Assembly (NCBI RefSeq): GCF_900119165.1
Contig: NZ_FPJG01000006.1
Span: forward strand, 1,550,001-1,614,000
Reading direction: 5' to 3'
DNA length: 64,000 nt
Source of the DNA: Amycolatopsis australiensis
GTDB lineage: Bacteria; Actinomycetota; Actinomycetes; Mycobacteriales; Pseudonocardiaceae
Both the position numbers and the translations under genes were made by a program. The notes below the pieces were generated by a model that was not told where the DNA came from, searched no databases, and saw only the letters and a program-made list of their open reading frames with translations. This document shows, piece after piece, positions 1 through 64,000 of this stretch (positions are counted from its first letter, which is position 1; each line of letters opens with the position of its first letter).

Positions 1-393
1 GGTCCCGGCCGGGTCCGCGCGCTTTCCCTGGCCGGCACGGCGATCGTCCTCGCGGTACTCGACGTGGCGGTGCTGTCGCTGCCGGGCGCGCTGCTGCTCG
101 CGCTGTGCTCGGGCGTCTTCGGTGGCATGTTGATGGTGCCGCAGCAGCACCGGCTCTTCACCGTCGCGCCGGACGTCGCGACCGTCGCATTGGGACTGAA
201 CGGCTCGGCGATCTACGTCGGGGGCGCGCTGGGTTCGGCGCTCGGCGGCGCCGTGCTGGCCGGCGCGGGACCGGCATGGGTCGGTCCGGCCGCCGCCGTC
301 GCCTCTCTCACGGCGCTCGCCCTCTGCGTCACGAGAGCTTTGCCGACCACTTTTCTTCGATCCGCCCGAACCGCCACACCGCCAGTGCGATGA
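1..393 (+). CDS. MFS transporter, C-terminal fragment
   Basis: This is the 3' end of a gene that begins before the window; the frame is open from base 1 to the stop at 391-393. The visible 130 residues are hydrophobic helices with the small-residue packing of the last membrane segments of a 12-TM major facilitator exporter, for example GSAIYVGGALGSALGGAVLA. The resemblance is to drug or sugar efflux permeases of the AraJ/YdhP type, but the substrate cannot be inferred from this fragment. Its last 65 bp overlap the convergent Ni/Co permease gene, and no terminator is visible between them. Confidence 0.7.
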   Translation, partial: GPGRVRALSLAGTAIVLAVLDVAVLSLPGALLLALCSGVFGGMLMVPQQHRLFTVAPDVATVALGLNGSAIYVGGALGSALGGAVLAGAGPAWVGPAAAVASLTALALCVTRALPTTFLRSARTATPPVR

Positions 394-1414
394 CCCAGGT
401 CAGCACGAACAGCCCGACGATCCCGAAGCCGACGTAGTCCAGGTTCACCGACGCGATCGCGGCCAGCGGACCCGAGGTGATGTCCAGCTTCTCGGTGAGG
501 ATGGAGACGAGCTCGATCGTGCCGATCACGAACGCGACGGCGACCGACAACGACGTCACCGTGATGTTGTAGAAGATCTTGCGGACCGGCTTCGCGAACG
601 CCCAGCCGTAGGCGAAGTTCATGAAGCAGCCGTCCACGGTGTCGAACAGGCTCATGCCGGCGGCGAAGAGGATCGGCAGCACGAGGATCGCGTACCAGGG
701 CAGGGCGAAGGTCGCCGCGCCGGCGGCGAGCACGAGCAGGCCGATCTCGGTCGCGGTGTCGAAGCCCAGCCCGAACAGCAGCCCGACCGGGTAGATGTGC
801 CACGGCTTGCGCACGGCCTTCGTCGCGCCGCGAAGCAGCCGGTTCAGCGCGCCGCGGTTGTCCAGCTGGCGTTCGAGTGCGGCTTCGTCGAACTCACCGT
901 GGCGCATCCGCCGGAACACCCGCAGGATGCCGACCAGCACGACGAGGTTCAGGATGGCGATGACGTAGAGGAACACACCGGACACCGACGTCCCGATCAG
1001 GCCGGTGGCTTCGTGCAACGCCGACGAGCCGTTCTCGACCTGCCCGGCCAGCGCGCGCACGCCCAGCGACAGCAGCAGGCACAGCGCGAAGACGATCGTC
1101 GAGTGCCCGAGCGAGAACCAGAACCCGACCGACAGCGGCCGCTTGCCGTCGGCCATCAGCTTGCGGGTGGTGTTGTCGATGGCGGCGATGTGGTCGGCGT
1201 CGAACGCGTGCCGCATGCCGAGGGTGAACGCCGTGACGCCCAGCCCGATCCCGAACACGCCGGACGTGCCCAGCGCGTAGTGCCGGGGCGCGACGAAGGC
1301 CGCCAGCACCACCCAGCCCACGACGTTGAGCAGCAGGACGAACCCGGCCATCCCGCCGATCGACACCCACTCGCGGCGCGACAGCCCGCGCCGCGAGTCC
1401 TCGGTCGTGCTCAT
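329..1414 (-). CDS. HoxN/NixA-family nickel/cobalt permease (NiCoT)
   Basis: A 361-residue integral membrane protein of the NiCoT family, which imports Ni2+ or Co2+ through the cytoplasmic membrane. The family signature lies in the second transmembrane segment as RHAFDADHIAAIDN, with LGFDTATE and GMSLFDTVDG as the further conserved blocks. I start it at ATG 1414 rather than the in-frame GTG six bases upstream, because GGGAAGG lies 9 nt before the ATG but only 3 nt before the GTG. It is the last gene of the minus-strand run after murQ, 61 bp downstream. It may be co-transcribed with the recycling genes, but nothing links metal uptake to that pathway. Ni versus Co preference is not readable here. 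Confidence 0.92.
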   Translation of the reverse strand: MSTTEDSRRGLSRREWVSIGGMAGFVLLLNVVGWVVLAAFVAPRHYALGTSGVFGIGLGVTAFTLGMRHAFDADHIAAIDNTTRKLMADGKRPLSVGFWFSLGHSTIVFALCLLLSLGVRALAGQVENGSSALHEATGLIGTSVSGVFLYVIAILNLVVLVGILRVFRRMRHGEFDEAALERQLDNRGALNRLLRGATKAVRKPWHIYPVGLLFGLGFDTATEIGLLVLAAGAATFALPWYAILVLPILFAAGMSLFDTVDGCFMNFAYGWAFAKPVRKIFYNITVTSLSVAVAFVIGTIELVSILTEKLDITSGPLAAIASVNLDYVGFGIVGLFVLTWVIALAVWRFGRIEEKWSAKLS

Positions 1415-1475
1415 GCCCACCCGCCTTCCCTCATCTGAGAGGTTAGGCAGGTGAACAGATGATCGGCAACGGGTT

Positions 1476-2429
1476 CTAGCTGGCGCGCACCCGCACCAGG
1501 TCCAGCGCCTTCCGGACGTGCCCCTCCGCGGTGTGCAACGCCTTCGCGGCGGTCTGGACGTCCACCCCGGAGAGCAGGTGCACCAGCGCCACCTTGAGGT
1601 CGCCCCCGGCCTCGGTCAGCGCGTCCGAGCAGTCGGCCATCGTCATGCCGGTGGCCTCCTGCAGGATCCGGATGGTCCGGCCGCGCAGCTTCGCGTTGGT
1701 GGCCCGCATGCTGACCATCAGGTTGGAGTAGGTCCGGCCCAGCTTGATCATCGTCGCGGTGGAGAACGACGTCAGGATCATCTTCTGCGCCGTGCCCGCC
1801 TTCATCCGGGTCGAGCCGGCGATCGCCTCCGGGCCGGTGTCGACGGCGATGAGCACGTCGACACCCGCGGGCTTGGCGGCCTTCGGGTTGCCGGAGACCA
1901 GGCCGGTGCGGGCGCCCTTGCGCGACGCCGCGGCCAGCGCGCCGAGGACGTACGGCGTCCTGCCCGACGCCGTCAGCCCCAGCACGAAGTCGCCGGGCTG
2001 GACCATGGCGGCCATCTCGGCCGCGCCGGCCTCGTCGTCGTCCTCCGCGTTTTCGACGGCCTGGCGCAGGGCCCGCTCGCCACCGGCGTGATGCGCGATG
2101 AACCAGTCCGCCGGCACGTTGAACGTCGGCACCAGCTCGGCCGCGTCCAGCGTGGCCAGGCGTCCCGAGGTGCCCGCGCCGACGTAGTGCACCCGCCCGC
2201 CGGCCCGCAGGGCCTCCACCGCGTAGTCCACCGCGCGCGCCACCTGGGGCAGCACCGCGGCGACCGCGCCGGGGACCGTCCGGTCCTCGGCGTTGATCGC
2301 GCCCAGGATCCCCGCGGTGGACATCAGGTCGATGTCCGTGGTGCGGGGATTGCGAGTCTCGGTCGGCGAATCGACGTGCACCGCCTGCACGGGGACGGTC
2401 ATCATGCGCCTCACATTTTCTCCGGTCAT
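1476..2429 (-). CDS. murQ: N-acetylmuramic acid 6-phosphate etherase MurQ
   Basis: A 317-residue SIS-domain lyase that removes the D-lactyl ether from MurNAc-6-phosphate to give GlcNAc-6-phosphate, the committing step of cytoplasmic muramic acid recycling. Diagnostic motifs are VGAGTSGRL near residue 85 and EAIAGSTRMKAGTAQK near residue 205, and the length matches characterised MurQ proteins. The start overlaps the stop of murR by 4 bp (ATGA), so the two are translationally coupled. With nagZ, namZ and the serine hydrolase upstream it forms a muropeptide salvage pathway. No MurNAc kinase or PTS permease lies next to it, so how its phosphorylated substrate arises is not explained by this window. 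Confidence 0.96.
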   Translation of the reverse strand: MTGENVRRMMTVPVQAVHVDSPTETRNPRTTDIDLMSTAGILGAINAEDRTVPGAVAAVLPQVARAVDYAVEALRAGGRVHYVGAGTSGRLATLDAAELVPTFNVPADWFIAHHAGGERALRQAVENAEDDDEAGAAEMAAMVQPGDFVLGLTASGRTPYVLGALAAASRKGARTGLVSGNPKAAKPAGVDVLIAVDTGPEAIAGSTRMKAGTAQKMILTSFSTATMIKLGRTYSNLMVSMRATNAKLRGRTIRILQEATGMTMADCSDALTEAGGDLKVALVHLLSGVDVQTAAKALHTAEGHVRKALDLVRVRAS

Positions 2430-3430
2430 TGCTTGCCGGTTTCCCGCGGACGGCGACGACCGTCCGGCCTGACCCCCAGGCGGTGCGAGCCGACCGCGTC
2501 CCTGGTGGCGTCCAGGGCGCTGACCGACGCGTCCATGTGCCGCTGCGCGACGCCGATGAACAGGCAGTCGATGACGGTGAGCTGGGCGATGCGGCTCGCC
2601 GTCGCTCCCGAACGGAAGGTGGTTTCCCGCGCCGCGGTGGTCAAAACGTAGTCGGCGACCTCGGTGATCGGCGACCGCGGGAAGTTCGTCACGGCGATGG
2701 TGACCGCGCCGTGCTCGCGGGCGACCCGCAGCGCTTCGACGGTGTCGGTGGTCGCGCCGGTGTGCGAGACGCCGATCGCGACGTCACCGGGGCTGAGCAC
2801 CGCGGCCGAGGTCAGCATGATGTGCGTGTCGGACCACGAGAAGCAGACCCGGCCGATGCGGTGCAGCTTCTGCTGCAGGTCGGCGGCGACGAACGCGCTG
2901 GCACCGACGCCGTAGACGTCCACCCGGCCGGCGTTCGCGACGACCTCGATCACGCGTTCCAGCGTGGCGACGTCGAGCTGGTCCGCCGTCTCCTCGACGG
3001 CCCGCGCGTCGGCGAAGCTGACCTTGCCGATCACCGCGGCCAGGTCGTCCTCCGGCCCGATCTCGCCGCCGAGGTTGCGCGTGGTGCGCGCCTCGGTACG
3101 GGCGGTGTCCGCGGCCAGCGCGATGCGCAGCTGGGGGTAGCCGCCGACGCCCACGGCCTTGCAGAACCGCGTGACGGTGGTCTCGCTGGTGTTGGCGGCC
3201 AAGGCCACCTCGGTGATGCTGCGCCTCGCGACCGACGCGGGATCCTCCAGCACCACCTTCGCCACGCGCTGCTCGGCGCGGGCCAGGCCGGGGAGCAGGG
3301 ACCGGATCCGCACCAGCGGGCTCGCGTCGGCGTCCCGCACGGCCGTCTGGACCGATACGGGCTCGGACGGTGCCGCTTCGACTACGGATTCGGTATCACT
3401 CACCGTCGGAAAGTTACTAACCGTTGGCAT
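2426..3430 (-). CDS. murR: RpiR-family regulator, MurR-like
   Basis: A 334-residue transcription factor with an N-terminal HTH_6 domain (about residues 35-110, including ANTSETTVTRFCKAVG) and a C-terminal SIS sugar-phosphate-binding domain (YGVGASAFVAADLQQKLHRI and VSHTGATTDTVEAL). Coupling to murQ and the position inside a muropeptide cluster make it the likely MurR ortholog, sensing MurNAc-6-phosphate or a related sugar phosphate. The start at ATG 3430 gives the expected N-terminus; an upstream extension is open but lacks conserved character. It is preceded by about 210 bp of gene-free DNA carrying repeated TTAACGA words that could be operators. Confidence 0.9.
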   Translation of the reverse strand: MPTVSNFPTVSDTESVVEAAPSEPVSVQTAVRDADASPLVRIRSLLPGLARAEQRVAKVVLEDPASVARRSITEVALAANTSETTVTRFCKAVGVGGYPQLRIALAADTARTEARTTRNLGGEIGPEDDLAAVIGKVSFADARAVEETADQLDVATLERVIEVVANAGRVDVYGVGASAFVAADLQQKLHRIGRVCFSWSDTHIMLTSAAVLSPGDVAIGVSHTGATTDTVEALRVAREHGAVTIAVTNFPRSPITEVADYVLTTAARETTFRSGATASRIAQLTVIDCLFIGVAQRHMDASVSALDATRDAVGSHRLGVRPDGRRRPRETGKQ

Positions 3431-3641
3431 TTGCGACAAGGCTACCCACACCCTTCGGTAGGATCGCAACCCGTCCGTGTCTGCGGATCTAGATTTGCGA
3501 TTAATCGTTGACCAGAAAGTCGCCAACAGGGTCGACCTTGTTAACGAGGTCAAGCTAACGACTTGGCAACTTAGTGTCGCGGTGCAAACGGCAAGAAGAT
3601 GGTTAATTCGGCCGAAAAGTTAACGACGAGCGACAGAGTCG
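3431..3641 (-). promoter_or_regulatory. Upstream region of murR with repeated TTAACGA boxes
   Basis: This AT-richer 211-bp gap separates the serine hydrolase from murR. It contains TTAACGA at 3541-3547 and 3620-3626 and the variant CTAACGA at 3555-3561, all on the plus strand. Short repeated words in front of an RpiR-type gene are plausible autoregulatory operators, but no palindrome of the expected quality is evident and the assignment is tentative. Confidence 0.3.
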
Positions 3642-5408
3642 TCACCGTGCGCTCAACTGCCAACCCTCTGCGACGAAGGCGGCGGGGTTCCGCTCACCGT
3701 CGAGGAGTGATCGGCCGCTCTCGGTGACTTTCACACCGTCGACCGAAACGCCCCGCCCCGTGTAGTTCGGGTCAGTGCTGTAACGCCAGCGGAGGCGCAC
3801 GGAGGGGCCCTGCGGCACCACGCCGCTCGCCTTCCACCAGGCACGGTGGCCGTGTCCGGAGAGCGACGTCACATCTCCGGAGGGTGCGCCCGGACCGGAA
3901 ACCGATACGGCGATCGGTTGCCAGTTCACTCCGTCGGTGGACGCCTGCAGCTCTAGTGGATCGGTCGGGCCCTCGGTGTCCACGAAGGCATAGAACGACA
4001 CGCGCGCGTGATCACTTTGGGTAGTGAACGGCTGAGTACTCAGCGTGGCGACGCTCGCGTTACCCAGCGTGCTCGTCCAAGCATCCTTCCCGACCATCGG
4101 CCGCACGGCCATGGCCCTCGCCAGCGACGTCGCCCACACCTGGCGCGCGGGGTTGATCGAGCCCCAGCTCCGGCTCGGGTGCACGCGGTTGGTCAGCAGG
4201 ATCGCGAACGACCGCGACTCGGGGTCGATGACCAGCGTCGTCCCGGTGAAGCCGGTGTGCCCGGCGGTCACCGGCGAGGCCAGCGCACCCATGTACCAGG
4301 GCTGGTCCAGCTCGAAGCCCAGGCCGTGCGAGTCGTCCGGGAACTGCTGGTTGTAGTTCGTCAGCATCTGCCGCACGGTCTCGGCGCCGAGGATCCGGTG
4401 CCCGCGGTAGCTGCCGCCGTTGAGGATCGTCTGGGCGAGCACGGCCATGTCGCCGGCGGTGCTGAACACCCCGGCGTGCCCGGCGACACCACCGAGCGAC
4501 CACGCGTTCTCGTCGTGCACGCTGCCGCGCACCATCCCGCGCGGCGGGTTCGCCTCGAACTCCGTCGCGGCGATCCGGTCCAGCTTCGACGCGGGCGGGT
4601 TGTACCCCGTGTCGGCCATGCCGAGCGGCGCGGTGATCCGGTCGTGGACCACCCTGTCGAGGGTCTGGCCGGTCAGCTTCTCGACGATGAAGCCGAGGGT
4701 GAGCAGGTTGATGTCGGAGTACAGGTAGGTCGTGCCCGGCTTGTTCTTCAGCGGGCTGTCGAGCACGGCCTGCCGGCGCGCGGGGATGTCCGGGTAGCCC
4801 GCCCACAGCGACGGGACCGGGTCGGCGTCGAACCCGGACGTGTGCGTCAGCAGCATCTTGACGGTGACCGCGGCCTTGTCGCCGGTGGCGAACTCCGGGA
4901 AGAAGCGGCTCACCGGCGTGTCGATCGTGAGCTGCCCGCGTTCGGCCAGCTGCAGCACGGCGATCGAGGTGAACAGCTTAGAGATCGACGCCATGTCGAA
5001 GATCGTGTCGTTCTTCATGGGGACCTGCTGGTCCGCGGGTAGCTCGGTGCCCTTCGCGTCGGCGTAGCGCAGCGCGCCGCCGGCCGCGTACCGGTCGACG
5101 ACCACACCGTCGTGCGCGAGCAGGCCCACCGCGCCGGAGAAGTGCGGGTGCCCGGACGCGTCCGGCCTCGTCCAGCTCGCCAGGAAGTCCTCGGCGGCCT
5201 TGATCGGCGCCGGGTCGAGGCCGACGTCCTGCGGCTTGCCGTCCCGCAGCGTCGTCCACGGCGGCGCGAAGCCGTGCTGCGGCCGGTCGAAGCGGCCGGC
5301 CGCGGAGTCGTGGCTGGTGATGGCGCCGGCTCCCGGGTTCGACACGGTCAACGTGGTCAGCGCGACCAGTACTCCGGCGGCCGCGACAAGGACCTTCCTA
5401 GCACGCAC
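3642..5408 (-). CDS. Secreted serine hydrolase, class C beta-lactamase fold (YbbE/AmiE-like)
   Basis: A 588-residue exported protein. The first 29 residues are a Sec signal ending near AGA. A serine beta-lactamase/PBP4* domain follows, with the nucleophile motif SISK (Ser141, Lys144), a YSD equivalent of YxN and a GHTGFTG block in place of KTG. The last ~110 residues form a beta-rich domain (YTGRGVSVDGVKV) resembling those at the ends of secreted peptidases. Start GTG 5408 has GGGGGA six bases upstream and lies 10 bp after namZ. In B. subtilis the homologous position (ybbE) encodes the amidase-like enzyme AmiE that splits MurNAc from peptide, so that role is likely. The family also holds esterases and D-amino-acid peptidases. 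Confidence 0.85.
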   Translation of the reverse strand: MRARKVLVAAAGVLVALTTLTVSNPGAGAITSHDSAAGRFDRPQHGFAPPWTTLRDGKPQDVGLDPAPIKAAEDFLASWTRPDASGHPHFSGAVGLLAHDGVVVDRYAAGGALRYADAKGTELPADQQVPMKNDTIFDMASISKLFTSIAVLQLAERGQLTIDTPVSRFFPEFATGDKAAVTVKMLLTHTSGFDADPVPSLWAGYPDIPARRQAVLDSPLKNKPGTTYLYSDINLLTLGFIVEKLTGQTLDRVVHDRITAPLGMADTGYNPPASKLDRIAATEFEANPPRGMVRGSVHDENAWSLGGVAGHAGVFSTAGDMAVLAQTILNGGSYRGHRILGAETVRQMLTNYNQQFPDDSHGLGFELDQPWYMGALASPVTAGHTGFTGTTLVIDPESRSFAILLTNRVHPSRSWGSINPARQVWATSLARAMAVRPMVGKDAWTSTLGNASVATLSTQPFTTQSDHARVSFYAFVDTEGPTDPLELQASTDGVNWQPIAVSVSGPGAPSGDVTSLSGHGHRAWWKASGVVPQGPSVRLRWRYSTDPNYTGRGVSVDGVKVTESGRSLLDGERNPAAFVAEGWQLSAR

Positions 5409-5418
5409 GAGTTCCCCC

Positions 5419-6678
5419 TCAGCGGTACAGCAGGTAGTGGCGGCGTCTCCGGTCGAACTCGGCGAGCTCGGCCCGCCAGGCCCCGGTGACCTCGTCGACG
5501 CCCGCACCGCCGTCGACCATGGTCCGCAGGCGATCGGACCCGGAGAGCTTGTCGATGTAGTTGTCGGGGCGCCAGGCGAAGACGTCCGGGTGCAGCGCCT
5601 TCGCCGTGACGAGCATGGCGACCGCGGTCCGGATCGCGTCGAACGCCCGCGGGTCCTCGACGCTCACCTGCACGCCACCGCAGGTCTGGTTGACGAACTT
5701 GCTGAACGTCGGCACGAAGTAGACCTCCCGGAACTTCGCCCCGGGCAGCCGCAGGTCCTCGAGCTTCTCGCGCCAGCGCCAGTCGAGCCCGGGCGCGCCG
5801 ATGATCTCGAACGGCCGGGTCGTCCCGCGGCCCTCGGAGAACACCGTGCCTTCGAACATGCCGGTGCCCGGGTAGACGAGCGCCGTGTCCGGGGTCGGCA
5901 TGTTCGGGCTCGGCAGCACCCAGTTCAGGCCGGTCTGCGCGAAGAGCGTGTCACGCTGCCAGCCGCGTACCTGGACGACGTCGAGGTGCTCGAGCTCCAC
6001 CCCTTCGCCGGGCAAGAACTCCTCGGCGAAGAAGCGGGCCAGCTCGCCGACGGTCATCCCGTGCTGCTGTGCGATCGGCTTCCGCCCGATCCCGGACGCG
6101 AACTTCGGGTCCAGCACGGGACCAGCCACCCGGCCGCCGATCGGGTTCGGGCGGTCGAGCACGACGAAGGCGGCGTTCACCTTCGCCGCGGCAACCATCG
6201 CCGTGTAGAGCGACCAGATGTAGGTGTAGAAGCGCGCGCCGACGTCCGCGATGTCGAACACGACGGTGTCGACGCCTGCCTTGGTGAACAGCGACGCGAG
6301 CTTCGTCACGTCGACGCCGTACGCGTCGTACACCGGCACGCCGGTGCGCGGGTCGGTGTAGTCGCCTTCGGAGCCACCGGCCTGCGCGCTGCCGCGGAAG
6401 CCGTGTTCCGGCCCGAAGGCCGCGACCGGCTTGACGCCGGCCGCGACCATCGAGTCGACGATGTGGTCGCCGTTCAGCAGAACCCCGGTCGGGTTGGACA
6501 GGACGCCGACCTTGCGGCCCTTCAGCGGCCGCCAGCCCTGCGCGGCCCATTGCTCGGCGCCGGTGAGGACCCGGCCAGGGCGGCTCTCCGGCTCGGCCCC
6601 CGCCACGGCGGAGCCGCCCGCCAGCGCCGGGACCGCGAGCGCGCTCGCGCCGAGGAACCGGCGCCGGTCGAGGTTCAC
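5419..6678 (-). CDS. namZ: Exo-beta-N-acetylmuramidase NamZ (DUF1343, GH171)
   Basis: A 419-residue protein of the DUF1343 family, which releases terminal MurNAc from muropeptide glycan chains. It opens with a twin-arginine signal (RRRFLGASALA), so it is probably exported folded. The conserved FGPEHGFRG block at about residues 88-96 carries the glutamate implicated in catalysis, followed by VFDIADVGARFYTYIW and the LDRPNPIGG loop. GTG 6678 overlaps the nagZ stop by 4 bp (GTGA), showing translational coupling. It pairs with NagZ: alternate removal of GlcNAc and MurNAc from non-reducing ends degrades the glycan completely. The fit to characterised NamZ length and operon order is very good. Confidence 0.93.
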   Translation of the reverse strand: MNLDRRRFLGASALAVPALAGGSAVAGAEPESRPGRVLTGAEQWAAQGWRPLKGRKVGVLSNPTGVLLNGDHIVDSMVAAGVKPVAAFGPEHGFRGSAQAGGSEGDYTDPRTGVPVYDAYGVDVTKLASLFTKAGVDTVVFDIADVGARFYTYIWSLYTAMVAAAKVNAAFVVLDRPNPIGGRVAGPVLDPKFASGIGRKPIAQQHGMTVGELARFFAEEFLPGEGVELEHLDVVQVRGWQRDTLFAQTGLNWVLPSPNMPTPDTALVYPGTGMFEGTVFSEGRGTTRPFEIIGAPGLDWRWREKLEDLRLPGAKFREVYFVPTFSKFVNQTCGGVQVSVEDPRAFDAIRTAVAMLVTAKALHPDVFAWRPDNYIDKLSGSDRLRTMVDGGAGVDEVTGAWRAELAEFDRRRRHYLLYR

Positions 6679-8483
6679 CACGTCAGCCCGTGGCCGAACG
6701 GGTACTTCACGGTCTGCATGTCGGTCCCGGCGGGGATGTCGACCGGCAGCTTCCCGACCGGCGCCGTCTCGCCGAGGATCACCTTGGCCAGCGCCTCCAG
6801 CGTCGGCCCGATGTAGCCGTAGGTGGCGAGCCAGGTCGTGACGCTGGTCGGGTAACCGGCGTCGTACGGGATCTGCGCGGCCACCGCGACGACCGGCTTG
6901 CCGGTGGCCTGCAGGGCGTCGAGCAGCTGGGTCTGCCGCGGGAACCCGCCGATGTTGTTGGTGAGCACGACGACCAGGTCGGCGTTCCGGGCGTTCGCGA
7001 CCGCCTGCGCGATCTGGGCGTCCGTCGGGGCCTGGCCGGTCTGGTACGCCGTCGCGGCCGTGCCGTGCGCGGTCAGCTTCTGGGCGAGCGACGCCGTCGT
7101 CGAGACGCCCCAGCCGGTGACCAGCGTCGTCGCGGGCTTCTGCTTGAGCGGCAGCAGGCCGGCGTCGTTCGCGATCGCCGTGATGCCGCGGTCGGCGATG
7201 TCCTGCGCGGTGGCCAGGTTCGCCGGCGTGCCGACGACCTTCATCACCCGGTTCGGGTCGACGAACGGCGAGAACAGGATGCCGCGCTCGAACTTCAGCT
7301 TCAGCACGCGCAGCACGCTCTGGTCGATCCGCTGCATGGGGATCTCGCCGGACTTCACGGCGTTCAGCACCGAGTTGATGGCGACGTCGAGGTGCACCGG
7401 CATGAGCAGCTGGTCGACACCGGCCTTCAGCGCGAGAACCGGGATTTCGGCGTCGCTGTGCAGCTGGCGGACGCCCTGCATCTCGAGCGAGTCGGTGATC
7501 ACCACGCCGTTGTAGCCCAGCTCGTTGCGCAGCTTGCCGGTGATGATCGGCTTCGACAGCGTCGCCGGCTCCAGCGACGGGTCGAGGCTGGGGAACTGGA
7601 TGTGCGCGCTCATGATCGAGTCGATGCCGGCCGCGATCGCGGCCTTGAACGGCGGCACGTCCGTGGCCCGCCACTGCGCCTCGGTGCTGTCGATCCGCGG
7701 CAGGCCGGTGTGGCTGTCGGTCGGCGCGGCGCCGTGCCCGGGGAAGTGCTTGGCCGTCGCGGCGACGGTCTTCGGCGGGAAGTCCGAGTCCTGGAAGCCC
7801 TTGACCTCGGCGGTGACGAAGTCGCTGGCCAGGCCGGGCTGCCCGGAGAACGACCGGACGCCGATGACCGGGTTCACCGGGTTGGAGTTGACGTCGGAGT
7901 CGGGCGCGAAGTCCTGGTTGATGCCGACGGCACGCAGCTCGTGGCCGAGGATCGTGGCGGCCTTCGTCGCGCGCCCGGTGTCCCGGCCGGCCGCGATGGC
8001 CATCGCGTTCGGGAACTCCGTGGCCGGCGCGCCCATCCGGGTCACCGTGCCGCCCTCCTGGTCGGCGGCGATCTGCAGCGGGATGTGCGCGCCGCTCGTG
8101 ACGGCGGCCTGCTGGAGGCCGTTGGACAGCTTCGCGACCTGCACGGGGTCGTCGAAGTTGTCGCGCGTGTCGTTGTTGAAGTAGATGACGCCGCCCAGGT
8201 GGTACTTCCGGATCACCTGGGCCGGGGTGTCGACCCCGAAGTCGGCCTGGTTCTTCGGGTTCACCTCGTCGGCGGACTTGCCGTTCACCCACGTGACGAA
8301 CAGCTGCCCGACCTTCTGCTCGAGCGTCAGCCCGCGCAGCGCCTGTGTCGCCGCGGCCTCCGCCTGCGCCTCCGCGCTCACCCGCGGTGCGCTCGCCGCG
8401 GTCGCGACACCCACACCGGTGAGGGCGAGCACCCCCGCGACGGGCAGGGCGAGCGCATGGAACCTCCGATTTCGGGTCGTCAC
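6675..8483 (-). CDS. nagZ: Secreted beta-N-acetylglucosaminidase NagZ (GH3)
   Basis: A 602-residue two-domain glycoside hydrolase family 3 enzyme that releases terminal GlcNAc from muropeptides. An N-terminal signal segment (about residues 1-31) indicates export, as in Gram-positive NagZ proteins. The catalytic barrel carries KHFPGHG at 245-251, which supplies the general acid His of the NagZ subfamily, and the nucleophile Asp331 in ITDSLEM. A GH3 C-terminal domain follows. GTG 8483 is chosen because GGGAGG lies six bases upstream; longer in-frame starts lack a ribosome site. It is the first gene of the recycling cluster, so transcription probably begins in 8484-8680. Confidence 0.94.
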   Translation of the reverse strand: MTTRNRRFHALALPVAGVLALTGVGVATAASAPRVSAEAQAEAAATQALRGLTLEQKVGQLFVTWVNGKSADEVNPKNQADFGVDTPAQVIRKYHLGGVIYFNNDTRDNFDDPVQVAKLSNGLQQAAVTSGAHIPLQIAADQEGGTVTRMGAPATEFPNAMAIAAGRDTGRATKAATILGHELRAVGINQDFAPDSDVNSNPVNPVIGVRSFSGQPGLASDFVTAEVKGFQDSDFPPKTVAATAKHFPGHGAAPTDSHTGLPRIDSTEAQWRATDVPPFKAAIAAGIDSIMSAHIQFPSLDPSLEPATLSKPIITGKLRNELGYNGVVITDSLEMQGVRQLHSDAEIPVLALKAGVDQLLMPVHLDVAINSVLNAVKSGEIPMQRIDQSVLRVLKLKFERGILFSPFVDPNRVMKVVGTPANLATAQDIADRGITAIANDAGLLPLKQKPATTLVTGWGVSTTASLAQKLTAHGTAATAYQTGQAPTDAQIAQAVANARNADLVVVLTNNIGGFPRQTQLLDALQATGKPVVAVAAQIPYDAGYPTSVTTWLATYGYIGPTLEALAKVILGETAPVGKLPVDIPAGTDMQTVKYPFGHGLTW

Positions 8484-8680
8484 GACCAGCCTCCCAGAAA
8501 GTTGCGGGCGCCCGGCGGACGTGAGAAGTCCACTCGGAGGCGCCGGTATCGGGAAGCTACTCACCGAATCCGTCGATGTCCATCGGCCGACGGCACCAAC
8601 GGAGGTATTCGTACCCGGATCGGTAGGAAGTCGCCGTGCGCGTGAAGCGAACGGGTGGCGGCCGGTCGGCCGCATAGACG

Positions 8681-8721
8681 AGGCGGCGCCCGTGACCCCG
8701 GAGGGTCGACGGGCGCCGCCT
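8681..8721 (-). terminator. Strong stem-loop, candidate terminator of the 6S/Ms1-like RNA
   Basis: A 13-bp perfect stem (AGGCGGCGCCCGT at 8681-8693 with its complement at 8709-8721) is extended inward by a GACCC/GGGTC stem across one bulged base. There is no U-run, which is usual for actinobacterial terminators. It lies between nagZ and the candidate small RNA and would close a minus-strand transcript before nagZ. Confidence 0.5.
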
Positions 8722-9000
8722 GCAAGCGCGAACTTCTCGGGCGACCAAGCGTGCAACTCTGGTCGTACCTACATGGACTCGGCGTGTGGCGTCCCACTAC
8801 GCAGTCCCTAGACGACGAGCCTCCCGCGGCGCGCTGCGCGTGGGTACCCGGAGTCCGCGCACGGAGGTTTGCCGGGGTGGAACAGGCTTCTCTTCTACCT
8901 GTTCCCTGGCCGACCGAACGTCCGCACCTACTTTCTACGCCGTGAGCCGGGTCACTTCAAGTGCGCGGATGGGTGCACCGGTACAGAGGCTGGATCGGGT
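8681..9000 (-). ncRNA. Candidate 6S/Ms1-like regulatory RNA
   Basis: No credible gene lies between nagZ and the HAD gene. This stretch folds on itself through nested complementary segments: GGAACAGG 8879-8886 with CCTGTTCC 8898-8905, CGGA 8862-8865 with TCCG 8921-8924, ACCCGG 8846-8851 with CCGGGT 8947-8952, AGCCTC 8818-8823 with GAGGCT 8986-8991. The result is a long rod with a large internal bubble, the shape of 6S RNA. Location adds support: the S. coelicolor 6S RNA and the mycobacterial Ms1/MTS2823 RNA lie beside the same HAD gene. Minus strand is inferred from that synteny. Ends are approximate, and no clear promoter was found. Confidence 0.5.
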
Positions 9001-9087
9001 GACACCGGCACCGTGCGCGACGGACAATTCGGGGCTGGGCCAAGCAAAAGCGCAGGCCGTGCGGCCGTGTGGGTGGGCCCGTTCCCG

Positions 9088-9918
9088 CTAGCGCAACCGA
9101 CGGCGACGGCTGAGGCCGTACCAGGTCGCGCCGGCGGCCACCGCGCCGACGCCGAGGGCCACCACGCCCGCCGAGCGCGTCGGGATCCGGCTGCGCAGGG
9201 ACATGGGCCGCTCGAAGGCCAGGATCGGCCAGCCGCGTTCGAGCGCCTCGCGCCGCAAGAGCTTGTCGGGGTTGACCGCGTGCGGGTGCCCGACGACCTC
9301 CAGCAGCGGGATGTCGGTGCTCGAATCGGTGTAGGCGAAGCACTCGGCGAGGTCGTAGCCGTGGGTCGCGGCGAGCTGCTTCGCGGCGACGGCCTTGTTG
9401 GCGCCGTAGCAGTAGAAGTCGACCTCGCCGGAGTAGCGGCCGTCGACGATCTGCATGCGCGTGGCGACGCTCCGGGTCGCGCCGAGCATCTCCGCCACGG
9501 GCGCGACGACCTCCTCGCCGGTCGCCGACAGGACGATGACGTCGTGCCCGTCCTCGCGGTGCCGCGCGATCAGCTCGGCCGCCTCGACGTACACGAGCGG
9601 GTCGACGACGTCGTGCAGCGTCTCGCGGACGATCGCCGACACCTGGGCGACGTCCCAGCCCGCGCACAGCCGGGAAACCTCGGCGCGCAGCCGTTCGGTC
9701 TTGTTTTCGTCGGCGCCGGCGAGTGAGAACACCAGCTGCGCGTAGGCGCTGCGCAACGCGGCGCGCCGGTTGATCAATCCCTCTTTGAGCAACGGTTTGC
9801 TGAACGCCAGCGCGCTCGACGAGGCGATGATCGTCTTGTCCAGGTCGAAGAACGCGGCCACCGCGTGCTCCGGGCCCGGCTTCCGGATGCGCGACGGCGC
9901 ACTGCTCGGTTCGGCCAC
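9088..9918 (-). CDS. HAD-IB family phosphatase with C-terminal membrane anchor
   Basis: A 276-residue SerB-like haloacid dehalogenase hydrolase, the family found next to the Tad cluster in many actinobacteria (Rv3661 in M. tuberculosis). Motif I is FFDLDKTI, motif II is VLSATGEE and motif III is YTDSSTDIPLLE. The last 25 residues form one hydrophobic segment followed by RRRRLR, so the enzyme is probably tethered to the membrane facing the cytoplasm. I take GTG 9918 as start; the extension to about 10008 is basic, repetitive and unlike the family. It is transcribed away from the ssd/Tad operon. The substrate is unknown: phosphoserine is possible, but related proteins in differentiation loci are unassigned. 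Confidence 0.85.
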   Translation of the reverse strand: MAEPSSAPSRIRKPGPEHAVAAFFDLDKTIIASSSALAFSKPLLKEGLINRRAALRSAYAQLVFSLAGADENKTERLRAEVSRLCAGWDVAQVSAIVRETLHDVVDPLVYVEAAELIARHREDGHDVIVLSATGEEVVAPVAEMLGATRSVATRMQIVDGRYSGEVDFYCYGANKAVAAKQLAATHGYDLAECFAYTDSSTDIPLLEVVGHPHAVNPDKLLRREALERGWPILAFERPMSLRSRIPTRSAGVVALGVGAVAAGATWYGLSRRRRLR

Positions 9919-10088
9919 CCGCCCAGGATAGGAGCTTGATCGCGACGCGTCCCGTTGATCCACCACGCGCGCGTCGCGGCGGGCGGAAAATCCATGACAG
10001 GAAGGCACTTCCGGCGCGCCGTGCCGTTACCGAACTGTGTGCCTCGCCCGGCGCGCGAACCGGCCACCGGCGGAGTTACAGTGAGGAA
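9919..10088. promoter_or_regulatory. Divergent intergenic region; -10 element of the 6C RNA
   Basis: Gene-free DNA between the HAD gene and the 6C RNA. A TACAGT hexamer at 10077-10082 fits the actinobacterial TAnnnT -10 box and would start transcription near 10089, exactly before the first hairpin of the RNA. No good -35 is visible, and no promoter for the HAD gene could be identified. Confidence 0.4.
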
Positions 10089-10182
10089 GCCCGGTGTCCA
10101 ACCGGGCCGGTTCAGTCCGACCCCCCGGGGCTGAACCCACGGCGGCCCCCGTCCCTCCCCCCTGGCGGGGGCCGCCCTCTTA
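10089..10182 (+). ncRNA. 6C small RNA
   Basis: Two strong hairpins each expose a run of six cytosines in the loop, the defining feature of the actinobacterial 6C RNA. The first has stem GGTTCAG 10109-10115 with CTGAACC 10131-10137 and CCCCCC at 10121-10126. The second has stem GGCGGCCCCCG 10141-10151 with CGGGGGCCGCC 10166-10176 and CCCCCC at 10157-10162, followed by a T-rich tail, so it also serves as terminator. A smaller hairpin, CCCGGT/ACCGGG, precedes them. Its place upstream of ssd and in the same orientation equals that of B11/6C in M. tuberculosis. The known function is trans-regulation through the C-rich loops. Confidence 0.85.
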
Positions 10183-10525
10183 CTTCTCGCTTACCTTTTT
10201 CGATTCCGCTCGTCGTGGCTCGTCGGTGTTTTGCCTTCCGCTTACCTTTTTTCGCGTTCGTTTACCTCGGCCGTCGATTCCCGAATCGGCAGGCGTCGGA
10301 TGCGGGTATTCGTGCCGGTTTCCGCCGCACGTGCGTCGCGGGCGGGCGCGACCCTGCCACAGCCCACCGACAGAACCGGCCCGCGAGCGGTCCCCGGACG
10401 GAAGTTGTCCACAACACCCCGGTTGTCCACAGCCGGCCGCCCGCCCCGTTGTGCCCCCGAGTCCCCGAGCGCGACGGTGGAAGCCGGGCCACCCACGGCC
10501 CGCACCGACGACGGGGGAGGAACGC
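10183..10525 (+). promoter_or_regulatory. Leader region before the Tad operon
   Basis: Gene-free DNA between the 6C terminator and ssd. It carries two similar T-rich words, CGCTTACCTTTTTCG near 10188-10202 and CGCTTACCTTTTTTCG near 10240-10255, and two TTGTCCACA words near 10405 and 10423. The second pair resembles half DnaA boxes (TTGTCCACA), but two copies without an AT-rich unwinding element do not make an origin. No promoter could be fixed with confidence. Confidence 0.3.
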
Positions 10526-11599
10526 ATGACAGGGGACCGGCCACTGGTGGTCGCCGCGGACGAAACCGTGCTCGACGAGATCCTGCGGGTGGCCGCGGTC
10601 GCGGGCTGTGAGCTCGACCGGGCACCGGACCTGACGGCGGCGAGCGGCCACTGGGCCAGGGCACCGCTGGTGGTGCTGGACGAGGAAGCCGTGCGGCTGC
10701 CACCTGCCCTGCCCCGGCGACGCGGAGTGCTCCTGGTCTGCAAAGGCAGCCCGGGGCCACGGACGTGGGAGCACGCGTTCCGCGTCGGCGTCGAGCGGGT
10801 GATCTCGCTGCCGGACGAGGAAACGGAGCTGGCGGGAGCGTTCGCCGACGTCGTGGAGACACCGGCGGAGGAAGCGGGCTTGGTACTGGGCGTGGTCGGC
10901 GGCCGCGGCGGCGCGGGCGCATCGGTCTTCGCGGCGGCACTGGCACTGGCGGCCGACCGTGAACCGGGCGGCGCGCTGCTGGTGGACTGCGACCCACTGG
11001 GCGGCGGCCTGGACCTGTTGCTGGGCCTGGAAAAGGTACCGGGCCCCCGCTGGTCGGAGGTACGGCTGAGCGGCCGCGTATCGGCACCGGCACTGGCGGC
11101 GGCGTTGCCGCAAAGAAAGCATCGCGGCGGCAGCCTCCCGGTACTGGCGTGCGGCCGGGAGGGAGAAGGCCCGGAGGTGGAGAGCCTGTCGGCGGTGATA
11201 GCGGCGGGCAGGCGCTCAGGCCGCACGGTGGTCTGCGACTTACCCCGGACGTTGGGCGACGCAGCAACGGAAGCGGTGGCGGTGGCCGACCTGGTGACGC
11301 TGCTGGTACCGGTGGAGTTCCGAGCATGCATGGCGGCAAAGCAGGTCCAGCGACGGCTGTCGGAACTGACGGCGCGCCTGGGCGTTGTCGCATGTGGACG
11401 ATCGAGGGCAGGAGTACCACCCACCCAGACGGCAGCCCTCCTCGGCCCGCCACTGCTGGCGTCGATGCCCCCGGAGAGGGGCCTCGAGGCGACGATCGAG
11501 CGAGGAGAGTTCCCGGCAAAGCCCTCAGGCCCACTGGCAACAGCGGCGACCGAGGTGCTGGCGGTAGCCCGCCGCGAAGCCAGAGCAGCGGCCCGATGA
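10526..11599 (+). CDS. ssd: Septum-site-determining/CpaE-like protein Ssd, first gene of the Tad operon
   Basis: A 357-residue MinD/ParA-superfamily protein matching the actinobacterial 'helicase/secretion neighborhood CpaE-like' family (Rv3660c, Ssd). The N-terminal ~110 residues form a receiver-like domain. The P-loop region reads VVGGRGGAGASVFAAAL near residue 120, a deviant Walker A in which the usual lysines are replaced, as is typical of this family. LLVDCDPLGGGLDLLLG follows. In Tad systems CpaE/TadZ positions the secretion machine; the mycobacterial homolog inhibits septation. ATG 10526 has GGGGGAGG five bases upstream. The stop overlaps the next start (ATGA), beginning a chain of coupled genes. 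Confidence 0.9.
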   Translation: MTGDRPLVVAADETVLDEILRVAAVAGCELDRAPDLTAASGHWARAPLVVLDEEAVRLPPALPRRRGVLLVCKGSPGPRTWEHAFRVGVERVISLPDEETELAGAFADVVETPAEEAGLVLGVVGGRGGAGASVFAAALALAADREPGGALLVDCDPLGGGLDLLLGLEKVPGPRWSEVRLSGRVSAPALAAALPQRKHRGGSLPVLACGREGEGPEVESLSAVIAAGRRSGRTVVCDLPRTLGDAATEAVAVADLVTLLVPVEFRACMAAKQVQRRLSELTARLGVVACGRSRAGVPPTQTAALLGPPLLASMPPERGLEATIERGEFPAKPSGPLATAATEVLAVARREARAAAR

Positions 11600-11766
11600 G
11601 CATGGAGTTACGCACCGGAGGCCGCCCGATGAGCGTGGCGGAGCTGCTGTGGCCAACGGTCCTGAGCCTGGCATCCCGAGGCCCGGTAAGCGCGGAGAAC
11701 TTCCTGACGCTGCTGGCAGCCCCGAGCGAGCTCCAGACCCCAAACCGCAAGGAGAGCCCCCGATGA
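11596..11766 (+). CDS. Small protein of unknown function in the Tad operon (56 aa)
   Basis: A 56-residue ORF whose ATG overlaps the ssd stop by 4 bp and whose stop overlaps the next ATG by 4 bp. The middle, AELLWPTVLSLASRGPVSAENFLTLL, contains two short amphipathic helices; both ends are polar. I recognise no family. The double coupling within an operon where nearly every junction is ATGA or GTGA is the main reason to believe it is translated. It could instead be a fortuitous reading frame retained while DNA expanded between ssd and tadA, which usually lie closer together. Confidence 0.45.
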   Translation: MSMELRTGGRPMSVAELLWPTVLSLASRGPVSAENFLTLLAAPSELQTPNRKESPR

Positions 11767-12305
11767 CGCCCGACAAACCCCCTGCAGGCACCCGAGTGAC
11801 CGCCCACCAAGGCCGGGCGGTGCTCTCATTCCGCGTGGCGGCCACCATGCAGCGACCGGGCACCCGAGTCAGGGCCTGCCGTGGCAGAGCCGCGCTTCCA
11901 CCCCGCCCGGCAGCCCTTCGGAGCCAGCCGGTCCCGTCGGCAGGCACCCGCGTGACCGCCTCCCACAGCCGGGCGGTGCTCCCATCGCGCCCGGCCGCCA
12001 ACCCGCAGCAGCCTGGCACTCGAGTCACGGCCTGCCACAGCCGAGCCGCGCTCCCCTCCTGCCTGGCGGCCGCCCCGCAGCCATCCGGCACCCGAGTGAC
12101 CGCCCGCGACGGCCGAGCCACGATTCCATCCCGTCTGGCGGCCAGCCCGCAGCCGCGGGGCGCCCGAGTGACCGCCCACCAAGGCCGGGCGGTGCTCCCA
12201 TCCCGCGTGGCGGCCGACCCGCCTCCACCCGGCACTCGAGTCACCACCGCCTACATCCCCTCAACTCCGCGACCCACCCCGGCACCCGAGGCGGTAACCC
12301 CATGA
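11763..12305 (+). CDS. Repeat protein of unknown function between ssd and tadA
   Basis: A 180-residue ORF joined to both neighbours by 4-bp ATGA overlaps (11763-11766 and 12302-12305). It is almost wholly made of six copies of a 24-residue unit (one copy is 28) built on GTRVTAxxxRAxLPSRxAA, rich in Arg, Ala and Pro and free of acidic residues. No signal peptide, membrane segment or known domain is visible. The unit is 72 bp in DNA and all changes keep frame, which argues for translation. However, the opposite strand is also open across the array, so a non-coding minisatellite that happens to read through cannot be excluded. No function is proposed. Confidence 0.45.
   Translation: MTPDKPPAGTRVTAHQGRAVLSFRVAATMQRPGTRVRACRGRAALPPRPAALRSQPVPSAGTRVTASHSRAVLPSRPAANPQQPGTRVTACHSRAALPSCLAAAPQPSGTRVTARDGRATIPSRLAASPQPRGARVTAHQGRAVLPSRVAADPPPPGTRVTTAYIPSTPRPTPAPEAVTP
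11787..12230. repeat. 72-bp tandem repeat array (six units)
   Basis: Units begin with GGCACCCGAGTGACCGCC or close variants at about 11787, 11859, 11943, 12015, 12087 and 12159. Five are 72 bp and one is 84 bp, all multiples of three. Divergence between units is moderate, so the array is not a very recent expansion. Confidence 0.8.
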
Positions 12306-13453
12306 CCACCGACTTCGTGGACCGCGTCCGCAACCGCCTGGCGGGCGACCGCCGTCAGGCGGACCCGGTCGCCGTAGCCACGGCGGTCCGCGCCGAAGCC
12401 GGCGGCGCCCTCGGCCACGTCGCCGTGCTCGACGCGGCCCGCCAAGCCCGCGACGAGTTCGTCGGCGCCGGCCCGCTGGCCCCGCTCCTCGACAATCCCG
12501 CGACCACCGACGTGCTCGTCACCGGCCCGGAGGAAGTCTGGATCGACGGCCCCGAAGGCCTCACCCACACGGGTATCCGCTTCAAGGACGAAGAAGCCGT
12601 CCGCCGTCTCGCCCAGCGTCTCGCCCTCGCGGCCGGCCGCCGGCTCGACGACGCCCAGCCCTACGTGGACGGCTGGCTCCCCGGCTCCGGCGCCCACGGC
12701 CGCATCCGCATGCACGCCGTCCTCCCGCCGGTGGCGGCCAACGGCACCTGCCTGTCCCTGCGCGTCCTCCGCCCGGCCACTCACGACCTCACAAAGCTGC
12801 GCGAACTCGGGGCGTTCGACGAGAACGGTGCGAACCTGCTGCGGACGGTCGTCTCGAAACGCATGGCGTTCCTCGTCACCGGCGGCACCGGCGCAGGCAA
12901 GACAACGCTCCTGGCAGCGCTGCTCGGCGCGGTAGACCCGGCCGAGCGCATCGTCTGCGTGGAAGACGCCGCCGAGCTGCAGCCCGAGCACCCGCAGTTC
13001 GTCAGCCTCGTCGCCCGACCGGCCAATGTGGAGGGTGCGGGCGCGGTCGGCCTGCCGGAGCTGGTCCGCCAGGCGCTGCGCATGCGCCCCGACCGGCTCG
13101 TGGTCGGCGAGGTCCGCGGCGCCGAGGTCGGCGCCCTGCTCACGGCGCTGAACACCGGCCACGACGGCGGCGCCTGCACCGTCCACGCCAATTCGCCTGC
13201 AGAGGTACCCGCCCGCATCGAGGCACTCGCCGCCCTCGGCGGTCTCGGTCGCGACGCGGTGCACAGCCAGCTCGTCGCCGCGATCCGCGTGGTCCTCCAC
13301 ATGCGGCGCGAACCGGGCGGTCACCGGCGCCTCGCCGAAGTCGGCGTCCTCCGCGCCGAACACGGCCGGGCGCGGGTCGTGCCGGTGTGGCGCGCGGGCC
13401 GCTGGACGGTCGACCGCCACCTGTTCGCCGCGACGGGAGCGATCGCGTGCTGA
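12302..13453 (+). CDS. tadA: Tad/VirB11-type secretion ATPase
   Basis: A 383-residue hexameric ATPase of the GspE/VirB11 superfamily that powers assembly of Flp/Tad pili at the cytoplasmic face. Walker A is GGTGAGKTT (Lys200), followed by an Asp box-like VCVEDAAELQP, Walker B around RPDRLVVGEVRGAE and a His box in GACTVHANS. It matches the 'helicase/secretion neighborhood ATPase' family (Rv3659c position). ATG 12302 overlaps the upstream repeat ORF stop by 4 bp. The TadB/TadC-like inner-membrane proteins follow directly, as expected for one machine. Confidence 0.94.
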   Translation: MTTDFVDRVRNRLAGDRRQADPVAVATAVRAEAGGALGHVAVLDAARQARDEFVGAGPLAPLLDNPATTDVLVTGPEEVWIDGPEGLTHTGIRFKDEEAVRRLAQRLALAAGRRLDDAQPYVDGWLPGSGAHGRIRMHAVLPPVAANGTCLSLRVLRPATHDLTKLRELGAFDENGANLLRTVVSKRMAFLVTGGTGAGKTTLLAALLGAVDPAERIVCVEDAAELQPEHPQFVSLVARPANVEGAGAVGLPELVRQALRMRPDRLVVGEVRGAEVGALLTALNTGHDGGACTVHANSPAEVPARIEALAALGGLGRDAVHSQLVAAIRVVLHMRREPGGHRRLAEVGVLRAEHGRARVVPVWRAGRWTVDRHLFAATGAIAC

Positions 13454-13521
13454 GCCTCCTCCTCGTCCGTCTTTCCTTACTGGTGACCATCTTCCCGCGC
13501 CGGCGAAGGAGACCGAGATGA
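13447..13521 (+). CDS. Possible 24-residue membrane micro-ORF between tadA and tadB
   Basis: A GTG at 13447 overlaps the tadA stop, and the frame ends at a TGA that overlaps the tadB ATG. The product is a hydrophobic stretch (VLSLLLVRLSLLVTIFP) followed by seven residues that are mostly arginine, like a minimal single-pass membrane peptide. The 64-bp gap it fills would otherwise be the only sizeable spacer in the operon. Support is limited to the coupling geometry and composition. Confidence 0.25.
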   Translation: MLSLLLVRLSLLVTIFPRRRRRPR

Positions 13522-14276
13522 TCACGGCGTGGGTCCTGCTGTGCGCCGGCGCGGCCTTGGCGTGCTGGCCCGCGGCACCGACCCGCCTCCAGGCCATGGT
13601 CGAGCGGCCGACGACGGTCCGCCTACCTGACGTGTGGGCCGCGGTCAGGTGGCTGCTGCCGACCGCGCTGGCCGGCCTGCTGACGGGAGTGGGTGGCGCG
13701 ATCGCGGCCGCCGCCCTGACGCTGGCGTGGCGCCAGGAGTGGCAAGCCCACCGCCGCGCCGCCGCCGACGTGGCGATGGTGGCCCACACGGCGACGGCGC
13801 TTCGCACGATGGTGGCCGAACTCCGCTCCGGCGCCCACCCGGTGACCGCCGCGGAAGCAGCAGCCGAGGCCGTCCCCGCGGTGGCCGACGAACTCCACGC
13901 CCTGGCTGCGTCGGCCCGCCTCGACGGCGAACTGGACGCACCAACGCTCCCGGCGCTGGCGGGAGCGTGGACGTTGGGCAAGCGCTACGGCCTGCCGATG
14001 GCCGACGTCTTGGACGCCACGCGCCGCGACGCCGAAGCAAGCCTGGCGTTCGCCCGCCGGATGCGCGCGAAACTGGCCGGTCCACGAGCGAGCGCGGCGG
14101 TGCTCACCGGCCTTCCGGTCCTCTGCTTGCTGCTCGGGCAGGCCATGGGCGCGTCGCCGGTGTCGGTTCTGACCGGCAGCGTGCCGGGCCAGCTGCTGCT
14201 GGTCGCCGGCAGCGTCCTGCTCTGGGCCGGGACGGCCTGGTGCCGCGCCTTGACAGGACGGGTACGCGTCCGATGA
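13518..14276 (+). CDS. tadB: TadB-like type II/Tad secretion inner-membrane protein
   Basis: A 252-residue T2SF/GspF-family platform protein. It has an N-terminal hydrophobic pair (about 1-20 and 45-70), a cytoplasmic helical region (TALRTMVAELRSGAHPVTAAEAA) typical of the F domain, and two C-terminal membrane helices. AAGGAG sits six bases before ATG 13518. It is expected to work with the downstream TadC-like protein and the TadA ATPase to polymerise the small pilin encoded next. Its stop overlaps the next start by 4 bp. Confidence 0.85.
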   Translation: MITAWVLLCAGAALACWPAAPTRLQAMVERPTTVRLPDVWAAVRWLLPTALAGLLTGVGGAIAAAALTLAWRQEWQAHRRAAADVAMVAHTATALRTMVAELRSGAHPVTAAEAAAEAVPAVADELHALAASARLDGELDAPTLPALAGAWTLGKRYGLPMADVLDATRRDAEASLAFARRMRAKLAGPRASAAVLTGLPVLCLLLGQAMGASPVSVLTGSVPGQLLLVAGSVLLWAGTAWCRALTGRVRVR

Positions 14277-14995
14277 ACGCAACGGCCCTCCTTCTCTTCG
14301 CCGGCGCTCTCGTCGTATGGCCGGGAGACAACGCCGCAGCGCGGCGCTTCACCTGGCTACAGGACCGAAAACCGCCTGATCCCCGCAATTGGCCCCGGGC
14401 ACTCACGCCTATCGCGACGACGCTGGGCGGCGTCTCGACGGCGGTGTTGATCGGCGGAGTGCCCGGAGTGGTCGTGGGCGCGCTGGTGACGGCGGTGGGC
14501 TGGTGGGCGATCCGCCGCACCCGACGGCCACGAGTACCGACCATCGACGTAGCCGCCAAGCTGCGGCTCGCCGGGACACTGGACCTGCTGGCCGCGTGCC
14601 TGCGGGCGGGACTGCCGGTCTCATCGGCGCTCGATGCGGTAGCCGACACGGCTCCGCCCGAGGTGGGCGAGGCGCTGCGCTCGACCGCCGGCCTGCTCGC
14701 GCTCGGCTCCGGCCCGGAGCGGGCGTGGTCCCCGGTGCGGTCGATTCCTGGCCTCGGCGAGCTGGCGGCAGCGGCGATCAGGACATCCCGCTCGGGAGCC
14801 GCATTCGCCACGGCGGCCGCCAACCTGGCCGAACTGTTGCGTGACGAGCTGGCCACCGAAGCGGAAGAACGCGCGGAGCGAGCCGGGGTGGCGCTGGCGC
14901 TGCCAGTCGGCCTGTGTTTCCTGCCGGCGTTCTTCTGCCTGGGGGTGCTGCCGATCGTCCTGGGCCTGGCGGCACGCCTCGGCCCGCTCTTCTGA
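14273..14995 (+). CDS. tadC: TadC-like type II/Tad secretion inner-membrane protein
   Basis: A 240-residue T2SF-domain membrane protein, with a single helix at the N-terminus, a pair near 50-85, the F-domain helices (LLAACLRAGLPVSSALDAVAD) and two hydrophobic segments at the end. Together with TadB it forms the platform of the Flp pilus machine. ATG 14273 is fused to the tadB stop as ATGA. The next gene is the pilin, in the standard order. Confidence 0.85.
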   Translation: MNATALLLFAGALVVWPGDNAAARRFTWLQDRKPPDPRNWPRALTPIATTLGGVSTAVLIGGVPGVVVGALVTAVGWWAIRRTRRPRVPTIDVAAKLRLAGTLDLLAACLRAGLPVSSALDAVADTAPPEVGEALRSTAGLLALGSGPERAWSPVRSIPGLGELAAAAIRTSRSGAAFATAAANLAELLRDELATEAEERAERAGVALALPVGLCFLPAFFCLGVLPIVLGLAARLGPLF

Positions 14996-15009
14996 TGAAA
15001 GGAAAACGC

Positions 15010-15186
15010 ATGCGCACTCCCACCCGCCGCCCCGGCTCGGACGACGGTTCGACGACGGTCGAGTACGCCGTCGTCACGGTCGCGGTAGCGGCCTTCGCGG
15101 CGGTCCTCTACACCCTGCTGACGGGCGACTCGGTCGTGTCGTGGCTGACGAACCTGGTCATGAAGGCCTTGACGGTGCCGTCGTGA
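15010..15186 (+). CDS. Flp-type pilin-like protein (DUF4244)
   Basis: A 58-residue protein with a short basic leader, then GSTTVEYAVVTVAVAAFAAV. This is the class III signal of Flp pilins, in which the prepilin peptidase cuts after Gly and leaves a conserved Glu at position five. A second hydrophobic stretch follows. AGGA lies six bases before ATG 15010; an in-frame ATG at 14995 is less well placed. It is the likely major pilin of the adjacent machine. No prepilin peptidase gene is visible in this operon, so processing must rely on one elsewhere. Confidence 0.85.
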   Translation: MRTPTRRPGSDDGSTTVEYAVVTVAVAAFAAVLYTLLTGDSVVSWLTNLVMKALTVPS

Positions 15187-15542
15187 GAAGCAGAGAAGAA
15201 GGCTCGGTGACGGTCGAGGCAGCGCTCGGCCTGGCGGGCCTGACAGTGGTGACGGTCCTGCTGCTGGCGGGTGTGGCGGTACTGACAAGCCAGCTGCGCT
15301 GCACAGACGCAGCCCGCGAGGCGGCAAGACTGCTGGCAAGAGGCCAACCGACCGAAGCGGCGGCAGCGGTACACAGGATCGCTCCACCGGACGCCAGCCT
15401 GGAGATAGAGCAGGCAGGCGACGACATAACGGTCAAGGTGAAGGCCAAGGAATCAACGGGCCTGCTCCCAGAGATCAAGCTGAGCGCAACGGCCTACGCG
15501 GTAGCAGAACCAGGCACGGAGACGACCGGTGCACCAGGCTGA
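15183..15542 (+). CDS. tadE: TadE-like minor pseudopilin
   Basis: A 119-residue protein with the TadE signature at its N-terminus, EEGSVTVEAALGLAGLTVV. A glycine-serine cleavage site and a Glu precede one hydrophobic helix, followed by a small extracytoplasmic domain. GTG 15183 overlaps the pilin stop by 4 bp. TadE-type pseudopilins are needed for Flp pilus assembly. There is nothing unusual in length for actinobacterial members. Confidence 0.85.
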   Translation: MRSREEGSVTVEAALGLAGLTVVTVLLLAGVAVLTSQLRCTDAAREAARLLARGQPTEAAAAVHRIAPPDASLEIEQAGDDITVKVKAKESTGLLPEIKLSATAYAVAEPGTETTGAPG

Positions 15543-16044
15543 ACCAAGCCGAGCAGCCAAGCAAGCCCGCGGAGTCGACGGCAGTTCCGGCGGCCGAGTC
15601 GAGCACCTCGGCGATTCCAGCAGGGCAGACCGCGTAAGCGGCCGGGCCGACTTCCGCTCGGAAGGTGCAGGCGAGCGGTTCCGCAGCCGCGACCGCCACC
15701 CGGACAGTGGTGCGGCCACCATCTGGACCGCGATGGCGGTCGCCGCACTGGCCGGTGTGGCGGTCCTCGTGTGCTGGCTGGCGGCAGCGGTCGATGCCCG
15801 GCACCGGGTGGAGGCCGCCGCCGATCTGGGGGCTCTCGCCGCCGCATCGCATGCTCGGGAAGGGCCTGACCGAGCGTGCCAGCACGCCAGGTGGATCGCC
15901 GATCGGATGGGCGTGACCCTGCTGACCTGCCGATGGCAGCGGCTCGATGCTTTCGTCGAAGTCCGGGGCCCGAGCCCCGGCCTGGGCGGGCTGCCCGGCC
16001 CGGCAGCCCGAGCCCGCGCCGGACCGACGGACCGGCCACCGTGA
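15529..16044 (+). CDS. TadE-like secretion-neighborhood protein (Rv3654c-type)
   Basis: A 171-residue protein matching the 'helicase/secretion neighborhood TadE-like' family. The conserved part is SGAATIWTAMAVAALAGVAVLVCWLAAAVDARHRVEAAADLGALAAAS at about residues 59-108, shown here only to mark the region that begins with SGAATIW. It holds one membrane helix and an extracellular Ala-rich helix. The start is uncertain: GTG 15529 gives a ~58-residue arginine- and serine-rich extension that overlaps tadE by 14 bp, and a start nearer the conserved segment is possible. It ends the Tad operon. Confidence 0.7.
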   Translation: MHQAEPSRAAKQARGVDGSSGGRVEHLGDSSRADRVSGRADFRSEGAGERFRSRDRHPDSGAATIWTAMAVAALAGVAVLVCWLAAAVDARHRVEAAADLGALAAASHAREGPDRACQHARWIADRMGVTLLTCRWQRLDAFVEVRGPSPGLGGLPGPAARARAGPTDRPP

Positions 16045-16057
16045 CCGGGCCACCACC

Positions 16058-16221
16058 GACCGGCCACCTCGATCAGGCCCACACTGACCCGCACCCTGAT
16101 CGGGCCAGCACTGGCTGGCCACCGCGACCGGCCCGCACTGACCGGCCACCTCGATCAGGCCCACACTGACCCGCACCGTGATCGGGCCAGCACTGACCGG
16201 CCACCGTGACCGGGCCTCGCG
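16058..16221. repeat. 82-bp tandem repeat, two copies
   Basis: The segment starting GACCGGCCACCTCGATCAGG at 16058 recurs at 16140, giving a period of 82 bp. A further partial copy starts near 16195, and shorter GACCGGCCACC words lie on either side. It falls in the gene-free stretch behind the Tad operon. Confidence 0.8.
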
Positions 16222-16822
16222 CCGACCGGCCGTCGTGACCAGGCGCGTGGTCGATGGGCCGCATGCGTGACTGGGTCGAAGCTGACCGGGCCGCGGTGAA
16301 TCGGGCCGCAGTGCACCGATCGCGGCGAGCTGTCCACCACCGGCCGGTCACCGCGACGATTCGCCCCGCCGGGCGCCCCTGTCCGCTCACCGGGACCCTG
16401 CCGACCAGCCGCTCGCCGGACGCCGACCGGTCGGTATGCCACGGTGACCGGCTGATCCGTCCGGCCGGGCGATGAGCGGCCCGTCGTCACGTGCAGCGGT
16501 CGCTGGTGTACGGCGAGCGGTCGGATCCGCTGCTCACCTGCGCCGAAGGCACGTGCTTCGGCAACCGTGCGCGCCGTCTGGGACCTGTCGATCCTGCGGT
16601 TTCGCACGACGAACGGTCCGTGGGCGGCTGCCGTTCACCGTCGATCCGCGCCCGCGGGTTCAGCCCGGCCGTACGGACTACTGGGCGTTCATCGCCGCGT
16701 AACCACCGGTTGTCGCGCGGGGGTTCCGGGCGATGTGCAACTTGCCGTTTAGTGAGATGTGCGACACCACGACAGGGTTTAGCGGGGTCGTGGAGAACCG
16801 GAACTTGAAGGCAGGAAAGACA
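16222..16822. other. Gene-free GC-rich spacer
   Basis: About 600 bp with short frames only and no recognisable protein. Many degenerate GACCGG/GGGCCG words continue the repeat character of the preceding segment up to about 16450. The last 80 bp before the next gene, from 16730, are less GC-rich and presumably hold its promoter, but no confident hexamers were found. No terminator hairpin for the Tad operon was recognised. Confidence 0.4.
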
Positions 16823-17440
16823 ATGTTGGACGCGAATTGGCCGGACAGCTGGCGGGGCGCCTTCCGCATCGAACTGCGCGCGGAGGCGATCGGTCTCGCC
16901 TGGCGTGGTTGGCCGGTGCTCCCGGGCGTCGACCCCGCTCCGCTGACCGAGGGCGACGACCTCACCTGGCGCCGCCCCATCCCGGCCAGTGACACCTGGC
17001 GCGAGCAGATCGGCACCCACGCCCACGAGGTCGCCACCTGGTTCTCCGACCGCACGCACAGCCTCCTCGTCGCCACCGGCACGGTCCTCGACGCGATCGA
17101 GGTCGACGACGAGCTCGGCAAGCGTGCCTGCCGCCTGCTCCGCTCTCTCGGCCACCCCGCGCCCATCGTCGCGATGCCGAACGGCCGCTGGCTCTTCCTC
17201 ACCACCGTCGCCGACAGCATCCCGGCCGAACTCGCCTCCCGCGCCTCCGTCCAGTGGCACGGCAAGGACAGCTACATCCCGCTGCCCCCGTCGCCGTTCC
17301 AGCACGGGGTCGTCCACTGGCGCGTCAAGCCCGAGGTCTGCGGCTGGCAGCTGCCGGACGCCGCCGAGGTGCACGACGTCCTCGTCCGCGCGCTGGCCGG
17401 TGCCGAAGCTCCGCAGCTGGTCCAGTCCACCGCGGCCTGA
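16823..17440 (+). CDS. Primase-polymerase (Prim-Pol) N-terminal domain-like protein
   Basis: A 205-residue cytoplasmic protein resembling the stand-alone 'bifunctional DNA primase/polymerase N-terminal' proteins common in actinobacteria. The recognisable segments are LRAEAIGLAWRGWPVLPG at the N-terminus, SLLVATGTVLDAIEV in the middle and FQHGVVHWRVKPEVCGW near the end. The helicase part found in plasmid and phage versions is absent, and I cannot identify a complete catalytic triad, so activity is unproven. AGGA lies seven bases before ATG 16823. It converges on the helicase gene with an 82-bp gap. Confidence 0.6.
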   Translation: MLDANWPDSWRGAFRIELRAEAIGLAWRGWPVLPGVDPAPLTEGDDLTWRRPIPASDTWREQIGTHAHEVATWFSDRTHSLLVATGTVLDAIEVDDELGKRACRLLRSLGHPAPIVAMPNGRWLFLTTVADSIPAELASRASVQWHGKDSYIPLPPSPFQHGVVHWRVKPEVCGWQLPDAAEVHDVLVRALAGAEAPQLVQSTAA

Positions 17441-17522
17441 CCTTCCGGCCACCGCCGCCGGCCGGTCCCAGCCCGGCCGAGGCGGAGCACGACACAACTC
17501 CATGAACCACCAAGTGGCCGTC

Positions 17523-20333
17523 CTAGGCGCCGTGTTGACGCAACGCCCCGAGCACGGTTTCCAGAACGGCCACCGCCCCCGCCTTGTCCAGCGGATCGTT
17601 GCCGTTCCCGCACTTCGGCGACTGGACGCAGGACGGGCATCCCGTCGGGCACTCGCAGGAGACGATCGCCTCCCGCGTTGCGGCCAGCCACGGGACAATC
17701 GCGGCATAACCGCGTTCGGCGAATCCCGCACCCCCGGGATGGCCGTCATGCACGAACACCGTCGCCTCCCCGGTGTCTTCGTGCCACGCGGTGCTCACCC
17801 CGCCGATGTCCCACCGGTCGCACGTAGCGAACAGCGGTAGCAGGCCGATCGCCGCGTGCTCGGCGGCATGCAGGGCACCGGGGACCCGTGCCGGAACCAA
17901 ACCGGCACCCCCCGGTGCCCTGCCACCCTCGTGAGCGGGCCCCCGACCGCTCGCCAGGGACTCCTCTCCGGTCCCCGCCGGCTCCACGGATTCGGTCCCC
18001 ACCCGATGGCCCCCGGTCCCCGCCTCGCCATCGGCCGCACCCCCGGTCCCGGTCGCAGCGCCGCAGGATCCGGCACGCCGCCCGCGCGTGCCCTCGGTCC
18101 CGAGCAGCTCCGCCGAGATCGTGTACCAGACCGCGCGCGTGCGCAGGCTCTGCTCCGGCAGGTCCAGCGGCGTGTGGTCCAGCACCTCACCGGACGGACG
18201 TCGCCGCAGGTAGCCGACCACCTGGGACGTCACCGCCACCTCGCCAAGGCACACGCTCACCCCGCCGAAGTCCTGCTTTTCCTGCGTGCTCAGCACGGAG
18301 ATGTCGACGATCTCGCGCGGTGTCGTCGTCCAGTCCGGGTTCTCCGCGTGCACCAGCGCCAGCCCCGTCTCCAGGTCCAGCTCGTCGACGACGTACGACG
18401 CCCCCTGGTGCAGGTACACCGCGCCGGGGTGCACCGCGAAGCACGCCGACCCCGGATCGACCGTCCCCAGCATCCGGCCGGAGTCCGACTCGACCACCGC
18501 GATCTGCTCGCCGCCGGTCCCGCGGATCCCCACCTCGGCGTGCGGCCGGTCGCGTGACGTCCAGTACCAGCCGCTCGACCGCCGCCGCAGCAGCTTCTGC
18601 TCCGCCAGCTCGGCCAGCACTTCCTGGGCCGCCGAACCACCGAACACCTCCAGCTCGGGCAGCGTCAGCGGCAGCTCGGCCACGGCGCACGCGAGCTGCG
18701 GCGCCAGCACGTACGGGTTCGCCGGGTCGAGCACCGCCGTCTCCACCGGCCGCGAAAGCAACGCCTCCGGGTGGTGTACCAGGTACGTGTCGAGCGGGTC
18801 GTCCCGCGCGACGAACACCACGAGCGCCGAATCACCGGCGCGCCCGGCGCGCCCCGCCTGCTGCCAGAACGACGCGAGCGTCCCCGGGTAGCCCGCCAGC
18901 ACCACGGCGTCGAGCCCCGCGATGTCGACGCCGAGTTCCAGCGCGTTCGTCGTCGCGACCCCCAGCAGCCGCCCTGACAGCAACGCCGCCTCCAACGCGC
19001 GCCGCTCCTCCGGCAGGTAACCAGACCTGTACGCCGCAACGGTTTCCGTCAGCGCCGGGTCCACTTCGGACAGTATGCGACGCGCACCCAGGGCGGCCAG
19101 TTCCGCGCCCCGCCGCGACCGGACGAACGCCAGCGACCGCGCGCCTTCGACCACCAGGTCGGCCAGGATCCGCGACGTCTCCGCGCCTGCCGAGCGCCGG
19201 ACCGGCGCGCCGTTCTCCCCGGTCAGCTCGTCCAGCAACGGCGGCTCCCACAACACCACCGTCCGGGCGCCGCGTGGCGACGCGTCTTCCGTCACGGCTT
19301 GACACGGAACACCGGTAAGCCGCGAAGCGAAAGAGGCAGGCGAAGCCGTTGTCGCCGAAGCGAGGACGAACACCGGCGAAGCACCGTAATGCTCGGCCAC
19401 GCGCCGAAGCCGGCGAAGCAGCAACGCGACATGCGACCCGAAGACGCCGCGGTAGCTGTGGCACTCGTCGACCACCACACAGCTGAGCCGCCGGAAGAAC
19501 GTCGCCCACCGGCCGTGCGCCGACAGGATCCCGCGGTGCAGCATGTCCGGGTTGGTGAACACCCAGTTGGCGTGCGCGCGCACCCAGTCGCGCTCCACCA
19601 TCGGGGTGTCGCCGTCGAACGACGCCGCCCGGACGCCCGGAACGTCCAAAGAGGACACCGACCGCAGCTGGTCGGCGCCCAGCGCCTTCGTCGGCGACAG
19701 GTACAGCGCGTTCGCCTTCTCGCCCGCGGCCAGCCGCGACAGCACCGGCAGCTGGTAGGCCAGCGACTTGCCCGACGCCGTGCCGGTCGAGATCACGACG
19801 TGCCGGCCCTCGTACGCGTGCGAAGCCGCCTCGATCTGGTGCGCCCAAGGAGCCGAGACGCCGCAGTCACGGAGCGCGTCCACCACCGCCGGGTGGGCCC
19901 ACGACGGCCACGGCACGCAGCGCGCGGCCCGGCCCGGCAGGTCCGTGACGTGCGTGACCGGGTTCTCGCGCGACGGGATGCCGGCGGTCACCCGCCCCAG
20001 CAGCCGCCGCCCACGTGAGTCGTCCACCCGCCGAGCTTGGCACAGGGGTCCGACATTTCCCGGCGACCCCGCTCTCCCAGACGCCGTGCCGGTCGAGATC
20101 ACGACGTGCCGGCCCTCGTACGCGTGCGAAGCCGCCTCGATCTGGTGCGCCCAAGGAGCCGACACGCCGCAGTCACGGAGCGCGTCCACCACCGCCGGGT
20201 GGGCCCACGACGGCCACGGCACGCAGCGCGCGGCCCGGCCCGGCAGGTCCGTGACGTGCGTGACCGGGTTCTCGCGCGACGGGATGCCGGCGGTCACCCG
20301 CCCCAGCAGCCGCCGCCCACGTGAGTCGTCCAC
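17523..20333 (-). CDS. DEAD/DEAH-type helicase with C-terminal four-Cys domain (MrfA-like)
   Basis: A 936-residue SF2 helicase of the 'helicase/secretion neighborhood' family (Rv3649 position), related to MrfA/Hrq1 repair helicases. Motifs: GTASGKS (Walker A), VVVDECHSYRG (DECH), SATTASP, QQAGRAGRAGD. Four cysteines in the pattern CECPTGCPSCVQSPKCGN near the end match the DUF1998 metal site. A Gly/Ala-rich insertion, coded at about 17925-18115, interrupts the DUF1998 region. The N-terminal 102 residues are duplicated in frame. The outer copy lacks the Walker A lysine; the GTG at 20027 gives the normal 834-residue protein and may be the functional start. Family function: damage-related 3'-5' unwinding. 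Confidence 0.88.
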   Translation of the reverse strand: MDDSRGRRLLGRVTAGIPSRENPVTHVTDLPGRAARCVPWPSWAHPAVVDALRDCGVSAPWAHQIEAASHAYEGRHVVISTGTASGRAGSPGNVGPLCQARRVDDSRGRRLLGRVTAGIPSRENPVTHVTDLPGRAARCVPWPSWAHPAVVDALRDCGVSAPWAHQIEAASHAYEGRHVVISTGTASGKSLAYQLPVLSRLAAGEKANALYLSPTKALGADQLRSVSSLDVPGVRAASFDGDTPMVERDWVRAHANWVFTNPDMLHRGILSAHGRWATFFRRLSCVVVDECHSYRGVFGSHVALLLRRLRRVAEHYGASPVFVLASATTASPASFASRLTGVPCQAVTEDASPRGARTVVLWEPPLLDELTGENGAPVRRSAGAETSRILADLVVEGARSLAFVRSRRGAELAALGARRILSEVDPALTETVAAYRSGYLPEERRALEAALLSGRLLGVATTNALELGVDIAGLDAVVLAGYPGTLASFWQQAGRAGRAGDSALVVFVARDDPLDTYLVHHPEALLSRPVETAVLDPANPYVLAPQLACAVAELPLTLPELEVFGGSAAQEVLAELAEQKLLRRRSSGWYWTSRDRPHAEVGIRGTGGEQIAVVESDSGRMLGTVDPGSACFAVHPGAVYLHQGASYVVDELDLETGLALVHAENPDWTTTPREIVDISVLSTQEKQDFGGVSVCLGEVAVTSQVVGYLRRRPSGEVLDHTPLDLPEQSLRTRAVWYTISAELLGTEGTRGRRAGSCGAATGTGGAADGEAGTGGHRVGTESVEPAGTGEESLASGRGPAHEGGRAPGGAGLVPARVPGALHAAEHAAIGLLPLFATCDRWDIGGVSTAWHEDTGEATVFVHDGHPGGAGFAERGYAAIVPWLAATREAIVSCECPTGCPSCVQSPKCGNGNDPLDKAGAVAVLETVLGALRQHGA

Positions 20334-20385
20334 CCGCCGAGCTTGGCACAGGGGTCCGACATTTCCCGGCGACCCCGCTCTCCCA
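19774..20385. repeat. 306-bp in-frame tandem duplication at the helicase 5' end
   Basis: Bases 19774-20079 recur at 20080-20385. I found a single difference (GAGACG versus GACACG), which is silent in the helicase frame. Each copy contains the upstream flank, the GTG start and the first ~85 codons of the helicase, ending just before the Walker A lysine. Near identity implies a recent event or an assembly artefact. Confidence 0.95.
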
Positions 20386-20646
20386 ACGGAATCGGGCCAG
20401 AGGGATCGATCAAGTGAGGAGCCTCACAAGGTAACGGAACGTGCCGTCACGGGGACGCCCTAAACGCGCTGGTTGCGATACCAATACACTCCGGCAATCC
20501 ACACCCTCTGTGGTGAGTGTCATGAGAGACGTGCATCGCTGCACGGCTAGCGTGTCGCTCGGTACAGGGTCCATGCCAGCGCCGGCCGTGTCGAACCCTC
20601 GGCTTGCCGTCGACGCTGGCGCACGGCGACGTCTCCTGGAGGACGA
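20386..20646 (+). promoter_or_regulatory. hppA leader region with hairpin
   Basis: Gene-free DNA before hppA. A two-part stem-loop spans 20486-20520: ACACTC pairs with GAGTGT, and inside it CCACA 20499-20503 pairs with TGTGG 20509-20513. A TAGCGT hexamer near 20546 could be a -10. The ribosome site GGAGG stands directly before ATG 20647. The hairpin may be a regulatory leader or the end of transcription from the other side. Confidence 0.35.
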
Positions 20647-22944
20647 ATGTCACGGCAGTTCCTCGCGGAGGGCGGGTCCATCACGCTCTCCGGAGGTGGC
20701 TACACGATTGTCGGTGTAGTCGCCGTGGTCGCGCTTGCCGCACTCGTCATCGGCTACGTCCTGCTCAAGGAGGTGCTGGCCGCAGGCCAGGGCACCGCCA
20801 AGATGCAGGACATCGCCAAGGCGGTGCAGGAAGGCGCGGCCGCATACCTGAAGCGGCAGCGGAACACCCTCGCGATCTTCGGCGTGATCGTGTTCCTCCT
20901 GCTCTTCGTGCTTCCCGCCGACGACTGGAACGAGAAGATCGGCCGGTCGATCTTCTTCCTGGTCGGTGCGGGCTTCTCGTTCGCGATCGGCTACCTCGGC
21001 ATGTGGCTGGCCACGCAGGCGAACCTGCGGGTCGCGGCCGCGTCGCGGGAGGAGGGCGGCCGCGAGAAGGCGATGCGCGTCGCGTTCCGCACCGGTGGCG
21101 TGGTCGGCATGATCACCGTCGGCCTCGGCCTCTTCGGTGCCGCGGTCGTCGTGCTCGTCTACACCGGCCAGGCGCCCAAGGTGCTCGAGGGCTTCGGCTT
21201 CGGCGCCGCGCTGATCGCGATGTTCATGCGTGTCGGCGGCGGCATCTTCACCAAGGCCGCCGACGTCGGCGCGGACCTGGTCGGCAAGGTCGAGCAGGGC
21301 ATCCCGGAGGACGACCCGCGCAACGCCGCGACCATCGCGGACAACGTGGGCGACAACGTCGGTGACTGCGCAGGCATGGCCGCGGACCTCTTCGAGTCCT
21401 ACGCCGTCATGCTGGTCGCCGCGCTGATCCTGGGCAGCACCGCCTTCGGCGTGCACGGCCTGATCTTCCCGCTGATCGTGCCGGCCATCGGTGTCGTCAC
21501 CGCGGTCATCGGTGTCTACATCACGCGGGCGCGCGCCGGCGAGGGCGGCCTGGTCACGATCAACCGCTCCTTCTACATCTCCGCGGTCATCTCCGCGGTG
21601 CTGTCGGCGATCGCGGCGTTCGTGTACCTGCCGAGCAGCTTCTCCGACTTCGGCGGGGACTTCGCCAAGACGTCGGGCAACCCGGCGGTCATCGCGACCG
21701 TCGCGGTGATCATCGGCATCGTGCTCGCGGCGATCATCCTGAAGCTGACCGGCTACTACACCGGCACCGAGTACAAGCCGGTCAAGGACGTCGGCAAGAC
21801 GTCGGAAACCGGCCCGGCGACGGTGATCCTGTCCGGCATCTCGGTCGGGTTCGAGTCCGCTGTGTACACGGCGCTCGTGATCGGCGCGGCGGTCTTCGGC
21901 GCCTACCTGCTCGGCGGCGGCGTCGCGCTCTTCGCCGTGGCGCTGGCCGGCACCGGCCTGCTGACCACCGTCGGCGTCATCGTCGCGATGGACACCTTCG
22001 GCCCGGTTTCGGACAACGCGCAGGGCATCGCGGAGATGTCCGGCGACGTCGACGAGAAGGCCGCGCAGATCCTCACCGAGCTCGACGCGGTCGGCAACAC
22101 CACCAAGGCGATCACCAAGGGCATCGCGATCGCCACGGCGGTCCTCGCGGCGACGGCGCTGTTCGGGTCCTACTCGGACGCGATCACCAAGGCGCTGTCG
22201 GGCATGGGCACCGGGGTGGCCACCGGTGTCGACGCGGCGAAGTCGTTCATCAACGAGGTCGTCAGCCCGAACACGCTCGTCGGCGTGATCGTCGGCGCGG
22301 CCGTGGTGTTCCTCTTCTCCGGTCTCGCGGTGAACGCGGTGTCCCGCGCCGCCGGCGCGGTCGTGTTCGAGGTGCGCCGCCAGTTCCGCGACATCCCGGG
22401 GATCATGGAGGGCACCACCCGTCCCGAGTACGGCAAGGTCGTCGACATCGTCACGCGCGACTCGCTGCGTGAGCTGACGACGCCGGGTCTGCTGGCGGTC
22501 TTCGCCCCGATCGCGGTCGGCTTCGGCCTCGGCACCGGCGCGCTCGCCGGCTACCTGGCCGGCGCGATCGCCTGCGGCACCCTGATGGCGATCTTCCTCG
22601 CCAACTCCGGTGGCGCGTGGGACAACGCGAAGAAGCTGGTCGAGGACGGCAACCACGGCGGCAAGGGCTCGTCCGCGCACGAGGCCACCGTCATCGGTGA
22701 CACCGTCGGTGACCCGTTCAAGGACACCGCCGGCCCGGCGATCAACCCGCTGATCAAGGTCATGAACCTGGTCTCCGTGCTGATCGCGCCCGCCGTCGTG
22801 CAGTTCTCGATCGGCCCGGACGCCAACACCGCGGTCCGCATCATCATCTCGCTGGTCGCGGTCGCCGTGATCGTGGCCGCGATCGTGGTGTCGAAGCGGC
22901 GGGGCACCGTCATTTCGGACACGCCGGCCGAGGTCAAGGCCTGA
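20647..22944 (+). CDS. hppA: K+-independent proton-pumping membrane pyrophosphatase
   Basis: A 765-residue, roughly 16-TM enzyme that couples hydrolysis of pyrophosphate to proton export. Substrate and Mg2+ ligands are visible in FTKAADVGADLVGKVE, DNVGDNVGDCAGMAADLFES and GDTVGDPFKDTAGPAINPL. At about residue 483 the sequence is GNTTKAITKG; lysine here, instead of alanine, marks the K+-independent proton-pump subclass. GGAGG precedes ATG 20647. The gene stands between helicase and topA neighbours, where mycobacteria have cspA instead. It complements the soluble pyrophosphatase encoded at 44.7 kb. Confidence 0.96.
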   Translation: MSRQFLAEGGSITLSGGGYTIVGVVAVVALAALVIGYVLLKEVLAAGQGTAKMQDIAKAVQEGAAAYLKRQRNTLAIFGVIVFLLLFVLPADDWNEKIGRSIFFLVGAGFSFAIGYLGMWLATQANLRVAAASREEGGREKAMRVAFRTGGVVGMITVGLGLFGAAVVVLVYTGQAPKVLEGFGFGAALIAMFMRVGGGIFTKAADVGADLVGKVEQGIPEDDPRNAATIADNVGDNVGDCAGMAADLFESYAVMLVAALILGSTAFGVHGLIFPLIVPAIGVVTAVIGVYITRARAGEGGLVTINRSFYISAVISAVLSAIAAFVYLPSSFSDFGGDFAKTSGNPAVIATVAVIIGIVLAAIILKLTGYYTGTEYKPVKDVGKTSETGPATVILSGISVGFESAVYTALVIGAAVFGAYLLGGGVALFAVALAGTGLLTTVGVIVAMDTFGPVSDNAQGIAEMSGDVDEKAAQILTELDAVGNTTKAITKGIAIATAVLAATALFGSYSDAITKALSGMGTGVATGVDAAKSFINEVVSPNTLVGVIVGAAVVFLFSGLAVNAVSRAAGAVVFEVRRQFRDIPGIMEGTTRPEYGKVVDIVTRDSLRELTTPGLLAVFAPIAVGFGLGTGALAGYLAGAIACGTLMAIFLANSGGAWDNAKKLVEDGNHGGKGSSAHEATVIGDTVGDPFKDTAGPAINPLIKVMNLVSVLIAPAVVQFSIGPDANTAVRIIISLVAVAVIVAAIVVSKRRGTVISDTPAEVKA

Positions 22945-22960
22945 CACCGGCAGCCAACCA

Positions 22961-23000
22961 CCCCGGGCCCGGCACGCAGCGTCGCGTGCCGGGCCCGGGG
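22961..23000 (+). terminator. Strong intrinsic terminator of hppA
   Basis: A perfect 17-bp GC stem (22961-22977 with 22984-23000) and a 6-nt loop, 17 bp after the hppA stop. There is no U-tract, as usual in this GC range. Confidence 0.85.
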
Positions 23001-23090
23001 CGTCCCACCGTTGGCACGGCGACTTGCGACACGGCACCGAGCCGGTACCGTCGGGCGTTGCCGGGACGTCGTCGGGCAGGAGGTGCGCAG

Positions 23091-23675
23091 GTGCGGCCGC
23101 GGTCAACCGTTTTCGCCGCCCTGACCACGATGATCGCGATCGGCCTCGCCGGCTGCGGGCAGGCCCCGCCGGCGCCGCCGCGGGACCAGGGTCTGCCGGT
23201 GACGACCGTGGCGCCGCAGGCCGATCCCGCGGCGAGATGGGCGGACGCCTACTGCGACGCCGTGACCCACCTGGTCCGCACGCTGGCGCAACTGCCCGCC
23301 GTCGACCCCAGCACGCCGCAGCAGGCGTCCCGGACGTCGAGCGACCTGCTTTCCTCCGTGGTCGCCGGGCTCGACCGGAGTCTCGCCGGGCTGAACGCGC
23401 TGGGTGCCCCGCCGGTGCCGTCGGCGGATGGCGGCCGCGAGGACGTCATCGGGCAGTTCACCGGCATCCGGCAGCAGGCCGAGAGCGCACGTCAGCGCAT
23501 CGACGCCGTCCGGGGCGACGCCGCGGCCACCAAGGCGGCTCTGGGCGAGGCCAAGGCCACGCTGGACCGCCTCGACGCACTCGACTACCTCAAGGGACTC
23601 CGGGCGGCTCCGGCCCTGGCCGCGGCGGAACAACGCGCCCCGGCCTGCCGGCAGCTCGGTCAGCCGCCTCGGTGA
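23091..23675 (+). CDS. Putative lipoprotein of unknown function
   Basis: A 194-residue exported protein. The N-terminal segment ends in IGLAGCGQ, a lipobox that would be acylated on Cys. The mature part begins with a Pro-rich linker and is otherwise alpha-helical (WADAYCDAVTHLVRTLAQLP, then ARQRIDAVRGDAAATKAALGEA). Two further cysteines, near the start and the end of the mature domain, could form a disulfide. GTG 23091 has GGAGG seven bases upstream. I recognise no family; the helical four-helix character recalls small actinobacterial surface lipoproteins. Confidence 0.75.
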   Translation: MRPRSTVFAALTTMIAIGLAGCGQAPPAPPRDQGLPVTTVAPQADPAARWADAYCDAVTHLVRTLAQLPAVDPSTPQQASRTSSDLLSSVVAGLDRSLAGLNALGAPPVPSADGGREDVIGQFTGIRQQAESARQRIDAVRGDAAATKAALGEAKATLDRLDALDYLKGLRAAPALAAAEQRAPACRQLGQPPR

Positions 23676-23700
23676 AGATCCGCGTGAGTCTCGCCACCTA

Positions 23701-23726
23701 TCGAACTTGTGTTCTAGTATGGCGCG
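23701..23726 (+). promoter_or_regulatory. LexA-type SOS box overlapping a leaderless promoter
   Basis: TCGAACTTGTGTTCTA at 23701-23716 matches the actinobacterial LexA consensus TCGAAC-N4-GTTCGA at 11 of 12 fixed positions. Its right end overlaps TAGTAT (23715-23720), a good -10 box, and the GTG of the next gene follows after six bases. Repression by LexA would occlude this promoter directly. Confidence 0.75.
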
Positions 23727-24368
23727 GTGGATCGGACGATCTCGCTCTTCTCCGCCGAGGCCAGCGGGCCGGGTCTGGGCGACCTGGCCGGCCTGCTGTG
23801 CTGCCACGGCCAGATCACCGGCTTCGGGCGCACCGCCGCGCGGCTGTCGGTGGTCGTCGAGGAGCCGTGGCGGGCGCACGTCCTGGCGCGTGAGTTCCGG
23901 TGCCGCGGCGCGGACGCGCAGGTCTCGAAGGCCGATTGCGGTCGCCCGCAGGTGCGCACGTCGTTCCGCGTCGACCTGCTCCCGCTGGCGCTGCGGTGGC
24001 TGCGCGAGGGCGCGGCCGGGGACGGGTCGGGCAAGACCGTCCCGGAGGGCTTCCGGTTGAGCGGCGCGATGCTGCGGATGTGGGCGCTGGCCGGCGGCCG
24101 TCCCGGCACGCAGGGCTACCTGCTCGGCGTCGACCCGCTGGCGCCGGGCACGCACGAACGGCTGGTCGAGGCGCTGACGCCGCTGGGCGTTCCGGCGAAG
24201 CTGACCGGCCCGAAGGCCGAGGTCCCGGCGGTCAAGGTCACCGGGAAACGCCGGTTGGAGGCGCTGCTGGAGCTGATCGGAGAGCCACCGCCGGGCGCCG
24301 AAGCGGCGTGGCCCGGTGCGGAGCCACTGCCGGTCCCGCACCCGGAGGCCGCGACGAGCACGGCCTGA
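23727..24368 (+). CDS. WhiA-like protein without the HTH domain (Rv3647c position)
   Basis: A 213-residue protein in the place of M. tuberculosis Rv3647c, beside topA. Its layout recalls the N-terminal and LAGLIDADG-like parts of WhiA (LAGLLCCHGQITGFGRTAARLSVVV, a central segment ending in GFRLSGAMLRMWALAGG, and a second homing-endonuclease-like repeat). The C-terminal DNA-binding domain of WhiA is missing. The resemblance is structural and approximate. The gene is probably leaderless, with GTG 23727 six bases after the -10, and lies under a LexA-type box, so a part in the DNA-damage response is likely. Its biochemical role is unknown. Confidence 0.65.
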   Translation: MDRTISLFSAEASGPGLGDLAGLLCCHGQITGFGRTAARLSVVVEEPWRAHVLAREFRCRGADAQVSKADCGRPQVRTSFRVDLLPLALRWLREGAAGDGSGKTVPEGFRLSGAMLRMWALAGGRPGTQGYLLGVDPLAPGTHERLVEALTPLGVPAKLTGPKAEVPAVKVTGKRRLEALLELIGEPPPGAEAAWPGAEPLPVPHPEAATSTA

Positions 24369-24386
24369 CCGGGCGCGGGCGGCGCG

Positions 24387-25193
24387 TCAGGGCCGGGGGA
24401 GTGTGCAGCCGGCCTGGGAGAGGGCGATTTCGCTGGCCGCGGTGAGGCAGGCCGGAATACCGTAGGTCTCCTGGCCGTAGTTCGTCTTGTAGTGCACGGT
24501 CACGGTGCCGGCCTGGTCGACCTCACACGGGTTGTTCTCGGTGCAGCGCTCACCGTCCTCGTTGCCGGTGTTGTTGACGCCGACGACCTTGCCGCCGGAG
24601 ACGATCGGCGAGCCCGACGTGCCGCCGATGGTCTGGCAGGCGGAGGTGTAGCGGATGGAGTCCTTCCAGGTCCAGCTGCCCTCCTTCAGCCGGTACACGA
24701 ACCCGTCGATGGAGCAGGAGTAGATGCGCTTCCAGTACCCGGAGACGACGTCGATCGCGGCGCCGGCGGCCGGGTGGGCGCTGGACAGCTCCAGCGGCGA
24801 GATCCCGTAGCTGGACTTGATCTGCGCGTAGGTGGTGGTGAGCTGGTAGAGCGACACGTCGGTGTCGGTCATCGTCGCGTACACGATCTTCCTGGCGCGC
24901 AGCGTCGCCTTGCTGCCGCCGCTGGCCGTGAGGAGCGTGAACGTCCGGCTCGACGCGCGGTTGGTGATCACCTCACCCGGGCCGGGGAACCCGGTCTCGA
25001 GGCAGTGCCCGTTGGACATGACGAGCGCGGGCGCGGTGTCCGGGGTCGACGCGGGCTTGACCACCGAACCCGAGCAGTTGGACAGCGCCACGGTGCCGGC
25101 GAAGTCGGCCGCCGCCGCATTCGCCGGAGTGACTCCTAGTAATACTGTGGCGGTCACGGCGGTGAACAGGGCGCCGAGCAGGCGTCGGGTCAT
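24387..25193 (-). CDS. Secreted trypsin-like serine protease (S1)
   Basis: A 268-residue chymotrypsin-fold protease with a signal peptide cleaved near residue 26 (ANAAA). The catalytic triad is visible: His in MSNGHCLE, Asp in MTDTDVSLYQ and Ser in GGTSGSPIVSG. Several cysteines probably form disulfides, for example CSIDGF and CQTIGG. ATG 25193 has AAAGGA six bases upstream; a longer frame exists but has an arginine-rich non-signal start. It converges on the WhiA-like gene with an 18-bp gap. Extracellular proteolysis is likely; specificity is unknown. Confidence 0.9.
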   Translation of the reverse strand: MTRRLLGALFTAVTATVLLGVTPANAAAADFAGTVALSNCSGSVVKPASTPDTAPALVMSNGHCLETGFPGPGEVITNRASSRTFTLLTASGGSKATLRARKIVYATMTDTDVSLYQLTTTYAQIKSSYGISPLELSSAHPAAGAAIDVVSGYWKRIYSCSIDGFVYRLKEGSWTWKDSIRYTSACQTIGGTSGSPIVSGGKVVGVNNTGNEDGERCTENNPCEVDQAGTVTVHYKTNYGQETYGIPACLTAASEIALSQAGCTLPRP

Positions 25194-25488
25194 GGCGGAT
25201 CCTTTCGGCCGGGCGGGGAAACCAGTGAAGCGGTGACGTCCCCGCGCCCACCACCGTCGAACGGAGGGTATCCGGACGGTCACGCGCTAGGCTGCGCGGG
25301 ACGTGGCCGAAATCACGTGACAGGTACGTTGGGGAAACATCGTCGAGGTCAGCGGCGATGCGCTGGACACAGGACCGGCGGCGTGTTGGGTCACCTCCGC
25401 GCCGTCCGGCCGGGGAGAGCGTGCACACTGGCAGGTCGAGACGCGGGCCCTGGGTAGGGACGTGGTGCAGTCCCGGCGGCGGGACGAG

Positions 25489-28374
<2,886 letters not shown>

Positions 28375-28437
28375 AGCGCTGGTCGAAGGCCCTTGGGATG
28401 GTTCCCGGGGGCCTTCGCCACGCCTTCGGGTGACACC

Positions 28438-28486
28438 TCGAACGGATGTTCGGGAAATTGTCGGTGGTCCCGGGTTTCATGGACGC
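28438..28486 (+). promoter_or_regulatory. Composite damage promoter A: LexA-like box plus RecA-ND (PafBC-type) promoter
   Basis: TCGAACGGATGTTCGG (28438-28453) fits the SOS box TCGAAC-N4-GTTCGA at 11 of 12 positions. Four bases later comes TTGTCGGTG (28458-28466), then exactly 8 bases, then the -10-like TTTCAT (28475-28480). This is the RecA-NDp layout TTGTCRGTG-N8-TAnnnT that PafBC activates, with an imperfect -10. The GTG of the next frame follows after six bases, so the transcript should be leaderless. Confidence 0.7.
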
Positions 28487-28889
28487 GTGACCACGACACC
28501 ACGCACCGTACGCACGGTGACCATCAAGATCCCCAAGCCGGTTCGGGCCGCGGCCGCGGCCAGTTTCGCCGTCGTGCACCTCATCCGGTCGCTGGCGGGC
28601 ATCCCCGGTACTGGCGGCGACGGCCTGAGCCTGTCGGGGCCGTCGCCGGGCTCGGTCGCGGCCCTGCTCCGGATGGTCTTCGCGCGGCCGCCGTCCCGTC
28701 CACCGGCGCTCCTCGACGACGACCGCGGCCGTCGCCTGGCGGCACTGGGCAGGCGACGGGGCGGCCACCGCCGGTTCTGGTGGCCGCCCGGCGGCGTGGA
28801 CCGGCTCGCGGAGTTCGTCGAAGGGTGGGCGTCGGGCCGCGCTGAGCCGCTCGACGACCGCTCACCGACGGGTCTCACCCGTTCGAACA
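28487..28889 (+). pseudogene. Leaderless ORF behind damage promoter A, without a usable stop
   Basis: From GTG 28487 about 125 codons show strong coding bias (G or C in almost every third position) and a protein-like sequence, starting VTTTPRTVRTVTIKIPKPVR, with an Ala-rich helix and a C-terminal WWPPGGVDRLAEFVEGWASG. Near 28850 the bias collapses and the frame runs on without stop, antiphase to the next gene, until 29800. A one-base shift near 28830 would end it at 28845. I therefore read it as a gene broken at its 3' end, by frameshift or by deletion between the two similar promoters. Family not recognised. Confidence 0.4.
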
Positions 28890-28931
28890 AGTGTGCGAGA
28901 AATTGTCGGTGCCAGGGTGTTCAATCGAGGG
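28883..28931 (+). promoter_or_regulatory. Composite damage promoter B: LexA-like box plus RecA-ND (PafBC-type) promoter
   Basis: TCGAACAAGTGTGCGA (28883-28898) matches the SOS box at 11 of 12 positions. GAAA follows, then TTGTCGGTG (28903-28911), 8 bases, and the -10-like TTCAAT (28920-28925). GTG 28932 comes six bases later. Every spacing equals that of promoter A 445 bp upstream, so the two elements are paralogous copies of one regulatory cassette. Confidence 0.75.
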
Positions 28932-29723
28932 GTGAACAACTCAGTCGCCGTCTTCGACGTCATCGACGAGGTCATCGCCCCGCTGTCGGCCGAGGTGCCG
29001 GAGCGGCCCTCCGTGATGGAGTTCTACGACCCCGAGTTCGAGATTCCGCCGGTGCTGGCGGAGACCTCGCCGCTGCCGGGCCGTCGCTCATCACCGCCGC
29101 CGACCCTGGCCGACGAGGTGGAGCAGTACACGCGGTTCGTCGCCGGGATGTCCGCGATCGGGCTCGCCCCGGGCGGGGAGGTCACGGCGGAAGCCGTCGG
29201 GCTGTACCGCGCGCTGCGCGGCGGGTTCATCCGCGGCGTGGTCACCGGCGTCTTCCCGGCGCGGCGCGAGCCGTGGGAGGTCCGCTTCTTCGGCGACGAG
29301 GACTACACCACGGTGCTGCACAAGCTGGGCAGCCGCGCGCGCCTGCGTTCCGGCTTCCTCTCCGAGCTGCCGGGCTGGGTGTTCGACGGGCTGCCCGACC
29401 GGCCGCCGGGCCCGGGGCCTCACCTGCGCATCGAGACCGACGAGCGCGGCCTGATCCCGCGCGACTGCGGAGCGGAGGTCGAGCAGATCCGCGAGTGCGC
29501 GGCCCGGCCCCGGCTGGGCACGGTGCTGGTGGACCTCGCGGTCCGCGACGCGATCCTGGCGGAGTACCCGCACGGCGCGTTCGGGCTGGTGGACAACGAC
29601 CTGGGCCGCTACCAGTTCAGCGCGGCGGTCGGCCGCAACGGCCGCTGGACGGTCACGTGGGGTCCGGCCTCCCGCCGGACGGCGGAGCAGTGGATCGTCG
29701 AGGCGGTGCAGAGCCATGCGTGA
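28932..29723 (+). CDS. EspG-like protein under a damage-type promoter
   Basis: A 263-residue cytoplasmic protein. The second half resembles the ESX secretion-associated EspG chaperones: a LPDRPPGPGPHLRI segment and, near the end, FGLVDNDLGRYQFSAAVGRNGRWTV, corresponding to the WFDTxxGRY...WVTV block of EspG. The N-terminal LWE/PYPL signature of typical EspG is not present, so the assignment is to a distant member only. I start it at GTG 28932, placed six bases after the -10 of promoter B for leaderless translation. No membrane segment or signal is visible. It overlaps the next small ORF by 8 bp. Expression on DNA damage is predicted from the promoter. Confidence 0.6.
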   Translation: MNNSVAVFDVIDEVIAPLSAEVPERPSVMEFYDPEFEIPPVLAETSPLPGRRSSPPPTLADEVEQYTRFVAGMSAIGLAPGGEVTAEAVGLYRALRGGFIRGVVTGVFPARREPWEVRFFGDEDYTTVLHKLGSRARLRSGFLSELPGWVFDGLPDRPPGPGPHLRIETDERGLIPRDCGAEVEQIRECAARPRLGTVLVDLAVRDAILAEYPHGAFGLVDNDLGRYQFSAAVGRNGRWTVTWGPASRRTAEQWIVEAVQSHA

Positions 29724-29919
29724 GGAGGCAACGGCAGCGGTGCGGACGACCGTGGGGGAGGGAGTCGACCGGGTGGTGCCGGCGGCCCCGAGAGACCTGA
29801 CGGTCCGAGAGGCGATCTTGGCGGCGGCCGAGCTGAACAGCGGAGTGCCGGCACAGCGGGACAGGGACACGGCCGGGGAGCCGGCTGCGGGACCGGAGGG
29901 AGCGCGGGGTGATGGCTGA
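29716..29919 (+). CDS. Small protein of unknown function (67 aa)
   Basis: A 67-residue ORF that overlaps the preceding stop by 8 bp and ends inside the start region of the next gene, which suggests coupling within one operon. It is charged and low in hydrophobic residues: REEATAAVRTTVGEGVDRVV then a Pro/Gly-rich tail. No family is recognised. Without it, a 190-bp gap would separate two genes of similar type. Confidence 0.45.
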   Translation: MREEATAAVRTTVGEGVDRVVPAAPRDLTVREAILAAAELNSGVPAQRDRDTAGEPAAGPEGARGDG

Positions 29920-30703
29920 ACGCACGGCGGCGCGTGAGCTGCTGGAGCTGGCGGCCGGCCCGGTGCTGGCCGCGATGCCGGACCGCGACCCCGTGGACCG
30001 GCTGTACAACCCCGACGTCAGCGATCACGACATCCTGGTGCACGGTCCGGTCTCGGACGATCCGGCGGACCTCGTCGAAGAGGTGGAACGGCACGTGGCG
30101 TGGGCCGCGTGGATCGACGGCACGCCGTTCGGCCAGGATGGCGAGCTCAACGAGCTGGGCTTCGAGGTCGTGTCGCTGATGCTGCGCGGTTCCGTCCGGG
30201 CGGCACTGTGCGGCGTGTTCGACGGCGGCCCGGAGACGGCGGACATCCGGTGCTACGCCGACGGCGAGCGGGCGTTCATGATGGGCTCGCTGCCCGGCCG
30301 CACGGCCATCCACCTTGCCGACTTCGACGAGCTGCCGGAGATGCTGGTGGCGGAGCTGCCGGAGGTGGCGTTCGGCGCGGCGCCCCGGGCGATCTGGCTG
30401 TCGGTGGACGACGACGGCCTGGTCCACAACGGCCAGGAAGCGGACGTCTGGGCCATGCGCGAGCTGCTCGCCCGGCCCCGTTCAGGTACGGCGGTCCTGG
30501 ACATGCTCGCGTTCGGCGGCCTGTGCGCGGAGTTCCCGGACCACGGGTTCGTACTGGTGGACACGGATCTGGGCCGCTACGCATTGGCATCCCTGGACCG
30601 CGGCGACGGCCGCCGCCAGCTGGTACTGAGCCCCTTCAGCCGAGGCATGCTTCGCGACTGGTGCCGGAAGATGATCGACCTTGGTCAGGAGGAGATGCCC
30701 TGA
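29912..30703 (+). CDS. EspG-like protein, paralog of the upstream gene
   Basis: A 263-residue cytoplasmic protein, the same length as the gene before it. The C-terminal block FVLVDTDLGRYALASLDRGDGRRQLV parallels VDNDLGRY in the paralog, and both have a preceding LARPRSGTAVLD/RPRLGTVLVD segment. Overall identity is otherwise low. The fold is plausibly that of EspG chaperones, but the family's N-terminal signature is missing. The start is ATG 29912 (a GTG lies directly before it). It presumably shares the transcript that begins at promoter B. Confidence 0.6.
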   Translation: MAERTAARELLELAAGPVLAAMPDRDPVDRLYNPDVSDHDILVHGPVSDDPADLVEEVERHVAWAAWIDGTPFGQDGELNELGFEVVSLMLRGSVRAALCGVFDGGPETADIRCYADGERAFMMGSLPGRTAIHLADFDELPEMLVAELPEVAFGAAPRAIWLSVDDDGLVHNGQEADVWAMRELLARPRSGTAVLDMLAFGGLCAEFPDHGFVLVDTDLGRYALASLDRGDGRRQLVLSPFSRGMLRDWCRKMIDLGQEEMP

Positions 30704-31163
30704 GCGGCGGGCCGGAGTCCGGCGGAGGGTGCGGGTGCTGATGGGCTGCAGGCGGGCACGCGGGGTCCGGCGGGAAGGCTGGCAGGACCGGCGCGGTCAC
30801 GTGCGGCAGCGGTCGGCCGGGCCGCGCTTGGGGAGGACGCGAGCAACCGCGGCAACCTGCGCTCGAGCCGCCCGTTCCGGCCGCGGGGCCGCACCCGTCG
30901 GTCCCGGCAACCTTCCGGAACTGGCCATCCCTGGCCACCCGCTGGCCAGCCCGCACCAGCCCACGCTGTGAGCGGTGTCACTACGATCCGTCACCATTGG
31001 CGGTCGACCGGGGCACCCTGGGACTGGACACTGCAAGGGTTCGGGCACGGGCTTGCGCTGCGTGACCGACCCTCCAATTCAGACAGAGCCATTGGGCGGA
31101 TGCGTTATCCGCCATCGTCGCTACCCTGGAAAGGCGAGGACATTCAGTAGTGAGGTGGTCACC
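30704..31163. other. Gene-free stretch with a palindrome near the downstream promoter
   Basis: I see no coding sequence here. A perfect 7-bp inverted repeat, GGCGGAT 31095-31101 with ATCCGCC 31107-31113, stands upstream of TACCCT (31122-31127), a likely -10 for the following gene. The rest is GC-rich without clear repeats, and no terminator for the upstream operon was recognised. Confidence 0.4.
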
Positions 31164-31781
31164 ATGAGCGCGAACGGTGAGGCTCCCTTCTTCAATGCCC
31201 CCGAGCTCACTCAGCGCGACGGCACTCTGTCCGAAGCACCCGGCGAAATGTTCGCCGACCCCGTCTCGGGACTCGTCACGGCGGATCCCGAGCCACGCGC
31301 CGCGGTCGCCGATGGCCAAGAGCCGCTCGCCATTCCGGTGGCGGGGCCCGTGAAGCACGACGAAGAAGCCGTGCGCCGGATGGTCGAGGAGACCCTCCGG
31401 GAGGACGACGCCCGGATCCCGGACGCCATCCCGCCCGCCGGCACCACCAGCACGGTCGGCGAACACGTGGCGCCGCCGCTCGGGGTGCTGCCGCGGCAGC
31501 GGAACCGGCAACGCACCTGGCCGACCCGGCCGCCGCTGCTGCAGCGGCCTGTCCGGCAGGACCTGCCGGACGGGGACGTCCTCGACGACGACCTCGAGCT
31601 GGTGCCCGTCAAGCGGCGGAGGCTGCCGCGGATTCCGTCGATGTCGATGCCGGCCTTCAACCGGCCGTCGTCGAGCGCCGCGGGGGTCATGCTCGCCGTC
31701 GCCTTGCTGATCGTGTTCGGTTTCGTCGCCATCGAGATGGTTTCCAGCCTGGTCAGCAGCGTGACCGGGCTGTTCGACTAG
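31164..31781 (+). CDS. Single-pass membrane protein of unknown function
   Basis: A 205-residue protein with a long polar, proline-rich N-terminal region (about 1-165) and one hydrophobic segment close to the C-terminus (AGVMLAVALLIVFGFVAIEMV). A basic patch, VKRRRLPRIP, precedes it, so the long part should face the cytoplasm. No signal peptide is present. GAGGTGGT lies before ATG 31164. I do not recognise a family. It is monocistronic or leads into the MFS-kinase fusion gene 148 bp downstream. Confidence 0.75.
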   Translation: MSANGEAPFFNAPELTQRDGTLSEAPGEMFADPVSGLVTADPEPRAAVADGQEPLAIPVAGPVKHDEEAVRRMVEETLREDDARIPDAIPPAGTTSTVGEHVAPPLGVLPRQRNRQRTWPTRPPLLQRPVRQDLPDGDVLDDDLELVPVKRRRLPRIPSMSMPAFNRPSSSAAGVMLAVALLIVFGFVAIEMVSSLVSSVTGLFD

Positions 31782-31929
31782 CGTTCTCCCGCTGTTCGCG
31801 ACCCCACGGGCACCTCGGGGCAGTCCGCGAGGCAAGGGCCGATCGGGCTACCCTGACTTCACGGTCGGGCGACCTCACCAGGGCGTCCGGCACCGCGGTG
31901 ACTAGTGGGGTGGGCGTATCAGCGAGGGC

Positions 31930-34089
31930 GTGCGATCGGTACCCGGGGCCGGCCCGGGCGGATCGTCGGGCGCCGAGGCGTCCACGATCAACCGGGTCCG
32001 GCGGGTACTGGCGATCAAACCTTTCCGGCGCCTCTGGGGCGTCACGTACCTGTGCAGCGTGGCCGACTGGCTGAACATCCTCGCCCTCACCGGCCTGGCC
32101 ACGAAGCTCACGGACAACTACTTCGCCCAGAACTTCGCGTTCGTCGGCGTCGTCCTGACCGGCCTCGCGCCGGGGCTGCTGTTCGCCCCCATCGGCGGGC
32201 TGCTCGCCGACCGCTTCGACCGGCGCAAGGTGATGGTCGTCGCCGACCTGCTGCGGTGCGGGTTCCTGCTGTCCATCGCGATCGTCGGCGCGCCGTGGTG
32301 GCTGCTCGTCGGCAACTTCCTCGTCGGCTCCGCGTCGAGCATGTGGATCCCCTCCAAAGAGGCGGCCGTACCCAACCTGCTCCGCCGTCCCGACCAGGTC
32401 GAGACGGCGAACCAGCTCGGCATGGTGATGACCTACGGCCTGGCCGTCATCACCGCGGCCGGCGCGAACGCGATCATCACCGGCGTCAACACCACGTTCC
32501 ACTTCTTCCCCAACGACAACGCCAGCCTCAGCATCGCGAAACTGGTCGTCATCATCACCGGCCTGCTCTACCTGGCCAGCGCGATCCTCATCGCCACCCG
32601 GATCCCCGAGCTTTCGCTGCGCAACGTCCACGCGCTGCCGGAGCAGAAGGTCAAGGCGGCCGACGAGGAGAAGCTCGGCATCGGCGCGATGATCGCCGAC
32701 GGCTTCCGGTTCATCCGCAGCACGCCGCTCGTGCGCGGGCTGCTGGTCGGCGCGTTCGGCGCGTTCGTCGCCGGTGGCGCCGTGATCGGCTCCGCCAAGC
32801 CGTACTCGTCGAGCCTGCTGGCCGGTGACTCCGCGTTCAGCCTGCTCGTCCTCGCCGTCTTCCTCGGCCTCGCCACCGGCATGGTCTTCGCGCCCAAGCT
32901 CGCTCGGCGGCTGCCGCACGACCGGCTGTTCGGCCTCTCGATCGTCGCGGCCGCGATCTCGCTCGGCCTGGTGGCGTTGTCGCCGCACCTGACCATCTCG
33001 CTGATCGCCGTGGTGCTGGTCGGCATCTGCGCCGGGACCGCGTTCCTCACCGGCGTGACGATCATCGGCTCGCGCGTCGAAGACGCCATCCGCGGCCGGA
33101 TCAACGCGATCTACCAGCTGATGATGAAGCTGGTGCTGTTCGGCACCACGGTCACCGTGCCGCTGCTCGTCGGCGCGGTGCAGCGCCACACGATCACCGT
33201 CTGGGGCAGTCCGCTCACCATCGACGGCACCCGCCCGGTGATGCTCGGCGGCGCCGCGATCGCGCTGGTCGCCGGGCTCTTCGCCTACCGGCAGATGGAC
33301 GACCGCCGCACCGAGCCGATCCTCGCCGACCTGCGCAACGCGCTGCGCCGCACGCCGCGGCGGGTCAACGGCTTCCTCATCGCCGTCGAGGGCACCACCG
33401 CGATCAACACCGCGATCCAGGCCGTGAACCTCGCCGACTGGATGCGCGGCGGCACCCGGCCCGTCGTGGTCGCCGCCGACCCGGCGCTCGACGACAAGCG
33501 GCTGACCGCGCTGGTTTCCGGCGCCTCCCTGACCGGCGCGCGCGCCCAGGCGCTGGCCGCCGCCGCGGTCCGGGCCGACATCGTCGAGCGGCACGTCCAG
33601 CCGGCGCTGGACGCCGGTTCGGTCGTGGTGATGGAACGCTTCGTCGACTCGCCGCTCGCGCACCTGTCCGCCGTCGCCGGGCTCGACAGCGACGAACTGG
33701 AAGGCCTCGCCGACTGGGCGACCGGGCGGCTGCGCCCGGACCTGACGGTCCTGCTGGACTCCGCGCCGAACGGCGCGCCGCGCGACAAGTCCACCGCGAT
33801 GAACGACCAGTGGCGCGTCCAGCACCTGCTCACCGAGATGGCCGCGGCCGACCCGGACCGGTACGTCGTGATCGACGCCGACGGGACCGACGCCGAGGTC
33901 GCCGAACGCATCCGCACCGCGCTGCGCGCCGTGTTCGTCGGACGGCTGGCGGGGCTGGCCCCGGCGGCCGACGCGCCTGCCGTCGAACACCCGGCGACCA
34001 CCGGCGGACCGGCCACGGACCGGCCGTCGACCCTGCCGCTCGACCTCGAAGACACGGTCCAGGGAGAGCCTCGCGTGGAGGTGAAGTGA
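31930..34089 (+). CDS. MFS transporter fused to a degenerate thymidylate kinase domain
   Basis: A 719-residue fusion. Residues ~20-460 are a 12-TM major facilitator module (LLADRFDRRKVMVVADLLRC is the MFS loop 2-3 motif). Residues ~475-680 have the thymidylate kinase layout, but the P-loop expected as EGxDGxGKST reads EGTTAINTAIQ, without glycines and lysine, and the DRY motif reads ERFVDSPLAH. The kinase part should therefore not bind ATP in the normal way. Comparable MFS-Tmk fusions exist in actinobacteria, usually with an intact kinase. GTG 31930 is the start. The stop overlaps holB (GTGA). It stands where core genomes keep tmk next to holB. Confidence 0.85.
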   Translation: MRSVPGAGPGGSSGAEASTINRVRRVLAIKPFRRLWGVTYLCSVADWLNILALTGLATKLTDNYFAQNFAFVGVVLTGLAPGLLFAPIGGLLADRFDRRKVMVVADLLRCGFLLSIAIVGAPWWLLVGNFLVGSASSMWIPSKEAAVPNLLRRPDQVETANQLGMVMTYGLAVITAAGANAIITGVNTTFHFFPNDNASLSIAKLVVIITGLLYLASAILIATRIPELSLRNVHALPEQKVKAADEEKLGIGAMIADGFRFIRSTPLVRGLLVGAFGAFVAGGAVIGSAKPYSSSLLAGDSAFSLLVLAVFLGLATGMVFAPKLARRLPHDRLFGLSIVAAAISLGLVALSPHLTISLIAVVLVGICAGTAFLTGVTIIGSRVEDAIRGRINAIYQLMMKLVLFGTTVTVPLLVGAVQRHTITVWGSPLTIDGTRPVMLGGAAIALVAGLFAYRQMDDRRTEPILADLRNALRRTPRRVNGFLIAVEGTTAINTAIQAVNLADWMRGGTRPVVVAADPALDDKRLTALVSGASLTGARAQALAAAAVRADIVERHVQPALDAGSVVVMERFVDSPLAHLSAVAGLDSDELEGLADWATGRLRPDLTVLLDSAPNGAPRDKSTAMNDQWRVQHLLTEMAAADPDRYVVIDADGTDAEVAERIRTALRAVFVGRLAGLAPAADAPAVEHPATTGGPATDRPSTLPLDLEDTVQGEPRVEVK

Positions 34090-35291
34090 CGACGACCGAG
34101 CGCATCGGCGTCTGGAACCAGCTGGTCGGCCAGGAGCCCGCGGTCGAGACGCTGGCCGCGGCCGCCGCGGCGGCGGCCAAGATCGTCGCCGGCGAGCCCG
34201 CCCCGGCCGGCGCGATGACGCACGCCTGGCTGCTCACCGGCCCGCCCGGGTCCGGCCGCTCGGTCGCCGCGCGGACGTTCGCCGCGGCCCTGCAGTGCAG
34301 CACCGGCACCGGCTGCGACGCCTGCCCCGGCTGCCACACGACGATGGCGGGCACCCACGCCGACGTCCGGCTCGTCGTGCCGGAAGGCCTGTCCATCTCG
34401 GTCGCCGAGATGCGCGCCCTGGTGCAGGCCGCCGCGCGGCGCCCGACGACCGGGAACTGGCAGGTCGTGATCATCGAAGACGCCGACAGGCTCACCGAAG
34501 GCGCGTCGAACGCGCTGCTGAAAGCCGTCGAGGAGCCGCCGGACCGCACGGTGTTCCTGCTCTGCGCGCCGTCGGACCACCCCGAAGACGTCTCGGTGAC
34601 GATCCGTTCGCGCTGCCGTCTCGTCACGCTGCGGACGCCGCCGCCGGAGGCGATCGCCGACGTGCTGATGCGCCGCGACCACGTCGACCCCGAGCGGGCG
34701 CAGTGGGCCGCCTCGGTGTGCGGCGGACACGTCGGACGCGCGCGCCGGCTCGCCACCGACGAAGCCGCGCGGCAGCGGCGGGCCACCGTCCTGCGGATCC
34801 CGCTGGGCCTGCGCCGCGCCGCCGACGTCTTCACCTGCGCCGACCAGCTGATCAGCGCGGCGGAGGCCGACGCGGGCGAGGCCAGCAAGGCCCGCGACGA
34901 GAACGAGCGCAACGAGCTGCGGACCGCAATGGGCGGCGACGGCGTCGGCAAGGGCGTCGCAGGCGCCAAGCGCGCCGCGGAAGCCGCCGTCAAGCAGCTG
35001 GAGAAGAAGCAGAAGTCCCGCGCGACCCGCACCCAGCGCGACACGCTCGACCTGGCGCTGATCGACCTGGCCGGCTTCTACCGCGACGTCCTGGTGACGG
35101 CGACCCGCTCCGGCGCGACGCTCAACCACCCCGACCACGCCGACCAGATCCGCGAGGCCGCGCACGCGTGGACACCCGAGTCGGCACTCCGCCGCCTCGA
35201 AGCGGTGCTGGAATGCCGCGAGGCGATCGAGCTGAACGTGAAACCGCGCATCGCGATCGAGGCGATGGTCACGACGCTCCGCCAGGGCTGA
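34086..35291 (+). CDS. holB: DNA polymerase III delta-prime subunit
   Basis: A 401-residue clamp-loader AAA+ subunit (Rv3644c position). The Walker A is GPPGSGRS, with arginine for lysine, which is normal for delta-prime since it does not hydrolyse ATP. A zinc module follows (CSTGTGCDACPGCHTTM), then DADRLTEGASNALLKAVEEPP and the SRC motif (IRSRCRLV). A Lys/Ala-rich linker at about 265-310 separates the C-terminal collar domain. GTG 34086 overlaps the previous stop by 4 bp. It ends at a shared bidirectional terminator. Confidence 0.95.
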   Translation: MTTTERIGVWNQLVGQEPAVETLAAAAAAAAKIVAGEPAPAGAMTHAWLLTGPPGSGRSVAARTFAAALQCSTGTGCDACPGCHTTMAGTHADVRLVVPEGLSISVAEMRALVQAAARRPTTGNWQVVIIEDADRLTEGASNALLKAVEEPPDRTVFLLCAPSDHPEDVSVTIRSRCRLVTLRTPPPEAIADVLMRRDHVDPERAQWAASVCGGHVGRARRLATDEAARQRRATVLRIPLGLRRAADVFTCADQLISAAEADAGEASKARDENERNELRTAMGGDGVGKGVAGAKRAAEAAVKQLEKKQKSRATRTQRDTLDLALIDLAGFYRDVLVTATRSGATLNHPDHADQIREAAHAWTPESALRRLEAVLECREAIELNVKPRIAIEAMVTTLRQG

Positions 35292-35296
35292 ACACG

Positions 35297-35332
35297 AAGG
35301 AACCCGCCAGGCCAGCCTGACGGGTTCCTTCA
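35297..35332. terminator. Bidirectional terminator between holB and the LAxTG protein gene
   Basis: A 16-bp stem with one mismatch (35297-35312 with 35317-35332) and a 4-nt loop. It lies between two convergent stops and can serve both. Confidence 0.85.
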
Positions 35333-35343
35333 CACCCCTCGGG

Positions 35344-37011
35344 TCACTCGCGCGGCCGAGGCGACGGCTTGAACGGCTTCTCCTCGATCGCGACGGCCAG
35401 CGGACGCCGCCGCGTCCCGGGCATCGCCGCCACCATCACGACGCCGAGCAGCAGCATCGCGGTACCCGTCCAGAACAGCGGCACGGTGTCGTACGCGCCG
35501 CCGGTGTAGGCGAGGTTCTTCACCGGCCCCTTCGGAGCCTCACCACCACCCGCGGGCGGCGTGGAAGTGGTGCCGCACACCACGCCGTCGGTCGGCGCGT
35601 AGGCCCGCGCGACCTGCTCACCCAGCGACAGCTGGGCCAGCGACGACGGCAGGTTCTTCGCCTGGTCGTCCGGCAGCAGGCTCTTGAGCTTCGTCGTCGG
35701 CAGCAGCTGCAGGTCGAACAGCCGCGCCGACGCGCCCAGCTGGAACCCCTTGAACGGCGTCGTCATCTGCGCCGACTTCTGGTCCAGACCCGCGATGCTC
35801 AGCCGCAGCACGCCCAGGTCGAGCACGGTCCCCGCGGTGTTGCCGACCTGCTGGATGCCGTTGGTGAGCGTCGACACCAGCCCGCCGACCACCGGAATGT
35901 CGTTGACCTGCCCGAACTGGTCGCTCAGGCCCTTCAGCGGCAGCCCGATCGGAATGTCCTTCGTCGGGTGCGCCGCGTCGAGCGTGTACAGCGTCTTGCC
36001 GGCCGCCTCGATGGTCAGCACCGGCGCGGTGTACTCGACCTTCGACGTCTTCGCGTCGCCGGTGGAGGTCACCGTGAGCGTCGGCTGGCTCGCCACCTTG
36101 ATGCTCAGCGCCAGCGGCGTGCCCTTGAGCACCTCGATGTCCGCGGCCTGCAGCGTCGACGTCGACTGCACGGCCTTGTTCTGCGAACCCGGGATGTCGA
36201 CCAGCTTCACCTGCGACCGCGACGACAGCGTGTTCGGCAGGCTCAGCAGCGACCCGGTGCCGTCCGCCGCGGTCTGCCCGCCGCCCTGCAGCAGGCCACC
36301 CAGGCTCTGCAACCCCTTGGAGAGGTCGAAACCGCTGGCCAGCGCGTTCGGGTCCAGCTTCGGCTTCAGCGCGTCCAGACCCAGGTTCGGCATCGACGGG
36401 ATCACGTTCAACAGCGACAGGCTTGCCACCGACGTGCTCGCGTCCGCGATCGTGTCGACGCACGGCCCCAGCGTCGGGCTCCACCGCGCGTGCGCGCTCC
36501 CGTTCAGCAAGCCCACGTTCAACAGCGGATTCGACGGCGCGTTCAACCCGCCGCTGATCGGCTGCGGATTGTCCGGCAACGCCGTCTGCACCACGCTGCC
36601 CGGCGTCTGCGGCGCGTTTCCGCCCACGGACAACCCGAACGGCGACGCCTGCGCGATCGCCTTCTCATAGCTCAGGTAGGCATCCGAGTTCGCCGACGCG
36701 CTCGACAGACCCATCCCGGCCTCGAGCGCCGACTGCTTCGGCAACGTGGCCCCGAACCCCGGCAGGATCGTGCTCGTCGGCACGGCATTCGGCAGCAACC
36801 GGATGATCCCCAGCGCCGTCCCCGCATCCCCGACCGCCTGCCCCAGCGGCTGCGGCCCCACCGGAGCCGAGATCGGCGCCTGCCCCGGATTCGCCGGCTG
36901 CGGAATCGGCGTCGTCGGATAAGTCGGGTCGGCATTCGCCGGCGCCGCGCTGAACAGCAACAACGCCGCAGCCGCCGGCAACGCCACCGAACGGGGCAGT
37001 CTTCGCCGCAT
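35344..37011 (-). CDS. Cell-surface protein with LAxTG sorting signal
   Basis: A 555-residue exported protein. A signal peptide is cut near residue 27 (PANADP). At the C-terminus KNLAYTGG is followed by a hydrophobic helix and RRRPLAV, a cell-wall sorting signal. LAxTG is the form used by actinobacterial class E sortases, so covalent anchoring to peptidoglycan is likely. The long middle is low in charge and rich in Ser, Leu, Asn and Gly with no recognised domain; segments such as KVEYTAPVLTIEAAGKTLYTL suggest beta structure. CTGGAGG lies 9 bp before ATG 37011. No sortase gene is adjacent. Confidence 0.85.
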   Translation of the reverse strand: MRRRLPRSVALPAAAALLLFSAAPANADPTYPTTPIPQPANPGQAPISAPVGPQPLGQAVGDAGTALGIIRLLPNAVPTSTILPGFGATLPKQSALEAGMGLSSASANSDAYLSYEKAIAQASPFGLSVGGNAPQTPGSVVQTALPDNPQPISGGLNAPSNPLLNVGLLNGSAHARWSPTLGPCVDTIADASTSVASLSLLNVIPSMPNLGLDALKPKLDPNALASGFDLSKGLQSLGGLLQGGGQTAADGTGSLLSLPNTLSSRSQVKLVDIPGSQNKAVQSTSTLQAADIEVLKGTPLALSIKVASQPTLTVTSTGDAKTSKVEYTAPVLTIEAAGKTLYTLDAAHPTKDIPIGLPLKGLSDQFGQVNDIPVVGGLVSTLTNGIQQVGNTAGTVLDLGVLRLSIAGLDQKSAQMTTPFKGFQLGASARLFDLQLLPTTKLKSLLPDDQAKNLPSSLAQLSLGEQVARAYAPTDGVVCGTTSTPPAGGGEAPKGPVKNLAYTGGAYDTVPLFWTGTAMLLLGVVMVAAMPGTRRRPLAVAIEEKPFKPSPRPRE

Positions 37012-37145
37012 GTGCCAGAGCCTCCAGACAGAGTCGACCGGTGAGTGAGACCGACGTCATAGAGCCCTAACGACGGTCCCCCCGGAAAGTGACGCCAACA
37101 GCCTCCGCTACACTTGACGACGTCGCCAGCGCGAGCCGGAGACGC

Positions 37146-37219
37146 GCCGCCTTAGCTCAGTCGGCCAGAGCGATTCACTCGTAATGAATAGGTCGGGGGT
37201 TCGATTCCCCCAGGCGGCT
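37146..37219 (+). tRNA. tRNA-Thr (CGT)
   Basis: A complete cloverleaf: acceptor GCCGCCT with AGGCGGC, D arm GCTC/GAGC, anticodon stem ATTCA/TGAAT with loop CTCGTAA (anticodon CGT), T arm GGGGG-TTCGATT-CCCCC. The discriminator base is T and CCA is not encoded. It reads the ACG threonine codon. Confidence 0.97.
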
Positions 37220-37232
37220 CAGCCAAGTGGTC

Positions 37233-37265
37233 GGCCCCTGCCCCTCGAGGGCAGGGGCCTTTTTT
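37233..37265 (+). terminator. Intrinsic terminator of tRNA-Thr
   Basis: An 11-bp stem GGCCCCTGCCC/GGGCAGGGGCC with a 5-nt loop followed by six Ts, 14 bp after the tRNA. Confidence 0.95.
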
Positions 37266-37404
37266 GGCTTCGCTTGTCTTGTGGGGGCGCAGCCTCCACA
37301 CCCCGCCCGTGGGCGCGTCCCCGGACCTCCGTGTGTGGTCCGGTTGGAGCGGCGGCTGCCGGTTTTTCTGTGAGAACCACACTTTTGGGTCAATGTGTGG
37401 ATGC

Positions 37405-37437
37405 CGAAGGCCCCCCGGCGCTGCCGAGGGGCCTTCG
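37405..37437 (-). terminator. Terminator of the GreA-like gene
   Basis: CGAAGGCCCC 37405-37414 pairs with GGGGCCTTCG 37428-37437, just past the minus-strand stop at 37447. No U-tract. Confidence 0.7.
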
Positions 37438-37446
37438 TGGGGGCTT

Positions 37447-37902
37447 TTACTTCGGGGGGCTTACCTTCACCACCGTTGCCGTCGCGTCGCCTCGGGGGGT
37501 TCGGTACGTGATCTCGTCTCCTGCCTTCGCCCCCACCAGTGCCAGGCCCAGGGGACTGTCCGACGTGATCGCGTCCGCGTCCTCGCCCGGGACCGTCACC
37601 ACCTGGAACGTCTCTTCGTCGCCGTCCGGGAAGCGGAGGGACACCACCGTTCCGTCCGGGAGCTGGTCGTTGCCGTAGCCGCCGTGCTCCATCTTCGCGG
37701 CCAAGTCGGCGATCTGGCGGTCCAGCCGGGCAGCCGCCTCCGCCCGGTCGATCACGTCCGCCTGGTCCGCCGCGTCCCCCGTGCGCTCCTGCTCGCCCGG
37801 CTGCGGCGCCAAGGCAGCCCGCTGCGCGCGCAAGCTCGCGATTTCCTTCTCCAGCTGGCTGCGCGCCGCCGAGCTGAGCCCCTTGTCCCCTGAGATCACC
37901 AT
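37447..37902 (-). CDS. GreA/GreB-family elongation factor-like protein
   Basis: A 151-residue protein with the GreA two-part layout: an N-terminal coiled coil (SQLEKEIASLRAQRAAL ... EAAARLDRQIADLAAKM) and a C-terminal FKBP-like domain ending GDEITYRTPRGDATATVVKV. Gre factors enter the RNA polymerase secondary channel; the acidic pair at the coil tip seems represented by DAADQADVIDRAE. It is shorter and more divergent than housekeeping GreA, so it is probably a paralog. Start ATG 37902 is likely; an in-frame ATG nine bases upstream is possible. It is divergent from the TetR gene. Confidence 0.8.
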   Translation of the reverse strand: MVISGDKGLSSAARSQLEKEIASLRAQRAALAPQPGEQERTGDAADQADVIDRAEAAARLDRQIADLAAKMEHGGYGNDQLPDGTVVSLRFPDGDEETFQVVTVPGEDADAITSDSPLGLALVGAKAGDEITYRTPRGDATATVVKVSPPK

Positions 37903-38025
37903 GCCGGGCATTGTCCGCCGCGCGGAGCGGGGTGGCCAATCCGGTTTTTCACCCCCCGGCCACCCACGGGACGTCTGCCCTAGGATTCGGGGCTGCCGTC
38001 CAGGAAGAAGGTAACGAGAATCACC

Positions 38026-38613
38026 GTGAGCGCCGTCCCCGGTCGCAGCGACCGGCTCTCCCCCAACCAGCTGGCCAAGCAGGAACAGATCGTCGAAGCC
38101 GCCCGCGTCGTCCTCGCCCGCGACGGCCTCGCCGGCTGCACCGTCCGAGCCATCGCCGACGCCGGACCGCTCACCAAGAGCGCCATCCACTACTACTTCG
38201 CCGACATCGACGTCCTCATCGACCGCGCCATGGCCGCGCACATCACCGCCTTCGCCGCCCAGCTGCGCGAAGTCGCCGCGAAGCACGACGAGCCACGCGA
38301 ACGCCTCTTCGCCGTCCTCGAGGAGTACCTGAGCGTCTTCGCCGCCAACCCCAACGCGGCCTTCCTCTGGTTCGAGTACTGGATCGCCGCCGGACGCGCA
38401 CAGCACCCGCAGGCCATCGACGTCATGCTCACCTCCCTCACCGAGCTGCTGGCCGAACTGCTCGCCCCACTCGACGTCGACGACCCCCGGGCCCGAGCCC
38501 GCGCGCTGCTGTCGTACCTGCTCGGCACGGTCGTCCAGCAGCGGGTCCGCCCGCGGCCGTTCGCCACGCTGCGCGCCGACATCGAGGCGCTCTGCTTCGC
38601 CAACTACGGCTAA
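38026..38613 (+). CDS. TetR/AcrR-family regulator
   Basis: A 195-residue repressor-type protein. The N-terminal HTH is at about residues 20-65 (AARVVLARDGLAGCTVRAIAD then TKSAIHYYFADIDVLIDRAM); the C-terminal ligand domain is helical with aromatic residues (FLWFEYWIAAGR). GTG 38026 gives a ~15-residue lead before the HTH. It is divergent from the GreA-like gene across 123 bp; no clear palindromic operator was identified there. The ligand and target are unknown. Confidence 0.88.
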   Translation: MSAVPGRSDRLSPNQLAKQEQIVEAARVVLARDGLAGCTVRAIADAGPLTKSAIHYYFADIDVLIDRAMAAHITAFAAQLREVAAKHDEPRERLFAVLEEYLSVFAANPNAAFLWFEYWIAAGRAQHPQAIDVMLTSLTELLAELLAPLDVDDPRARARALLSYLLGTVVQQRVRPRPFATLRADIEALCFANYG

Positions 38614-38702
38614 CAACGCCCTTTGGATCCGTACTCGTACGGATTGCGCCGTACGTCCGGCTCCCGCCAAGGTCGGGAAACCCCCCGAGAGCAGGAGACG
38701 CG

Positions 38703-39923
38703 ATGCGCACACGAACGTGCACGGCGGCGGCCGCGGCCGTCCTCTTGATGCTCCCCACCGGCGGCCAGGCCGTCGCCCAGCCCATCGGCCCGCAGGTCTA
38801 CGAGATCACCGGCACCGGCACGGCCCAGCAGCGCACCGAGGTCGCGAACGCCGGTGCCGACATCCTCGACAGCACGAACGGCACGACCACGGTCATCGCC
38901 AACCCCGGCGAAGCGGCCCAGCTGCGCGCGCTCGGCTTCGGCGTCAAGACGCTCGGAGCGGTGAACCGGCCGCAGGGCACCGCGACGGTCGAAGACTTCC
39001 CGGCCGGCTACACCGGCTACCACACCTACGCCGAAACGCAGACCGAGCTGCAGAAGACCGTCGCGAACTACCCGTCGCTGACGAAGCTCGGCAGCGCCGG
39101 CACGTCGTACGAGGGCCGCGCGCTGTCGCTGATCAAGATCTCCGACAACGCCGCCATCGACGAGAACGAGCCCGAGGTGCTCTTCACCTGCAACCAGCAC
39201 GCCCGCGAGCACCTCACCACCGAGATGTGCCTGCACATCGTCCAGCGGCTGACCAGCGGATACGCCACGGACCCCGCCATCAGACGGCTGGTCGACAGCA
39301 CCGAGATCTGGGTCATCCCGAGCGTCAACCCGGACGGCTCCGAGTACGACATCTCCGGCGGCACGTTCCACAGCTGGCGCAAGAACCGCCAGGGCAGCGG
39401 CACCGACACCAACCGGAACTGGGGTTACCAGTGGGGCTGCTGCGGCGGCTCCTCGGGTTCGCCGTCGAGCGAGACCTACCGCGGCACGGCGGCGTTCTCC
39501 GCGCCCGAGACCAGGGCCGTCGCGAACTGGGTGAACTCGCGCGTGGTCGGCGGTGTCCAGCAGATCAAGACGCACATCGACTTCCACACCTACTCAGAGC
39601 TGGTGCTCTGGCCGTTCGGCTACACCTACGCCGACACCGCGCCGGGCCTGTCCGCGGCCGAGGCGCAGAAGTTCCAGACGCTCGGCAAGCAGATGGCCGC
39701 GACCAACGGCTACACGCCCGAGCAGTCCAGCGACCTCTACATCACCGACGGCAGCGTCAACGACTGGATGTGGGCGACCCACAAGATCTGGAGCTTCACG
39801 TTCGAGATGTACCCGAAGGGCTCCAGCCCCGGCTTCTACCCGCGGGACACCCAGATCGTGCCGCAGACCACGCGCAACGACCAGGCCGTCGACATCATCA
39901 TCAACGCGGCGATCACCGGCTGA
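38703..39923 (+). CDS. Secreted zinc carboxypeptidase (M14)
   Basis: A 406-residue exported metallopeptidase. The signal peptide ends near AVAQP, and a ~75-residue propeptide follows. The catalytic domain carries HAREHLTTE (zinc ligands His and Glu), the third ligand in IDFHTYSELVLWPFG, the substrate-binding NRNWGYQWGCCGG, and the catalytic Glu in WSFTFEMYP. It resembles carboxypeptidase T, which removes C-terminal residues from peptides outside the cell. GGAG lies shortly before ATG 38703. Confidence 0.93.
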   Translation: MRTRTCTAAAAAVLLMLPTGGQAVAQPIGPQVYEITGTGTAQQRTEVANAGADILDSTNGTTTVIANPGEAAQLRALGFGVKTLGAVNRPQGTATVEDFPAGYTGYHTYAETQTELQKTVANYPSLTKLGSAGTSYEGRALSLIKISDNAAIDENEPEVLFTCNQHAREHLTTEMCLHIVQRLTSGYATDPAIRRLVDSTEIWVIPSVNPDGSEYDISGGTFHSWRKNRQGSGTDTNRNWGYQWGCCGGSSGSPSSETYRGTAAFSAPETRAVANWVNSRVVGGVQQIKTHIDFHTYSELVLWPFGYTYADTAPGLSAAEAQKFQTLGKQMAATNGYTPEQSSDLYITDGSVNDWMWATHKIWSFTFEMYPKGSSPGFYPRDTQIVPQTTRNDQAVDIIINAAITG

Positions 39924-39930
39924 CTCCACG

Positions 39931-40050
39931 GTGCTTTCCGGGGGTTCCGGGTGGCGGAGCCCCCGGGCCGAGGCGGAGCCTCGGATGTCACAGGGTGCTT
40001 TCCGGGGGTTCCGGGTGGCGGAGCCCCCGGCGAAGCCTCGGATGTCACAG
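39931..40050. repeat. 64-bp direct repeat with hairpin, two copies
   Basis: GTGCTTTCCGGGGGTTCCGG starts at 39931 and again at 39995; both copies end in GCCTCGGATGTCACAG. Each contains a CCGGGGG/CCCCCGG stem that could end transcription of the carboxypeptidase gene. Duplicated hairpin elements of this kind are common between genes in high-GC actinomycetes. Confidence 0.8.
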
Positions 40051-40074
40051 CGCGGGGCGGTCTAGGGTGCGGGC

Positions 40075-40599
40075 ATGCCTCAGTTCTCGTTCGAAGGGCG
40101 CAGCCCGCAGGTCCACCCGGACGCCTTCATCGCTCCCACCGCCACGCTCATCGGCGACGTCGTCGTCGAGAAGGACGCCTCGATCTGGTACGGCGCCGTG
40201 CTGCGCGCCGACTTCGGCCGGATCGTCGTCCGGGAGGGCGCGAACGTCCAGGACAACTCGGTCGTGCACGTCAACGTCGGCAAGGTGTGCGAGATCGGGA
40301 AGAACGTGACCGTCGGCCACCAGTGCCTGGTGCACGACTGCACGGTCGGCGAGCAGGCCCTGATCGGGAACGGCTCCACCGTCCTGGACGACGCGAAGAT
40401 CGGCGAGCGGACGCTGGTCGCGGCGGGTGCCACCGTGACGCCGGGCACGGAGGTGCCGTCCGAGGTGGTCGCGATGGGCAGCCCGGCGAAGAAGTTCGTC
40501 CCGCTGACCGACTCCGCGCGGCTGTGGGTCGAGCACAACGCGGCCGTCTACCAGGACCTCGCGAAACGGCACAAGACCGGCGTCGAGCCGCTGGATTGA
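40075..40599 (+). CDS. Gamma-class carbonic anhydrase-like hexapeptide protein
   Basis: A 174-residue left-handed beta-helix protein of the gamma carbonic anhydrase/YrdA family. Hexapeptide turns are clear throughout (IGDVVV, VCEIGKNVTVGH, IGNGSTVLDDAKIG). The metal ligands are visible as VVHVN and VGHQCLVHD, three histidines in the expected spacing. The acidic loop of archaeal Cam is lacking, so activity may be weak or the substrate different. ATG 40075 follows a gene-free 150-bp repeat element. The stop codon lies within the -35 of the next promoter. Confidence 0.9.
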   Translation: MPQFSFEGRSPQVHPDAFIAPTATLIGDVVVEKDASIWYGAVLRADFGRIVVREGANVQDNSVVHVNVGKVCEIGKNVTVGHQCLVHDCTVGEQALIGNGSTVLDDAKIGERTLVAAGATVTPGTEVPSEVVAMGSPAKKFVPLTDSARLWVEHNAAVYQDLAKRHKTGVEPLD

Positions 40600-40632
40600 C
40601 TCTCCAGTAACTGGAGACTCTAGCTTCGGGGC
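40596..40632 (+). promoter_or_regulatory. MerR-type promoter/operator of the variant L11 gene
   Basis: TTGACT (40596-40601) and TAGCTT (40621-40626) are good -35 and -10 boxes separated by 19 bp, the overlong spacer that MerR-family activators correct by DNA distortion. The spacer holds a perfect palindrome, TCTCCAGT-A-ACTGGAGA (40601-40617). The ATG follows six bases after the -10, so the mRNA should be leaderless. Confidence 0.8.
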
Positions 40633-41061
40633 ATGGCTCCGAAGACGAAGAAGCAAACCCACCAGGTCACCCTGGAACTCACCGCGGGCAACGCCCCGGT
40701 CGTCGACCTCGGCAAGATGCTCGGGCAGACCGGGGTCAACCTCGTCGAGGTCAAGAAGGCCTACGACGCGGCGACGGCGGCCCAGCGCGGCGACATCGTG
40801 CCGGTGGTCGTCTCGGTGTTCGAAGACCGCTCGTTCGCGTTGCGGCTCAAGACGCCGCCGACGTCGTTCCTCATCAAGAAGGCGCTGGGGGACAAGGGTT
40901 CGGCCCGGCCCGGGCACGAGGTCGCCGGCAAGCTCACGCGGGAGCAGCTGCGCGAGATCGCCGAGCGCAAGCTGCCGGACCTCAACACCTCCGACGTCGA
41001 GGCGGCGATGCGCACGATCGCGGGCACGGCCCGGTCCATGGGCGTCGAGATCGTCGGCTGA
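40633..41061 (+). CDS. Divergent ribosomal protein L11 paralog
   Basis: A 142-residue L11-family protein. The C-terminal rRNA-binding domain is well kept (KLTREQLREIAERKLPDLN, EAAMRTIAGTARSMGVE). The N-terminal loop differs: where E. coli L11 has P20, P22, P23 and P26 in PSPPVGPALG, this protein has PVVDLGKMLG, keeping only the first proline, and it is one residue shorter just before. These prolines face the 23S rRNA and are sites of thiopeptide-resistance mutations. A standard rplK, expected next to rplA elsewhere, is not in this window, so this is almost certainly a second copy. It is regulated by the MerR-type promoter and followed at 1 bp by the CGNR-like gene. Confidence 0.88.
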   Translation: MAPKTKKQTHQVTLELTAGNAPVVDLGKMLGQTGVNLVEVKKAYDAATAAQRGDIVPVVVSVFEDRSFALRLKTPPTSFLIKKALGDKGSARPGHEVAGKLTREQLREIAERKLPDLNTSDVEAAMRTIAGTARSMGVEIVG

Positions 41062-41062
41062 G

Positions 41063-41467
41063 GTGCGCAAGCACGCGGTCGTGCCGCCGTTCCGCGCGCT
41101 GGACCCTGAACTCGGGGTCGCGGAACGGTTGCTGCGCAAGGAGAATCCGCAGCTGTGCGCCATCGTCGCGCAGCTGCCCGACGAACACGCGGCCGCGCGC
41201 CGCCTCAACGCCGTGCTGGCGGCGGCCGGGGCGCGGCCGCGGCTCGTCGACACGGGCGCGGCCTGGCGGATCGTCTACGTGACGCCGCGGCCCGGTGAAA
41301 GCGAGCTGGCCGCGGCCGCCGCGGGCCTGGCCGAACTGGTGACCGTCGGCGGCTGGCGGCGGGTGAAGCGCTGCGCGGTCTGCGCCCGGCCGTTCTGCGA
41401 CCGCACGTCGGGCTGCACCCGCAAGTGGTGCGCCGAACACCGTCGCGCCCCGCGCGGGGTGGACTAG
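41063..41467 (+). CDS. Small CGNR-like zinc-finger protein
   Basis: A 134-residue protein whose C-terminus, RCAVCARPFCDRTSGCTRKW followed by CAEHR, has the cysteine spacing of CGNR zinc fingers, but the terminal CGNR itself is replaced. The N-terminal ~95 residues are helical and Ala-rich and could be a reduced ABATE-type domain. GTG 41063 starts one base after the L11 paralog stop, so the two are co-translated. CGNR proteins are thought to be regulators; a function linked to the ribosomal paralog is possible but not shown. Confidence 0.65.
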   Translation: MRKHAVVPPFRALDPELGVAERLLRKENPQLCAIVAQLPDEHAAARRLNAVLAAAGARPRLVDTGAAWRIVYVTPRPGESELAAAAAGLAELVTVGGWRRVKRCAVCARPFCDRTSGCTRKWCAEHRRAPRGVD

Positions 41468-41474
41468 GCTCTTT

Positions 41475-41556
41475 CCGCAGCAGCGACTGGCGCCATCGAG
41501 GTGGAGCACCACCGGGAAGCGACGACGAGGCCGGCACCGCGCGCCTGGGTGAAGGC
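41475..41556 (+). promoter_or_regulatory. ZTP (pfl) riboswitch upstream of glyA
   Basis: The sequence has the two conserved halves of the pfl motif. The 5' part is GCGACTGGCGCC, then a GGTGGAGCACCACC stem-loop and GGGAAGCG (41483-41522). The 3' part is GCGCCTGGGTGAAGG (41541-41555). Together they form the pseudoknotted ZTP/ZMP sensor. glyA, which supplies one-carbon units for purine synthesis, is a standard target, so high ZTP (10-formyl-THF shortage) should raise glyA expression. Confidence 0.88.
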
Positions 41557-41578
41557 CATTCCAGAGCCGGAGCACGCC

Positions 41579-42847
41579 ATGACACACCAGCCGAAACTGA
41601 ACGCACTCGCCGCCGCCGACCCCGCGATCGCCGGGCTGGTCGAGGACGAAGCCAAGCGCCAGCACGACAAGATCCGCCTGATCGCGTCGGAGAACTACGT
41701 CTCGCAGGCCGTGCTCGAAGCGACCGGCACCGTGCTCACCAACAAGTACTCCGAGGGGTACGCGGGCAAGCGGTACTACGAGGGCCAGCAGTTCATCGAC
41801 CAGGTCGAACAGCTCGCCATCGACCGGGCGAAGGCCGTGTTCGGCGTGGACCACGCGAACGTCCAGCCGTACTCCGGTTCGCCGGCGAACCTGGCCGTGT
41901 ACCTGGCCTTCGCGCAGCCGGGGGACACCGTCCTCGGCATGGCCCTGCCGGACGGCGGCCACCTCACGCACGGCTGGAGCGTCTCGGCGACCGGCAAGTG
42001 GTTCACGCCGGTGCGCTACGGCGTCGCCAAGGAGACCGGCCGCGTCGACCTCGACCAGGTCCGCGACCTCGCCCGGCAGCACCGGCCGAAGCTGATCTTC
42101 GCCGGCGGCACGGCCATCCCGCGGGTCATCGACTTCCCGGCGTTCGCCGAGATCGCCCGCGAGGTGGACGCGGTGCTCGTCGCCGACATCGCCCACATCG
42201 CCGGCCTGGTCGCGGGCGGCGCGCACCCGTCGCCGGTCGGGCACGCCCAGGTCATCACGACGACGACGCACAAGACGCTGCGCGGCCCGCGCGGCGCGAT
42301 GATCCTTTCCGACGCCGACCACGCGAAGGCCGTCGACAAGGCGGTGTTCCCCGGCCTGCAGGGCGGCCCGCACAACCACACGACCGCGGCGATCGCCGTC
42401 GCGCTGGGTGAGGCGCAGCAGCCGTCGTTCAGCGACTACGCGCACACGATCGTCGCGAACGCCCGCTCGCTGGCCGACGCGCTGCTCGCCTGCGGCTACG
42501 ACCTCGTCTCGGGTGGCACCGACAACCACCTGCTGCTGATCGACCTGACGAACAAGGGTGTCCCGGGCAAGCGGGCGGCGCAGGCCTTGGACCGCGCCGG
42601 CATCGAGCTGAACTACAACACGGTGCCCTTCGACCCGCGCAAGCCGTTCGACCCGTCCGGCATCCGGCTCGGCACGTCCGCGATCACCACCCGCGGCCTC
42701 CGGCCGGAGCACCAGGTCCAGGTGGCCGAGTGGATCGACCGCACGATCACCGCCGTGGCGGCCGACGACGAGACCGTGCTGGACACGATCGCCGCGGAGA
42801 TCCGCGAGTTCCTGGCGCCGTTCCCGATCCCCGGTTACTCCGCCTGA
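41579..42847 (+). CDS. glyA: Serine hydroxymethyltransferase
   Basis: A 422-residue PLP enzyme that interconverts serine and glycine while loading tetrahydrofolate with a methylene group. The PLP lysine is in VITTTTHKTLRGPRG near residue 230. Other SHMT marks are LIASENYVSQAVLEATG, NKYSEGYAGKRYYEG and VLVADIAHIAGLVAGG. ATG 41579 is placed 23 bp after the riboswitch; a longer frame from 41501 would run through the riboswitch and is rejected. The product supports the folate enzymes encoded at 57 kb. Confidence 0.96.
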   Translation: MTHQPKLNALAAADPAIAGLVEDEAKRQHDKIRLIASENYVSQAVLEATGTVLTNKYSEGYAGKRYYEGQQFIDQVEQLAIDRAKAVFGVDHANVQPYSGSPANLAVYLAFAQPGDTVLGMALPDGGHLTHGWSVSATGKWFTPVRYGVAKETGRVDLDQVRDLARQHRPKLIFAGGTAIPRVIDFPAFAEIAREVDAVLVADIAHIAGLVAGGAHPSPVGHAQVITTTTHKTLRGPRGAMILSDADHAKAVDKAVFPGLQGGPHNHTTAAIAVALGEAQQPSFSDYAHTIVANARSLADALLACGYDLVSGGTDNHLLLIDLTNKGVPGKRAAQALDRAGIELNYNTVPFDPRKPFDPSGIRLGTSAITTRGLRPEHQVQVAEWIDRTITAVAADDETVLDTIAAEIREFLAPFPIPGYSA

Positions 42848-42857
42848 CCTCACGTTC

Positions 42858-42896
42858 GCGGAGGCCTCCTCGTCTACTGGATGAGGAGGCCTCCGC
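42858..42896 (+). terminator. Terminator of glyA
   Basis: A perfect 14-bp stem GCGGAGGCCTCCTC/GAGGAGGCCTCCGC with an 11-nt loop, 10 bp after the stop. Confidence 0.9.
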
Positions 42897-42934
42897 CGTG
42901 TCCGGTGCCGGGAGACAGGCATCACAGAATATTT

Positions 42935-43001
42935 GGTTGCTCCATACAAGCTTCTGGGGAATAGTTGGTCGAAGCAAGTAGTTGAGCGATACAAGCAACT
43001 G
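42935..43001 (+). promoter_or_regulatory. Repeated operator-like boxes before the DHA2 exporter
   Basis: Two related sites, GGTTGCTCCATACAAGC (42935-42951) and AGTTGAGCGATACAAGC (42980-42996), are 45 bp apart. The second is part of AGTTG-N11-CAACT, an imperfect palindrome. The region is far more AT-rich than its surroundings. Such sites fit a TetR or MarR repressor of the exporter; no regulator gene is adjacent. Confidence 0.5.
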
Positions 43002-43024
43002 CGAAGACTTCGAGGGAGACCACC

Positions 43025-44680
43025 ATGAGCGACACCACCACGGCGGAAGGAGCAGCCGCGACGAACGGCAAACTGACTCACCGCCAGATCCTGACCGTGC
43101 TGTCCGGGCTGATGCTCGGCATGTTCCTCGCCGCGCTCGACCAGACGATCGTCTCGTCGTCGATGCGCACCATCGCCGACGAGCTGCACGGCCTGTCCCT
43201 GCAGGCCTGGGCCACCACGGCGTACCTGATCACCGCGACGCTCTCGACGCCGCTGTACGGCAAGCTCTCCGACCTCTACGGCCGCAAGCCCATGTACCTG
43301 ACGGCGATCTCGCTGTTCCTGGTCGGCTCGCTGGCCAGCGGCATGGCGACGTCGATGTACGAGCTGGCCGCGTTCCGCGCCTTCCAGGGCCTCGGCGCCG
43401 GTGGCCTGATGTCCCTGGCGCTGGCGATCATCACCGACATCACCGCGCCGCGTGAGCGCAGCAAGTACCAGGGCTACTTCATGGCGGTGTTCGGCATCTC
43501 GAGCGTCGCCGGCCCGGTCGTCGGCGGGTTCTTCGCCGGCATCGACACCTTCGCCGGCATCACCGGCTGGCGCTGGGTCTTCCTGGTCAACGTGCCGATC
43601 GCGCTCGCCGCGCTGGTCGTCGTGACGAAGGTGCTGAACCTGCCGCACACCCGCGTGGACCAGAAGGTCGACTACTGGGGTGCCGTGGCGCTGGCCGTCG
43701 GCCTGGTGCCGCTGCTGATCGTCGCCGAGCAGGGCCGCGAGTGGGGCTGGGGCTCCGCCGCTTCGATCGCCATGTACGTCGTCGGCGCGCTGGGTGTCGC
43801 CGCGTTCGTGGGCATCGAACGCCGGATGGGCGACGCCGCCCTGCTGCCGCTGCGCCTGTTCCGCCGCCCGGTGTTCCGGATGTCGACGATCGTCACGGTC
43901 GTGCAGGGTGCCGGCATGTTCGGCGCGATGATGTCGCTGCCGCTGTACCTGCAGATCGTCAAGGGCGCGACGCCGACCCAGGCCGGCCTGCAGATGCTCC
44001 CGCTGACGCTCGGCATCATGGTCGCCAGCATGGGCAGCGGCCGGATCATCTCGGCCACCGGCCGGTACAAGATGTTCGCGGTGGCCGGGCTCGGCCTGAT
44101 GGCGGCGGCGCTGTTCGCGCTGTCGACGATCACCGTCGACACCTCGCTGGCCCTGGTCATGGTGATCGCCTTCGTGATCGGCCTCGGCCTCGGCGCCTCG
44201 ATGCAGACGCTGGTGCTGGCCGCGACCAACGACGTCCGCCCGCAGGACATCGGCGTCGCCACCTCGGCGGCGACGTTCTTCCGGCAGATCGGCGGCACGG
44301 CGGGCACCGCGGTGTTCCTGTCGATCCTGTTCGGCACGGTCGGCGACCGGATCGCGAACGCCGTCCGCGCGGCGATGACCACGCCGGCCTACGCGGCGGC
44401 GCTGGCGCAGCACCCGGAGTTCGCGCAGCGGATGAAGGGCGGCCTCGACGTCAACGACACGTCGTTCCTGTCGACGCTCGACCCGACGCTGGCCCGGCCG
44501 ATCCTGCAGGGCTTCGCCGAGTCGATGAGCACGGTGTTCCTGGTCGGCGGGATCGTCCTGACCGTCGGGTTCGCGCTCGTGTGGTTCCTCAAGGAGAAGC
44601 CGCTGTCGGACAAGTCGGCGATGCAGCAGCGTGCGGAGGCCGAGGAGGACGGCGTCCCCGCGCTCGCGCTGGCGCACTGA
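43025..44680 (+). CDS. DHA2-family (EmrB/QacA) MFS exporter, 14 TM
   Basis: A 551-residue drug:H+ antiporter. Family motifs are LDQTIVSSSMRTIADEL in TM1, LYGKLSDLYGRKPMYL (motif A) and FQGLGAGGLMSLALAIITD with the antiporter motif C region FGISSVAGPVVGGFFAG. Fourteen helices can be counted. A C-terminal cytoplasmic tail is acidic. GAGGGAGA precedes ATG 43025. The substrate is unknown; multidrug or product export is typical. Upstream boxes suggest inducible expression. Confidence 0.93.
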   Translation: MSDTTTAEGAAATNGKLTHRQILTVLSGLMLGMFLAALDQTIVSSSMRTIADELHGLSLQAWATTAYLITATLSTPLYGKLSDLYGRKPMYLTAISLFLVGSLASGMATSMYELAAFRAFQGLGAGGLMSLALAIITDITAPRERSKYQGYFMAVFGISSVAGPVVGGFFAGIDTFAGITGWRWVFLVNVPIALAALVVVTKVLNLPHTRVDQKVDYWGAVALAVGLVPLLIVAEQGREWGWGSAASIAMYVVGALGVAAFVGIERRMGDAALLPLRLFRRPVFRMSTIVTVVQGAGMFGAMMSLPLYLQIVKGATPTQAGLQMLPLTLGIMVASMGSGRIISATGRYKMFAVAGLGLMAAALFALSTITVDTSLALVMVIAFVIGLGLGASMQTLVLAATNDVRPQDIGVATSAATFFRQIGGTAGTAVFLSILFGTVGDRIANAVRAAMTTPAYAAALAQHPEFAQRMKGGLDVNDTSFLSTLDPTLARPILQGFAESMSTVFLVGGIVLTVGFALVWFLKEKPLSDKSAMQQRAEAEEDGVPALALAH

Positions 44681-44690
44681 TCGGGTGAAG

Positions 44691-44730
44691 AAAAGGGCCC
44701 CTCGGGAGTGTGATTCCCGAGGGGCCTTTT
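44691..44730. terminator. Bidirectional terminator between exporter and ppa
   Basis: AAAAGG(G)CCCCTCGGGA pairs with TCCCGAGGGGCCTTTT across a 7-nt loop, with a bulged G. The T and A tails suit both convergent genes. Confidence 0.92.
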
Positions 44731-44737
44731 CGTCGGC

Positions 44738-45250
44738 TCAGTGGCCGCCGTTGGCCTCTTCCTTGGCCAGGCGGTCCTTCTCACGCTCGTACGAGCGGGC
44801 GATCTCGCTCTCGGCCTCGGTGCGGCCGACCCAGGTCGAGCCCTCGACGCTCTTGCCGGGCTCGAGGTCCTTGTAGACCTCGAAGAAGTGCTGGATCTCC
44901 AGCTTGTGGAACTCGTTCAGGTGATGGATGTCGCGCAGGTGCTCCAGGCGCGGGTCGTTCGTCGGGACCGCGAGGACCTTGTCGTCCGGGCCCTTCTCGT
45001 CGGTCATCCGGAACATGCCGATCGCGCGGCAGCGGATCAGGCAGCCCGGGAACGTCGGCTCCTGCACGAGGACCAGCACGTCGAGCGGGTCGCCGTCCTG
45101 GCCGAGCGTGTCGTCGATGAAGCCGTAGTCGGCCGGGTACTGCGTGGCCGTGAACAGGGTCCGGTCCAGCTTGATGCGGCCGGTCTTGTGGTCGACCTCG
45201 TACTTGTTGCGCTCCCCCTTGGGGATTTCGATCGTGACGTCGAACTCCAC
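44738..45250 (-). CDS. ppa: Inorganic pyrophosphatase, family I
   Basis: A 170-residue soluble enzyme that hydrolyses pyrophosphate. Active-site blocks are [39 protein letters not shown] and the [11 protein letters not shown] segment. GTG 45250 has GAGGA six bases upstream; the longer frame lacks family support. It is divergent from dacB, as in M. tuberculosis (Rv3628/Rv3627c). This organism thus has both a soluble and a membrane proton-pumping pyrophosphatase in this window. Confidence 0.96.
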
Positions 45251-45424
45251 GCCTGTCCTCACTGCTTCTTCGGGTGCGGGCATGCCCCGCGTCGCGGGCG
45301 GCAACCTTCATGACTGTCTTGACGTCTCCTAGTGTGGACTACGCCCTGCCGCCGGGCCGCATCGATGTCGGCCTCGCGGCATGTGACCTTGGCCCCTTCC
45401 GGGGCAGGTGAGAAGGAGTGGTGG

Positions 45425-48046
45425 GTGCCGGAAAACGACCAGCCGATGTGGCCTTCGTCGGACGAAGACCGCTCGTCGTCCGGCGCGCGGAGCACCACGC
45501 CGGCGTCCTCGTCCGACGCGTCGGAGAGCGTCGGGGAACAGTCCGGCGTGCCCAAGGTCACAGGCAGCGAGGCCCCGAAAGGCTCGTGGTTCGCGCCGAA
45601 CGTCCCACCTGAGCCGATCCCGGGGCTCAACGCGCCCGCGGAGAAACCGTCGCCCCCGCCGGCGCCGGCGAAGCAGGACCTGGCGGACCGGCTGGGGTCG
45701 CGCGAGCCGAAGCCCGCGCCGGTGACGGAGAGCACCCAGTACATCGAGGTGAAGCAGCAGCCGGCGGCCAAGCCCGAGGCGGACGCGCAGCGCACCCAGC
45801 ACATGGCGCCGCAGCAGCAGGCGCCGTGGGTGCCGGTGGAACGCAACGTCTGGCCGGCCGAGCAGCAGGATCGCCAGGACGAGCCGCAGCAGGAGAAGGC
45901 CGGGTCGCAGCCGTGGCGGGAGGAGCTGCAGCAGTGGCGCGAGGAGCAGCAGCGCCGCGAAGAGCAGCTGAAGAGCGCCGAGGCGCAGCGCCGGGACGAC
46001 GGTCAGCAGCGCGCCGACGCGTCCGCGACCCAGCGCGGGGAGCAGCCCGAGGCGCCCTGGGTTGAGCGCCGGGAGGGCGCCCAGCAGCAGGAGCAGCGCC
46101 AGGGCGACGCCCAGCAAGAGCAGCGAGCGGAGGCGCCCTGGGCCCAGCGCCGGGACGGTGCCCAGCAGCAGGAGCAGCCCCGGGACGCCCAGCCGGAACA
46201 ACGAGCCGACGCGCCCCAGATCCAGCGCCGGGAGGGCGCGCAGGAGCAGCGAGCCGAGGCGCCCTGGGCCCAGCGCCAGGACGGTGCCCAGCAGCCGCAG
46301 GAGCAGCGCCGGGACGATGCCCAGCAGCAAGACCAGCGGGCCGACGCGCCCTGGACCCAGCGCATCGAGCTGCGGGAGGACCGGACGGGCGACCGTCCGG
46401 CGGAACCGGCCGACCGCCGTCCCGCGCTCCCGCCGGAGCCGCCGCGCGGGGTCGTCCCGCCCGCGTCGGGTGGCTCGCTGGCCCGGCCGCAGCGGATCGA
46501 GCCGGACGGGCAGCGGTTCGACGCCGAGGCGACCGTCGGGATCGAACGGCCCACCCAGTTCCCCGGCGCGTTCCAGCAGCAGCCTCAGCCTCGCTCCGAG
46601 CCGCCCGCCGAAGCCCCGCCCGCCGAGCCCGCGGCCGGCGGCGAGCCGCCGAAGAAGCGCCGCAAGGGCAAGATCATCGCGCTCGTCGTGGTCGTCCTGC
46701 TGGTGCTGGCCGGCGCCGGCGTCGCGGCCGCGACGCCGAAGGTGGCGAACCGCCTCGGCCTGCCGTGGGCGCCGAACGCCCCGAAGGGTGACAGCCCGGA
46801 GCCGGCGGCCGCGACGCGGCAGCTGCAGGGCCCGGACACGGCCGGCCAGGCGCCGACCGCGAACGGCGTCAAGTCGGCACTGGCCGCCGCGGCAGGCAAC
46901 AGCGCGCTCGGGCAGCTCACCGGCAGCGTCGTCGACCCGGTGAGCAGCACGACGCTGTGGGACCACAACTCCGCGACCGCGGTGACACCCGCGTCGACGA
47001 CGAAGGTGCTGACCTCCGCGGCCGCACTGCTCGCGATGGACCCGAACACGCGGCTGTCGACGAAGATCGTGGAGGGCGCCGACCCGGGCACGGTCATCCT
47101 CGTCGGCGGCGGCGATGTCACGCTCACCGCGCTGCCGCTGGGCACCGAATCGCCGCTGTACCCGGGCGCCGCGCACGTCGACGAGCTCGTCGCGCAGGTC
47201 AAGAAGGCCAAGCCGAACGTGAAGAAGGTGCAGGTCGACCTGAGCCTCTTCAAGGGCGCGACGACCGCGCCGGGCTGGGCCGCGGGCGACGCGCCGTCGA
47301 CGTTCGCCACGCAGATCGGGTCGGTGATGGCCGACGCGGGCCGGATGGACCCGAAGAACAACGGCTCACAGCGCGTGGCCAACGCGGGCAGCGTGCTCGC
47401 CGCGACGATCGCGTCGAAGCTCAGCGCGTCGGCCGGTGGCCAGGCGACCGCGCCGAAGGACGCGAAGGTCGTCGCCGAGGTCAAGTCGGCGCCGCTGACC
47501 GAGCTGGTCTCCGACACGATGGAGCTGTCCGACGACGTGCTCGCCGAGGCCCTCGCGCGGCAGGTCGCGCTGGCCGCCGGCCAGGAGGCGAGCTTCGCCG
47601 GTGGCGCGGCGGCCACCATCAAGGTGCTGAAGGACCACGGCTTCGACACCTCGGGCGTCAAGCTGTCCGACGGCAGCGGCATCTCGACGGAGAACAAGAT
47701 CCCGGCGAAGCTGCTGACCCAGCTCCTGGCGGCCGCGGCGGCGCCGGAGGGCAAGAACCCGAACACCGCGAAGCTGCGCCCGATGCTGGCCGGCCTGCCG
47801 GTGGCGGGCGGCTCCGGCACCCTCGCCGACAAGCGGTTCGAGACGCCCGCGTCGCAAGCCGGGCGTGGCTGGGTCCGGGCGAAGACGGGCACGCTGACCG
47901 GCGTCAACACGCTCGCCGGGCTGGTGCTCGACCAGGACGGCCGGGTGCTGGTGTTCGCGTTCATGTCCAACGGCTCGGACCAGCAGCCGGGCCGTGACGC
48001 CATCGACGCGCTGGCGACGAGCCTCCGCAAGTGCGGGTGCTCGTAG
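45425..48046 (+). CDS. dacB: D-alanyl-D-alanine carboxypeptidase (PBP4 type) with long cytoplasmic repeat region
   Basis: An 873-residue protein. Residues 1-~400 are hydrophilic, Gln/Arg/Glu-rich and repetitive, built on units such as AEAPWAQRRDGAQQQEQ coded at about 46030-46360. One membrane helix follows KKRRKGK (about 416-440), so the repeats face the cytoplasm. The extracellular domain is a class C PBP: ASTTK (nucleophile Ser), SDGSGIS (SxN equivalent) and AKTGTLTG. It trims pentapeptide stems or cuts cross-links. AAGGAG precedes GTG 45425 at six bases. Family members such as Rv3627c lack so long a cytoplasmic arm. It belongs to the dacB-metalloprotease-tilS-hpt block. Confidence 0.92.
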   Translation: MPENDQPMWPSSDEDRSSSGARSTTPASSSDASESVGEQSGVPKVTGSEAPKGSWFAPNVPPEPIPGLNAPAEKPSPPPAPAKQDLADRLGSREPKPAPVTESTQYIEVKQQPAAKPEADAQRTQHMAPQQQAPWVPVERNVWPAEQQDRQDEPQQEKAGSQPWREELQQWREEQQRREEQLKSAEAQRRDDGQQRADASATQRGEQPEAPWVERREGAQQQEQRQGDAQQEQRAEAPWAQRRDGAQQQEQPRDAQPEQRADAPQIQRREGAQEQRAEAPWAQRQDGAQQPQEQRRDDAQQQDQRADAPWTQRIELREDRTGDRPAEPADRRPALPPEPPRGVVPPASGGSLARPQRIEPDGQRFDAEATVGIERPTQFPGAFQQQPQPRSEPPAEAPPAEPAAGGEPPKKRRKGKIIALVVVVLLVLAGAGVAAATPKVANRLGLPWAPNAPKGDSPEPAAATRQLQGPDTAGQAPTANGVKSALAAAAGNSALGQLTGSVVDPVSSTTLWDHNSATAVTPASTTKVLTSAAALLAMDPNTRLSTKIVEGADPGTVILVGGGDVTLTALPLGTESPLYPGAAHVDELVAQVKKAKPNVKKVQVDLSLFKGATTAPGWAAGDAPSTFATQIGSVMADAGRMDPKNNGSQRVANAGSVLAATIASKLSASAGGQATAPKDAKVVAEVKSAPLTELVSDTMELSDDVLAEALARQVALAAGQEASFAGGAAATIKVLKDHGFDTSGVKLSDGSGISTENKIPAKLLTQLLAAAAAPEGKNPNTAKLRPMLAGLPVAGGSGTLADKRFETPASQAGRGWVRAKTGTLTGVNTLAGLVLDQDGRVLVFAFMSNGSDQQPGRDAIDALATSLRKCGCS

Positions 48047-48112
48047 CGGCGGACGCCGAACCGTGCGGAGATCGTGGCCGGAAACCCGTCCGGGGCAGGT
48101 AGCGTCGGAAGG

Positions 48113-49150
48113 GTGAGTCAGGAAACCGGGACCCGGCCCATGGTCGACTGGGCGCTCGCCGCGCAGACCGGCGCGCTGCTCGTGCGCGGCGGGCCGCAGG
48201 TGCCCCGCGAAGAGGCCGAGACGGCCGTCACCGACCTGCGCGAGCTCACCGTCGTGGCCGAAGGGCACGTCCGGGAGCTGACGAACCTGGGCCTCGACCT
48301 GCCGCTGCTGCCCGGCGAGGTCGTCGACCGCCCCGGCTGGGTGCGCTCGGCCGCGGCCGGGCTGGACGCGCTGACCGGGCGCGCGCTGCCGCGTCAGGGC
48401 GGGCCGCTGGGGCCGCTGCTCGCCGGGGGCGCCGGCGTGCAGACCGGCTTGGTGCTCGCGTTCCTCGCCAGCCGCGTCCTCGGCCAGTACGACCCCTTCG
48501 GCGGCGAAGGCAAGGAAGGACAGCTGCTGCTCGTCGCGCCGAACGTCGTCGCCGCCGAGCAGGCGATGGACGTGCCCGGCCGCGACTTCCGGCTCTGGGT
48601 CTGCCTGCACGAGTGCACGCACCGGCTCCAGTTCACCGCGGTCCGGTGGCTGCGCGACTACTTCGCCGACGAGGTCGAACGGCTCGTCTCGGGCCTCGCC
48701 GGCGGCGGCACCGACAGCCTCGCCGACCTGTTCGGCCGGCTCCCCGAGGCGATCAAGCAGGGCCCGAAGCTGAACCTCGCCGAGCTGCTGCAGTCGCCGA
48801 AGGAACGGGCGGTGTTCGACCGCCTGCTGGCGCTCTCGACGCTGCTGGAGGGCCACGCCGACTACGTGATGGACGCCGTCGGCCCGCAGGTCGTGCCGAG
48901 CGTCGACACGATCCGCGCGCGGTTCACCGCCCGGCGCAAGGGCGGCGGCGTCTTCGACCGGCTGCTGCGCGCGCTCCTCGGCGTCGACGCGAAGATCCGC
49001 CAGTACGAGGAAGGCGCGAAGTTCACGAAGCACGTCGTGGACGCGGTCGGCATGGACGGCTTCAACGCCGTGTGGCGGTCGCCGAACACGCTGCCGTCGC
49101 GCGCCGAGATCAGCGATCCCGCCGCGTGGGTCCGGCGTCTGCACGGATGA
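48113..49150 (+). CDS. Zinc metalloprotease-like protein (DUF2342, Rv3626c-type)
   Basis: A 345-residue protein of the family formerly labelled 'coenzyme F420 biosynthesis associated'. The zinc motif is CLHECTHRLQF (HExxH), with a downstream EGHADYVMD that supplies the third ligand, as in gluzincin-like peptidases. No signal peptide is evident. GTG 48113 lies 7 bases after TAGCGT (48100-48105), a likely -10, so the gene may be leaderless. Its stop overlaps tilS by 4 bp. The physiological substrate is unknown. Confidence 0.88.
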   Translation: MSQETGTRPMVDWALAAQTGALLVRGGPQVPREEAETAVTDLRELTVVAEGHVRELTNLGLDLPLLPGEVVDRPGWVRSAAAGLDALTGRALPRQGGPLGPLLAGGAGVQTGLVLAFLASRVLGQYDPFGGEGKEGQLLLVAPNVVAAEQAMDVPGRDFRLWVCLHECTHRLQFTAVRWLRDYFADEVERLVSGLAGGGTDSLADLFGRLPEAIKQGPKLNLAELLQSPKERAVFDRLLALSTLLEGHADYVMDAVGPQVVPSVDTIRARFTARRKGGGVFDRLLRALLGVDAKIRQYEEGAKFTKHVVDAVGMDGFNAVWRSPNTLPSRAEISDPAAWVRRLHG

Positions 49151-50106
49151 CCGGGCCGTCCGTCGCGGCCGTCCGCCGGGCGGTCCGCGCGTTCCTGGAC
49201 ACCGTCGAGGCACCGCCCGAGCTGTGCGTCGCGGTCTCCGGCGGCGCCGACTCGCTCGCGCTGGCCGAAGCCACGGCCCACGAAGGCCGGCGGCGTGGTC
49301 ACCGGGTCCGTGCGCTGGTCGTCGACCACGGCCTGCAGGAGGGCTCGGCGAAGATCGCGCGTGACGCGGCCGCCGCGGCCGAGTCGCTCGGCGTCGACGA
49401 AGCCGAGGTGCGCCGCGTCGACGTCACCGGTCCCGGCGGTCCCGAAGCGGCCGCGCGCAAGGCCCGCTACCGCGCACTGGCCGGACACGACCTGGTCCTG
49501 CTCGGCCACACCCTCGACGACCAGGCGGAAACGGTCCTGCTCGGCCTCGGCCGCGGCTCCGGCCCCCGCAGCGTCGCCGGGATGCGGCCGCACGACCCGC
49601 CGTGGGGCCGTCCACTGCTCGCCGTCCCGCGCGCCACCACGCGGCAGGCCTGCGCGGAGCTCGGTGTCGAGCCGTGGGAGGACCCGCACAACGCCGAGCC
49701 GCGCTTCACCCGCGTCCGGTTGCGCACCGAAGTCCTGCCGTTGCTGGAGGACGTCCTCAACGGCGGCGTCGCCGGCGCGCTCGCCCGCACGGCCGCGCAG
49801 CTGCGTGAGGACAGCGAGGCGTTGGACACACTGGCGGACAGGATCTTCACCCGCGCGGGCGGCCCCGAAGGGCTGGACGTCGCCACGCTCGAGCCGGAAC
49901 CGGCGGCCGTGCGGCGGCGGGTTCTCCGCAGGTGGCTGCTGGCCTCAGGCGTGCGGGAGCTCACCGACGCGCACCTGCGCGCGGTCGACGAGCTGGTCGC
50001 CCGGTGGCGTGGTCAGGGCGGCGTGTGGTTGCCGGGCAACTTGGAGGCGCGCCGGGCACATGGCAGGCTCTGCCTCACCTCCCAACCCACCACACGAGGA
50101 GAATGA
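49147..50106 (+). CDS. tilS: tRNA(Ile)-lysidine synthetase
   Basis: A 319-residue enzyme that converts C34 of tRNA-Ile(CAU) to lysidine so that it reads AUA. The PP-loop is AVSGGADSLALAEAT at residues 29-43; VVDHGLQEGSAKIA, LLGHTLDDQAETVLLGL and NAEPRFTRVRLRTEVLP are family blocks. It is the short actinobacterial form without a full C-terminal extension. ATG 49147 overlaps the previous stop (ATGA), and hpt follows at 3 bp. The gene pair tilS-hpt is conserved widely. Confidence 0.96.
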   Translation: MTGPSVAAVRRAVRAFLDTVEAPPELCVAVSGGADSLALAEATAHEGRRRGHRVRALVVDHGLQEGSAKIARDAAAAAESLGVDEAEVRRVDVTGPGGPEAAARKARYRALAGHDLVLLGHTLDDQAETVLLGLGRGSGPRSVAGMRPHDPPWGRPLLAVPRATTRQACAELGVEPWEDPHNAEPRFTRVRLRTEVLPLLEDVLNGGVAGALARTAAQLREDSEALDTLADRIFTRAGGPEGLDVATLEPEPAAVRRRVLRRWLLASGVRELTDAHLRAVDELVARWRGQGGVWLPGNLEARRAHGRLCLTSQPTTRGE

Positions 50107-50109
50107 CCC

Positions 50110-50661
50110 GTGTACGAGGGCGAAATCGCCTCCGTGCTCGTCACCGAGCAGCAGATCAAGGACAAGATCACGGAGCTGTCGGCGCAGATCGCCGCCGACT
50201 ATCCGGCCAACGGGCAGGGCGAACTCCTGCTGGTGGGCGTCCTGAAGGGCGCGGTCATGTTCATGACCGACTTCGCCCGCGCGCTGCCGCTGCCGACGCA
50301 GCTGGAGTTCATGGCCGTGTCCTCGTACGGCTCCTCGACGTCGTCGTCCGGCGTCGTGCGCATCCTCAAGGACCTCGACCGCGACATCGCGGGCCGGGAC
50401 GTGCTGATCGTCGAGGACATCGTCGACTCCGGCCTGACGCTGTCGTGGCTGCTGAAGAACCTCGCGAGCCGCAACCCGGCGTCGCTCGAGGTGGTTTCGC
50501 TGCTGCGCAAGCCGGAAGCGGTGAAGGTGGACGTGCCGGTGAAGTACATCGGCTTCGACATCCCCAACGAGTTCGTCGTCGGCTACGGCCTGGACTACGC
50601 CGAGCGCTACCGGGACCTGCCCTACATCGGGACGCTGGACCCGAAGGTCTACACGTCCTAG
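50110..50661 (+). CDS. hpt: Hypoxanthine phosphoribosyltransferase
   Basis: A 183-residue purine salvage enzyme. The PRPP-binding loop is [18 protein letters not shown], and [14 protein letters not shown] and [18 protein letters not shown] are typical of HPRT. AGGAG precedes GTG 50110 at 8 bases. It completes the dacB-tilS-hpt core block. In M. tuberculosis ftsH follows after an ESX-related insertion, and the same is seen here. Confidence 0.96.
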
Positions 50662-50805
50662 TTCACCGACCGTTCACCGCAACCACCGGATTCGCGGAAC
50701 CCCGGCTTCGCCGATTGCGTCATAGGCTCTGATCACGTGCGTTAACCTATGCGAAGACCAATCGTGCCCGCGGTGACCGGGTCGGGGGAACGGGAGAGAG
50801 CTCAG

Positions 50806-51171
50806 ATGGGGAACAGCAGCGCTGCCGACGCGAACGCGTTCAAGGCCGCCGCCGCGGCGGGCCAGGTCGGGATCGACCCCGACGCCGCGCAGACCGTGCT
50901 GAACAAGATCCGCACCGGCAAGGACGCGGTCGAGGCCCTCCTGGCGGGCGCGGCCACGCTCGCGCAGCCGCCGAAGCTCGGCGACAACCCGGTCGGCAAC
51001 GCGATGGCCGCCAAGTTCGTCCAGCGCGCGGACGGCGGGAACGACTCCTACTCCGCCGCGCTACAGAACCTGCTCGACCAGTACACCGCCGCCGAGGAGG
51101 GCATCGTCACGGCGATGGCCCGGTACCACGAGATCGACCAGGCCGCGGCCGACCCGTTCCGCAACGCCTGA
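50806..51171 (+). CDS. Small ESX-associated protein (WXG100-like position)
   Basis: A 121-residue helical protein without signal peptide or membrane segment. The C-terminal half (YSAALQNLLDQYTAAEEGIV then TAMARYHEID) is a long amphipathic helix like those of type VII secretion substrates, but no canonical WxG turn is present. It stands directly before a PPE-like gene and two EspG-like genes, so it is plausibly a partner or substrate of that set. GGGAGAG lies upstream of ATG 50806. Identity is inferred from context. Confidence 0.6.
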   Translation: MGNSSAADANAFKAAAAAGQVGIDPDAAQTVLNKIRTGKDAVEALLAGAATLAQPPKLGDNPVGNAMAAKFVQRADGGNDSYSAALQNLLDQYTAAEEGIVTAMARYHEIDQAAADPFRNA

Positions 51172-51194
51172 GTCCAGAGGGGGATTTCGAAGTC

Positions 51195-52568
51195 ATGGCT
51201 CCGAACCACACCGACCAGCAGCCGACGACCGAACCCGGCTCGCTCGTCCCGCTCGGCGACAACTCGGCGTCGCAGAACATCGTCGAAAGCGCCCGTGGCC
51301 GCTCCGACGGCTTCGACATGGGCAGCGACCGCGCGATCGCGAACCCGCCGAACTGGAACGCGCAGGGCAGCCAGCAGCTGTACAACGGCGCGGTCAACAA
51401 CAACGACCCCGGCACGGCGGAAGCGACCGGCCAGGCGTGGGCCCACCACGGCAGCGAGCTGAAGCAGGCGTCCGACCACCTGTACAACGCGATCGCCGAG
51501 CTGGGCAACGCGTGGGTCGGCCGGGGTGCCGCGGGCGCGCAGGGCGCGCTGGTGGCCATCGCCAACTCCGGTTCGCAGGCGTCCGAAGCCGCGCACACGA
51601 TGTCCGACCGGCTCGCCCGGCAGGCCGCGGCGGCCGCCGAGGTCAAGAAGATGCCGGCGCCGAAGGAGTACGACCCCAAGCAGGCCATGGCGGCGGCGCT
51701 GGCCGGCGGCCCGGCGGCGCTGATCGCCGACCAGAAGGCGCAGGCCGACGCGGCGAACGACGTCAAGGCGCAGCAGGTCGCGTTCTTCAACGCCTACACG
51801 AAGGCGATGAGCGAGGTCGACAGCTCGACCCCGAGCTTCGGCCCGGAGTCGCTCGGCATGAAGCCGACGGCGTCGCACAACTCCGTGTCCTTCAACGCGG
51901 TCAACACCGTCGGCAGCACGGGTCCCGTGGAGGGCCTGTCCAGCCCGGGCGGCGCGGTGTTCGCCTCCGGTGGCTCGGCCTTCGGCGGCCACGGCGCCTA
52001 CGGCGCGCAGCACGCGGCGGTCGGCGGCCCGAACGGGGCCAACGGCGGTGTCGCGGGCTTCGGCCAGGACGCGACGCTGGGCAGTGACGGCGCCGGCGGC
52101 ACCCTCACCGGCACGGGCGCGGGGCACGTCGCCCCGGGCGCCGCGCAGACCGGCGGGAGCAACCCGCTCGGCAAGATCGGCATGGGGCTCGGCATCGGCG
52201 GCGTCGCCGGCGGTCTCGGCGCGCTGGCGTCGCGGGCGCTCGGTGCCGGCAGCAAGTCGGGTGCGAAGGCCCAGAACGACACGACGCTGGCATCGGCCGA
52301 GGGTCAGGGCCAGAGCGCGGCTTCGGCACAGGCGCCGCAGCAGGGCGTCGTCTCGCCGACGGGCACCATCGGCGGGCAGACGCCGCCGCCGATGAACCCG
52401 GCGGGCATGGGCGGCATGGCCCCGCACGGCGGCCAGGGCGAGCAGGACGAGGAGCACACGCACGCGTCGTTCCTCATCGAAGCCGACCCGGACGCGGCGT
52501 TCGGCGCGAACCAGGCGACCCCGCCGCCGGTGATCGGCGCGTGGTCGGAGGACGAAGAGGACCGCTGA
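51195..52568 (+). CDS. PPE/WXG-like type VII secretion substrate
   Basis: A 457-residue protein. The helical N-terminal part contains LYNAIAELGNAWVGRGAAGA, a helix-turn-helix with a W-x-G turn at about residues 96-108, as in PPE/WXG substrates. Residues ~240-400 are Gly/Ala-rich and flexible. The end, PPPVIGAWSEDEEDR, carries the PPVIG motif seen at the end of PPE-type proteins in Pseudonocardiaceae. It is followed by two EspG-like chaperone genes, the usual partners of such substrates. Secretion through an ESX core encoded elsewhere is likely. Confidence 0.78.
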   Translation: MAPNHTDQQPTTEPGSLVPLGDNSASQNIVESARGRSDGFDMGSDRAIANPPNWNAQGSQQLYNGAVNNNDPGTAEATGQAWAHHGSELKQASDHLYNAIAELGNAWVGRGAAGAQGALVAIANSGSQASEAAHTMSDRLARQAAAAAEVKKMPAPKEYDPKQAMAAALAGGPAALIADQKAQADAANDVKAQQVAFFNAYTKAMSEVDSSTPSFGPESLGMKPTASHNSVSFNAVNTVGSTGPVEGLSSPGGAVFASGGSAFGGHGAYGAQHAAVGGPNGANGGVAGFGQDATLGSDGAGGTLTGTGAGHVAPGAAQTGGSNPLGKIGMGLGIGGVAGGLGALASRALGAGSKSGAKAQNDTTLASAEGQGQSAASAQAPQQGVVSPTGTIGGQTPPPMNPAGMGGMAPHGGQGEQDEEHTHASFLIEADPDAAFGANQATPPPVIGAWSEDEEDR

Positions 52569-52617
52569 TCCGAGGCCGGGCGCGCGCGGCGCGCCCGGCT
52601 CGTCCGTTCCTGGGGGG

Positions 52618-53403
52618 ATGGCTCCGATGCCGAACGCCGAGCTGCTCACCCCGGTCGAGGTGGACTTCCTGTGGGAGTCCGCCGGGCTGGGCGAGCTGCC
52701 GTACCCGCTGCGCATCCGCTCGCACGGCGCGACCGTGGACGAGCGGGAGATGCTGCGCAGGCGCACGCTGGAGGGCCTGGCCGCGCGCGGGCTGGCCGAC
52801 GGCCGCGGCCGTCCGGAACCGCACGTCGAGGACTGCTTCGGCGTGCTGGCGCAGCCCGAGCTGAGCCTGGACGCGGTCCAGCTCATCGCCCCGGAAGCCG
52901 AGCCGCTGCTGGCGATCGCCGGCGTGCTGGGCGGGCTGGGGCTGCTGGCCGTGCAGGACACCCGTGGCCTGCACCTGCAGCCGTGCCCGCCGGACGGGCT
53001 GGCGAGCGCGATCGTCTCGCTGCTGCCCGGTGCGCCGCGCGGGTCCGAGAAGTCGATCACGGTCCCGCTGGAGCAGCTGACCGGCGGCGATTTCCTGGCC
53101 CGCCGCGGCGGCGGGGACGAACGCGCGTCGGCGGACGAGGACCGCAAGGCGCTGGCCCGCCTGCAGGCCCAGCCGCGGCTGCGCGGCGGCCAGATCGCGG
53201 CCAACGCACGTTCCCGGATGGGCGGCCGGACGCGTACACCCGTGCTGAGCTGGTTCGACACCGAGTCGGGCCGGTACTTCACACAGGCCACCCGCGGCCG
53301 TGACGGCCGTGACTGGGTCACGATCGCTCCCGCCGACGCGGCGACCCTGCGGCACCGGCTCGGGGAGATGCTCGCGGGAGCGGCGCAGACCAGCACGGTC
53401 TGA
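52618..53403 (+). CDS. ESX secretion-associated chaperone, EspG family
   Basis: A 261-residue cytosolic protein with clear EspG features: VDFLWESAGLGELPYPLRI near the N-terminus, then RSHGATVDEREMLRRRTLEG, LVSLLPG...GSEKSITVP-type central segment, and WFDTESGRYF with GRDWVTIAPADAATLRHRL at the end. EspG proteins hold PPE substrates in a secretable state. ATG is taken at 52618; an ATG six bases downstream is equally possible. It is paralogous to the next gene. Confidence 0.88.
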   Translation: MAPMPNAELLTPVEVDFLWESAGLGELPYPLRIRSHGATVDEREMLRRRTLEGLAARGLADGRGRPEPHVEDCFGVLAQPELSLDAVQLIAPEAEPLLAIAGVLGGLGLLAVQDTRGLHLQPCPPDGLASAIVSLLPGAPRGSEKSITVPLEQLTGGDFLARRGGGDERASADEDRKALARLQAQPRLRGGQIAANARSRMGGRTRTPVLSWFDTESGRYFTQATRGRDGRDWVTIAPADAATLRHRLGEMLAGAAQTSTV

Positions 53404-53503
53404 CGTCGCTCGCCGCTGCCAGAATCGGGCTGCGGCAATCCCGGCGATCGTTTTCTGTCGGTGGCGCGGGCTACGCTGAGCAAGAGTCCGATCCGGGAGA
53501 GTA

Positions 53504-54331
53504 GTGATGCAAGAGTTCTTCTCGCCGTTGGCGTTCGACTTCCTCTGGGAGTCGGCGCAGGCAGGCGAGCTGCCGTACCCGCTGCTGGTCCGGTCGCACG
53601 GCGCGACCGAGGACGAGCGCGTCTCGCTGCGCCACCGCGTCGACGTCGAGCTGAAGGCCCGAGGGATCCGCGAGCCACGCGGCAGGCTCGCACCGCCGAT
53701 CGAGGACGCGCTGCAGCTGCTGGCCTTCGCCCCGCTGACCATCGACGCGCTGCACATCCCGCAGTTCGAGGCGCCGACGGTCGGCGTGCTCGCGGCGGCC
53801 GACGACACCAAGGGCGTCATGGCGGTCCAGGACGCCGACGGCATCTGGCTGCGCGATGTCCCGCCGGACGGCCTGGTCTCCGCCGTCATCGGCGTGCTGC
53901 CCGCCGGGCCACGCGGGACCGAGGCATCGGTCACACTCCCGCTGGACGACGCGCTGCGCACGCCGCCGATCCGGGTGCCCGTCTCGCTGCCGTCGCACCA
54001 GGGTGAGGAAGACGACACGCGTCGCGGGAAGAGCCGCCGCACGCCGCTGAGCGAGCGCATCACCACCGACCCGCGCGAGGCGTACGGCCGCATCGCGGGC
54101 CAGCCGCGGCAGCGCGGCGGTCAGCTGGCGGCGAACAGCCGTTCGCAGGTCGGAGCCAAGCAACGGTCCCGCGTGCTGGCCTGGTTCGACACCGCGACCG
54201 GCCGCTACCTGAGCGTCTCCCGCGCGGGTACGGACGGCCGCGAGTGGGTCACGGTGGCCCCCGCCGACGCGGCGACGCTGCGGACCAGGCTGGGCGAGAT
54301 GGTGAGCAGTGTGTCCGACGGCACGCGTTAG
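53504..54331 (+). CDS. ESX secretion-associated chaperone, EspG family (second copy)
   Basis: A 275-residue paralog of the preceding gene, with FDFLWESAQAGELPYPLLV, RSHGATEDERVSLRHRVDV and WFDTATGRYL plus GREWVTVAPADAATLRTRL. A basic linker (TRRGKSRRTPLSERI) separates the halves. Two EspG genes in tandem after one PPE-like gene suggest either separate substrates or a heterodimer. A ~100-bp spacer separates them, so it may have its own promoter. ftsH begins 202 bp downstream. Confidence 0.88.
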   Translation: MMQEFFSPLAFDFLWESAQAGELPYPLLVRSHGATEDERVSLRHRVDVELKARGIREPRGRLAPPIEDALQLLAFAPLTIDALHIPQFEAPTVGVLAAADDTKGVMAVQDADGIWLRDVPPDGLVSAVIGVLPAGPRGTEASVTLPLDDALRTPPIRVPVSLPSHQGEEDDTRRGKSRRTPLSERITTDPREAYGRIAGQPRQRGGQLAANSRSQVGAKQRSRVLAWFDTATGRYLSVSRAGTDGREWVTVAPADAATLRTRLGEMVSSVSDGTR

Positions 54332-54533
54332 CGTGAGCTGTGCGGATGTCCGTCGGGAACCCGGGCGCGGTATCGCCCGTTGACCTGCGAGAGGCTCACA
54401 GGGGATGAACGCGGCGGCGGACGGTACCCTGATGGGACGGGTGTCCAGGCACCGCGGGTTGTCAAGATCGTGATGGCGGGTATCACAGGAGCCGCCCAAC
54501 CAGGGAGGGTCGAGGCCACCAGGGCCGAGTCGT

Positions 54534-56945
54534 ATGAACCGGAAGAGCGTGCTCAGGAACCCACTGCTGTGGATCGTCGCGGGGTTGCTGGCGTTGTTCG
54601 CGTACAACACGATCTTCGACAGTGATCGTGGGTACACCCAGGCACCCATCTCGGTGGCGAACTCCCAGATCTCCTCGAACAACGTCAAGGAAGCCAACCT
54701 CGAGGACAAGGAACAGCAGCTCAAGCTGCTGCTGGCGAAACCGATCGACGTCGACGGCCAGCAGGTCACCCAGATCATTTCGCAGTATCCGGCGGACGCC
54801 ACCCGCCCGATCTACGACTCGCTGATCGCGGCGAAGACCGACGGCCAGCCGATCAAGTTCACCACCAAGGTGACCCAGCAGGGCGTGCTGACCCAGATCC
54901 TCATCTTCGCCATCCCGCTGGCCCTGGTCCTGGGCCTGCTGATGTGGATGATGAACAACGCCCAGGGCGGCGGCAACCGCGTCCTCAACTTCGGCAAGTC
55001 CAAGGCCAAGCAGCTGAACAAGGACATGCCCAAGACAACGTTCGGTGACGTCGCGGGCGCCGACGAGGCCGTCGAAGAGCTGTACGAGATCAAGGACTTC
55101 CTGCAGAACCCGGCCCGCTACCAGGCGCTGGGTGCGAAGATCCCGAAGGGCGTGCTGCTCTACGGGCCGCCGGGTACCGGTAAGACGCTGCTCGCGCGAG
55201 CCGTCGCCGGTGAGGCGGGCGTGCCGTTCTACACGATCTCCGGCTCGGACTTCGTCGAGATGTTCGTCGGTGTCGGCGCCTCCCGCGTCCGTGACCTGTT
55301 CGAGCAGGCCAAGCAGAACGCGCCGTGCATCATCTTCGTCGACGAGATCGACGCGGTCGGCCGCCAGCGCGGCGCCGGCCTCGGCGGCGGACACGACGAG
55401 CGCGAGCAGACCCTGAACCAGCTGCTCGTCGAGATGGACGGCTTCGACGCCCGCGGCGGCATCATCCTGATCGCGGCCACCAACCGGCCCGACATCCTCG
55501 ACCCGGCGCTGCTGCGTCCCGGCCGGTTCGACCGGCAGATCCCGGTGTCCGCGCCCGACCTGCGCGGTCGCAAGGCGATCCTCGAGGTGCACGCCAAGGG
55601 CAAGCCGATCGCGCAGGGCACCGACTTGACCAGCCTGGCCAAGCGGACCGTCGGCATGTCCGGCGCGGACCTGGCGAACGTGCTGAACGAGGCCGCGCTG
55701 CTCACCGCCCGTCAGAACGGGCACGTGATCACCGACGCGGCGCTGGAGGAGTCGGTCGACCGCGTCGTCGGCGGTCCCGCGCGCAAGAGCCGGATCATCT
55801 CCGAGAAGGAGAAGAAGATCACGGCCTACCACGAGGGCGGGCACGCGCTCGCCGCGTGGGCGATGCCGGACATCGAGCCGGTCTACAAGCTGACCATCCT
55901 GCCGCGCGGTCGCACGGGCGGGCACGCGCTGCTCGTCCCCGAGGACGACAAGGACCTGATGACCCGGTCGGAGATGATCGGCCGGCTGGTCTTCGCGATG
56001 GGTGGCCGCACGGCGGAGGAGCTGGTCTTCCACGAGCCGACCACGGGCGCGTCGTCCGACATCGAGCAGGCGACGAAGATCGCCCGCGCGATGGTGATGG
56101 AGTACGGCATGAGCGCCCGCCTCGGCGCGGTGAAGTACGGCCAGGAGCAGGGCGACCCGTTCCTCGGCCGGTCGGCCGGGCGGCAGGCGGACTACTCGCT
56201 CGAGGTGGCGCACGAGATCGACGAGGAGGTGCGCAAGCTCATCGAGACGGCGCACACCGAGGCGTGGCACGTGCTGAACACCTACCGCGACGTCCTCGAC
56301 GAGCTGGTCATCGAGCTCCTGGAGAAGGAGACGCTGCAGCGCAAGGACCTCGAGCGGATCTTCGCGACCGTCGAGAAGCGCCCGCACATCACCGTCTTCA
56401 ACGAGTTCGGCGAGCGGACGCCGTCCGACAAGCCGCCGATCAAGACCCCGGGCGAGCTGGCGATGGAGCGCGGCGAGCCGTGGCCGCCGCCGGAGAAGGA
56501 GAAGAAGCCGGTCCTGAAGCCGGAGCCGACCCCGGTCGGCACGGCACCGGGCGCGGGCGACCTGCCCGGCGGCCCGCCGTACCCGGCCCCGACCCCGGCC
56601 GACCCGAACGCCAACCCGTACGCCCCACCGCAGCCGGGCGCCTACCCGAACGGCGGCCGTCCGTACGGCGGCCCGAACGGCGGCCCCAACGGCACGTCGC
56701 ACTGGCCGCAGACGTACGGCGGCCAGCAGCCCGGCAGCTATCCGCCGGGCCAGGCCGGCCCGCCGAACTACGGTGCCCCCCCGGGCTGGACGCCCGCGAC
56801 CTCGCCGGGCGGTCAGCCGGGCCAGTCGTGGCGGCCCGGTGGTGAAGAACGCCCTCGTGAGCACGGCTGGTTCGCCGACCAAGCCGGCAACCAGCAGAGC
56901 GAGGGGGAGCGTCGTGACGTGGACGGACCAGAGAAGTCCCAGTGA
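54534..56945 (+). CDS. ftsH: ATP-dependent zinc metalloprotease FtsH
   Basis: An 803-residue membrane protease. Two membrane helices (about 10-27 and 118-142) flank a small periplasmic domain. The AAA+ module has GPPGTGKT near 212-219 and [12 protein letters not shown], with SRH arginine fingers in RPGRFDRQI. The protease has HEGGH near 433. The last ~150 residues are a Pro/Gly-rich, probably disordered tail typical of actinobacterial FtsH. ATG 54534 has only a weak ribosome site. The tail coding region overlaps folE by 32 bp, tying proteolysis and folate genes into one operon, as in Rv3610c-Rv3606c. Confidence 0.97.
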
Positions 56946-57528
56946 CGCCGACCGCCCGGTCTTCGACCAGGACCGGGCGGAGAAGGCGATCCGCGAGCTC
57001 CTCCTGGCCTGCGGCGAAGACCCGGAGCGGGACGGTCTGAAGGACACCCCCGCCCGGGTCGCCCGCGCGTACCGCGAAATGTTCGCGGGCCTGTACACGG
57101 AACCGGACGCGGTGCTGGACCGCACCTTCGACGAGTCGCACGAAGAGCTGGTGCTGGTCACGGACATCCCGATGTTCAGCCAGTGTGAACACCACCTGGT
57201 GCCGTTCCACGGGGTCGCGCACGTCGGGTACATCCCGAACGCCGCCGGAAAGGTCACCGGGCTTTCGAAGCTGGCCCGGCTCGTCGACCTCTACGCCAAG
57301 CGGCCGCAGGTCCAGGAACGCCTGACGTCCCAGGTCGCCGACGCGATCGTGCGCAAGCTCGAGCCGCGCGGCGTCATCGTGGTCATCGAGGCGGAGCACC
57401 TCTGCATGGCCATGCGCGGCATCCGCAAGCCCGGCGCCCGCACGACCACGTCGGCCGTGCGCGGGCAGCTGAAGAACTCGGCGTCGTCGCGGGCGGAGGC
57501 GCTCGACCTGATCAAGGCGCGCCGGTGA
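56914..57528 (+). CDS. folE: GTP cyclohydrolase I
   Basis: A 204-residue enzyme that converts GTP to dihydroneopterin triphosphate, the first folate step. Zinc ligands and active site are seen in [28 protein letters not shown]-type helix [19 protein letters not shown] and the [16 protein letters not shown] block with the final Cys and His. GGGGGAG precedes GTG 56914, which lies inside ftsH. The stop overlaps folP (GTGA). Genes folE-folP-folB-folK are all coupled. Confidence 0.96.
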
Positions 57529-58370
57529 GCGTGGGGCTTCCCGCTCCCGGCCGGTGCGTCGTGATGGGCGTGCTGAACGTGACGCCCGATTCCTTTTCGG
57601 ACGGTGGCCGGTACCTCGGGCTCGACCAGGCGCTGGAGCACGCGCGCGCGATGTGGGCGCGTGGCGCGGACCTGATCGACGTCGGCGGCGAGTCGACGCG
57701 GCCGGGTGCGTCCCGGGTGGACGCCGAGACCGAGATGAACCGGATCCTGCCGGTCATCCGGACTCTGGCCGCCGAAGGCATCGAGCTGTCCGTCGACACG
57801 ACCCGCGCGGCCGTCGCCGCGGCGGCGCTCGAGGCCGGCGCGAAGGTGATCAACGACGTCTCCGGCGGTTTGGCCGACCAGGACATGGCGCGCGTCGCCG
57901 CCGACAGCGGAGCGCCGTGGGTGCTGATGCACTGGCGTGGGCACAGCAAGGACATGCAGGCCCTCGCGAAGTACGACGACGTGGTGGCCGACGTCCGCGC
58001 CGAGCTGCTGTCCAGAGTGGACGAAGCGCTGGCGGCCGGTGTCGCCGAAAGCGCGATCGTGCTGGACCCCGGGCTGGGCTTCGCGAAGAACGCGGAGCAC
58101 GACTGGGCGTTGCTGCGCGGGCTGGACTCGCTGCTCTCGCTGGGTTTCCCCGTGCTGGTCGGCGCTTCGCGCAAACGCTTCCTCGGCCGTCTGCTGTCCG
58201 AAAAGGACGGCACGCCGCGTCCGCCGGACGGCCGTGAGGACGCCACCGCGGCGATCTCCGCGCTGGCCGCGGCCGCGGGCGCGTGGGGAGTGCGGGTGCA
58301 CGAGGTGGGGGCGTCGCTGGACGCGGTCACGGTGGCCGCTGCATGGTGGAAGGGTTCGCCGGATGTCTGA
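57525..58370 (+). CDS. folP: Dihydropteroate synthase
   Basis: A 281-residue TIM-barrel enzyme joining pterin pyrophosphate to p-aminobenzoate, the target of sulfonamides. Signatures are [17 protein letters not shown] at the N-terminus, [20 protein letters not shown] and [13 protein letters not shown]. Coupled to folE at GTG 57525 and overlapping folB by 8 bp. The intact signature loops indicate a functional FolP1-type enzyme rather than the FolP2-like paralog. Confidence 0.96.
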
Positions 58371-58722
58371 TCGGATCACGCTGACCGGGCTGCGCGTGTT
58401 CGGGCGCCACGGCGTGTTCGAGCACGAGAAGCGCGACGGCCAGGAGTTCGTCGTCGACATCACGGCGTGGCTCGACCTCGGCCCGGCGGCGGCGTCGGAC
58501 GACCTGACGAAGACCCTCCACTACGGCGAGCTGGCGGAGCTGGCGGCGGGGATCGTCGCGGGCGAGCCGTACGACCTGATCGAGAGCGTCGCGGGCAAGA
58601 TCGCGGACGAGGTCATGCGCGATGAGCGGCTGAGCGCGGTGGAAGTGACGGTGCACAAGCCGTCGGCACCGATCCCGCTGACGTTCGACGACGTCGCGGT
58701 GACAATCCGGCGCGCCAGGTGA
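58363..58722 (+). CDS. folB: Dihydroneopterin aldolase
   Basis: A 119-residue enzyme that cleaves dihydroneopterin to the hydroxymethyl pterin. [22 protein letters not shown] and LHYGELAEL are typical, and the catalytic Lys near the end is in [10 protein letters not shown]. It overlaps folP by 8 bp and folK by 4 bp. Length and order are canonical. Confidence 0.95.
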
Positions 58723-59213
58723 GCCGGGCGGTCCTCTCGCTGGGATCGAACCTCGGCGACCGGCTCGGCTTTTTGCGGCTGGCACTGGACGCTGTGCGGC
58801 CGGCGCTGGTGGCCGTGTCGAGCGTGTACGAGACGAAGGCATGGGGAGTGGAGGACCAGCCGGACTTCCTGAACGCGGTGTGCGTAGTCGACGACCCGGC
58901 GCGCGACCACTGGGCCTGGTTGCGCACGGGCCAGGCGGCGGAGCAGGCGGCAGGCCGGGTACGAGAACTGCGCTGGGGCCCCCGGACCCTGGACGTCGAC
59001 GTAGTGACGGTGGACGGCGTGCGGTCGGACGACCCGGAGCTGCTGCTACCGCACCCGGGAACACCGGACAGGGCCAGCGTGCTGATCCCCTGGGCAGAGA
59101 TCGACCCGACGGCGGTACTCCCAGGCCACGGCCCGATCGCGGAACTGCTGGCAGCACGCCCGGAGTCGGAGATCGCAACGGTCCGCCGCCGCCCGGACCT
59201 CAATCTGGCCTGA
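58719..59213 (+). CDS. folK: HPPK, hydroxymethyl-dihydropterin pyrophosphokinase
   Basis: A 164-residue kinase that transfers pyrophosphate from ATP to the pterin. [20 protein letters not shown] starts the protein; the catalytic signature is [19 protein letters not shown], with the two aspartates binding Mg2+. GTG 58719 overlaps the folB stop. It is the last gene of the coupled folate set; the usual next neighbour (DUF3180) is displaced by a minisatellite and a merR gene. Confidence 0.95.
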
Positions 59214-59827
59214 CGCCGCCGAGCCGCGGGTCTCGGCTGGCTTGGCCGAGCCGGGTGGGCGCGGTGAGTGGCCAAGCTGGAGCTGGCTCGCCGACCCGGC
59301 CCAGCCGGCCCAGCTTGCCGACCCGCCGGGCCGGCTTGCCGGCCGGGCCGCACCCGCCAACTGCCAGGCCGAGTCCGGCCAGCGTGCCAACGGTGGGGCT
59401 GGTCCGCGCCGGGCCAGGTCGCCGACCGGCCGGGTTAGCGCCCGCAAACTGCCGGGCCGGGGCCAGCTCACCGGTCCGGCCGGCTCGGTGAGCGCCGACT
59501 TGCCGAGGCCGCCGAGCCCGCCAAGCCGGGCAGGCCCGCCAAGCCGGGCAGGGCCGCCAGGCCGGGCAGGGCCGCCAGGCCGGGCAGGGCCGCCAGGCCG
59601 GGCAGGCCCGCCAGGCCGGGCAGGCCCGCCAGGCCGGGCAGGCCCGCCAAGCCCGCCAAGCCCGCCAGGCCGGCCAAGCCCGCCAAGCCCGCCAAGCCCG
59701 CCAAGCCCGCCAAGCCCGCCAAGCCCGCCAAGCCCGCCAAGCCCGCCAAGCCGCGCGTAATCGGCGAACCGGCAATACCCGTTACGGCCCACCGCCGACC
59801 GATCGGTGAGCTGTCGCCGACCGGCGG
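59214..59827. other. Gene-free repetitive stretch between folK and merR
   Basis: Frames here are open in several phases only because the DNA is repetitive and almost free of A-T pairs. The first half has degenerate CCGGCC/GCCGAC words; the second half is a regular tandem array annotated separately. No promoter or RNA was recognised. Confidence 0.6.
59510..59757. repeat. GC-rich minisatellite (9-bp AAGCCCGCC and 15-bp GCCGGGCAGG-type units)
   Basis: From about 59510 to 59640 the unit is a 15-mer containing AGGCCGGGCAGG(C/G)C; from about 59640 to 59757 it becomes a 9-mer, AAGCCCGCC, repeated some 12 times almost perfectly. Both have periods divisible by three and lack stops on the minus strand, so they mimic a Gly-Leu-Ala repeat ORF. 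Confidence 0.95.
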
Positions 59828-60772
59828 TCAGCCGCGCAGGGCCGCGATCATGAAGTCCACCGCCGGGCGGGTCGTCGGGAACGGGGGCCAGCCGTTGATG
59901 ATCCCCAGCAGCTCCCAGTACCGCTCGGCGCGCGGGTCGCCGCCCGCGGCGAAGCGGTCCGCCAGCTCTGCGCGGAACTCTGCCGAGGACGGGTCCTGGT
60001 CCGGCCGAGCCGAAGCCGCCGCGATCTCCGCCGCAAGCGTTTGCCCCGACTCCGACGTCGGGCTTTGCCCCGCGTCAAGCGCTTCCTGGGCGCGGGCCAT
60101 CCACGCGTTCCAGTTGTCGCGCCAGGCGTCCGCCGGCTGCTTGAACTCGCCCGACTTGATCTGGGCCGACTGCTGCTCGCTCATTCCGCGGATCAGCGCG
60201 CGGAAGTCCGCGTCCTGGATCAGCTCCGCGAACTCGATCCAGGCCTCCAGCTGCTCCGGCGACGGGTCGTCCGGCAGCTCCGGCTTCCCCGCGCGCATCC
60301 GGCGGTAGAACTCCTCGTCCACCTCCAGGCCGGAGACGATCTCGTCCCAGAACTCGTCGACCAGCCGCTTGCGCTCTTCGTCCGACATCGACGCCAGTCG
60401 GTTCATCAGTTTCACTTCCTCCAGCTCGGAACCACGCTTGGCCACCGCGCGCAGCACCGCCCGGCGCAGCCGGAGCCGCCGGATCTGCTCGTCCAGCGCC
60501 TCGACGTGCCGGGTCGCCAGCTCGCCGACGGTCGTCGCCTTCGTCAATGCCGCCGAGACGTCCGCGAGGCCCAGCCCCAGCTCCCGCAGCGTGCGGACCA
60601 GCTCGAGCCGGGCCATCGCCGCCGCGTCGTAGAGGCGGTAGCCGGCGTCCGTCCGCTCGGTCGGCGGCAGCAGGCCTTCGTCCGAATAGAAGCGGATCGT
60701 CTTGACCGGCAGGCCGGTCCGCCGGGCCAGCTCGCCGATGGTGAAGGTCGCGGTGGTGCCCACAAGACGCAT
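59828..60772 (-). CDS. MerR-family regulator with long C-terminal helical domain
   Basis: A 314-residue regulator. Residues ~10-80 form the MerR winged helix (FTIGELARRTGLPVKTIRF, then YSDEGLLPPTERTDAGYRLY), followed by the dimerisation coil. The remaining ~200 residues are helical and acidic, larger than in metal-sensing MerR and more like the ligand domains of TipA-type multidrug sensors, though I cannot assign them. ATG 60772 has GGAGAG six bases upstream. The same bases belong to a MerR-type palindrome just before the gene, so it is probably autoregulated; GTG 60763 is a possible leaderless start. It lies against the direction of the surrounding fol genes. Confidence 0.88.
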   Translation of the reverse strand: MRLVGTTATFTIGELARRTGLPVKTIRFYSDEGLLPPTERTDAGYRLYDAAAMARLELVRTLRELGLGLADVSAALTKATTVGELATRHVEALDEQIRRLRLRRAVLRAVAKRGSELEEVKLMNRLASMSDEERKRLVDEFWDEIVSGLEVDEEFYRRMRAGKPELPDDPSPEQLEAWIEFAELIQDADFRALIRGMSEQQSAQIKSGEFKQPADAWRDNWNAWMARAQEALDAGQSPTSESGQTLAAEIAAASARPDQDPSSAEFRAELADRFAAGGDPRAERYWELLGIINGWPPFPTTRPAVDFMIAALRG

Positions 60773-60776
60773 GGTG

Positions 60777-60801
60777 AACTCTCCAGTCGGGGGAGAGTCA
60801 A
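60777..60801 (-). promoter_or_regulatory. MerR-type operator at the start of merR, similar to the L11-paralog promoter
   Basis: Read on the minus strand, TTGACTCTCC-CCCG-ACTGGAGAGT matches the L11-paralog site TTGACTCTCC-AGTA-ACTGGAGACT at 19 of 24 positions, including both palindrome arms and the -35 box. It lies 4 bp before ATG 60772. Confidence 0.65.
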
Positions 60802-60861
60802 GCTTACTTCCCGCGCGGGTGGCGGCGCCCCGGCGCGCAGCCGGCTCGGTACGGTTGAGTC

Positions 60862-61323
60862 ATGCACTTCACCCGGCCCCGCGACCTGGTGGTGGCCGGG
60901 CTGCTCGGCCTGGCCCTCGGTTACTTGCTGTTCCTCGTGGCCTACGGCGACCTGCCGCAGCTGCCGTTGCTCGCCGGCGTCACCTTCGCCGTCCTCGCCG
61001 TGATCGAGGTCGTGCTCGCGTTCTCCATCCGGTCGCGGATCAAGAACGGCCGCGTCGTCGCCGCGATCGGGGTCGCCCGGTCGGTGGCGCTGGCGAAGGC
61101 TTCGTCACTCGCCGGAGCGTTCATGGCCGGCGCCTGGCTGGCCGCGCTCGCCTATCTTTTCCCGCGACGTGACGAACTCGTCGCCGCGGTGCTCGACACG
61201 CGCGCCGGGATCGTCGGTGCCGCGTCGTCGGCGGCCCTGGTAGCAGCGGGTTTGTGGCTTGAGCACTGCTGCCGGACCCCGCGGGACCAGGATCGGGAGC
61301 ACACCGGCGGGACGACCGGTTAG
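60862..61323 (+). CDS. DUF3180 membrane protein (Rv3605c-type)
   Basis: A 153-residue protein with four hydrophobic helices (LVVAGLLGLALGYLLFLVAY; LAGVTFAVLAVIEVVLAF; a third near 75-100; a fourth near 118-138) and the family segment RVVAAIGVARSVALAKASSL. It is normally the gene right after folK in actinobacteria. The function is unknown; its constant linkage to the fol operon and to the next membrane protein suggests a conserved envelope role. Confidence 0.9.
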   Translation: MHFTRPRDLVVAGLLGLALGYLLFLVAYGDLPQLPLLAGVTFAVLAVIEVVLAFSIRSRIKNGRVVAAIGVARSVALAKASSLAGAFMAGAWLAALAYLFPRRDELVAAVLDTRAGIVGAASSAALVAAGLWLEHCCRTPRDQDREHTGGTTG

Positions 61324-61392
61324 CGCTGGAATCCCACCGCTCGCGGGACCGAGTAGGTCTCGTTCGGATTACGAGCAGGTACGGTGTCAGGC

Positions 61393-63813
61393 ATGACCGG
61401 CGTGGGTGACGACTCGCGCGGCCGCCTCCTGGGCAGGCCGTGGCTTGTCGTCGGCTTTGTCCTCGCCATCGGAGCCACCCTCGCACTGGTGCTCAGCGAT
61501 GACCTCCGCTATCTCCGGCTGGGGATCGTCGCTGCCCTCTGGGCTGCCCTGATCGGCGCTTTCCTCGCCGTGAAGTACCGCAAGCACGCGGCACAGAGCG
61601 AGGACGCGGTCGCCGAGGCGCAGGCCGTGTACGAGTTGGAGCTGGAACGCGAGATCGCGGCCCGGCGCGAGTACGAGCTGGAGATGGAGGCGGAGACCCG
61701 CAACGCGGCCGAATCCAAGGGCCGCGAGGAGCTGGAGGCGCTGCGCGCCGAAGTGTCCGCGCTGCGCGAAAGCCTCCAGTCGCTGTTCGGCGGCGAGGTG
61801 CTGCTCGAACGCGTCGCGCTCACCGCGCAGGCGACCCGGATGCGCAAGGTCACCGACGAGAACCGCCTGGTCACCGACGGCGTCCCGAAGAAGAAGCCCG
61901 CCCAGCTGATGGCCGGCAAGAAGGCGGTCGAGCCGGGCGACCGGCCGACGGAGCTGATCGACCGCGTGCTCGACGAGCGCCGCCGCAAGGCGTCGAACGG
62001 CAAGCCCGCCAACGGCAAGGGCCTCGGCAAGAGCAAGGGCTTCGGCGGCAAGCCCGTCCCGAAGACGCCGGCCACGGTCTCCGTGCCGAGCACCCAGCAG
62101 CTGGCGCGGCCGAAGCCGTTGAGCGAACGCCGCCCGCCGGTGCCGCCGGTCGACCCGGCGCTGAACGCCGCGCAGCGCGAGCTGAAGGCCGCCGAGCTGC
62201 GGGCCGAGGCGGCACGTCGCCAGGCGGAGTCGCAGCCGATGCGGCTGCCGAAGCCGGACGAGGTCAACCAGCCCGAGCGCCGTCCGGACGCGGTCGCCGC
62301 CGAGCCGACGCGCCGCGACGTCCCGCGGCCGGAGCCCAAGACCGAAATCCGCCGGCCGGCCACGCCGGAGCCGAAGACGGAGATCCGCCGTCCCGAGCCG
62401 CCGCCCGCGCGACGGGCCGAGATGTCTCGCCCGGATTTGCCGCGGGTGGAGCGGCCGAGGCCTGCGGAGGTTTCCCGTCCGGACATTCCGCGGGTGGAGC
62501 GGCCGCGGCCGGCCGAGGTTTCGCGACCGGATTTGCCGCGGGTGGAGCGGCCGCGTCCGGCCGAGGTCTCGCGTCCGGATATTCCGCGGGTCGAGATGTC
62601 GCGTCCGGACATTCCGCGGGTGGAAATGTCGCGGCCGGACCTGCCCCGCGTGGAGCGGCCGCGGCCTGGCGAGGTCTCGCGTCCGGACATTCCGCGGGTG
62701 GAAATGTCGCGGCCGGACCTGCCCCGCGTGGAGCGGCCGCGGCCTGGCGAGGTCTCGCGTCCGGACATTCCGCGGGTGGAAATGTCGCGGCCGGACCTGC
62801 CCCGCGTGGAGCGGCCGCGGCCTGGCGAGGTCTCGCGTCCGGACATTCCGCGGGTGGAAATGTCGCGGCCGGACCTGCCCCGCGTGGAACGGCCGCGGCC
62901 TGGCGAGGTCTCGCGTCCGGATATCCCGCGAGTCGAGATGTCGCGGCCGGACCTGCCTCGGGTCGGCCAGCCGAACGGCGTGCGCAAGGGGCCCGAGCCG
63001 CCGCGGGGCGGGCCGGTTCCTCCGGTGAAGCCGTCCGAAATGTCGCGTTCGGACATCCGGCCGGTCAAGGACCTCAGCGCGGCTTTCCAGAAACGCGACG
63101 ACTTCGCCGAGCGGCAGCGCCCGAACCGGCCGAAGCCGCCCGAGCCGAAGACCCCGCCGACGCCGCGGGACGCCTCGCGCACCGACCTCCCGGTCGTCCC
63201 GCCGACGACGCCCGTGCCGAGCAAGAGCCCGCAGTCGCGCACCGACCTGCCCCCGGCCGTGCCGCCGACCACGCCGGTCCCGGCCGCCGATGGCCGCCCG
63301 CCGTCGCGGCTCGAGCAGTTCTCGCGGGCCGACATGTCGCCGATCCTCGACGAGCCGCCGTCCCGGCACGGTTCGCACCGCGCGCCTGTCGAGGCCGAGC
63401 AGGCCGACGCGCCCCTGGTGAACCCGACGCTTCCGGAGTCCGTGCGCAACTTCCAGGGCCGCTCGGGTGGCCGCCGCCGCAAGCCGGACGACTCGCAGCA
63501 GCTGCCCGCGGTCCCCGCGCCGGAGCCTTCGGGCGGTGGGCGGCGCCGTCGTCCGGACGGTGAACCGCCGGCGTGGGAGGGCATGGTCGCCGAGCGGGCG
63601 TCGATGTCGCGCCGCAACATGACACCGGTCGACCCGGCGGAAGCAGAGCAGAACGGCAACGGCACGAACGGCCACGCCCGCAACGGCGGCCGCCGTTCGG
63701 CGGACACCCCGGGCAGCGGCTCCCACACGGCGGGCCGCTCGGTGAGCGAACTGCTGGCCGCCAACGGCGGCACGGCGGCAACCCCGCGCCGACGCCGCCG
63801 CGCAGAGGACTGA
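61393..63813 (+). CDS. Membrane protein with coiled coil and long Pro/Arg repeat tail (Rv3604c-type)
   Basis: An 806-residue protein. Two membrane helices at about 12-60 are followed by an acidic-basic coiled coil (EAQAVYELELEREIAARREY onward to about 145) with a conserved FGGEVLLERVALTAQATRMR block, the part shared with the Rv3604c family. From about residue 340 to 525 the chain repeats EMSRPDLPRVERPRP-GEVSRPDIPRV, 26 residues per unit; the remainder is disordered and ends in RRRRRAED. TACGGT (61380-61385) lies seven bases before ATG 61393, so the gene may be leaderless. The cytoplasmic tail may bind partners; nothing is known. Confidence 0.85.
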   Translation: MTGVGDDSRGRLLGRPWLVVGFVLAIGATLALVLSDDLRYLRLGIVAALWAALIGAFLAVKYRKHAAQSEDAVAEAQAVYELELEREIAARREYELEMEAETRNAAESKGREELEALRAEVSALRESLQSLFGGEVLLERVALTAQATRMRKVTDENRLVTDGVPKKKPAQLMAGKKAVEPGDRPTELIDRVLDERRRKASNGKPANGKGLGKSKGFGGKPVPKTPATVSVPSTQQLARPKPLSERRPPVPPVDPALNAAQRELKAAELRAEAARRQAESQPMRLPKPDEVNQPERRPDAVAAEPTRRDVPRPEPKTEIRRPATPEPKTEIRRPEPPPARRAEMSRPDLPRVERPRPAEVSRPDIPRVERPRPAEVSRPDLPRVERPRPAEVSRPDIPRVEMSRPDIPRVEMSRPDLPRVERPRPGEVSRPDIPRVEMSRPDLPRVERPRPGEVSRPDIPRVEMSRPDLPRVERPRPGEVSRPDIPRVEMSRPDLPRVERPRPGEVSRPDIPRVEMSRPDLPRVGQPNGVRKGPEPPRGGPVPPVKPSEMSRSDIRPVKDLSAAFQKRDDFAERQRPNRPKPPEPKTPPTPRDASRTDLPVVPPTTPVPSKSPQSRTDLPPAVPPTTPVPAADGRPPSRLEQFSRADMSPILDEPPSRHGSHRAPVEAEQADAPLVNPTLPESVRNFQGRSGGRRRKPDDSQQLPAVPAPEPSGGGRRRRPDGEPPAWEGMVAERASMSRRNMTPVDPAEAEQNGNGTNGHARNGGRRSADTPGSGSHTAGRSVSELLAANGGTAATPRRRRRAED
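62419..62966 (+). repeat. 78-bp coding tandem repeat
   Basis: The unit beginning CTGCCCCGCGTGGAGCGGCC occurs at 62641, 62719, 62797 and 62875 with almost no changes, and more divergent half-units extend upstream to about 62419. It encodes 26 residues and so keeps frame. Near identity of the central copies indicates recent expansion. Confidence 0.95.
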
Positions 63814-63837
63814 CACCGGCGCCGGCCCACCCTCAAC

Positions 63838-63953
63838 GCACCGAAGGCCACCTTGGTTGCGTCTCGCGCACCGAAGGCCGCCTTGGTTGCGTGTGACGCA
63901 CCGAAGGCCGCATTGGGGCGCTCGGGCCGTGGTCAAGGCCGTCTTGGTTGCTC
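63838..63953. repeat. 30-bp intergenic repeats after the last gene
   Basis: GCACCGAAGGCC(A/G)CCTTGG occurs at 63838, 63868 and 63898 (the last copy diverges after CATTGG), and a degenerate relative (AAGGCCGTCTTGGTTGCT) ends near 63953. Short repeats of this AAGGCCxCCTTGG type are a likely dispersed intergenic family in this genome. The remaining bases to 64000 show no gene. Confidence 0.8.
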
Positions 63954-64000
63954 CTTCCCCGCCCGCGCTACCGTCGTCAGCGGAGGCGCCGCGCGCCGCT

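Follow-up and report, generated by a model that had tools for sequence, protein, structure and literature searches.

Ribosomal protein L11 (uL11) is near-universal and its proline loop is regarded as functionally fixed. In the stretch of the Amycolatopsis australiensis genome analysed here (64,000 nucleotides, the window), an L11-type gene codes for vL11, a conserved natural form of the protein in which this loop is rewritten. The locus raises the question of what the cell does with such a protein and of what turns its synthesis on.

The vL11 gene lies on the forward strand at 40633..41061 and encodes 142 residues (open reading frame, Pfam domains and NCBIfam L11). Both L11 domains were recognised by Pfam, the N-terminal one (PF03946) with 53.8-55.1 bits and the C-terminal one with 96.9 bits, and the score against the NCBIfam model of bacterial L11 (TIGR01632) was above its cut-off (146 vs 141.85 bits), which places the protein within uL11. 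The rRNA-binding C-terminal domain, described as conserved in the earlier note, is intact at this score. Exactly two PF03946 matches were present in the 9.3-Mb genome, so that vL11 is a real second L11-type gene besides rplK, and the objection that it might be the only L11 gene does not apply. The other gene (L001) is a normal rplK found by open reading frames and tblastn in the order secE-nusG-rplK-rplA, far from vL11; its product reaches 102.1 bits against PF03946, and the alignment that the earlier note had called for gave 52% identity between the two proteins. The nearest named proteins among the matches listed for vL11 were from Amycolatopsis. As judged from sequence, vL11 is a second, conserved and distinct L11.

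One nucleotide after the vL11 stop codon begins a small gene of the same direction (41063..41467, forward strand, 134 residues, open reading frame and Pfam). It had been announced as a co-translated CGNR-like gene; the tight arrangement holds, but the CGNR label is weak, since the ABATE/CGNR-like product is devoid of the CGNR tetrad and its scores to PF11706 (12.3 bits) and PF07336 (ABATE, 22.3 bits) both fall under the cut-offs. Forty-two proteins match this product, itself counted. A ZTP riboswitch (RF01750, 41.2 bits, gathering 39), flanked by the small gene and a gene for serine hydroxymethyltransferase, was detected at 41473-41557 on the forward strand.

In the alignment with the genome's own rplK, the loop reads NPAPPVGPALGQ in the normal protein and -APVVDLGKMLGQ in vL11, the variant PVVDLGKMLG standing in place of PAPPVGPALG (40696..40725, forward strand). 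Residues V24, D25 and K28 of vL11 align with P22, P23 and P26, for which we assume E. coli numbering with the methionine counted. The three proline replacements that had been noticed, P22 to V, P23 to D and P26 to K, were thus recovered, as was the deletion of one residue ahead of the loop. The same kind of loop was found in the best 120 of 7237 protein matches to vL11. Furthermore, the loop motif fits 189 of 195 distinct vL11 proteins, and all 189 carry an acid (D or E) in place of P23 together with K at P26. The six others all keep the lysine; five depart from the motif just ahead of the loop and one has V at the P23 position, which leaves an acid there in all but one of the 195. By these comparisons, vL11 is a conserved family and not a product of decay.

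For the tree, 150 proteins were reduced to 124 distinct ones and then to 80 representatives at 93% identity, the over-long open reading frames L229 and L230 being excluded. A single branch with 100/100 support separates vL11 (53 rows) from normal L11 (27 rows). At a score above 185 bits, the next match below being at 157 bits, vL11 was counted in 53 of the 200 family genomes. A phylum-wide sample of 396 genomes yielded it in the window's genome only, but just two members of this family are included there and the other families are unnamed. Two types were distinguished among 80 named loci. Type A, the window's form and its kin, comprises 52 of them, Dactylosporangium L053 included, and its status as a second copy was examined in the family genomes and in seven named genomes. 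Type B, the EAGNAAMVDLGKMLGPTG form, comprises 28 loci (L051 and L054-L083 minus L058, L066 and L075). In the 80-row tree the type B subclade (15 rows, 100/96) adjoins the Dactylosporangium second copy, and all sole-copy L11 proteins in the tree sit within it; the genomes of type B rows L060, L064, L065 and L073 are outside the count of L11 copies.

Those sole copies bear directly on whether a protein with the rewritten loop can work in ribosomes. In 12 of the 53 vL11 genomes of the family, the only L11 match was of the vL11 type, and a recheck with PF03946 in which all candidates were scored again gave one match, vL11-type, in 12 of 12, compared with two in genome G193. None of the 12 has rplK in its place between nusG and rplA, where the matched ends are 80-190 bp apart, while it is present in the controls, the window's genome (G000) and G193. 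These genomes are 92-100% complete, five are single-contig, and they include Actinoalloteichus caeruleus (G023), A. spitiensis (G061) and Actinokineospora fastidiosa (G100). Seventeen genomes behind named loci were counted as well. One L11, of the vL11 type, was present in A. fastidiosa and in nine Actinoplanes-type genomes (three of Actinoplanes and one each of Spirilliplanes, Nucisporomicrobium, Amorphoplanes, Mangrovihabitans, Jidongwangia and Pseudosporangium), the interval between nusG and rplA having been inspected in the 12 family genomes and the Actinoplanes-type set being defined by L11 count alone, with completeness not given. Two L11 proteins were found in the remaining seven, from Dactylosporangium, Kutzneria, Saccharothrix, Pseudonocardia, Labedaea, Kibdelosporangium and Actinophytocola. 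In total, 21 different genomes carry the vL11-type protein alone, and in these relatives canonical L11 is absent from the sequences searched. In rplK-less loci L191 and L193-L203, a hairpin-like stretch GTGGGAGGGCC...GGCCCG..ACCAC is left between nusG and rplA, which we presume to be perhaps an L1 binding site.

Because it is the sole L11 there, the vL11-type protein must serve in the ribosomes of these bacteria, unless an L11 of unrecognised form exists. The ribosomal competence of the vL11 type is therefore well supported by the gene counts, the sole-copy proteins being type B, the sister of the window's type A; by extension type A would be competent too, and vL11 would enter ribosomes in the window's species. 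A life outside the ribosome, as an RNA-binding regulator or an L11-derived decoy, might be read from the strongly diverged N-terminal domain (PF03946, 55.1 vs 102.1 bits), but the rRNA-binding domain is intact and in 21 genomes no L11 of another type was found, which makes such a role very improbable.

Expression of the window's gene can be approached through its promoter. A 19-bp spacer filled by a palindrome, in the layout of MerR activators, had been proposed and is confirmed at 40596-40626 on the forward strand. The -35 element TTGACT (40596..40601) shares bases with the stop codon of the hexapeptide-repeat gene upstream, the -10 element TAGCTT is at 40621..40626 (sequence and spacing statistics), and the operator palindrome CTCCAGT-A-ACTGGAG (40602..40616) occupies positions 1-15 of the spacer (40602-40620). 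A dyad between -35 and -10 elements 19 bp apart is the mark of a MerR-activated promoter, and we take this arrangement to resemble that of known mer promoters. The ATG at 40633 follows the -10 element by 6 nt, so that the gene is leaderless by position, as had been stated. Among the 52 orthologous type A loci, TTGA[CG]n, exactly 19 bp and TAnnn[TC] were found in 46, and no locus had another spacing between 14 and 24; 38 of these 46 are leaderless, with a start codon 6 to 8 nt past the -10 element. The operator consensus is exact in 25/52 type A loci vs 0/52 shuffled upstream stretches. Since so many loci share both spacing and operator, the layout is not due to chance. In type B, the 19-bp form occurs at none of the 28 loci, and 20 of them carry TTGACC-N18-TA as promoter some 80-90 nt upstream.

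A search for the co-occurrence of loop and palindrome had been proposed. An operator with at most one mismatch to the merR-type consensus precedes 31 of the 52 type A genes, 12 of the 52 have another type with a CGTnACG core, again at one mismatch or fewer, and the other type A loci fit neither well. The CGTnACG operator lies within a 19-bp spacer at L030, L033, L038, L046, L047, L058 and L066 (Actinophytocola, Saccharothrix) and is found in some Kutzneria too. The merR genes of Actinophytocola and Kutzneria retain their own operator. As the vL11 operator differs while that of merR is unchanged, another regulator must act in Actinophytocola, Saccharothrix and some Kutzneria, and the proposal of one conserved regulator for all vL11 genes was rejected on these counts. 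At Kutzneria L035 and L050, hybrid-looking vL11 operators were seen, with the left half CTCCA as in merR and the right half ACGTCAG.

In the window itself, a candidate cognate regulator is encoded 20 kb from vL11 on the reverse strand (59828..60772, profile and model). Its 314 residues from the ATG, or 311 from a likelier leaderless GTG at 60763, include a MerR helix-turn-helix domain (PF13411, 72.2 bits). In its own promoter (60781..60801, reverse strand) stands the operator TTGACTCTCCCCCGACTGGAG, conserved in homologs: the 30 best-scoring ones, its own included, have at most one mismatch. Among 20 hand-picked, more distant homologs, 17 have at most one mismatch and the rest 3, 3 and 6, compared with 5 to 9 in shuffled stretches. 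The merR gene is apparently autoregulated. The occurrence of the same operator before both genes means that control of vL11 by a MerR-type sensor, as earlier proposed, is strongly supported by sequence, and activation of the vL11 promoter would be the expected mode of action. The linkage is not one of adjacency, because a MerR gene stands beside vL11 at only one of 84 loci (L063). Elsewhere in the window (61384-63813, forward strand), an 809-codon open reading frame contains many near-identical repeats of the RPDIPRVEMS type.

In the 9.3-Mb genome, the consensus TTGACYCTCCNNNNRCTGGAG is matched exactly at three sites, before vL11, before merR and before a leaderless gene for a DUF2268 protein, a predicted Zn protease (L120; G000:C6:4716600-4716620, reverse strand). 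With up to two mismatches, five matches were found vs six for the reversed control, so that only exact sites are meaningful. Across the 200 family genomes, the operator joined to a -10 element occurred 23 times (control 0): 13 times before vL11, nine times before a DUF2268-like gene and once elsewhere. DUF2268-like genes bear the operator in eight further genomes, and the protease-like gene may be the older MerR target. Moreover, merR and its operator are also present in Amycolatopsis genomes lacking vL11 (G085, G107 and G183), from which it follows that the MerR signal need not concern L11.

This small regulon admits a different account of the swap, in which a MerR-sensed stress changes L11 so as to alter RelA activation or factor binding, drug tolerance not being the point. 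A regulon with a protease-like gene and a small regulator-like protein would fit such a stress programme, but the lineages with the vL11 type alone would then live permanently in a relaxed or slowed state, and the sensor has the look of a drug-binding domain; we consider this account unlikely.

In the model of the C-terminal part, the nearest structures are TipAS and AlbA, both drug-binding domains which the MerR sensor resembles, with a Foldseek E for TipAS of only 0.65 and no match at E ≤0.001 for this part. A fold search with the whole protein gave matches to the N-terminal part only. The TipAS Pfam score is under the gathering cut-off (18.5 vs 23.8 bits), and a TipAS match at E ≤0.1 was obtained for 19 of 42 MerR orthologs. 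The protein contains no cysteine, and hence no counterpart of the reactive cysteine of TipA. An inducer other than a thiopeptide, with vL11 guarding against another inhibitor of the GTPase-associated centre or compensating ribosome damage, would agree with this lack of cysteine, with a modelled fold resembling AlbA besides TipAS, and with the persistence of the regulon in G085, G107 and G183. Against such an antibiotic or metabolite, the three replaced prolines are, according to PMC5960728 and PMC9769715, those used by thiopeptides, and we regard it as quite improbable.

Thiopeptides are reported to stack on the uL11 prolines, where mutations lead to resistance (PMC5960728, PMC9769715). The proline contacts, the precedent of TclQ and the resemblance of the sensor together make thiopeptide tolerance through vL11 plausible by analogy. 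Self-immunity of the window's strain was rejected as its purpose: at E ≤1e-5, no match to the thiopeptide pyridine synthase NF045556 was obtained in its genome. At this threshold, the synthase model matched in 14/53 vL11 vs 16/147 vL11-less family genomes (Fisher p 0.012), and above the curated cut-off in 6/53 vs 4/147 (p 0.023). For the genomes with vL11 alone, the figures were 4/12 vs 26/188 others (p 0.086). The association is a hint only, because relatedness is not taken into account in these tests and many of the matches under the cut-off fall within long open frames, maybe of lanthipeptide-type enzymes. Membership of the A. fastidiosa gene (L051) in a thiopeptide cluster was likewise rejected, no such cluster appearing by eye among the open reading frames within 6 kb; in that genome (G100), NF045556 matched twice under its cut-off, both times on a different contig. 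In a genome-mining scheme, rplK is one of seven "resistance indicator" genes, with marks in one Actinokineospora and one Saccharopolyspora, among others, and a minus sign against Amycolatopsis mediterranei, A. orientalis and Actinoplanes friuliensis; the accessible portion of that paper describes no variant L11 loop (PMC9290621). The literature retrieved, in partial text, held no usable statement on natural thiostrepton resistance of Amycolatopsis or Actinoplanes (including PMC7460540), nor did the excerpts of a study of an Actinokineospora thiopeptide (PMC11406533).

Thus, with a probability of roughly 57%, we favour the reading in which normal L11 is exchanged, under a drug-sensing MerR protein, for a form tolerant of thiopeptide-like inhibitors, much like TclQ in micrococcin producers. 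The TipA/AlbA-type MerR (59828-60772), apparently autoregulated, would bind TTGACTCTCCAnnnACTGGAG and, once loaded with its ligand, activate the 19-bp-spacer promoter at 40596-40626, as operator identity and promoter geometry suggest. Induction would yield vL11 and the small co-directional protein, together with the DUF2268 protease-like protein from its distant site. In ribosomes, vL11 would replace normal L11, in keeping with its relatives' reliance on this type. Inhibitors that stack on P22, P23 and P26, thiopeptides foremost, would bind less well to the V, D and K found in their place, and translation would go on. The exchange appears to have been made permanent in Actinoplanes and in several lineages of the Pseudonocardiaceae, where a vL11-type gene lacking this operator is the sole L11 gene, rplK being absent wherever its operon was examined. 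That a second L11 encoded outside thiopeptide clusters is brought in by a TipA-like sensor, and that the change was then fixed by deletion of rplK in some genera, is a combined claim that we put slightly below even odds.

If the permanent swap is correctly read in Actinoplanes, Actinoalloteichus, Actinokineospora fastidiosa and others, the GTPase-associated centre would be altered in the ribosomes of entire genera. These would be intrinsically tolerant of thiopeptides, their stringent response might differ as well, and such tolerance could be predicted from sequence in many actinomycete genera. Relatives devoid of normal L11 are a natural experiment. The on-demand exchange of a core ribosomal protein to survive drugs has become testable, as has the question of which of the L11 loop's roles (in factor binding, RelA activation and drug binding) a cell cannot do without.

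Each part of this system is of a known kind; among the matches listed in the literature search, neither a second L11 in these bacteria, nor the loss of rplK, nor the combination was found. Zinc starvation induces alternative ribosomal proteins (C- paralogs under Zur), which are likewise conditional paralogs in place of housekeeping ones. L11, however, is not known as a zinc protein, and the vL11 promoter is of the MerR type. According to PMC7762955, TipA is a minimal autoregulated system that captures thiopeptides via a cysteine. The window's MerR is like TipA in its apparent autoregulation, and like TipA and AlbA in joining a MerR DNA-binding domain to a C-terminal fold modelled closest to theirs. 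It differs by its sub-threshold TipAS score and want of cysteine, by some 70 additional residues ahead of the TipAS-like part and by having a ribosomal protein as its predicted target.

The closest parallel is TclQ of micrococcin clusters, which is described as a replacement for L11 (PMC6804068); such TclQ/TclT-type proteins are reported to protect the producer in this way (PMC6804068, PMC9927498, PMC12724294), a proline-to-threonine change being described for TclQ (PMC12724294). Strains with the cluster and without the precursor gene had an MIC >100 ug/mL, ascribed by the authors to TclQ (PMC9927498), while ribosome interaction of the thiocillin L11 paralogs is called untested in the accessible text of PMC10704990. 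L11 proteins annotated rplK occur on Staphylococcus plasmids (H77-H85) and on Macrococcoides pBac115 (H86), and the two that were read, those of pBac115 and an S. hominis plasmid, sit in thiopeptide clusters; 12 Clostridioides records of the plasmid collection match too, 11 annotated rplK and one hypothetical protein. The loops of two plasmid TclQ-type proteins, PAPPVGTALGP and PAPPVGTVLGP, have lost P26, and the glutamine after LG is a proline, giving an LGP shared with type B. TclQ and vL11 are 44% identical; both are second L11 proteins changed at P26 of the thiopeptide loop, and the two changes are taken as independent because the letters differ and TclQ otherwise resembles normal L11. The two TclQ-type proteins retain P22 and P23, whereas vL11 changes all three prolines and carries the one-residue deletion. 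They lie in thiopeptide clusters, a setting that vL11 does not share, its genome having no pyridine synthase match; and in relatives of the window's species, it is a vL11-type protein that has displaced rplK.
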